The position numbers and the translations under genes were made by a program. Source: Gammaproteobacteria bacterium (GTDB lineage: Bacteria > Pseudomonadota > Gammaproteobacteria > Thiohalomonadales > Thiohalomonadaceae). From it: 34,014 nt of DNA. Location of the stretch: positions 1-34,014 of the forward strand of contig JACUTZ010000008.1 in the NCBI GenBank assembly GCA_014859545.1, given 5' to 3'. Shown piece after piece: positions 1 to 34,014 of this stretch. Within the stretch, counting starts at the first letter, position 1. Every line of letters begins with the position of its first letter. Under the pieces are notes generated by a model. It did not search any database. It had not been told where the DNA came from and saw only the letters and a list, made by a program, of their open reading frames with translations.

Positions 1-258
1 CCAGCCAAGAAGGCGCCGGCCAAGAAGGCGCCAGTGAAGAAGGCGCCAGCCAAGAAGGCACCAGCCAAAAAGGCGCCGGTGAAGAAGGCACCAGCCAAGA
101 AAGCCCCAGCCAAGAAGGCACCGGCCAAGAAGGCGCCAGTGAAGAAGGCTCCAGCCAAGAAGGCACCGGCGAAGAAGGCGCCGGCCAAGAAGGCACCGGC
201 CAAGAAAGCACCAGCCAAGAAGGCGCCGGCCAAGAAGGCAGTCGCCAAAAAGCGCTAA
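1..258 (+). CDS. Lys/Ala/Pro-repeat histone-H1-like (AlgP-like) protein, 3' part only
   Basis: The gene runs in from before the window; the frame is open from base 1 and ends at TAA 256-258, so only the last 85 residues are seen. They consist of 15 copies of the pentapeptide KKAP(A/V), then KKAVA and KKR. Valine replaces the last alanine in repeats 2, 5 and 9. Lysine supplies nearly all the charge and there are no acidic residues. Such tails occur in histone H1-like proteins and in Pseudomonas AlgP, where they bind DNA without sequence specificity; that role here is inferred from composition. The 15-bp DNA unit varies mainly at third codon positions (gcg/gca, aag/aaa, ccg/cca), so the tandem array is maintained at protein level. 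The GTG at 34 is an internal valine codon, not a start. Any N-terminal domain lies outside the window. Confidence 0.8.
1..258 (+). repeat. 15-bp tandem repeat array encoding KKAP(A/V)
   Basis: About 16 tandem units of 15 bp, of the form aag-aag-gcN-ccN-gcc (or gtg in the valine units). The units differ mostly at wobble positions. The array covers the whole visible part of the gene and is a likely site for copy-number change by slippage. Confidence 0.8.
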
Positions 259-284
259 TGGATTCTTTGTTAGTGAGCATGAAC

Positions 285-313
285 AAGGGGCCTTTACAGG
301 CCCTTTGTTATTT
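285..313 (+). terminator. Rho-independent terminator between convergent genes
   Basis: A GGGCC/GGCCC stem (288-292 with 299-303) with loop TTTACA is extended outward by a G-U and two A-T pairs (285-306). It is followed by the T-rich run TTTGTTATTT. It lies 26 bp after the stop of the repeat protein and overlaps the end of the convergent phospholipase D-like gene. Confidence 0.7.
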
Positions 314-1441
314 CTGGCTGATACCTTCCAGCTTGCGCGCTATCCAGCCCCAAAAGTCTTCCTGCAGGCGCCGGTGCCAGGGGCGTTGCAGCCAATTCGG
401 GTAATGCATTTCCCTGCTTTGTTCAAAATCGTCTTCAAAGATGGCCTGCAATTGTTGGGCGAAGTGTTCATCCAGCACCTCCAGGTTGGCCTCCAGGTTC
501 CAGCGCAGATTCCAGCGATCGATATTGCTGGAGCCAATCGATGCCCAGTTGTCACACAGCATCATCTTGGCATGTAGAAAGCGGGGCTGGTATTCGAAGA
601 TACGCACACCGCTTCGCAGCAGCTGGGCATAGTAACGTCTGCCAGCATGACGTACCGCAGGATGATCGGTGTGCTGTCCCGGTAATAGCAGGCGTACATC
701 CACACCTTGGATGGCGGCACGCTTCAGGCGGCGACGGATCTTCCAGGAGGGAATGAAATAGGCGGTGCTTATCCAGATGCGAGTCCCCGCCTGATCGAGT
801 TGCTTGAGCAGGGAGCGCTTGATCGCCATCCGGCTGGGCGCGTTGATACTGAGTCTGGCCAATTGATCGCGGCGGTGCAGTGCGGATGGCGCGGCAGGGG
901 AGATCGTCTGCTTGCTGAGTCGTTGCCAGTTTTCACTGAACAACTGCACCGCATCGCCGACTACCGGCCCACGAAAGCGCAGCATGATCTCGTGCCAGGC
1001 CAGGGACTGGTGGTGACCGTCAAACTCATCGGTCAGACCGGTACCGCCGATAAAGGCCAGTTTGCCGTCGATGATCAGCAGCTTGCGGTGATCGCGAAAC
1101 AGGTTACGCCGCCATTTCCCGTAGTGCAGCGGATTATAAAAACCCAGCACCACACCGGCCTGTTGGAGTTGTCGCCGATCAGTTTGTTGCAAACTTCGGG
1201 CACCAAAATCATCCAGCAACAGGTGGACGGCCACACCGCGCTGGCTGGCGTGACAAAGGGCCTGAATAAACCGGCTGGCGAGCTGGCCGGATTCGAACAG
1301 ATACATTTCCAGCAGGATCTGATGACCCGCCTGGGCGATCGCCTGCAGCATCGCCGGGAAGAAAATTTGTCCGTCAAGCAGTAGCTCGACCTGATTGCCG
1401 CCATGCCAGGGAAAGCGATAGGCAGTCTCGTGACGGGCCAT
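308..1441 (-). CDS. Phospholipase D-family protein, cardiolipin synthase-like (ClsB type)
   Basis: This 377-aa protein has two HKD phosphodiesterase motifs: H118-K120-D125 (DHRKLLIID) followed by FIGG, and H290-K292-D297 (HAKMMLCD) followed by SIGSSN. Two such motifs form one active site with a phosphohistidine intermediate in phospholipase D and cardiolipin synthases. There are no N-terminal membrane segments, so it resembles ClsB (YbhO) more than ClsA. The expected reaction is transfer of a phosphatidyl group to phosphatidylglycerol or another alcohol at the inner membrane; the substrate is inferred only from family. The ATG is 6 bp after the stop of rnd, so the two genes are probably cotranscribed. 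A weak AGGA lies about 11 bp upstream of the start. Another member of the broad PLD family cannot be excluded. Confidence 0.85.
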
Positions 1442-1447
1442 GGTGAA

Positions 1448-2602
1448 TTAGTCCTGGTGTTCCACCACCTCGAGATGGCCATTTCTGACCATCAGTGCCA
1501 ATTCGCCATCGAGTAATCTTTGCAAGGCCACGCCGGCGATGGCAGCGCGCCAGCCCTGTTGCAGGGGCAGGTCCCGCTCGCCCATGACCAGGCGCTCGAG
1601 ATCGCGTCGCCCGGCTACCGCGCCTGGGCTGATCGCCTGCTGCTGACAACGCTCACGCAGCAAGGCCATCAGCACGTCGACCAGTGGCTCCTGCTCGGCT
1701 GGGAGACGCGGACCGGTCTTGGGGTGGGGCCAGTTGGCCTTGGGGGTTTCCTTGGCCAGGGCGATCTCCCTTAGCAGGGATTCGCCATGGCGGCGCAAAC
1801 AGCTTTCATCCAGACCACGAATGCGCGCGAGACGGTCCAGGCTGCCTGGCATTAGCCGTGCCATGTCCAGCACCACCTCGTCCTTGAGGATCCAGCGGCG
1901 GGGTTTATCCTGTTGGCGGGCTTGTTGTTCACGCCAGGCCGCGAGCGCCTGCAGCACCGCTATCTGCACGCCGTGCAATCGGTTACTGCCCTTGATCCGT
2001 TGCCATGCCAGTTCCGGTGGATTGCTGTAGCGGGTACTGTCGCTCAGGGCGGCAAAGTCCGCGTTTAGCCAGGTTTCACGTCCCAGTTCACGGAGGCGCT
2101 GAACTTGACGCAGATAGACCTGACACAGGTGGCGTACATCATCGGCGGCATAACTGAGCTGGACTTCCTCGAGCGGGCGGCGGCACCAGTCGGTGCGTGC
2201 CTGTCCCTTTTCCAGTTCAATCCCCAGCTCCGCCAGTACCAGTGCGCCATAGCCGATCTGTTCTCCCTGACCGAGTACGGTGGCAGCGATCTGGGTATCG
2301 AAAATTGGCCCTGGCACCTTGCCACACAGGTCATAGAAAATTTCCAGGTCCTGATGGGCAGAGTGCAGTACCTTGGTGATGCCTGGCTCAAACAGCAGTT
2401 CCAGCAAGGGATCCAGATTTTGCAGCGCCAGCGGGTCGATGCAGGCCACGAGATCCGGGGTGGCAACCTGCAGCAGGCACAGGCGTGCCCGGTAGGTACT
2501 TTCACGCAGAAACTCGGTATCCAGGCTGAACCACTCGGCCTGGGACAGTTGCTGACAGAGATCGTCTAACTGGGTGGGGGTGTCGATATAAAGGGCGCTC
2601 AT
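1448..2602 (-). CDS. rnd: Ribonuclease D
   Basis: A 384-aa 3'-5' exoribonuclease of the DEDDy type, which trims the 3' ends of tRNA precursors and other small RNAs. The metal-binding residues are visible: D28 and E30 in SLDTEFLRE, D85 in HSAHQDLEIF, and Y151/D155 in YAADD. An HRDC nucleic-acid-binding domain follows at about residues 208-285, and a second helical region completes the usual length (E. coli RNase D is 375 aa). It lies 72 bp downstream of the ptsI remnant on the same strand and directly before the phospholipase D-like gene. The start context has no clear Shine-Dalgarno sequence, but no better in-frame start precedes it and the N-terminus fits the family. Confidence 0.93.
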   Translation of the reverse strand: MSALYIDTPTQLDDLCQQLSQAEWFSLDTEFLRESTYRARLCLLQVATPDLVACIDPLALQNLDPLLELLFEPGITKVLHSAHQDLEIFYDLCGKVPGPIFDTQIAATVLGQGEQIGYGALVLAELGIELEKGQARTDWCRRPLEEVQLSYAADDVRHLCQVYLRQVQRLRELGRETWLNADFAALSDSTRYSNPPELAWQRIKGSNRLHGVQIAVLQALAAWREQQARQQDKPRRWILKDEVVLDMARLMPGSLDRLARIRGLDESCLRRHGESLLREIALAKETPKANWPHPKTGPRLPAEQEPLVDVLMALLRERCQQQAISPGAVAGRRDLERLVMGERDLPLQQGWRAAIAGVALQRLLDGELALMVRNGHLEVVEHQD

Positions 2603-2674
2603 GGGGATTGCTCTGGCGGAAAAATCCCATTTTGCACTATTTGTCAGACAGGTGGAAATTGCTGGCCTAGTCCT

Positions 2675-3185
2675 TTAGTGGGGGGGGGCACTGGCCTGAA
2701 GTTGTGAGAGGCGCTTGGTGATTTGTTCCGGACGATCCCGGTAGAGGATTTTTTCGAGTTGCTTTTGGAGTTTGCCTACATGGGATTGCCGGATCACCTG
2801 TTTGACGGCCAACAGGCTGGCGGGCGGGGCGCTGAATTCACGCAGGCCCATCGCTAGCAGCAGTGGGGTGTAGCGGGGATCGCCGACCATCTCGCCACAC
2901 ATACTGACCGTGACCTTGGTGTGAGCCGCCGCCTTGATCACCTGATCGATCAGTCGCAATACCCCAGGATGTAGCGGCTCGAACAGGTGATTGAGGCTTT
3001 CATCGACGCGATCGCTGGCGAGCGGTTTCCAGTGCCCGGTGCAGGCGCGCGACCTCCTGGTCCAGATAGGCCTCTGGCAGCATGTACTCGACGATATCGA
3101 GCTGGCCGCGTTGTTGTACACGGGCTTTGCCGATGGCGATGCCGCGTGAGACGGCGGTGGCGCTCAGTGCGATAGGCATGGACAA
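2675..3185 (-). pseudogene. ptsI: PTS enzyme I (ptsI), internally deleted and frameshifted
   Basis: Enzyme I passes phosphate from PEP to HPr and is normally about 575 aa. The start (ATG 3183-3185 with GGGAG upstream) encodes a normal N-terminus (ALSATAVSRGIAIGKARV) for about 54 residues, then stops at TGA 3000-3002. In another frame the true C-terminus begins near 3020 (LASDRVDESLNHLFEPLHP), keeps the active-site cysteine motif MCGEMVGD, and runs to the stop at 2675. Compared with E. coli EI, about 400 central codons are missing, including the HPr-binding domain, the phosphorylated histidine and most of the PEP-binding barrel. The two parts meet within about 3006-3030 around CTCGCCAGC, a string that fits both sides, which suggests deletion at a microhomology. 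Nothing here could act as EI. The gene follows HPr, as an intact ptsI would. Confidence 0.9.
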
Positions 3186-3285
3186 CTCCCGGTGCAGAAC
3201 TTGTCGATATGCCAGTTGGCCTATCCGGTTCCACTGGTGTACGGCTTAGCCTGGGACGCCGCTGAGGCGGATCGCTTGTGGCGTT

Positions 3286-3555
3286 TCAGGCATCTTCGCC
3301 GAATTTATCGGCGATCAATTGTTCCAGTTCATTCAGTGCCAGATCCTGGTCGGGGCCGTCGATCTGCAGGGTGATCTGACTGCCGCAGGCGGCTGCGAGC
3401 ATCATCACCCCCATAATGCTTTTACCGTTGACGGTACGGCCATTGCGACTGACCTGGATGTCACTTTGAAAACGCGATGCCAGGCCGACAAATTTGGCGG
3501 CGGCGCGGGCATGCAGGCCAAGTTTGTTGATGATGGTAAGTTCTTTATTCAGCAT
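3286..3555 (-). CDS. ptsH: HPr phosphocarrier protein
   Basis: An 89-aa phosphocarrier. The start at 3555 places the two canonical residues at their textbook positions: H15 in GLHARAA, phosphorylated by enzyme I, and S46 in GKSIMGVM, the HPr kinase target. An alternative ATG at 3567 overlaps the EIIA-Man stop and would add four residues; neither start has a good Shine-Dalgarno sequence, so translation is probably coupled to the upstream gene. The protein could also be called NPr/PtsO, since its neighbours are nitrogen-PTS genes. Retention of S46 agrees with the hprK gene three genes upstream. The natural phosphate donor, the adjacent ptsI, is broken, so phosphorylation of H15 would need an enzyme I encoded elsewhere. 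Confidence 0.93.
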   Translation of the reverse strand: MLNKELTIINKLGLHARAAAKFVGLASRFQSDIQVSRNGRTVNGKSIMGVMMLAAACGSQITLQIDGPDQDLALNELEQLIADKFGEDA

Positions 3556-3559
3556 GGGA

Positions 3560-3979
3560 TTATGCATGTCGACAGTATTCACGGTTTTCGGCAGGGGTGA
3601 TGGCCAGGATGCCGTCGTGGCCACCACTGAGGGCCTTTTCGGTCAGGGCAATCAGATCCAGTCCGGCGTAATTCATGACCCGGATCAGCATTGGCAGGTT
3701 GAGGCCGGTGACGATGCGCACCTGTTCCATATCCTGCAGGGCACAGGCGATGTTGCTGGGGGTGGAGCCATAGATATCGGTGATGACCAGTACCCCATCG
3801 CCCTGTTCCAGCGCCAGCGCCATCTCGCGGGCCTGGCGGCGGATCTGATCCGGCTCGGTGTCCCGGTTCACGTCCAGCAGCGCATGGCGGATCGGAATCT
3901 CACCGAGGGTGCCTTGGGTCACATCCAGTAATGCCTGGCCCAGTGGGGCATGGGCGATAATCAGCAGGGCAACGTTCAT
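3560..3979 (-). CDS. PTS EIIA component, mannose/fructose family
   Basis: This 139-aa single-domain protein matches the EIIA-Man fold. The active histidine is H10 in LLIIAHAPLG, and the TDIYGSTPSN segment is also typical. In sugar systems this domain passes phosphate from HPr to EIIB. Here no EIIB, EIIC or EIID gene is nearby, so it is probably a regulatory phosphate acceptor, as proposed for similar genes beside hprK and rapZ in other proteobacteria. Its ATG overlaps the rapZ stop as ATGA, and its end overlaps or abuts the HPr start, indicating translational coupling. Confidence 0.9.
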   Translation of the reverse strand: MNVALLIIAHAPLGQALLDVTQGTLGEIPIRHALLDVNRDTEPDQIRRQAREMALALEQGDGVLVITDIYGSTPSNIACALQDMEQVRIVTGLNLPMLIRVMNYAGLDLIALTEKALSGGHDGILAITPAENREYCRHA

Positions 3980-4833
3980 GCCAGCTCCCGGTGACGGGTC
4001 ATGACCCGGTTGTGTTGTTCGCGAAAATGCGCCGCCAGGCGCTCCACAAAATAGACCGAACGGTGTTGCCCACCCGTGCAGCCGATCGCGATGGTCATGT
4101 AGCTGCGCTTATCGGCAGCAAACTGTGGTAACCAGGCGGTCAGAAAGCCCCGCAGGTCTTCGAACATGCGGTTGACCTCGGCGTTTTCTTCCAGAAAACA
4201 GGCGACTTCATGGTCCTGGCCAGTCAGGCTGCGCAACTGGGGTTCCCAATGGGGATTGGGCAGGCATCGTACATCAAAGACAAAATCCGCCTCAACCGGT
4301 ATTCCGTGTTTAAAGCCAAAGGATTCGAACAATACCGACATGCTGCTACTGCTGCGTTGGCCAATACGCTTTTGTACCAGGTCACGCAGCTGATGAACAT
4401 TGGTGCGGGTGGTGTCCAACAGCATGTCGGCCTTGCTGATGATCGGTTTGAGCATCAGGCGTTCCTGCAGGATCGCCTCTTCCAGTGGTACATTGGCGCC
4501 GGTCAGGGGGTGGGGGCGACGGGTTTCGCTAAATCGCTTGAGCAGGGTTTCGTCGTTGGCATCGACAAAGATGACTTCACAATTGTGGCCCTGGCCCTGC
4601 ATGCGGGACAGTAGCTGATTGAAGGCATCAAAGTCGTTATTCAGGTTACGGGCATCGATGCCGGCAGCGACGGTTTCATAGGGACGCCCATCGTCTCGGC
4701 TCATTTCGGTGGCAAAGGCGGGCAGCAGCGCCATCGGCAGATTATCGATGCAGTAACAGCCGATGTCCTCGAGGGCGTGAAGCACCACACTCTTGCCGGC
4801 ACCGGAGGTGCCACTGACGATGAGTAGTCTCAT
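3976..4833 (-). CDS. rapZ: RNase adapter protein RapZ
   Basis: A 285-aa nucleotide-binding protein. A Walker A motif, GTSGAGKS, sits at residues 8-15, followed by the family segment CIDNLP. The C-terminal domain carries AIGCTGGQHRSVYF, the conserved signature of RapZ/YvcJ. In E. coli, RapZ binds the small RNA GlmZ and delivers it to RNase E, controlling glucosamine-6-phosphate synthase and hence envelope precursor supply. That RNA target is not visible here and should not be assumed. The gene lies 11 bp downstream of hprK and overlaps the EIIA-Man gene by four bases. Confidence 0.95.
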   Translation of the reverse strand: MRLLIVSGTSGAGKSVVLHALEDIGCYCIDNLPMALLPAFATEMSRDDGRPYETVAAGIDARNLNNDFDAFNQLLSRMQGQGHNCEVIFVDANDETLLKRFSETRRPHPLTGANVPLEEAILQERLMLKPIISKADMLLDTTRTNVHQLRDLVQKRIGQRSSSSMSVLFESFGFKHGIPVEADFVFDVRCLPNPHWEPQLRSLTGQDHEVACFLEENAEVNRMFEDLRGFLTAWLPQFAADKRSYMTIAIGCTGGQHRSVYFVERLAAHFREQHNRVMTRHRELA

Positions 4834-4844
4834 AGAAGTCGGAT

Positions 4845-5786
4845 TCAGCCTTCGTGTTGCATGATGTCGTGTTGGCGCTGGATGAATTCCTGCGCGGGAT
4901 CCTGATTGTTAGTGTACAGGATATGCTTGCGCGCTGCTGCCTCGACCAGTACCGCCAGGTTGCGTCCAGGGGCCACCGGGATGCTGACTTCGCAGACCTT
5001 TACGCCCAGGTATTCACATAGCTGGCGGCTGCCATGCAGGCGGTCGGCCTCAATCTGTTCTGGTCCGGCACTGTTCAGGCGTACGATCAGTTGCAAGGGC
5101 ATGCTCTGCTTGACCGCGTTATCACCAAACATGGCGCGAATATTCAGCAGCCCCAGGCCACGCACCTCGAGGAAGTCCTGGAGGACGGGCGGGCAGTAGC
5201 CATCCAGATGATCCGGGGCGAGACGGCGAAAGATCGGTGCATCATCGGCGATCAGGCGTTGTCCACGGGTGATCAACTCCAGTGCCAGTTCACTCTTGCC
5301 GATGCCGCTGTCACCACCCAGCAACACCCCGATCCCCATTACCTCCATGAATACCCCGTGCAGTACCAGGCTGTCGGCCAGGTGATGGTTGAGGTAGTGC
5401 CCCAACTCGGCGACCAGGCGCTCACTGGGCAGGGGGGAGCCAAGCAGTGCGATACCCTGTTGCTGCGCCAGGTCGAGCAGGGCCGCTGGGGCCTTGAGCC
5501 CGGCAGCGATCACGATCACCGCAGTGGTCTCGCCACAAAGCCGTTCCAGGGCATCGCCAAGGGCGTTCTTTTTGAGGGTGTGTAGATAGGCCAGGGCTGC
5601 GTGACCGAGCACGACGAGCGGGTGGGATTGCAGGGGGTTGTAAAGCCCGACCAGGCTATAGTCGTGCTGCGCGGCCTGAATCGCCGGGATGCGGCGTCGA
5701 ATCCTATCTGTGGGGATGAGCCAGCCCAGCTGTAGCGAACCCTGACAGGCCGCATACAGTTGGGTCGGCTCGAGATCCTGGTTCAT
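4845..5786 (-). CDS. hprK: HPr kinase/phosphorylase
   Basis: A 313-aa bifunctional enzyme that phosphorylates and dephosphorylates Ser46 of HPr. The C-terminal half shows the P-loop GDSGIGKS (158-165), the preceding conserved histidine H143 (VLHGVFMEV) and the HprK signature LEVRGLGLLNI (206-216). The N-terminal half is the usual regulatory domain. The chosen ATG at 5784-5786 is separated from the ptsN stop by one base (TGAgATG), which agrees with the family N-terminus; the frame is open further upstream, but only as an out-of-frame shadow of ptsN. HprK is standard in Firmicutes and occurs in some proteobacteria, where it sits between ptsN and rapZ as here. Confidence 0.95.
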   Translation of the reverse strand: MNQDLEPTQLYAACQGSLQLGWLIPTDRIRRRIPAIQAAQHDYSLVGLYNPLQSHPLVVLGHAALAYLHTLKKNALGDALERLCGETTAVIVIAAGLKAPAALLDLAQQQGIALLGSPLPSERLVAELGHYLNHHLADSLVLHGVFMEVMGIGVLLGGDSGIGKSELALELITRGQRLIADDAPIFRRLAPDHLDGYCPPVLQDFLEVRGLGLLNIRAMFGDNAVKQSMPLQLIVRLNSAGPEQIEADRLHGSRQLCEYLGVKVCEVSIPVAPGRNLAVLVEAAARKHILYTNNQDPAQEFIQRQHDIMQHEG

Positions 5787-5787
5787 C

Positions 5788-6252
5788 TCAGGGGTGGTCG
5801 TGTTGCCATTCCTGGATGGCCTGGAGTAACTGCTGGGGTTCGCTGGCATTGCGCAGCCTGGTGACCAGCTCGCTGTTGCTGAACATCTCGGCCAGTTGCG
5901 CCAGCAGTTGCAGATGCTCCTCGGTGGCCTGTTCGGGGACCAGCAGGGCAAATATCAGATCCACGGCCTGACCATCGATGGCATCGTAATCAACACCGCT
6001 CTCCAGCTTGAGCAAGGCAGCGATGGTGCGATTGCTGTTTTTGATGCGGGCATGGGGGATCGCCACACCACGACCCAGTCCGGTACTGCCGAGCCGTTCG
6101 CGTGAGAGCAGACTGTCGAATACCTGGCTTTGGCTGAGATCCGTCTCACCGTTGGCAATCAGCTGGCTGAGTTGCTCAAGCACCCGCTTCTTGCTGGCGG
6201 CCTGGTAGTTACAGATGATCCGATCCAGTTCAAGTAATTGAGAGAGCTGCAT
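5788..6252 (-). CDS. ptsN: Nitrogen-regulatory EIIA (EIIA-Ntr)
   Basis: A 154-aa EIIA of the fructose/mannitol type. The phosphorylated histidine is H67 in GRGVAIPHARI, the family's diagnostic stretch. EIIA-Ntr regulates potassium uptake, envelope and sigma-54-linked processes by protein-protein contacts that depend on its phosphorylation state. It follows hpf by 20 bp and precedes hprK by one base, keeping the classical rpoN-hpf-ptsN order. With the neighbouring ptsI broken, it would be phosphorylated only if a PtsP- or PtsI-type enzyme I exists elsewhere. Confidence 0.95.
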   Translation of the reverse strand: MQLSQLLELDRIICNYQAASKKRVLEQLSQLIANGETDLSQSQVFDSLLSRERLGSTGLGRGVAIPHARIKNSNRTIAALLKLESGVDYDAIDGQAVDLIFALLVPEQATEEHLQLLAQLAEMFSNSELVTRLRNASEPQQLLQAIQEWQHDHP

Positions 6253-6272
6253 GATAGGGCTGTCTAGTTGGC

Positions 6273-6599
6273 TTATTCGAGGGGCTGATCTTTCAGGGCA
6301 CCGTTGGAGCGGTGGTGATCGGTTACTTTTTCCTTGTGCTTGCAGACCTGGCGATCGAGCTTGTCGATCAGGGCGTCGATGGCGGCATACATGTCCTGGT
6401 CCTCGGCATCGGCAAAGATGTTATTGCCGGTGATGTGAATGGTGGCCTCGGCCTTCTGGCGCAACTTCTCGACACTGAGGATGACATGGACATTGGTGAC
6501 GTGATCAAAGTGGCGTTCAAGGCGCTCCAGTTTCTCGTTCACGTAATCGCGCAGGGCGGGGGTGATATCCACATGATGGCCGGTCAGATTCAGTTGCAT
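6273..6599 (-). CDS. hpf: Ribosome hibernation promoting factor
   Basis: A 108-aa short-form HPF/YfiA family protein (MQLNLTGHHVDITPALRDYV...). It binds the 30S decoding channel and helps silence ribosomes in slow growth. The chosen ATG has AAGGAG upstream at good spacing; a longer reading from 6635 would overlap the rpoN stop and add 12 untypical residues. Basic residues in helix 2 (EKLRQKAEATIHI) and near the C-terminus (KHKEKV) fit ribosome contact. The location directly after rpoN is conserved in Gammaproteobacteria. Confidence 0.93.
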   Translation of the reverse strand: MQLNLTGHHVDITPALRDYVNEKLERLERHFDHVTNVHVILSVEKLRQKAEATIHITGNNIFADAEDQDMYAAIDALIDKLDRQVCKHKEKVTDHHRSNGALKDQPLE

Positions 6600-6631
6600 G
6601 GTGTTCTCCTTGGGTTGATAGGCTGGTCGGT

Positions 6632-8149
6632 TCATACCAGACGTTTGCGTTCGCTGGATGGTGCGATGGCCATGGCCTCGCGGTATTTGGCTACTGTCCG
6701 GCGGGCGATGTTAATGCCCTGGTCGGACAGGATGCTGGCAATTTTGTTGTCGCTCAGGGGCTTGCTCGGGGATTCGTCCGCGATCAGAGTCTTGATCATC
6801 GCACGAATTGCGGTGGATGAACACTCGCCGCCGGAGGCGGTGCCCACATGGCTGGAGAAAAAATATTTCAGCTCGAAGATGCCACGCGGGGTATGCATGT
6901 ACTTGCGGGTGGTGGTCCGTGAGATGGTGGATTCATGCATCCCCAGTTCGTCTGCGATGTCATGCAGGATCATCGGTTTCATCCCGACCTCGCCTTGTTC
7001 CAGGAAGTCGCGCTGATGTTCGACGATACTGGTGGCCACCCGCAGCAGAGTTTCGTTGCGGCTTTGCAGGCTCTTGAGAAACCAGCGGGCCTCCTGCAGG
7101 TGATTCTTGAGGGTGGTGGAGTCGTCGCTGTTCATCTGCCGGATCAGGCTGGCATAGTGATGGTTGATGCGTAGTCTGGGTGCTGCATCGGGATTGAGTT
7201 CCACTCGCCAGCTCCCCTTGTGTCGATGGACGATAACATCGGGCACGATGTATTCAATGCGACTATTACTGATCTGCCCGCCGGGACGGGGATTGAGGCC
7301 CTGAATCAGTCGGGTCAGCTGCGTCAAACCCGCATCGTCGAGTTTCATCCCCCGTTTGATTTGAGTGTAGTCACGCCCGGCGAGCAGGTCAAAATGCTGT
7401 TGGATCAGCTGTTGGGCCTGCTCCAGTCCTGGGGTCTCGGCAGGCAGGGCGCGTAGCTGCAGTAACAGGGATTCGCGCAGATCGCGGGCGGCCACCCCGG
7501 CCGGGTCGAAGTGTTGCACGGTATGCAGCACCGCGACCAGTTCATCCAGCTCGATTTCCGGGTCGTCCTGTTGCAGGCCTTCCAGCAGCTCTTCCAGCGG
7601 GGTGCTGAGAAAGCCATCATCATCCACCGAATCGATGATCGCCTCGGCGATCAGCCGGTCGGTATCGGACAGCTGGCTCATCTGCATCTGCCACAACAGG
7701 TGTTCGCGCAGGCTTTCGCCGCTGGTGTCTCCGTGTTCGAAGTCGCGCTCGCCCTCGTCACCGCTGCCACTGCTGGCGGGTAGATGGGATTCGTAGATGT
7801 CATCCCAGGCGCTGTCTACCGGTAGTTCATCGGGGATCGCGTCACTGTCGAGGCGGCGTAATTCGTCGACCTCGCCCTCACCGATGGCGGTTTCCGTGGC
7901 TGGCTCTGGGGGGGCTTCCTGGCGCTGGCTATTGGCATCCGATTCATCGCCGTTGCCATCTTCATCGAACAGCTGCTCGTCGAGGGCTTCGCCCTCTTCG
8001 GCTTCTTCCAGCATCAGATTGCTGTCCAGGGCCTGCTGGATCTCCAGCTGCAGCTCCAGCGTCGACAGCTGCAGCATGCGGATGGCCTGCTGTAGCTGCG
8101 GCGTCATGGTCAGTTGCTGACCGAGGCGAAGTTGTAAGGATTGCTTCAT
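6632..8149 (-). CDS. rpoN: RNA polymerase sigma-54 factor
   Basis: A 505-aa sigma-54. Region I at residues 1-50 is glutamine- and leucine-rich ([19 protein letters not shown]), the segment that contacts activators. Region II, at about 50-115, is strongly acidic. Core-binding and DNA-binding domains follow, and the RpoN box [10 protein letters not shown] (about 482-491), which recognises the -24 element, lies 14 residues from the end. Sigma-54 transcription requires AAA+ activator ATPases, none of which are encoded in the window. The gene begins 122 bp after lptB, the largest gap in this string, and that gap contains its own likely promoter. Confidence 0.96.
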
Positions 8150-8188
8150 GGGCCTGCTGAAATTCCCGGGGTGGGCGTTGGTGTCGCC

Positions 8189-8217
8189 ATTCTAGCGTAA
8201 TGTGTGAATAATGGCAC
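8189..8217 (-). promoter_or_regulatory. Likely sigma-70 promoter of rpoN
   Basis: On the minus strand, GTGCCA (8212-8217; 4 of 6 to TTGACA) is followed after 17 bp by TAGAAT (8189-8194; 5 of 6 to TATAAT). The predicted start is about 33 bp before the rpoN ATG. The lptB-rpoN gap of 122 bp is unusually large for this gene string, which supports a separate promoter. Confidence 0.5.
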
Positions 8218-8271
8218 AGATCTTGATAGGTGTGTTTTGGCGTATTGATTCTTCGCACGCGGTTTCTAGGA

Positions 8272-9000
8272 TTAGAGGCGGAAGTGCTCCCCAAGGTAGA
8301 CCTCACGCACCCGTTTATCGTTGAGCAGATGTGTCGGTTCGCCCTCGGCGATGACCCGGCCCTCGCCGATGATGTAGCCGCGATCGCAGATCCCCAGGGT
8401 TTCACGCACGTTGTGGTCGGTGATCAGGACCCCGATGCCGCGGCCCTTGAGGTGCTGGATGATCCCCTGGATATCCACTACCGAAATCGGATCCACCCCG
8501 GCAAAGGGTTCGTCCAGCAGGATGAAACGGGGATCGGTGGCCAGGGCGCGGGCGATCTCGACCCGGCGGCGCTCGCCACCGGACAGACTCATCCCCAGGC
8601 TGTCGCGGATATGGGTGATGTGGAATTCCTCCAGCAGGGATTCGAGGATCTCCTCACGCTGTTGGGGACTGAGTTCCTCGCGGATTTCGAGGATTGCCTT
8701 GATGTTCTGCGCCACACTGAGCTTGCGAAAGACCGAGGCCTCCTGGGGCAGATAACCGATCCCCTGGCGGGCACGCTGGTGCATCGGCAGCCGGGTCAGG
8801 TCCTGTTCGCCAAGGCGGATCGCGCCCTGGTCGCAGGGGATCAGGCCGACGATCATGTAGAAGCAGGTGGTCTTGCCTGCCCCATTGGGACCGAGCAGAC
8901 CAACGATCTCGCCCTGATTGACCTGCATCGACACATCGATCACCACCTGGCGGGCTTTATAGGCCTTGGCCAGGTGCTCGGCGCGCAGACTGTTACTCAT
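8272..9000 (-). CDS. lptB: LPS export ABC transporter ATPase LptB
   Basis: A 242-aa ABC ATPase with Walker [10 protein letters not shown] (37-45), Q-loop near Q86, signature LSGGERRR (139-146) and Walker B FILLDEP (159-165). LptB drives LptFG to extract LPS from the inner membrane and push it along the LptC-LptA bridge. Its ATG overlaps the lptA stop as ATGA. The length equals the E. coli protein (241 aa). The membrane partners LptF and LptG are not in this window, as is usual. Confidence 0.96.
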
Positions 9001-9509
9001 GGTTGGGACTCCGGCTGCAGGATAATCCGCACCCGTCCATCACTGCCATCGGTCGGTTGGTGACCGCTGGCCTGCACACTGCGTTGTTCGATGTTATAGC
9101 GCAGCAATTGGCCGCGGAATTCATCGCCGCCACGCCATAGCACCGCCTCGCCCTTGAGCTCGATGCTGTTATTGCTGATGTCATAATCCATGTGCAGGGC
9201 CTGGGCGCGGATCAGCTGAGCGCTTTGATCGTCGGGCAGTTGCAGCCGTACCGGTGTTCCGTCGGCGATGGCTCGCTGTAATTGTCCCTGCTGTTGCTGG
9301 AGCTGCAAGGTGTCGGCCTCCAGGCGTAGCTCGCCCTGCTGCAGTACCACCTGGCCCTGATAGAGGCTGCGCCCATCCGGCTGGCTGATCTCCAGGCGGT
9401 CCGCTTCGATGCTGATCGGTGCGGGGGCTTCGTCGGCGCACAAGGGACCGAGAGGCAGTGCCAGCAACAAGGCCAATACCAGTGATCCGGCGCTGGGCTT
9501 ACTGTACAT
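8997..9509 (-). CDS. lptA: LPS transport periplasmic protein LptA
   Basis: A 170-aa periplasmic protein that forms the LPS-carrying bridge between the membranes. The ATG at 9507-9509 has GAGGA upstream; the frame is open 17 codons earlier but those residues are untypical. The N-terminus is a signal peptide (hydrophobic [15 protein letters not shown], cleavage likely after CADEA or just before). The mature part has the OstA-like beta-jellyroll pattern ([32 protein letters not shown]). It overlaps the end of lptC by 11 bp and the start of lptB by 4 bp. Confidence 0.93.
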
Positions 9510-10053
9510 GGTGGACTCCTCGTACCGTCGAGAGCAGCAACAGTCGTTGCTCCTTCCCATACAGTTCCATGCCCAGCCCTTCGAGGCGACTGCCGGGCAT
9601 CTGTAGCACTACCGCCTCGCTGGATTCGGCGAATTGCTGTTCAGGCAACAGGCGCAGGGATTCGGTTTGCAGGCGAATATCCTGGGAACTGCCGTGTTGT
9701 GCTATCCGCACTGCCCCGTGGAGCAGGAATTCCTGCTCCCGTTCAAATAACTGGCCCTGGTTGGCCTGGATGGTCCAATGGCTGCCGTCGGCCTGATGCA
9801 CTGCAATGCGAGGTTCGCTCAGTAGTACATAATCCCCCTGGGGAAAGTGGCTCAGGCTATCCGCTTCGAGGCGATGCTGGAGTTGCCCCTGGGCATTGGT
9901 GCTGACGGCATGGACGCCGCGCAGGAAATAATCGGGCTGATCCCGTACTTCTGCTGCCTGCTGGGGCGTGGCGGGTTTTTGCTTCTGCAGCAGCCAGCTG
10001 CTCAGCAGTACCGGCACCAACAGGATCAGGATCAGGCGCAGGCGTCGATTCAT
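9499..10053 (-). CDS. lptC: LPS export protein LptC
   Basis: A 184-aa bitopic inner-membrane protein. One N-terminal membrane anchor (RLILILLVPVLLSSWLL, about residues 6-22) is followed by a periplasmic OstA/LptC jellyroll with typical stretches (YFLRGVHAVSTNAQGQLQHRLEA). It receives LPS from LptB2FG and hands it to LptA. Its ATG overlaps the kdsC stop as ATGA, and its end overlaps lptA, so the four genes are translationally linked. Confidence 0.93.
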   Translation of the reverse strand: MNRRLRLILILLVPVLLSSWLLQKQKPATPQQAAEVRDQPDYFLRGVHAVSTNAQGQLQHRLEADSLSHFPQGDYVLLSEPRIAVHQADGSHWTIQANQGQLFEREQEFLLHGAVRIAQHGSSQDIRLQTESLRLLPEQQFAESSEAVVLQMPGSRLEGLGMELYGKEQRLLLLSTVRGVHHVQ

Positions 10054-10574
10054 GCCAGATAGGGCTTGAGTTGCGCATCCAGGCTGCCCTGGGCCTGCAT
10101 GATTAATTCGCAGACATCCCGCGCGGCGGCGCGCCCGCCAGGATTCGGGGTGACCCAGTGGCTGTGCTGTTTGACCAGGTTGTGGGCATCCTGTACCGCG
10201 ATGGCCAGGCCGACCCGGATCAGGATCGGCAGGTCCACCACATCATCACCCACATAGGCGACCTGTTCGGCCTGCACACCCAGTTTGCCGATCAATTCCA
10301 GAAAGGCCGGTAATTTGTCTTGCTGGCCCTGGTAGACATGGTTGATCCCCAGACTGCCCATGCGATGGCTGACCACCTGCGAGCTGCGACCGGTGATGAT
10401 GCCGATCGCCACACCACTGGCCTGCAGCATCTTCATCCCATGACCGTCGCGGGAGTTGAAGGCCTTGTATTCCTGGCCATCGTCGCCGATGAACAGACTG
10501 CCATCGGTCAGCACCCCGTCCACATCGAAGATTACCAGGCGGATTTGGGCGGCTTTTTCAAGGATATCTTGCAT
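10050..10574 (-). CDS. kdsC: 3-deoxy-D-manno-octulosonate 8-phosphate phosphatase
   Basis: A 174-aa HAD-family phosphatase that makes Kdo from Kdo 8-phosphate. Motif I is IFDVDGVLTDG with nucleophile and acid D17 and D19, followed by motif II IITGRSS, the conserved lysine in QDKLPAF and motif IV YVGDDVVDLP. There is no cap domain, as expected for tetrameric KdsC. The ATG at 10572-10574 lies just after the kdsD stop; a TTG at 10580, which would overlap that stop, sits nearer to the GGAG and is an alternative giving 176 aa. Confidence 0.95.
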   Translation of the reverse strand: MQDILEKAAQIRLVIFDVDGVLTDGSLFIGDDGQEYKAFNSRDGHGMKMLQASGVAIGIITGRSSQVVSHRMGSLGINHVYQGQQDKLPAFLELIGKLGVQAEQVAYVGDDVVDLPILIRVGLAIAVQDAHNLVKQHSHWVTPNPGGRAAARDVCELIMQAQGSLDAQLKPYLA

Positions 10575-10576
10575 CG

Positions 10577-11563
10577 TCAAACGACTCCGGCACGCAGCAT
10601 GTCGTGCATGTTCAGGGCGCCGATCAGGGTCCCGTGTTCGTCGGTGACCGGTAGGGCATTGATCCGTTGTTCATCCATGATGCGCAGCGCCTCGGCGGCG
10701 AGGATCCCGGCCTGCACGCTACGCACCTTGGTATGCATGACCTGGCCTACGCTGAGATCACGAATGCTTAGCTCACCATGGTCGAGCAGGCGGCGCAGGT
10801 CACCGTCGGTAAAGATCCCCTGTAACTGGCCCTGGGCATCGACCACGCAGGTCATTCCCAGGCCCTTGCGACTGATCTCCAGCAGCGCGTCGCTGAGACT
10901 GGCCTCGGCGCTGACCCTGGGGATCGCGGCCTCGGTATGCATCAGGTCTTCGATGCGCAGCAGCAGGCGGCGTCCCAGGCTGCCGGCCGGGTGGGAACGG
11001 GCAAAGTCTTCCTCGGTAAAACCTCGGGATTCCAACAGTGCCACCGCCAGCGCATCGCCCATTGCCAGGGCGGCGGTGGTGCTGGCGGTGGGGGCGAGTC
11101 CCAGCGGACAGGCCTCCTTTGCCACGCTGACATCGATGTGTGCATCGGCGGCCTTGCCCAGACGGGAGCGGGGATTACCGGTCAGGGCGATCAGGGGCAC
11201 CCCGAGACGCTTGATGATCGGCAGGATGGTGAGGATTTCTTCGGTCTCGCCGGAATTGGACAGGGCCAGCACCACGTCCTTGGGGGTGATCATTCCCAGG
11301 TCGCCATGACTGGCCTCGCCGGGGTGGACGAAGAAGGCGGGGGTGCCGGTGCTGGCCAGGGTGGCGGCGATCTTGTCGCCGATGTGGCCGGACTTGCCCA
11401 TGCCGGTAACCACGATCCGTCCCTCGCAGGCCAGCATAAACTGGCAGGCGCGGACAAAGGCCTCGTCGATGCGTGCACACAGCGCCGAGACAGCGGCCGC
11501 CTCGGTTTCCAGTACGGCCTGGGCCAGGCGTTGCAGTTTCTCGCTGTCGAGGCTGCGTTGCAT
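10577..11563 (-). CDS. kdsD: D-arabinose 5-phosphate isomerase
   Basis: A 328-aa enzyme converting ribulose 5-phosphate to arabinose 5-phosphate, the first committed step to Kdo. An N-terminal SIS domain (VVTGMGKSGHIGDKIAATLASTGTPAFFVHPGEASHGDLGM) is followed by two CBS domains in the C-terminal 120 residues (for example LQGIFTDGDLRRLLD). Length and domain order match E. coli KdsD. The start is one base after the stop of the small HMA gene (TAGcATG), so it depends on readthrough of that upstream gene for expression. Confidence 0.95.
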   Translation of the reverse strand: MQRSLDSEKLQRLAQAVLETEAAAVSALCARIDEAFVRACQFMLACEGRIVVTGMGKSGHIGDKIAATLASTGTPAFFVHPGEASHGDLGMITPKDVVLALSNSGETEEILTILPIIKRLGVPLIALTGNPRSRLGKAADAHIDVSVAKEACPLGLAPTASTTAALAMGDALAVALLESRGFTEEDFARSHPAGSLGRRLLLRIEDLMHTEAAIPRVSAEASLSDALLEISRKGLGMTCVVDAQGQLQGIFTDGDLRRLLDHGELSIRDLSVGQVMHTKVRSVQAGILAAEALRIMDEQRINALPVTDEHGTLIGALNMHDMLRAGVV

Positions 11564-11564
11564 G

Positions 11565-11765
11565 CTAGGCCTCGGGGTAGCCGAGTGCCGCCAGCTTGCC
11601 GCTTAGCGCAGCGCGATCCAGGCCTTCGCCAGATACCGTGACCTGGCCGCTGGCCACCTCGACTTCGACTGTGGTGACGCCGGATTGATCCTTGATGCCA
11701 TCCTGGATGGCACTGGCGCAGCCGCCACATTTGACGTTTTTGACGATAAAGATTTCTTCTGACAT
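11565..11765 (-). CDS. Small HMA-domain metal-binding protein (CopZ-like)
   Basis: A 66-aa protein consisting of one heavy-metal-associated domain. The metal-binding CxxC is CGGC in NVKCGGCASAI, and the ferredoxin-like pattern follows (VTTVEVEVASGQVTVSG). Free-standing domains of this kind carry copper(I) to P-type ATPases or sensors; which metal this one binds cannot be told from sequence, and GMxCxxC, the commonest copper form, is replaced by NVKCGGC. The ATG at 11763-11765 has AAGGAG upstream. It lies between caxA (10 bp before) and kdsD (1 bp after), a position with no counterpart in the E. coli operon. Confidence 0.88.
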   Translation of the reverse strand: MSEEIFIVKNVKCGGCASAIQDGIKDQSGVTTVEVEVASGQVTVSGEGLDRAALSGKLAALGYPEA

Positions 11766-11775
11766 GGGAGACTCC

Positions 11776-12747
11776 TTAAACAAGCAGGCTGTCATGGTAC
11801 AACAAACCCAGATAGGCGAGATAGGCGAACAGCAGGATCCCGCCCTCAAGGCGATTGATCCGTCCCGGGCCGCGAAAACCATAGCTCATCACCAGCAGCA
11901 TCAGGGTCAGGCCGGCCATTACCGCAAAGTCGCGTGTCAACACCTCGCTGCTCAGCAGCGAGGGGGCGATCAGGCCGGGCATGGCCAGCACCGCCAGCAG
12001 GTTGAACATATTGGAACCCAGCACATTGCCGATGGCGATGTCGTGCTCACCCTTGAGCGCGCTCATGATCGAGGCGGCCAGCTCCGGCAGGCTGGTGCCG
12101 ATGGCGATGATGGTCAGGCCGATGATGAGGTCACTGACCCCGAACCACTCGGCGATATTGACCGCCCCCCAGACCAGAATTCGCGAGCTGGCCAACAGGA
12201 TCACCCCACCAAGTAGCAACCAGAACACCGCCTTGCGCATCGGCATTTGTGTCGGGATCTGCTCGGCAAACTCGCTTTCCATGGGGTCGCCATTGCGTTC
12301 ACGCAGACCCAGCCAGACCATCCAGGCCATCAACAGCAGAGTGCCGAGTAGCAGGATTAGGCCATCGAGCAGGCCCAGTTTCAGATCAATCAGCAGCACC
12401 AGGGCCAGCGCCATGATCAGGATCAGCACCGGGAATTCACGCTTAAGGGTGACGGAACTGACCGCCATCGGGGCGATTATCGCGGTCAGCCCCAGCACCA
12501 GGGCCATATTGGTGATATTGGAGCCGAGGGCATTGCCCACCCCCATGGCCGGATTGCCCTGCCAGGCCGCCACCGCCGAGACCAGCATCTCCGGGGCCGA
12601 GGTACCGAAGCCGACGATGGTCAGGCCGATGATCAGCGGACTGACACCCAGGTTGCGCGCCATTGCCGAGGCACCGATGACAAAGCGATCCGCACCCCAG
12701 ACCAATAGGGCAAAGCCGCTGATTACTGCCAGTAGTGAATAGATCAT
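11776..12747 (-). CDS. Calcium/sodium antiporter, CaxA/YrbG family
   Basis: A 323-aa inner-membrane exchanger with about ten hydrophobic segments in two inverted halves. Each half carries the alpha-repeat that forms the ion path: GFGTSAPEMLVSAVAAW with GNALGSNITNM, and AIGTSLPELAASIMSAL with GNVLGSNMFNLL. The acidic residues in the two GTS(A/L)PE motifs coordinate cation. E. coli YrbG heads the kdsD-kdsC-lpt string in the same way. The physiological ion is not settled for the bacterial family, so the calcium assignment is by homology. It is the first gene of the long minus-strand string. Confidence 0.92.
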   Translation of the reverse strand: MIYSLLAVISGFALLVWGADRFVIGASAMARNLGVSPLIIGLTIVGFGTSAPEMLVSAVAAWQGNPAMGVGNALGSNITNMALVLGLTAIIAPMAVSSVTLKREFPVLILIMALALVLLIDLKLGLLDGLILLLGTLLLMAWMVWLGLRERNGDPMESEFAEQIPTQMPMRKAVFWLLLGGVILLASSRILVWGAVNIAEWFGVSDLIIGLTIIAIGTSLPELAASIMSALKGEHDIAIGNVLGSNMFNLLAVLAMPGLIAPSLLSSEVLTRDFAVMAGLTLMLLVMSYGFRGPGRINRLEGGILLFAYLAYLGLLYHDSLLV

Positions 12748-12780
12748 TTGAACTCGTCAGCCATATCTCTGGAGGGCGCG

Positions 12781-12809
12781 ATTATAGTCATTTAGCGCGG
12801 TGGGGGAAG
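12781..12809 (-). promoter_or_regulatory. Possible promoter of the caxA-kds-lpt string
   Basis: A perfect -10 box, TATAAT, reads on the minus strand at 12781-12786, 33 bp before the caxA ATG. The -35 region overlaps the end of mlaA and is poor (CTTCCC at 17-bp spacing), so a -10-driven or activated promoter is possible. The evidence is the -10 box and its placement at the head of the gene string. Confidence 0.4.
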
Positions 12810-13535
12810 TGGCTCATCGGCAAAGGGGTCGAAGACCTCCTGCTCAGGTGGATTACCGTCATGGATCAGGTATTCGCGCCGTTGCAGATAGGCATCGCGC
12901 ATGAAGCTGTAGCTATCCAGTGAGGCACTGTCGAGCAGACGGGTGGTGCGTAGCATGCTGGCGCGGGTATCGACCAGATTCAGTGCGATCAGGTAGGGAT
13001 AGTCCTCGCTGCTGACATAGTCGGCCAGGGGATCTTTGTACCACTGTACCGCCCGTCCGCCGGTATCGCGGATGGTGGAGGGGCCGAGGAAGGGCAATAC
13101 GAAATATGGGCCCGGGCCGACGCCCCATACCCCCAGGGTCTGGCCGAAATCCTCGTTGTGTTTGGGCAGATCCATGTGACTGGCCACATCGATGAAGCCG
13201 CCCAGGCCGATGGTGGTGTTCCAGACGATGCGCGACAGGTCCGAGGCGCTCTTGCCTGGCTTGCCCTGCAGCAGATTGTTTACCATCACCCAGATATCCC
13301 CGATGTTGCTGAAAAAGTTACTGATCCCGTTATTGATAGGGCGGGGGACCACTTTTTCATAGCCACGGGCAAGGGGTTGGAACAGGGCCCGGTCAACGTC
13401 CTCGTTGAAGGCATGTACGGCGCGGTTGTAGCTTTCCAGCGGATCGCGTGGATCCCTGTCCGTATGGGCGGGGGTGCTAGCGCAGCCGCTCAGTAATAGT
13501 GCGCAAAGCAGTAGTAGATGGGCAGGACGGGGCAC
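12792..13535 (-). CDS. mlaA: Outer-membrane lipoprotein MlaA (VacJ)
   Basis: A 247-aa outer-membrane lipoprotein that removes misplaced phospholipids from the outer leaflet. It starts at GTG (13533-13535), as no in-frame ATG precedes the signal peptide. The lipobox is LLSGC with acylated C18. The MlaA signature DPLESYNRAVHAFNEDVDRALFQPLA follows, then GISNFFSNIGD, LGVWGVGPGPYFVLPFLGPS and a proline-rich C-terminus (PFADEPLPPPR). It lies near, but divergent from, the mlaFEDB genes, which supply the inner-membrane part of the pathway. No Shine-Dalgarno sequence is obvious. Confidence 0.94.
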   Translation of the reverse strand: MPRPAHLLLLCALLLSGCASTPAHTDRDPRDPLESYNRAVHAFNEDVDRALFQPLARGYEKVVPRPINNGISNFFSNIGDIWVMVNNLLQGKPGKSASDLSRIVWNTTIGLGGFIDVASHMDLPKHNEDFGQTLGVWGVGPGPYFVLPFLGPSTIRDTGGRAVQWYKDPLADYVSSEDYPYLIALNLVDTRASMLRTTRLLDSASLDSYSFMRDAYLQRREYLIHDGNPPEQEVFDPFADEPLPPPR

Positions 13536-13597
13536 AGGCGACGATCCGATAAGAAGGAGGGGCGATTATCCGCAGGAACCGGACCTGCGATCAAGTT

Positions 13598-13783
13598 TCA
13601 GCGCGCCTCGGTCTTGCTGGCACCGCAGCGGCTGCAGCGATAGTGGGTCACCAGCCTGCCCTGTTTGCTGTCGAAGGGATTGCCCTTGACGATCGCCCAC
13701 TTGTGAAAGCCACTCTTGCACAGGGTCTTGCCCTTGTGCTGCTCGGCCAAGCTGGGACGTCGCAGTTTGACTACCTCACCCAT
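13598..13783 (-). CDS. Conserved hypothetical 61-aa protein with CxxC
   Basis: A short basic protein with a good Shine-Dalgarno sequence (GGAGG) upstream of its ATG. It has one CxxC (RCSRCGASKTEAR) near the C-terminus and another cysteine near residue 22 (TLCKSGFHKW), followed by His-Lys-Trp. The arrangement Cys...His...CxxC could hold one zinc ion. The N-terminus is VVKLRRPSLAEQHKGKTLC. I recognise the general type from small gammaproteobacterial proteins of unknown function but cannot name a function. It lies 62 bp upstream of mlaA on the same strand. Confidence 0.75.
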   Translation of the reverse strand: MGEVVKLRRPSLAEQHKGKTLCKSGFHKWAIVKGNPFDSKQGRLVTHYRCSRCGASKTEAR

Positions 13784-13850
13784 ACCGCCTCCGGGTTAAA
13801 TCGATTACCATCGTGGCCCGATCATACCCGGATCATACACGGAGAGACGC

Positions 13851-14471
13851 ATGCAACTCGACATTGCCGCCTATGGCTGGGAAGACCCGCACTGGAGCAG
13901 TCTTTATCCAGATGACCTTCCAGCGGACTGGCAGCTGGATTTTTATGCCAATGAGTTTCGTGCCATCCTGCTGCCGCCCGAGCTATGTGCGCAACGCAGC
14001 GATGCCGAGCTACTGGTGTGGTTTGCCCAGGTACATGCCAATTTTTCCTTTTATTGGGGGCTGCGAGATATCGCCCAGGCCGAGCGCCTGCTGAACCTGT
14101 TGCAGCGCGAGGGTCAGCCACCGGCACTGGTGGGCTTTGTCTGGCTGGCCGAGTCGCCGCCGAGCGGGATACTGGAACAATTGGGCCGCTTGCTGCCCGG
14201 GGCGGTGTATCTGGATGCGCCGCCGCCAGCGGATTTCACCCTGCCCGCTGTGCGCCTGTGCTGGGAAGTGGGGGGGGAGCTGCACAGCCGGGGCGAGGGG
14301 CTGCTGATGCGGCGGATCGATAATCCGCCTGAGTTACGTCCTCTGCAGCAGTGGATCCGTGCCCAGCAGGCAGCGGGTTGCGGGCAGATATTGCTGGCGG
14401 TGATGCCCCATCCCGGAGCGGTGCAGACCCTGCGCCAGTTGGCCACCCTGGGGGTGTTGCTCAATGGTTGA
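13851..14471 (+). CDS. DUF72/YecE-like hypothetical protein
   Basis: A 206-aa soluble protein. Its first 50 residues (YGWEDPHWSSLYPDDLPADWQLDFYANEF) follow the pattern of DUF72 (YecE) proteins, in which a GW.Y..W...FYP..LP..W.L.YYA..F stretch opens a TIM-like barrel. It is shorter than typical DUF72 proteins (about 240-290 aa) and the remainder is hard to match, so it may be a divergent or reduced member. The function of DUF72 is unknown. The start has GGAGAG upstream. It is divergent from the 61-aa gene and 61 bp before mlaF, and so could be cotranscribed with the mla genes. Confidence 0.75.
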   Translation: MQLDIAAYGWEDPHWSSLYPDDLPADWQLDFYANEFRAILLPPELCAQRSDAELLVWFAQVHANFSFYWGLRDIAQAERLLNLLQREGQPPALVGFVWLAESPPSGILEQLGRLLPGAVYLDAPPPADFTLPAVRLCWEVGGELHSRGEGLLMRRIDNPPELRPLQQWIRAQQAAGCGQILLAVMPHPGAVQTLRQLATLGVLLNG

Positions 14472-14532
14472 CCTGTTTGGGCGATTACCGGACACTTGTC
14501 AGCTTGTGACGATCAAAATGGAGTAGGGCGCG

Positions 14533-15360
14533 ATGGCGCAGGATGAGACAGCGCCGCTGGTGCGGATCCGCGGACTGCGGTTTGCCCGCGGCGAGCGGGT
14601 GATCTTCGACGGGGTGGATCTGGATATCCGCCGTGGCGGGATCACCGCGATCATGGGTCCCAGCGGCACCGGCAAGACGACATTGCTCAAATTGATCGGT
14701 GGGCAGTTGCGCCCGCAGGCCGGCAGCATCGAGGTGGACGGCCTGGATGTGCATCGGCTGTCCCGTGACAAATTGTTTGAATTGCGCAAGCGCATGGGCC
14801 TGCTGTTTCAGAGCGGTGCCCTGTTGACTGACCTCAATGTGTTTGAAAATGTGGCCTTTCCCCTGCGCGAACATACCCGTCTGCCCGAGTCGATGATCCG
14901 TGACCTGGTGCTGATGAAGCTGGAGGCGGTGGGGCTGCGCGGCGCCAGGGCGCTGATGCCCAGTGAGCTATCCGGTGGCATGGCGCGCCGGGTGGCACTG
15001 GCGCGGGCCATCGCCCTGGACCCGATGATGGTGATGTATGACGAGCCCTTTACCGGGCAGGACCCGATCTCCATGGGGGTGCTGGTCAAGCTGATCCGTC
15101 GTCTCAATGATGCCCTGAGCCTGACCAGCATCGTGGTCTCCCACGATGTGCAGGAGACTGCGGCGATCGCCGACTATATCTATCTGCTTTCCGGTGGCAA
15201 GGTGGTGGCCCATGGTAGCCCCGAGGAGCTGGGGCGTGCCGATTCGGCCTGGGCACAGCAGTTCATGCAGGGCCTGCCGGATGGGCCGGTGCCGTTTCAT
15301 TATCCGGCGGCGGACTATGCGACCGATCTGCTGGCCGGTGACGAAGGAGATAAGGCGTGA
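14533..15360 (+). CDS. mlaF: Phospholipid transport ABC ATPase MlaF
   Basis: A 275-aa ATPase of the MlaFEDB complex, which moves phospholipids between the inner membrane and periplasmic carriers. Walker A is GPSGTGKTT (42-50), the signature LSGGMARRVALARA, and Walker B MVMYDEPFTGQDP; the GQDP after Walker B is typical of MlaF/Ttg2A. An extended C-terminus of about 30 residues reaches MlaB in the known complex. The stop overlaps the mlaE GTG start as GTGA. Confidence 0.95.
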   Translation: MAQDETAPLVRIRGLRFARGERVIFDGVDLDIRRGGITAIMGPSGTGKTTLLKLIGGQLRPQAGSIEVDGLDVHRLSRDKLFELRKRMGLLFQSGALLTDLNVFENVAFPLREHTRLPESMIRDLVLMKLEAVGLRGARALMPSELSGGMARRVALARAIALDPMMVMYDEPFTGQDPISMGVLVKLIRRLNDALSLTSIVVSHDVQETAAIADYIYLLSGGKVVAHGSPEELGRADSAWAQQFMQGLPDGPVPFHYPAADYATDLLAGDEGDKA

Positions 15361-16139
15361 TCCTTGATTGGCTGCAATCATTGGGACAGCGGGCGCTGTC
15401 TTTTTTTCAACGGCTCGGGCGCGGGCATATCACCCTGTATTATCTGTTGATCAGCATCCCCAGCGTGCTGATGCGTCCCCGCCTGTTGCTGCAACAGGTC
15501 TATTCGGTGGGGGTGCTGACCCTGTTGATCATCCTGGTCTCCGGGCTGTTTGTCGGGATGGTGCTGGGCCTGCAGGGCTATAACACCCTGGCGCGTTTTG
15601 GCGCCGAGCAGGCCCTGGGTACCGCGGTGGCGCTGACCCTGGTGCGCGAGATGGCACCGGTGGTGACGGCATTGCTGTTTGCCGGGCGCGCCGGTTCGGC
15701 GCTGACCGCCGAGATCGGCCTGATGAAGGCCACCGAGCAGCTCTCCGGGATGGAGATGATGGCGGTGGACCCGAACAAGCGGGTGCTGGCACCGCGCTTC
15801 CTGGCCGGGGTGATCGCGATGCCACTGCTGGCGGCGATCTTTGCCGCGGTCGGGGTGATGGGGGGCTATTTCGTCGGGGTGGGCTTGCTGGGGGTGGACG
15901 AGGGGGCTTTCTGGTCTCAGATGCAGGCGAATGTGGATCTGCGCGATGACGTCTTCAACGGCATCATCAAGAGCATGGTGTTCGGCGTGGTGGCGGTGTG
16001 GATCGCCATCTACGAAGGCCAGGATGCCACCCCCACCTCGGAGGGCGTCAGCCGCGCCACCACCCGTACCGTGGTACATACCTCGCTGGCCGTGTTGGGC
16101 CTGAATTTTATCCTCACCGCACTGATGTTTGGAGAATAA
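15357..16139 (+). CDS. mlaE: Phospholipid transport permease MlaE
   Basis: A 260-aa permease with about five membrane segments. The MlaE family core is clear: FVGMVLGLQGYNTLARFGAEQALG, FAGRAGSALTAEIGLMKATEQLSGMEMM, and the C-terminal GVSRATTRTVV. It starts at GTG 15357-15359 overlapping the mlaF stop. Two copies form the membrane core that supports the MlaD hexamer. The mlaD ATG follows after three bases. Confidence 0.95.
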   Translation: MILDWLQSLGQRALSFFQRLGRGHITLYYLLISIPSVLMRPRLLLQQVYSVGVLTLLIILVSGLFVGMVLGLQGYNTLARFGAEQALGTAVALTLVREMAPVVTALLFAGRAGSALTAEIGLMKATEQLSGMEMMAVDPNKRVLAPRFLAGVIAMPLLAAIFAAVGVMGGYFVGVGLLGVDEGAFWSQMQANVDLRDDVFNGIIKSMVFGVVAVWIAIYEGQDATPTSEGVSRATTRTVVHTSLAVLGLNFILTALMFGE

Positions 16140-16142
16140 GCG

Positions 16143-16613
16143 ATGATGCATGCAAGGCATATCGAGATCGCCGTGGGCGCCTTTGTTGCCGCCGGGATGG
16201 CGGCCCTGTTCCTGCTGGCAATGCAGGTCAGTAACCTGAGCGTAGTCGGCGGCGACGAGGGCTATCAGGTCAGCGCGCGCTTTGACAATATCAGCGGCCT
16301 GAAGGTGCGCGCCCCGGTGACCGTGGCCGGGGTCAGGGTAGGGCGGGTCACCGCCGTGGAGTTTGACCCCAACACCTACCAGGCGCTGGTGACCATGCGC
16401 ATCCACCCGCGTTATAACCAGTTGCCGCTGGACACCAGTGCCAGCATCTTCACCTCGGGGCTGATCGGCGAGCAATATGTCAGTCTGGAGCCAGGTGGGG
16501 ACATGGAATATCTCACCGAGGGCAGTGAGCTGATCCTCACCCAGTCGGCGCTGGTGCTGGAGCAGCTGATCGGTCAATTCCTGTTCAGCATGGGCAGCGG
16601 GGACAAGGAGTGA
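16143..16613 (+). CDS. mlaD: MCE-domain lipid-binding protein MlaD
   Basis: A 156-aa protein with one N-terminal membrane anchor (about residues 8-28, AVGAFVAAGMAALFLLAMQVS) and one MCE domain (about 38-120, including YQVSARFDNISGLKVRAPVTVAGVRVGRV). MCE hexamers form the hydrophobic channel that passes phospholipid to or from the periplasmic carrier MlaC. The C-terminal helix (LVLEQLIGQFLF) resembles the pore helix of E. coli MlaD, though the protein is shorter (183 aa in E. coli). The start could be either of two consecutive ATGs at 16143 and 16146. Confidence 0.94.
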   Translation: MMHARHIEIAVGAFVAAGMAALFLLAMQVSNLSVVGGDEGYQVSARFDNISGLKVRAPVTVAGVRVGRVTAVEFDPNTYQALVTMRIHPRYNQLPLDTSASIFTSGLIGEQYVSLEPGGDMEYLTEGSELILTQSALVLEQLIGQFLFSMGSGDKE

Positions 16614-16921
16614 TGGCCAGCCAGGTCGCGCTGGAGTCGGGGCATTTGAAGATCCATGGCGAGATGGATTTCGACTCGGTGCTGGCCCTGCTGGCCCAGA
16701 CCCGCCCCCTGCTTAGTGAGGGACAGGGCCCCCTGGTCATCGACCTGGGCGAGGTCGGGCGGGTTGACAGTGCCGGGCTGGCGCTGTTGATCGAATGGAT
16801 GCGCTTGGCCCGCCAGGCCGGGCGCGAACTGTCCTTTACCCGGCTGCCGGCCCAGATGCAGGCCATCGCCGAGGCCAGTGATCTGGGCGAGGTTTTGCCG
16901 CTGCAAATCGGGCTGAATTAA
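16613..16921 (+). CDS. mlaB: STAS-domain protein MlaB
   Basis: A 102-aa STAS-domain protein that supports assembly and activity of MlaF. The family core VDSAGLALLIEWMRLARQAGREL contains the conserved Asp-Ser pair. The ATG overlaps the mlaD stop as TGATG, with AAGGAG just upstream; a GTG at 16610 is an alternative. In E. coli and Pseudomonas, mlaC lies between mlaD and mlaB; here the two genes touch, so mlaC is absent from the operon. Confidence 0.92.
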   Translation: MASQVALESGHLKIHGEMDFDSVLALLAQTRPLLSEGQGPLVIDLGEVGRVDSAGLALLIEWMRLARQAGRELSFTRLPAQMQAIAEASDLGEVLPLQIGLN

Positions 16922-17028
16922 TCGCCAGGGCGGCGCATGGGCCGTCCCCCAGCGACAATCAAGGCTTACATTCCGGCCCGTCAAACGGTATCATTTCCGA
17001 CCTTTTATACAATCAGGAACCCGATATC

Positions 17029-17283
17029 ATGCAGCCTGAAGAGATCAAAGCCAGGGTCGAGGCCGAGCTGGCCGGGGCCAGTGCCAGTGTCAAAAGCGAC
17101 GGCAGCCATTACGAATTGACGGTGATTTGCGATGCCTTTGCCGGGCTGGGCCGTTTGCAACGTGAGCAGCAGATCAATCGAATCCTGGCCGAAGCGATTA
17201 CCTCCGGGGCGGTTCATGCACTGACCAATCGTCTCTATACCCAGGCCGAATGGGACACTGCCAGCAAGCTGCAGGTTTCCTGA
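17029..17283 (+). CDS. ibaG: BolA-family protein IbaG
   Basis: An 84-aa BolA/YrbA protein. The family helix-turn-helix-like core reads GSHYELTVICDAFAGLGRLQREQQINRIL, with the conserved C-terminal IHALTN-like stretch VHALTNRLYTQAEW. IbaG partners with monothiol glutaredoxins in iron-sulfur trafficking; C35 in VICDAF is a plausible cluster ligand. Its place between mlaB and murA is conserved in Gammaproteobacteria. A 107-bp gap separates it from mlaB. Confidence 0.93.
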   Translation: MQPEEIKARVEAELAGASASVKSDGSHYELTVICDAFAGLGRLQREQQINRILAEAITSGAVHALTNRLYTQAEWDTASKLQVS

Positions 17284-17312
17284 ATCAGGCGATCCGGACC
17301 ATGCCCGACTGA

Positions 17313-19279
<1,967 letters not shown>

Positions 19280-19282
<3 letters not shown>

Positions 19283-19415
19283 CCGCAAAGACGCAAAGGG
19301 CGCAAAGCAACAACAAACTCAAGATGGGTGGGCGAGAATCCCTCCTGAGCTTCACGGCAGCAGTTGTTTGCCATCATGATGTTTTTCTTTGCGTCCTTTG
19401 CGCCTTTGCGGTGAA
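19280..19415 (+). repeat. CGCAAAG palindromic element 1
   Basis: A 136-bp element filling most of the hisG-hisD gap. The left arm (19282-19307) and right arm (19387-19412) are inverted copies of ACCGCAAAG followed by two more CGCAAAG units. The arms match at 24 of 26 bases, and the two differences would pair as G-U in RNA. The inner 79 bp holds further partial pairing (CTCA...GGG with CCCTCCTGAG). The outer ends read TAACCGC and GCGGTGAA. No coding potential is seen. Confidence 0.88.
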
Positions 19416-19449
19416 ATGTTTTTAAGTGAAATAAACGGGAATACGTGAC

Positions 19450-20754
19450 ATGGCTGAGATCAAGCGACTGGACAGTGGCAGCAGCGACTTCTGGCCCGAG
19501 CTGGATAGGCTGCTGGCCTGGGAGGGCGTTTCCGATGATAAGGTTAATGGCATCGTGCGGGAGATCCTCGCGGCGGTGCGCCAGCGTGGCGATGCGGCGC
19601 TGATCGAATACACTAACCGCTTTGACCGGATGCAGGTCAGCAGTATGGCCGAGCTGGAGATCCCCCAGGCACGCCTGCAGCAGGCCCTGGCGGCGATCCC
19701 GCAGGCCCAGCGAGAGGCGCTGGAAAAATCCGCCGAGCGGGTACGCGCCTACCACGAACACCAGAAGCAGGCCTCCTGGTCCTATACCGAGGCCGATGGC
19801 ACCCTGCTGGGACAGCAGATCACCGCGCTGGATCGGGCCGGGCTCTATGTGCCGGGTGGCAAGGCGGCCTATCCTTCCTCGGTGCTGATGAATGCGATCC
19901 CGGCCAAGGTGGCCGGGGTACGGGAATTGATCATGGTGGTGCCGACCCCGGATGGCGAACTCAATGAGCTGGTGCTGGCGGCGGCCGCCATCGTCGGGGT
20001 CGATCGGGTCTTCGCCCTGGGCGGTGCCCAGGCGGTAGCCGCGCTGGCCTATGGCACCGAGACCGTTCCCCAGGTGGACAAGATCGTCGGCCCCGGCAAT
20101 ATCTTTGTCGCCACCGCCAAGGGGCTGGTGTTCGGCAGCGTGGGTATCGATATGATCGCCGGCCCTTCCGAGATCCTGGTGATCTGCGATGGTAAGACCG
20201 ATCCGGACTGGATTGCCATGGACCTGTTTTCCCAGGCCGAGCACGATGAGGATGCCCAATCGATCCTGCTCTGTCCGGATGCGGATTTTCTCGACAAGGT
20301 GGCGCAAAGCATCGACAAACTGTTGCCCGAGATGTCACGCAAGAGCATCATCGAAACCTCACTGCGCATGCGCGGTGCGCTGGTCAAGGTCAAGGACCTG
20401 GACGAGGCGGTGGCGATCTGCAATCACATCGCCCCCGAGCATCTGGAGCTGTCGGTGGAAGACCCGCTGGCCATGTCCACCCAAATCCGCCACGCCGGGG
20501 CGATCTTCATGGGTCGCTACACCGCCGAGGCGGTGGGCGATTACTGTGCCGGCCCCAACCATGTGTTGCCCACCTCACGCACCGCCCGCTTCAGCTCACC
20601 GCTGGGGGTTTATGATTTCCAGAAACGCTCCAGCCTGATCATGTGTTCCGCCGATGGTGCCGCGGTATTGGGCGAGACCGCCTCGGTGCTGGCGCGCGGC
20701 GAAGGCCTGGAGGCCCATGCCCGCTCGGCCGAATACCGCTGCAAAAAGAATTAA
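19450..20754 (+). CDS. hisD: Histidinol dehydrogenase
   Basis: A 434-aa zinc enzyme that oxidises histidinol to histidine in two NAD-dependent steps. Visible motifs are [29 protein letters not shown], the zinc-ligand stretch AEHDEDAQS (E264, H265) and the catalytic pair E330-H331 in APEHLEL. The length matches the family. The ATG follows ACGTGAC with a weak GGGAA upstream. The gene lies between two palindromic elements, and its stop TAA forms the left end of the second. Confidence 0.96.
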
Positions 20755-20872
20755 CCGCAAAGGTCGCAAAGAGCGCAAAGGAATACAGGCTGCTGTGTAA
20801 ACGAGCTGTAGATACGCATAACACCATTTGTTCACGTATTTTCTTTGCGACCTTTGCGATCTTTGCGGTGAA
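20752..20872 (+). repeat. CGCAAAG palindromic element 2
   Basis: A 121-bp element in the hisD-hisC gap, built like element 1. The left arm is 20754-20780 and the right arm 20843-20869, each with three CGCAAAG units; 24 of 27 bases match. The outer ends TTAACCGC and GCGGTGAA agree with element 1, while the inner 62 bp does not, so only the arms are conserved. It ends about 26 bp before the hisC ATG. Confidence 0.88.
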
Positions 20873-20898
20873 TGATTTTTTATCCAAGAGATTTTCTT

Positions 20899-21975
20899 AT
20901 GACTAAATCGCCACAGCAGTGGATCCGTCCCGAGGTGCAGGCCATTCAGGCTTACCATGTGCCGGACCCGGGCAATCTGATCAAGCTGGATGCGATGGAA
21001 AATCCCTATGGCTGGCCTGCCGAGATGCAGGACGTCTGGCTGGAGAGCCTGCGCCAGGTGCCGCTGAATCGCTATCCGGATCCGGCGGCCCGCGCCTTGC
21101 AGCCCTTGCTGCGTGCGGCGATGGACGTCCCCGAGGAAATGGGGATGCTGCTGGGCAATGGCTCGGATGAGATCATCCAGATGCTGGCCCTGGCGCTGGG
21201 CGGCGAAGGGCGTAGCGTCATGGCTGCCGAGCCGGGCTTTGTGATGTACCGGATGATCGCCCAATTCAGTGGCATGCACTATTGCGGGGTGCCGCTGGCA
21301 GAGGATTTCAGCCTGGATACCGAGGCGATGCTGGCGGCCATCGCAGAGCATGATCCGGCGATCATCTACCTGGCCTATCCCAATAATCCCACCGGTAATC
21401 TGTTCGATGAAGCGGGTATGGAGGCAATCATCCGTACCGCCAATGGCCTGGTGGTGGTCGACGAGGCCTATCATGCCTTTGCCGGCAAGAGCTTCATGCC
21501 GCGCCTGGGGGAGTTCGACAATCTGTTGGTGATGCGTACTGTCTCCAAACTGGGGCTGGCCGGGCTGCGGCTGGGGCTGCTGGCCGGGCCGATGGCGTGG
21601 CTGGAGCAGATCGACAAGGTGCGCCTGCCCTACAACATCAATGTGCTGACCCAGGCCAGTGCCGCCTTCGCGCTGCAGCATATGGATGTCTTCGAGCAGC
21701 AGACCCGCAGTCTGCGCGAGGAACGGGGCCAGCTGTTGCAGGACCTGGCGGCCATGGAGGGGGTGAGTCCCTATCCCTCGGCGGCCAATTTCATTCTGTT
21801 TCGGGTGGCGCCGGGGCGTGCCAATGCGGTGTTTGAATCGATCCGTGCCCAGGGTGTGCTGATCAAGAATATGAAGGCCAGCGAGGGACCATTGGCCGAC
21901 TGCCTGCGGGTCACCGTCGGCACCCCAGAGCAGAACGAGGCCTTTCTGAGCGCGCTGGCCCAGGCGCTGGCCTGA
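20899..21975 (+). CDS. hisC: Histidinol-phosphate aminotransferase
   Basis: A 358-aa PLP-dependent class I/II aminotransferase for the seventh step of histidine synthesis. The PLP lysine is K217 in TVSKLGLAGLRLG; the substrate-side stretch LDAMENPYGWP and YPNNPTGNLF are typical. The ATG at 20899 has AAGAG eight bases upstream. An earlier in-frame ATG at 20872 lies at the edge of the palindromic element and would add nine untypical residues (MIFYPRDFL), so the later start is preferred. Confidence 0.94.
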   Translation: MTKSPQQWIRPEVQAIQAYHVPDPGNLIKLDAMENPYGWPAEMQDVWLESLRQVPLNRYPDPAARALQPLLRAAMDVPEEMGMLLGNGSDEIIQMLALALGGEGRSVMAAEPGFVMYRMIAQFSGMHYCGVPLAEDFSLDTEAMLAAIAEHDPAIIYLAYPNNPTGNLFDEAGMEAIIRTANGLVVVDEAYHAFAGKSFMPRLGEFDNLLVMRTVSKLGLAGLRLGLLAGPMAWLEQIDKVRLPYNINVLTQASAAFALQHMDVFEQQTRSLREERGQLLQDLAAMEGVSPYPSAANFILFRVAPGRANAVFESIRAQGVLIKNMKASEGPLADCLRVTVGTPEQNEAFLSALAQALA

Positions 21976-22019
21976 GCGAGCACGTCTAGCCCCCCAATGG
22001 CGTATAAAATCGTAACAAG

Positions 22020-22092
22020 ATAATCTCGCAAAGCCGCCAAGAACGCCAAGAAGGCAATATCTCTATGGCGGTGCGGTTTTGGCGGTGACCTG
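22020..22092. repeat. Degenerate relative of the palindromic elements
   Basis: Between the convergent ends of hisC and the protease gene, CTCGCAAAG is followed by two GCCAAGAA units, and about 35 bp later by GGCGGTGCGG and TTTTGGCGGTGA. The arrangement (repeated heptamer-like units, then inverted CGG/GGCGGT units) recalls elements 1 and 2, but pairing is poor. It may be a decayed or different subfamily copy. Confidence 0.4.
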
Positions 22093-22146
22093 ATGCGAGC
22101 TCAATGACGCACTGCTGTCGCAATAGGACCCTTATGCTGGTTCAGC

Positions 22147-23292
22147 TTAGGGTTGTGGCCGCTCGGCGACGATGGCCTGGCGCTCGAAGTGTTCCCCAGC
22201 GCGCAGGCCGCGGATTCGGATGCTCTGTCCTGGCTGTGTTTGGGTGATGCTGCGCAATGCGGTATGGGCATTGACCACCGCCTGTGCATCGATGTGGGTG
22301 ATCACATCGCCTGGCTCCAGCCCGGCCTTGTCGGCCGGGCCACCGCGCAACACCCCGGCAACGACAATGCCGGCCTGGCTGTCGATGGCAAAGGATTCGG
22401 CCAGTTGTGGGGTCAATTCCTGGATCTCTACCCCCAGCCAGCCGCGGCTGACATGACCACGCTCAATGATTTGTGCCATTGAGCTGCGCGCCAGGCTCAC
22501 CGGGATCGCAAAACCGATCCCCTGGGAACCGCCGCTGCGGCTGAAGATCGCGGTATTGATGCCGATCAGCTCCCCATAGGCGGTGATCAGGGCACCGCCG
22601 GAGTTACCCGGGTTGATCGCCGCATCGGTCTGAATGAAATTTTCGAAGGTACTGATCCCCAGTTCGCTGCGCCCGGTCGCACTGATAATGCCCAGGGTGA
22701 CGGTTTGGCCCACCCCAAACGGGTTGCCGATCGCCAGCACCACATCACCGACCCGCATCGCCTCCGAGTCGCCCAGGGTGATCACCGGCAGCGCATCCAA
22801 TTTGATTTTCAGCACTGCCAGATCGGCCTCGCTGTCACGTCCCACTACGCTGGCGGCAGCAGTGCGACCGTCATGCAGGCTGACGCGGATCTCCTCGGCA
22901 TCGGCGATCACGTGATGATTGGTCAGGATGTAGCCCTGTGGGCTGACAATCACGCCCGAGCCCAAGGAGGTTTCCTCACGGTGCTGAGGGCCTGGCTGGA
23001 AGCGATCGCCGAAGAAATGGCGAAAGAAGGGGTCATCGAACAGGGGGCTGGATTGGACCACAATCTTGCGGCTGTGGATATTGACCACCGCCGGGGCTGC
23101 CAGCGCCACCGCATCGGCGTAAGATGCGGGGCCGCTCTGGCGCGGTAGTGTGCTGCCGCTGCCCTCAATGAATTCGACCACGCGTTTTCCATTGTTCAGC
23201 AATTCCGGCTGCCACAGCAGGATCAGAAAGGCGAGGGCCAGACCAATGGTGACGGCCTGGAAGAGGAAAACAACCGGCTTGTGCAAGCGCAT
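22147..23292 (-). CDS. Periplasmic serine endoprotease, DegS/AlgW type
   Basis: A 381-aa trypsin-like protease anchored by one N-terminal membrane segment (about residues 7-27). The catalytic triad is H127 (TNHHVI), D157 (DSEADLAVL) and S231 (NPGNSGGAL). One PDZ domain follows (about 265-370, GVLRGGPADKAGLEPGDVI). A single PDZ plus a membrane anchor indicates DegS/AlgW, the site-1 protease that senses misfolded outer-membrane proteins and cleaves the anti-sigma factor RseA/MucA, rather than DegP. The ATG at 23290-23292 was chosen because the earlier in-frame start lies inside the divergent gene's leader. It suits a region rich in envelope genes. Confidence 0.9.
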   Translation of the reverse strand: MRLHKPVVFLFQAVTIGLALAFLILLWQPELLNNGKRVVEFIEGSGSTLPRQSGPASYADAVALAAPAVVNIHSRKIVVQSSPLFDDPFFRHFFGDRFQPGPQHREETSLGSGVIVSPQGYILTNHHVIADAEEIRVSLHDGRTAAASVVGRDSEADLAVLKIKLDALPVITLGDSEAMRVGDVVLAIGNPFGVGQTVTLGIISATGRSELGISTFENFIQTDAAINPGNSGGALITAYGELIGINTAIFSRSGGSQGIGFAIPVSLARSSMAQIIERGHVSRGWLGVEIQELTPQLAESFAIDSQAGIVVAGVLRGGPADKAGLEPGDVITHIDAQAVVNAHTALRSITQTQPGQSIRIRGLRAGEHFERQAIVAERPQP

Positions 23293-23353
23293 GGGGGATA
23301 GACTCCGCTTCGATATATATGGCCAAATCTTACCCGATGAGGAGACAAATCGC

Positions 23354-24112
23354 ATGGTGAAACTGCAGCAATTGGTGGATTACTGTGATCAGCTGCTCGA
23401 TGTTGGCAGCTATCAGGATTATTGTCCCAACGGCCTGCAGGTCGAGGGGCGGGCCGAGGTACGGCGCATCATCACTGGTGTCAGCGCCTCCCAGGCCTTG
23501 CTGGATGCGGCGGTGGTCCACGAGGGGGATCTGATCCTGGTGCACCATGGCTACTTCTGGAAGGGGGAGGCACAAACCCTGCGCGGGATGCGCAAACAGC
23601 GCATCAAGACCCTGTTGGTCAATGATCTTTCGCTACTGGCCTATCATCTGCCGCTGGATGGCCATGCCGAACTGGGCAACAACGCCCAGCTGGCCAGGCG
23701 CTGGGGTATTCAGGTTGAGGGGCGTTTTGGTGCCGGACCGGCTGGCGGGATCGCGATGTTCGGTCGCCTCGCCCAAGCCTTGTCGGCAAGCGAACTGGCC
23801 GCGCAGCTCAGCGCGAACCTGGGCCGTGAGGCCCTGCTGATCGAGGGTGGTGAGCATCCCATCCGGCGTGTTGGCTGGTGTAGTGGCGCGGCCCAGGATT
23901 ACCTGGAGCAGGCCGCGGGACGGGGACTGGACGCCTTTATCAGTGGCGAGGTCTCGGAGCGCACCGTGCACACTGCCCGCGAACTGGGTGTCCACTACAT
24001 CGGCGCCGGCCACCACGCCACCGAGCGCTATGGGGTGGCGGCCCTGGGTGCACACCTGGCGGAGGTTTTTTCCATAGAAAATCAATTCCTTGACCTGGAT
24101 AACCCAGTGTAA
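23354..24112 (+). CDS. Nif3-like dinuclear metal centre protein (YbgI family)
   Basis: A 252-aa protein of the Nif3/YbgI family, which forms toroidal hexamers with a dinuclear metal site. The metal-binding stretches are present: HHGYFWKG, YHLPLDGHAELGNN, and near the C-terminus ISGEVSERTVH with GAGHHATERYGV. The family is widely annotated as GTP cyclohydrolase I type 2, which is poorly supported; a role in metal or nucleotide handling is unproven. The ATG has GAGGAG upstream. Its start is 61 bp from the divergent protease gene. Confidence 0.92.
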   Translation: MVKLQQLVDYCDQLLDVGSYQDYCPNGLQVEGRAEVRRIITGVSASQALLDAAVVHEGDLILVHHGYFWKGEAQTLRGMRKQRIKTLLVNDLSLLAYHLPLDGHAELGNNAQLARRWGIQVEGRFGAGPAGGIAMFGRLAQALSASELAAQLSANLGREALLIEGGEHPIRRVGWCSGAAQDYLEQAAGRGLDAFISGEVSERTVHTARELGVHYIGAGHHATERYGVAALGAHLAEVFSIENQFLDLDNPV

Positions 24113-24172
24113 GCCACGGATTTTACAGGCCATAAGCCCTGGGTGTGATACAGATAAAAGCCGTCAGCTGCC

Positions 24173-24253
24173 TTGACCTTGTGTACTGTGATAGTGGAAA
24201 ATACGCGACTTTCTCTTTAGCTGGATAAGCATTTACTTATTTTCTGAATAAGT
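24173..24253 (+). promoter_or_regulatory. Candidate petABC promoter and palindromic site
   Basis: In the 231-bp gap before petA, TTGACC (24173-24178) is followed after 18 bp by GAAAAT (24197-24202), a moderate sigma-70 promoter. About 35 bp further downstream lies a perfect 7-bp inverted repeat, ACTTATT-TTCTG-AATAAGT (24235-24253), in the predicted leader. The second could be an operator or an RNA hairpin. No regulator can be named. Confidence 0.35.
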
Positions 24254-24343
24254 GGATAGGGCTATGGGAATACATAGCAGCGCAGCAGCTTGCGCGATAA
24301 CGGTTTACTTACCGAAGATTCATATTTGTTTGGGAGAGGCTTA

Positions 24344-24949
24344 ATGAGCACAGAAGGCGTAGATAAGGGTCGACGCCGCTTCCTGACCGCTGCCACCACG
24401 GTTGTTGGTGCAGTCGGTACCGGATTTGTCGTCGCCCCGTTCGTTATATCCTGGCAGCCCAGCGCCCGCGCACAGGCAGCAGGTGCTCCGGTTGAGGCAG
24501 ATATCAGCCGGCTCGAGCCCGGTCAGATGATGACCGTCGAATGGCGTGGCAAGCCGGTGTGGATTGTTCGCCGCAGCGAGCAGAACATGAAGGAACTGGC
24601 CGAGATCGAAGCTCAGTTGCAGGACCCGGAGAGCAAAAACAGTGGTCAGCAACCTGCCTACGCACAAAACCGTTTCCGCAGCCGTGACAATAACCCCGAG
24701 TATGTGGTGCTGGTCGGTATCTGTACCCATCTGGGTTGCTCCCCCACCTACCGCCCTGACCTGGGCGCCGCCGATCTGGGTGGCGCGGCATGGCGTGGTG
24801 GTTTCTTCTGCCCCTGCCATGGTTCCAAGTTTGACCTGGCCGGTCGTGTCTATACCGGTGTACCTGCCCCGGCCAACCTGGAAGTTCCGCCCTACCAGTA
24901 TCTGAGCGAATCGGTGATCCTGGTCGGTGATGATGGAGGCGCAGCCTGA
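24344..24949 (+). CDS. petA: Ubiquinol-cytochrome c reductase Rieske iron-sulfur subunit
   Basis: A 201-aa Rieske protein of the cytochrome bc1 complex. A Tat-type N-terminus (GRRRFLT) precedes the membrane anchor (about 15-37). The 2Fe-2S ligands are C127 and H129 in CTHLGC and C156 and H159 in CPCHGS; C132 and C158 form the stabilising disulfide. It takes the first electron from ubiquinol at the Qo site. The ATG at 24344 has GGGAGAGG upstream. The stop overlaps the petB start as TGATG. Confidence 0.96.
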   Translation: MSTEGVDKGRRRFLTAATTVVGAVGTGFVVAPFVISWQPSARAQAAGAPVEADISRLEPGQMMTVEWRGKPVWIVRRSEQNMKELAEIEAQLQDPESKNSGQQPAYAQNRFRSRDNNPEYVVLVGICTHLGCSPTYRPDLGAADLGGAAWRGGFFCPCHGSKFDLAGRVYTGVPAPANLEVPPYQYLSESVILVGDDGGAA

Positions 24950-26184
24950 TGAACAGCATGATGACCCAACTGCTGGGCTGGGTGGATGCCCGCTTCCCGC
25001 TGTCCAAGATGTGGAAGGAACACCTGTCCGAATACTACGCACCGAAGAACTTTAACTTCTGGTATTTCTTTGGTTCGCTTGCCTTGCTGGTCCTGGTTAT
25101 CCAGATCGTCACCGGCATCTTCCTCACCATGAGCTACAAGCCCGATGGCGACCTGGCCTTTGGTTCGGTCGAGTTCATCATGCGTGATGTGGAGTGGGGC
25201 TGGCTGATCCGTTACATGCATACCACCGGGGCCTCGGCCTTCTTTGCGGTGGTGTATCTGCATATGTTCCGCGGCATGATGTATGGTTCCTACAAGGCCC
25301 CGCGTGAGCTGATCTGGATCTTCGGCTGTTTGATCTTCCTGGTACTGATGGCCGAGGCCTTCTTCGGCTACCTGCTGCCCTGGGGGCAGATGTCCTACTG
25401 GGGTGCCCAGGTTATCGTCAACCTGTTCCAGGCGGTACCCTTCGTCGGTGAGCCGCTGTCGGTGTGGATCCGAGGTGACTATGTGATCTCCGATGCCTCG
25501 CTGAACCGCTTCTTCGCCCTGCATGTGATCGCCCTGCCGATCGTGCTGCTGGGTCTGGTGGTGGCACACATCATCGCGCTGCACGAAGTGGGCTCCAACA
25601 ACCCCGATGGGGTTGAGATCAAAAAACACAAGGGCCCGGATGGCAAGCCGTTGGATGGCATCCCCTTCCACCCCTATTACACGGTTAAGGATATTGTGGG
25701 TGTGGTGGTGTTCCTGATGATCTTCTCCGTGGTGATGTTCTTTGCGCCGGAGATGGGTGGCTTCTTCATCGAGGCACCGAACTTCATTCCGGCGGATCCG
25801 CTCAAGACCCCTGAGCATATCGCCCCGGTCTGGTATTTCACCCCTTACTACGCGATCCTGCGTGCGGTACCCTCGATTGCCGGTTCGGCCTTCCCGGGTG
25901 TGGCGGCGATGGGTGCGGCGGTCATCATTCTGTTCTTCCTGCCCTGGCTGGATCGCAGCCCGGTCAAGTCGATCCGCTACCGTGGCCTGTGCTTCAAGGT
26001 GCTGCTGTTCCTGTTTGTGGCCAACTTCATCATGCTGGGTTACCTGGGTGCGATGCCCTCTACCCCCGGCAAGACCCTGCTGGCACAGATTGGCACCGTG
26101 TACTACTTCGCCTACTTCTTCGCCCTGGCGATCATTCCGAAGTTTGAAAAGACCAAGCCGGTACCGGAAAGGGTGACATCATGA
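24949..26184 (+). CDS. petB: Cytochrome b subunit of the bc1 complex
   Basis: A 411-aa full-length cytochrome b (the b6 and subunit IV parts in one chain) with about eight membrane helices. The four haem ligands are H91, H105, H192 and H207. The second pair is 15 apart rather than the 14 of mitochondrial and alphaproteobacterial forms; I recall the same spacing from Pseudomonas. The Qo-site motif is present in the form APEMGGF...PANF-like PNFIPADPLKTPEHI. Overlaps on both sides with petA and petC show a tightly coupled operon. Confidence 0.96.
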   Translation: MNSMMTQLLGWVDARFPLSKMWKEHLSEYYAPKNFNFWYFFGSLALLVLVIQIVTGIFLTMSYKPDGDLAFGSVEFIMRDVEWGWLIRYMHTTGASAFFAVVYLHMFRGMMYGSYKAPRELIWIFGCLIFLVLMAEAFFGYLLPWGQMSYWGAQVIVNLFQAVPFVGEPLSVWIRGDYVISDASLNRFFALHVIALPIVLLGLVVAHIIALHEVGSNNPDGVEIKKHKGPDGKPLDGIPFHPYYTVKDIVGVVVFLMIFSVVMFFAPEMGGFFIEAPNFIPADPLKTPEHIAPVWYFTPYYAILRAVPSIAGSAFPGVAAMGAAVIILFFLPWLDRSPVKSIRYRGLCFKVLLFLFVANFIMLGYLGAMPSTPGKTLLAQIGTVYYFAYFFALAIIPKFEKTKPVPERVTS

Positions 26185-26918
26185 AAAAACTGATTATTGC
26201 ACTATTGTTTGCGCTGCCCGGCCTGAGCATGGCCGCAGCCCCTGGCGTACCGCTGGAGAAGGCGGGTATTGACCTGCGTGACCAGTCCTCCCTGCAGCGT
26301 GGCGCGCAATTGTTCGTCAACTACTGCATGGGCTGTCACTCGGTACAGTACCAGCGCTACAACCGGATGGGACGTGACATCGGTCTCAGCGACGATCAGG
26401 TGCGTGACAACCTGATGTTCGTTGGTGATCGCATTGGTGACACCATGACCATCGCCATGCCCAAGGCGGATGCGGCCAGCTGGTTTGGTACCCCGCCGCC
26501 GGATCTGAGCGTAGTCAGCCGTTCCCGTGGGGTGGATTGGCTGTACAGCTACCTGAAGGGCTTTTATATCGATGAGTCGCGTCCCTTCGGCATGAATAAT
26601 GCCGTATTCCCGGACGTGGGTATGCCGCATGCCTTGTGGGAGCTGGAAGGTCTGAAGCGTGGGATCACCGAGACGGTCATCGATGCCGATGGCAACGAGT
26701 CCAGCAAGGTAGTTGGCTACGAAATGGTCAAGCCTGGCAAGCTCAGCGCCGTCGAGTACGATCAGGCCGCCCGCGACTTGACCAACTTCCTGGCCTACAC
26801 CGGCGAGCCGGTCAAGCTGCAACGCCAGCAACTGGGGATTTGGGTGCTGTTGTTCCTGGGTGTCTTGTTCATCTTTGCCTATTTGCTGAAGAAGGAATAC
26901 TGGCGCGACATCCACTGA
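26181..26918 (+). CDS. petC: Cytochrome c1 subunit of the bc1 complex
   Basis: A 245-aa cytochrome c1. A signal peptide (KKLIIALLFALPGLSMA) precedes the haem-binding CMGCH (C49, C52, H53). The axial methionine is probably M148 in FPDVGMPHALW. A C-terminal helix (LGIWVLLFLGVLFIFAYLL) anchors it in the membrane. It passes electrons from the Rieske protein to soluble cytochromes. Its ATG overlaps the petB stop as ATGA. A strong terminator lies about 85 bp downstream. Confidence 0.96.
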   Translation: MKKLIIALLFALPGLSMAAAPGVPLEKAGIDLRDQSSLQRGAQLFVNYCMGCHSVQYQRYNRMGRDIGLSDDQVRDNLMFVGDRIGDTMTIAMPKADAASWFGTPPPDLSVVSRSRGVDWLYSYLKGFYIDESRPFGMNNAVFPDVGMPHALWELEGLKRGITETVIDADGNESSKVVGYEMVKPGKLSAVEYDQAARDLTNFLAYTGEPVKLQRQQLGIWVLLFLGVLFIFAYLLKKEYWRDIH

Positions 26919-27003
26919 CCCGCAACCGGGCTGCTTGTGCTAATATAGCCAACTGGCCCATGCTGTCGCCCCATCAGTATCGGGGCACAGCTGAATGGAA
27001 TGT

Positions 27004-27036
27004 ACAGGGGGGCCTTTTGGCCCCCCTGTTTGTTTA
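27004..27036 (+). terminator. Rho-independent terminator after petABC
   Basis: A perfect 11-bp stem (ACAGGGGGGCC at 27004-27014 with GGCCCCCCTGT at 27019-27029), loop TTTT, followed by TTGTTTA. It ends about 27 bp before the sspA start codon, so sspA must have a promoter inside or just before this hairpin or rely on readthrough. Confidence 0.85.
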
Positions 27037-27062
27037 TAGAACTTGCATGGCAGGAGAATACG

Positions 27063-27689
27063 ATGGGTGTGGTTGCGAGCAGGCGCTCGGTAATGACGCT
27101 GTTTTCCGGTGACAACGATCCGTATAGTCACCGGGTCCGCATAGTCCTGGCGGAAAAAGGCATTAATGTGGATATCGTCAGTGTCGAGGCAGCTAACCTG
27201 CCGGAGGACCTGATTGACCTCAACCCTTACAATTCCGTACCGACCCTGGTGGATCGCGAGCTGGTCTTATATGGCTCGGCGGTGATCATGGAATATCTGG
27301 ATGAGCGTTTCCCCCATCCACCGCTGATGCCGGTGGATCCGGTTTCCCGCGCCACCAATCGCCTGATGCTGTACCGCATCGAGCAGGATCTCTATCGCCA
27401 TCTGGACCTGCTTGCCGATGCCAATGAAAAGGTAGTGAGCAAGGCCAAAAAGGAGATCCGCGAAAATCTGGTGATGGCCAGTGTGGTCTTCGAGTCCAAG
27501 CCCTACTTCCTGAGTGATGAATTTTCATTGGTGGATTGTGCGCTGGCCCCGCTGTTGTGGCGTCTGCCACACTACGGCATCAGCCTGCCAAAGCAGGCTG
27601 CGGCGCTGCTGGACTATGCCGATCGCATCTTTGCCCGCGAATCCTTTCGCGAGAGCCTGACCGAGCAAGAACGCGAAATGCGAGACTAA
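27063..27689 (+). CDS. sspA: Stringent starvation protein A
   Basis: A 208-aa glutathione-S-transferase-fold protein that binds RNA polymerase and aids stationary-phase and stress transcription. The thioredoxin-like domain (TLFSGDNDPYSHRVRIVLAEKG) has no catalytic cysteine or serine in the usual place, as expected for SspA. LNPYNSVPTLVDRELVLYGS is the family signature. The ATG at 27063 has AGGAG upstream; earlier in-frame starts lie in the terminator hairpin. It is followed 56 bp later by sspB. The location after petABC is common in Beta- and Gammaproteobacteria. Confidence 0.94.
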   Translation: MGVVASRRSVMTLFSGDNDPYSHRVRIVLAEKGINVDIVSVEAANLPEDLIDLNPYNSVPTLVDRELVLYGSAVIMEYLDERFPHPPLMPVDPVSRATNRLMLYRIEQDLYRHLDLLADANEKVVSKAKKEIRENLVMASVVFESKPYFLSDEFSLVDCALAPLLWRLPHYGISLPKQAAALLDYADRIFARESFRESLTEQEREMRD

Positions 27690-27745
27690 ACACCTGTCAA
27701 TACGCGGGCCTTGCCGGTCTGCGTGGTGATCGAGTGAGGAGAGTT

Positions 27746-28135
27746 ATGACCTCGAGCAGACCCTATCTTATCCGCGCCCTGTATGAATGGATTGTCGATA
27801 ACGGTCTTACCCCGTATGTGCTGATCAATGCCGAGAACGAACAGGTGGTGGTGCCACGCCAGTTTGTGGAAAACGGCAAGATCGTCCTGAATGTCAATCC
27901 ATCTGCGGTGCAGAATCTGCTGCTTGGCAATGAATACCTGGAGTTGGATGCCCGCTTCAGTGGTTCACCCATGCATGTGGTGGTGCCGGTACTGTCGGTA
28001 CTGGCCATCTACGCCCGTGAAAATGGCAAGGGCATGGTGTTCAACGAGGAAGAGCAGGGCGGCGACGAGCCACCACCGGGCAAGGGCAAGGATGAGGATA
28101 AGAGCAAACGCCCGCAGTTGCGGGTGGTCAAGTAG
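27746..28135 (+). CDS. sspB: ClpXP protease specificity-enhancing factor SspB
   Basis: A 129-aa adaptor that delivers ssrA-tagged proteins to ClpXP. The folded substrate-binding domain occupies about residues 1-105 (YLIRALYEWIVDNGLTPYVLI). An acidic, Gly/Pro-rich linker follows, then the ClpX-binding tail RPQLRVVK, the XB motif, at the very end. The ATG at 27746 has GAGGAG upstream. The intact tail indicates a functional adaptor. Confidence 0.95.
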   Translation: MTSSRPYLIRALYEWIVDNGLTPYVLINAENEQVVVPRQFVENGKIVLNVNPSAVQNLLLGNEYLELDARFSGSPMHVVVPVLSVLAIYARENGKGMVFNEEEQGGDEPPPGKGKDEDKSKRPQLRVVK

Positions 28136-28196
28136 CTGTTAGTGGGGACTGGCTATCGGGTTAAGCGCTGTCTGCCAGCACTCATCACTCAGCACT

Positions 28197-29588
28197 CTAA
28201 AATCCCTTTCCCGGATTGAGGATCCCCAGCGGATCAAACACCTGCTTGATGCCGTGCATCAGCGCCATTGCAGCCGGGCTGATCTCGCGCGGCACATAGG
28301 CCTTTTTTACCAGGCCGATGCCATGCTCGCCGGACAGGCTACCTTCCAGTTTTAGCACCAGATCAAACAGCTCTGACAGACAGGCCTCGGCATTGGCCAT
28401 CTGTGCGGGGTCGTCCGGGTCCACCAGCAGATTGACGTGGATATTGCCGTTGCCGGCATGGCCAAAGTTGACGATGGTGATCTGAAAGCGTCTGGCCAAT
28501 GCTTCAATACCAGCGATCAGGCCTGGGATCTGCGAGACTGGCACCACCACATCCTCATTGATCTTCTTTGGCGCGACCTTGCGCAGGGCCGGAGAGAGGG
28601 CCTTGCGTACCCGCCACAACTCTGCTACCTCGGCTTGATCCCGGGCCAGCACACATTCCACACAGCCCTCACCCTGGGCGGCGGATTGCACCGCTGCCGC
28701 GGCCTGATCGATACAGCTGGCCGGGCCATCTACCTCGATCATCAACATCGCCGCCGCGCCTTGTGGCAAGGCGATCTGGGCGTAGTCGCGGATCATCGCC
28801 AGCGCGGCCCCATCCATGAACTCCAATGCACAGGGCGTGACCGGCTGGGCCATGATCCTTGAGACCGCCTCGGCGGCGCGGTGCATGTCGGTATAGGTGG
28901 CGCGCAGGCTGCGCCTGGCCTCGGCCAGCGGGCTGAGTTTCAGGGTGGCCTGGGTGATCACCGCCAGGGTGCCCTCGGAGCCGGCGATCAGACGGGTCAG
29001 GTCATAACCGACCACGCCCTTGCTGGTGGTGGTGCCGGTGCGAATCCGTTCACCGGACGGGGTGACGATCTCCAGGCCCAGCAGGTTGTCGCGAGGGGTA
29101 CCGTATTTCACCGCACGAGGGCCGGCCGCGTTGCAGGCGATATTGCCACCGATGGTACAGACCGCCGAGCTGGTCGGATCAGGCGGCCAGAAAAAGCCAT
29201 GTTCAGCGGCGGCATCCTGTACCGCCTGATTGCTGACCCCGGGCTCCACCACCATCAGACGATTGTCGGGATCCACACGCAGGATGCGGTTCAGCCGCTC
29301 GGTCGACATTACCACTCCACCCTTCGCAGGGACGGCCGCCCCGGCGGTACCGGTGCCGCTGCCGCGCACCACCAGTGAAACGCGATGTGCCTGGCAGAGC
29401 CGCAGCAGGGTTTGAACCTGCGCAGTGTTTTCCGGCAATACCACCGCGATGGGTGCCTGGTGCAGGCGGCTATTGTCGTAGCCGTAGGTCCAGCACTCGG
29501 CCGGATCCCGCATCAGCTGCGCCGCATCGAAATCCTGGCCCAGGGCGGCCAGGAACTCGCTGTGCAAGGGTAGCTGACTAGTCGACAC
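28197..29588 (-). CDS. FAD-linked oxidase, D-lactate/glycolate dehydrogenase (GlcD) family
   Basis: A flavoprotein of about 463 aa. The PCMH-type FAD domain is at the N-terminus (VVRGSGTGTAGAAVPAKGG, VVEPGVSNQAVQDAA, GGNIACNAAGPRAVKYG). The C-terminal FAD-oxidase domain has the active-site histidines in FGHAGNGNIHVNLL and SGEHGIGLVKK. It oxidises a 2-hydroxy acid such as D-lactate or glycolate; substrate cannot be chosen from sequence, and D-2-hydroxyglutarate is also possible. The start is uncertain: the GTG at 29586-29588 overlaps the dolP stop, while the frame is open 27 codons further upstream inside dolP. It converges on sspB with a 61-bp gap. Confidence 0.88.
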   Translation of the reverse strand: MSTSQLPLHSEFLAALGQDFDAAQLMRDPAECWTYGYDNSRLHQAPIAVVLPENTAQVQTLLRLCQAHRVSLVVRGSGTGTAGAAVPAKGGVVMSTERLNRILRVDPDNRLMVVEPGVSNQAVQDAAAEHGFFWPPDPTSSAVCTIGGNIACNAAGPRAVKYGTPRDNLLGLEIVTPSGERIRTGTTTSKGVVGYDLTRLIAGSEGTLAVITQATLKLSPLAEARRSLRATYTDMHRAAEAVSRIMAQPVTPCALEFMDGAALAMIRDYAQIALPQGAAAMLMIEVDGPASCIDQAAAAVQSAAQGEGCVECVLARDQAEVAELWRVRKALSPALRKVAPKKINEDVVVPVSQIPGLIAGIEALARRFQITIVNFGHAGNGNIHVNLLVDPDDPAQMANAEACLSELFDLVLKLEGSLSGEHGIGLVKKAYVPREISPAAMALMHGIKQVFDPLGILNPGKGF

Positions 29589-30161
29589 GGATATATTCAA
29601 AGATGCGTACGATGTGCTTGACCCCGCTGACAGCGCGGGTGGCTTCGACCACCTGTTCGGCTTCGGCACGGGTCACCAGGCCCAGCAGATAGACGGTGCC
29701 ATCATGGGTGACCACCCGGATCGCACCACTTTTCACATCCCGATCAGAAAACAGGGCGCTGCGGACCCGTGAGTTGAGCGCGATATCGGCACGCCGTGCT
29801 GCCATCTCGCTGGGCGGGGCGATACGCAGCTCATTGCGTACCTCACGCACATGGGCTTCCTGTTTGGTAAAGGTATGGATGCGTTCGGCCATCACCGGCA
29901 GCGCAACCTCGCCGGTCAGCAACACGATACCGTTATAGCTATCGACCTTGACGTGGCTGTTGTCCAGCAACTCCTTGTCCTTGACGATATAGTCCTTGAC
30001 CCGCATCTCGATGCGTTGGTCATTGAGCATGGTGCCGGCGGTGCGCCGGTCCTGGGCAACGATGATGCCGCTGGCTGCTGCACCCCCTACCAGCAGGGGG
30101 GCGCAGCCGACCAATGGCAGGGTCGTCAGCAGGGCGAACAACAGCAGAAAAAGGGCGCGCA

Positions 30162-30162
<1 letters not shown>
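29578..30162 (-). CDS. dolP: BON-domain outer-membrane lipoprotein DolP (YraP)
   Basis: A 194-aa lipoprotein with lipobox LVGC (C20) and two BON domains (about 45-115 and 123-192; VKVDSYNGIVLLTGEV and IRVVTHDGTVYLLGLV). In E. coli, DolP binds anionic phospholipid and supports outer-membrane integrity and the BAM complex. Its ATG overlaps the diaA stop as TGATG. The order diaA-dolP matches enteric bacteria. Confidence 0.93.
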
Positions 30163-31112
<950 letters not shown>

Positions 31113-31135
<23 letters not shown>

Positions 31136-33050
31136 CCTGTCCTTCTCCCAGTGCTTCCTGCATCAGTTGGGGGCTGCCACGGCGGAACACCGCCCAGTGT
31201 AGTTGACGGCTGAGTTGGCCGTACGCATCGACACTCAGCATACCGGTCTCGCCCGAATAGTATTCATGGGGGTGGCGCTTGAGCATCTCCAGCAGCGGGA
31301 TCAGGTGATAGGCATCTACCCCCAGGGCGACAAAGCGCTGTAACTGGCCACTATGATGATTGAGGGCGGCGCGGCTAGTTTCGCGCAACTCGCTGCTGAG
31401 GGTGTCGGCACCGAGGGTCCAGGGCATGTCATTGAACTGAATCCCATCCAGATCCCGATCGGCATCCCGATCGATACGGCCCGCGTAGAGGTGCGAACTG
31501 GCCAGCACCGGCAGATCCCCCGCATGGTGGAAACGCAGCTGCGGACGGATCAAACGGGCCTGGCGGGGCTGGGCCACCAGAAACAGGAAATCGATATCCT
31601 GGCGCAGTCGCGGGGTGAACTCGACCCGTCGCGCGCTCAGCAGGTTGATGCGCCGGTAGCGCAGTTCGCTGTCGTGGATATTCAGCAGGCTTTTGATCGG
31701 CTGGGCAAAATCGTTATGGCCGGGGTCATAGCTGGTGTGTGCGAGCAATTCACCGCCCAGTGCCTGCCAGTGATCACCAAAGGCCTGCTGCATGCGTTCG
31801 CCCAGAGCGGTGTTGGGGACCATTACCGCCGCGCGCTGGTAGCCGGCTTGCCAGGCGCGGTTGGCGGCCTCGCGGGCCTCATCCTCGGGAGACAGGCCAA
31901 ACTGGAAGAGTTGTTCGTTCAGCGGCGGCGCGGCAAGATTCAGCGCCAGGGTTGGTACCGGCAGGCGCTCCTGCATGGCCAGGCTTTCTACCGCGGCCTT
32001 GTCCAGCGGGCCGATCACCATCCCGGCACCGTCACTTACCGCCTGCTGATAATGGGCATGGATATGACGGGGGTCGTCGCCCACGTCGATGATGCGCAGA
32101 CGGGTCTCATGGCGTTGTGGATCCGCATACCAAGCCGCCAGCACCCCATCCTGGATCGCCTGGGCCGGTGCGGCAAAGCGTCCGCTCAAGGGTAGCAGCA
32201 GGGCGATATCGTTGGGGCGGCTGCTCAGCACCGTACTGCGCTGACGCAGGGTATCCAGGAAGGCTGCGGTGGCCGGGTGTCCGGGATAATTCTGGCGCCA
32301 GCGCTGGATCAGTGCCTCCAGCTCGGCGGGGCTGAGGCGATAGTTACGCGCCAGTTCGGCCAGTTCCATCCAGCCACTCAGGGCATCCGGTGGTGGTTGG
32401 TAGCGCATCTGGCGCAGCGCCTGCGGGGTCAGCATCCCCAGGTTTTGCCAGATCGCCAGTTGGTTGTCCTCGATGCTGGCCTGATCGCTCAAGAACATTT
32501 CACGCTGAAGATATTCGCGGGCACTCTCCAGATGATTACCCAGGCGGGCAAAGGCCTGGGCACGCAGATGATGATACTCGGCATACAGATCCGGACGGCC
32601 GCTGAGTAGTGACTCCTCCACCGCCGGTTGCAGCAGCAGGCTGAGGGCCAGGTCCGGGTCGCGTTTCAGGGCGATCTCGGCTAGCAGCAGTTGCCGCTCC
32701 ATCTGCATGTCTCGTGGTAGCTGGGCATGGGGCAGATCCTGTAATAGCTGATTGGCCTGATTGAGGAGGCCACCCTGGTAAAGGGCCAGGGCGGCCTGAA
32801 AGCGGTACTGCCAGCGGGCGGGTGGCCCCTGCTCTTCGGCTAGCTGCATATATAGGTTGTGGGCACGGCCGTAGTCACCGGTCTGCATGGCGTGCGCGGC
32901 CTGGCTGAGGGGGTCCTGAGTGACGACATCCGGTCGCACCGGCGTCTCGCTACAGCCCTGCAGCAGGACCAGGAACAGCAGCAGCACGAACAGATTTTGC
33001 ACCCTTAAGGGTGTAAGATGATGGGGAGTGCTGTCCTGAGTGGCCAACAT
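31113..33050 (-). CDS. lpoA: Penicillin-binding protein activator LpoA
   Basis: A 645-aa outer-membrane lipoprotein. The lipobox is LLQGC with C33, after a hydrophobic signal segment. A TPR-like N-terminal region (about 40-290, many Ala/Leu/Gln helices) is followed by a periplasmic-binding-protein-like C-terminal domain (IALLLPLSGRFAAPAQAIQDGVLAAWYADPQ). LpoA spans the periplasm and stimulates PBP1A. The ATG at 33048-33050 has AAGGA upstream; the frame is open 38 codons earlier but those overlap rsmI's leader. It is divergent from rsmI, with 46 bp between starts. Confidence 0.92.
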
Positions 33051-33096
33051 GGGCAGGTCCTTTTTTCTACACAATATCTGGGCGAGAATAATCAAG

Positions 33097-33939
33097 GTGA
33101 CAATCCAGGCAGGCGTTCTATATATAGTGGCAACACCGATCGGCAACCTCGGTGATATTAGCACACGGGCACTGGAAATCCTGCGCCAGGTGAGCCGGAT
33201 CGCCGCCGAGGATACCCGCCATAGCGCGGCCTTGCTGCGCCATTATGCCATTGATACGCCGATGCTGTCGCTGCATGAACACAACGAGCGTCACAAGCTC
33301 GAAGAACTGCTGGGCCGTTTGCAGGGTGGCGAACAACTGGCGCTGATCTCCGATGCGGGCACCCCGTTGATCAGTGACCCCGGCTATCATCTGGTGCAAC
33401 GCTGTCATCAGGCGGGTATCAAGGTGGTGCCGATCCCCGGTCCCAGTGCGCTGATTACCGCGTTGTGCGCCAGTGGCCTGCCTACCGACCGCTTCAGTTT
33501 CGAGGGTTTTCTGCCCAACCGTTCGGCAGCGCGTAGCGCCCGTCTGGAACCGCTTAAGGATGATCCACGCACCCTGGTCTTTTATGAGTCGCCGCATCGT
33601 ATCCTCGATTCACTGCAGGACATGGTGGCGGTATTCGGCCCCGAACGAAGCGCGGTGCTGGCCCGCGAGCTGACCAAAACCTTTGAGACCATTCACCAGG
33701 ACAGCCTCGCGGCATTGAGTGAGTGGGTCGCCGCTGATGCCAACCAGCAAAAGGGCGAGATCGTGCTACTGATCAAGGGGGCCGAGCCGGACCCGGAGCA
33801 GGCCTTGAGCCCCGAAGCCCGACGCCTCGCGGCCATCCTCGCCGAAGAGTTGCCGCTCAAGCAGGCCGCAGCCCTGGCGGCGCGGATCAGCGGCGAAAAA
33901 AAGAATGCCCTCTATCAATTCCTGCTGGAACAAAAGTAA
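33097..33939 (+). CDS. rsmI: 16S rRNA 2'-O-ribose C1402 methyltransferase
   Basis: A 280-aa SAM-dependent tetrapyrrole-methylase-fold enzyme that methylates C1402 of 16S rRNA. Motifs are YIVATPIGNLGDISTRAL, AEDTRHSAALL, ISDAGTPLISDPG and PIPGPSALITAL; the C-terminal RsmI extension ends ISGEKKNALYQFLLEQK. The start is the GTG at 33097-33099, since no ATG precedes the fold closely and upstream in-frame codons are untypical. No strong Shine-Dalgarno sequence is seen. It is divergent from lpoA. Confidence 0.94.
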   Translation: MTIQAGVLYIVATPIGNLGDISTRALEILRQVSRIAAEDTRHSAALLRHYAIDTPMLSLHEHNERHKLEELLGRLQGGEQLALISDAGTPLISDPGYHLVQRCHQAGIKVVPIPGPSALITALCASGLPTDRFSFEGFLPNRSAARSARLEPLKDDPRTLVFYESPHRILDSLQDMVAVFGPERSAVLARELTKTFETIHQDSLAALSEWVAADANQQKGEIVLLIKGAEPDPEQALSPEARRLAAILAEELPLKQAAALAARISGEKKNALYQFLLEQK

Positions 33940-33973
33940 GCCCCCACTTACTCCCCTTGCTCACAACCACCAG

Positions 33974-34011
33974 AAATAAAAACGATCTCGCGCAGTGACG
34001 CTGAGGAGATC
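33974..34011 (-). terminator. Possible minus-strand terminator at the window edge
   Basis: GATCTC (33984-33989) pairs with GAGATC (34006-34011), extended inward by GCG/CGC with a small bulge. Read on the minus strand, the stem is followed by GTTTTTATT. It could terminate a gene entering from the right, convergent with rsmI. In several Gammaproteobacteria this spot lies near rnpB or mraZ, but neither is visible. Confidence 0.4.
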
Positions 34012-34014
34012 AGT

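Follow-up and report, generated by a model that had tools for sequence, protein, structure and literature searches.

In the regulatory PTS of Brucella melitensis, phosphate is passed from PEP via PtsP to an HPr-type protein and then to both EIIAs, as was shown biochemically, and HprK acts on a conserved serine of the HPr-type protein (PMC2937029). For alpha- and gammaproteobacteria, a 2008 study described that ptsI (EI-R) has disappeared from the rpoN cluster and has been displaced by ptsP; it also noted an HprK without the N-terminal domain in Coxiella and in alphaproteobacteria (PMC2405797). Here, we analysed a stretch of 34,014 nucleotides (the window), which is contig C192 of a gammaproteobacterial metagenome bin of 253 contigs (2.44 Mb, 94.6% complete, 0.9% contaminated). 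On its minus strand lies a gene cluster in the order rpoN-hpf-ptsN-hprK-rapZ-EIIA-Man-HPr-(ptsI)-RNase D. The best explanation overall, which we consider quite probable, is that ptsI is a fresh pseudogene that arose when one deletion took out about 1.24 kb, and that PtsP serves the regulatory relay. The features of the locus are as follows.

1448..2602, minus strand: RNase D-like gene, downstream of ptsI (named from its own sequence rather than by a family search)
2675..3022, minus strand: ptsI 3′ remnant, about 108 codons of the PEP-binding domain with CGEM and the native stop (PF02896, TIGR01417, tblastn)
3012..3022, minus strand: deletion junction, about 11 bases alignable from both sides
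3012..3179, minus strand: ptsI 5′ remnant, start codon and about 55 codons from the N-terminal domain of enzyme I (PF05524, tblastn)
3286..3555, minus strand: HPr (ptsH/ptsO), with H15 and S46 present (KLGLHARAA, GKSIMG); the sole HPr of the genome
3560..3979, minus strand: EIIA of the mannose family, full length; the sole EIIA-Man of the genome
3976..4833, minus strand: RapZ, RNase adapter, full length (NF003828 above cut-off)
4845..5951, minus strand: HprK, HPr Ser kinase/phosphorylase, with both domains (TIGR00679 295.8 bits, cut-off 240); the N-terminal extension of the ORF as listed is over-long
5788..6252, minus strand: EIIA-Ntr (PtsN), full length (TIGR01419 above cut-off)

Elsewhere in the window, a KKAPAKKAP repeat run at the contig start (34-258) encodes a lysine/alanine/proline-rich, histone-H1-like tail. 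In addition, inverted-repeat elements ACCGCAAAGNNGCAAAG...CTTTGCGNNCTTTGCGGTG at 19280-19420 and 20750-20870 flank a hisD-like gene (19450-20754), and these look like dispersed intergenic repeats.

The initial annotation held that ptsI has lost its centre while its ends and its partner genes are kept. The Pfam and tblastn results confirm the loss, with the N-terminal and C-terminal codons listed above remaining out of frame, and the partners are indeed intact, since HPr retains H15 and S46 and EIIA-Man, EIIA-Ntr, RapZ and the two-domain HprK are full length. The 5′ remnant starts with an ATG at 3179 and matches PEP-utilisers_N (PF05524) at positions 2-50 of 121 (E 3e-8); its frame runs on wrongly to a TGA at 3002-3000, giving a peptide of 59 residues. 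The 3′ remnant matches PEP-utilizers_C (PF02896) at positions 212-292 of 293 (E 4e-23), and the enzyme I model TIGR01417 is covered by the two remnants only at positions 2-51 and 460-562 of 565, out of frame. The N-terminal, mobile phospho-His and PEP-binding domains that a functional PtsI carries in a single frame are therefore not found together here. A G9 homopolymer (2680-2688) adjoins the ptsI stop codon and is within chance expectation.

To the congener (G001), residues 1-56 of PtsI match 3179-3012 at 66% identity and residues 467-574 match 3022-2699 at 69% identity by tblastn, and residues 57-466 have no counterpart between the two remnants. Measured on the congener sequence, the deletion spans 1,241 bp, or about 410 codons where about 400 had been estimated, which is not a multiple of three and thus causes a frameshift, and the deleted segment contains the phospho-histidine domain. 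Since the two remnant matches overlap at 3022-3012, the shared sequence at the junction is at most about 11 bp, and the crossover most likely lies inside these bases; the junction was placed by codon-level alignment and tblastn, and a long-gap DNA alignment located it poorly. As the sequence shows, a single deletion with so short a shared sequence at the join took out the middle of enzyme I together with its phosphorylated histidine.

The 3′ remnant has zero internal stops and zero further frameshifts, and the 5′ remnant is likewise without extra lesions. This good conservation would also be expected if the pieces were still functional, with the N-terminal peptide and the C-terminal PEP-binding fragment serving as regulators or complementing each other. 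However, the pieces lack the mobile histidine domain and the greater part of the PEP-binding domain, no in-frame start stands at the head of the 3′ remnant (the GTG at 3121 that is in frame with the listed ORF falls within the N remnant, in the other frame), and the conservation is explained by recency, so that we regard functional pieces as extremely improbable.

In the congener, ptsI is full-length (577 codons) and lies directly upstream of RNase D, with the HPr cluster on a separate contig. Because the RNase D neighbour is common to the congener and the window, the intact and the deleted ptsI occupy corresponding positions. The initial annotation would have taken a full-length ptsI at this exact place in reads or relatives as a sign of an assembly artefact; the comparison did find the intact gene in the same slot, but in another species, so the deletion in this genome is not refuted by it. 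In the comparison of the window with the congener, the N and C remnants have pN/pS values of 0.34 and 0.35, respectively, compared to 0.22-0.42 for seven functional neighbours (RapZ 0.22, RpoN 0.22, HPr 0.34, HprK 0.42). Hence the two pieces of the broken ptsI have not diverged more quickly than its functional neighbours, as expected for a recent pseudogene. Outgroup PtsI proteins show roughly the same identity to the window as to the congener (for L008, 104/164 versus 102/163 residues), and in the C part of PtsI a few of them lie somewhat nearer to the congener than to the window. Since the remnants diverge like the neighbouring genes and carry no extra lesions, the loss is either recent, as was proposed earlier, or an artefact; that is, selection would have kept ptsI normally constrained up to a short time ago, unless the deletion is not real, two readings that sequence alone does not separate.

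We consider it unlikely that the deletion is a metagenome assembly artefact or comes from a minority strain, in which case the dominant population would have an intact ptsI and the assembler would have joined across the middle. The fragmentation of the bin and the intact congener gene at this place are in keeping with such an artefact, and remnants without a sign of relaxed selection are also expected from it. In contrast, the sequence shared at the junction is far below the usual assembly k-mer, which makes a repeat-driven misjoin unlikely, none of the bin's other contigs contains the missing middle, and the loss matches a recurrent pattern of the family (see below). Using the whole PtsI of the congener as query, residues 57-466 were not found elsewhere among the 253 contigs, and a second ptsI was not found in the 94.6% complete bin using both enzyme I domains and the whole congener PtsI as queries. 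These searches matched only the ptsI remnants, PtsP on contig C82 and a PEP-synthase-like protein on contig C26. Plasmid records held only enzyme I proteins of less than 60% identity, and viral contigs yielded one fragment of 45%, which is uninformative. A second strain of the species of the window was absent from the genome contigs searched, in which the congener was the one close relative matched. As a counterpoint to a fresh pseudogene relieved by PtsP, a second ptsI could lie in the missing part of the bin.

The suggestion that the system is fed by a further enzyme I, for example PtsP, for which the genome was to be searched, is supported by the intact ptsP on C82. It encodes a protein of 754 aa with a GAF domain and the N, mobile and C enzyme I domains, has the active-site motif GSSTSHTAILAR, is 82% identical to the PtsP of the congener, and adjoins a Nudix-like gene resembling rppH. 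With a PtsP that has both GAF and the active-site His, an HPr/NPr with His15, and EIIA-Ntr, the components of a PTS-Ntr are present. In contrast to these, PTS_EIIC (PF02378) and EII-Sor (PF03609), the two EIIC families searched, had no match in the 94.6% complete genome, which suggests that the relay is regulatory. Given the intact ptsP alongside a single HPr, a single EIIA-Man and EIIA-Ntr, HPr is most likely supplied with phosphate by PtsP, with HprK acting on Ser46. By homology and by the Brucella biochemistry, PtsP (enzyme I-Ntr) would take phosphate from PEP to His15 of the single HPr, the His-phosphorylated HPr would pass it to EIIA-Ntr and EIIA-Man, and HprK would add an ATP-dependent signal at Ser46. 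With PtsP doing the same work, ptsI could then be lost, as happened elsewhere in the family.

It had also been considered that His15 of HPr is no longer phosphorylated and that control is by HprK at Ser46 only. This alternative needs an intact HprK and an intact Ser46 site, both of which are present, but given the intact PtsP it is unnecessary. Moreover, both EIIAs, which need His-phosphorylated HPr, are kept with a divergence typical of the neighbourhood, and in ptsI-less relatives HprK tends to be shortened or missing, which is the opposite of a Ser46-only system. We therefore hold control through Ser46 alone to be very improbable.

Among 19 other genomes of the same family, ptsI is present in 12 and absent in 7 (G003, G004, G005, G007, G010, G012 and G013). 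HPr and EIIA-Man are kept in all seven, and PtsP was found in six of them, the exception being G003, whose completeness is just 82%; the genome of G010 consists of one contig. An MgtE-like gene comes after HPr in G004 and G007. No ptsI traces were found in the stretches of the ptsI-less relatives' loci that were read, using a tblastn-type check with positive controls. Both the family and the class include many genomes with ptsP, HPr, EIIA-Man and often HprK but without ptsI, and since the loss was also published in 2008 (PMC2405797), it is less surprising here. Compared to the six ptsP-bearing family members without ptsI, the HPr/EIIA-Man cluster is likewise kept with ptsP present and ptsI lost; however, their loci were read without ptsI remnants, while this genome keeps remnants, and the HprK open frame is only about 176-188 residues in 4 of the 6, whereas it is full-length here.

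Across family and class (relatives G000-G055), the absence of ptsI is accompanied by an HprK that is short (C-terminal domain only) or absent. For 45 relatives with HPr, full-length HprK, for which an open frame of at least 270 codons served as a length proxy, was found in 24/26 with ptsI and in 4/19 without it (Fisher p ~1e-6), with ptsI presence called from frame length and identity. With one genome per genus, the counts were 18/20 and 4/17 (p ~5e-5). The relatives vary in completeness, and the statistics ignore phylogeny. Tentatively, ptsI and the N-terminal domain of HprK may form one functional unit, such that, after the loss of ptsI and takeover by PtsP, HprK is shortened step by step or disappears, and this genome would stand between the two events; a full-length HprK beside a recently deleted ptsI is in line with an early phase.

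Taken together, these results look like a recent example of a known trend, the replacement of ptsI by ptsP, in which the apparent freshness is what is specific to this case. The first step of the replacement can be seen before the remnants have become unreadable, and the data suggest a link, open to testing, between the loss of ptsI and the shortening of HprK; no new regulatory principle is revealed by the deletion. As in the losses described in PMC2405797, the same gene is lost from the same rpoN-ptsN-hprK-EIIA-HPr cluster and ptsP is retained, but those losses were inferred as old from presence and absence, whereas in this genome an internal deletion of recent date is seen. As in Brucella melitensis (PMC2937029), there is PtsP as enzyme I, one HPr-type protein with His and Ser sites, two EIIAs and HprK; the Brucella set has no permease, and here the two EIIC families searched had no match. 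In contrast to Brucella, in which HprK is truncated (PMC2937029), this genome has a full-length HprK and visible ptsI remnants.
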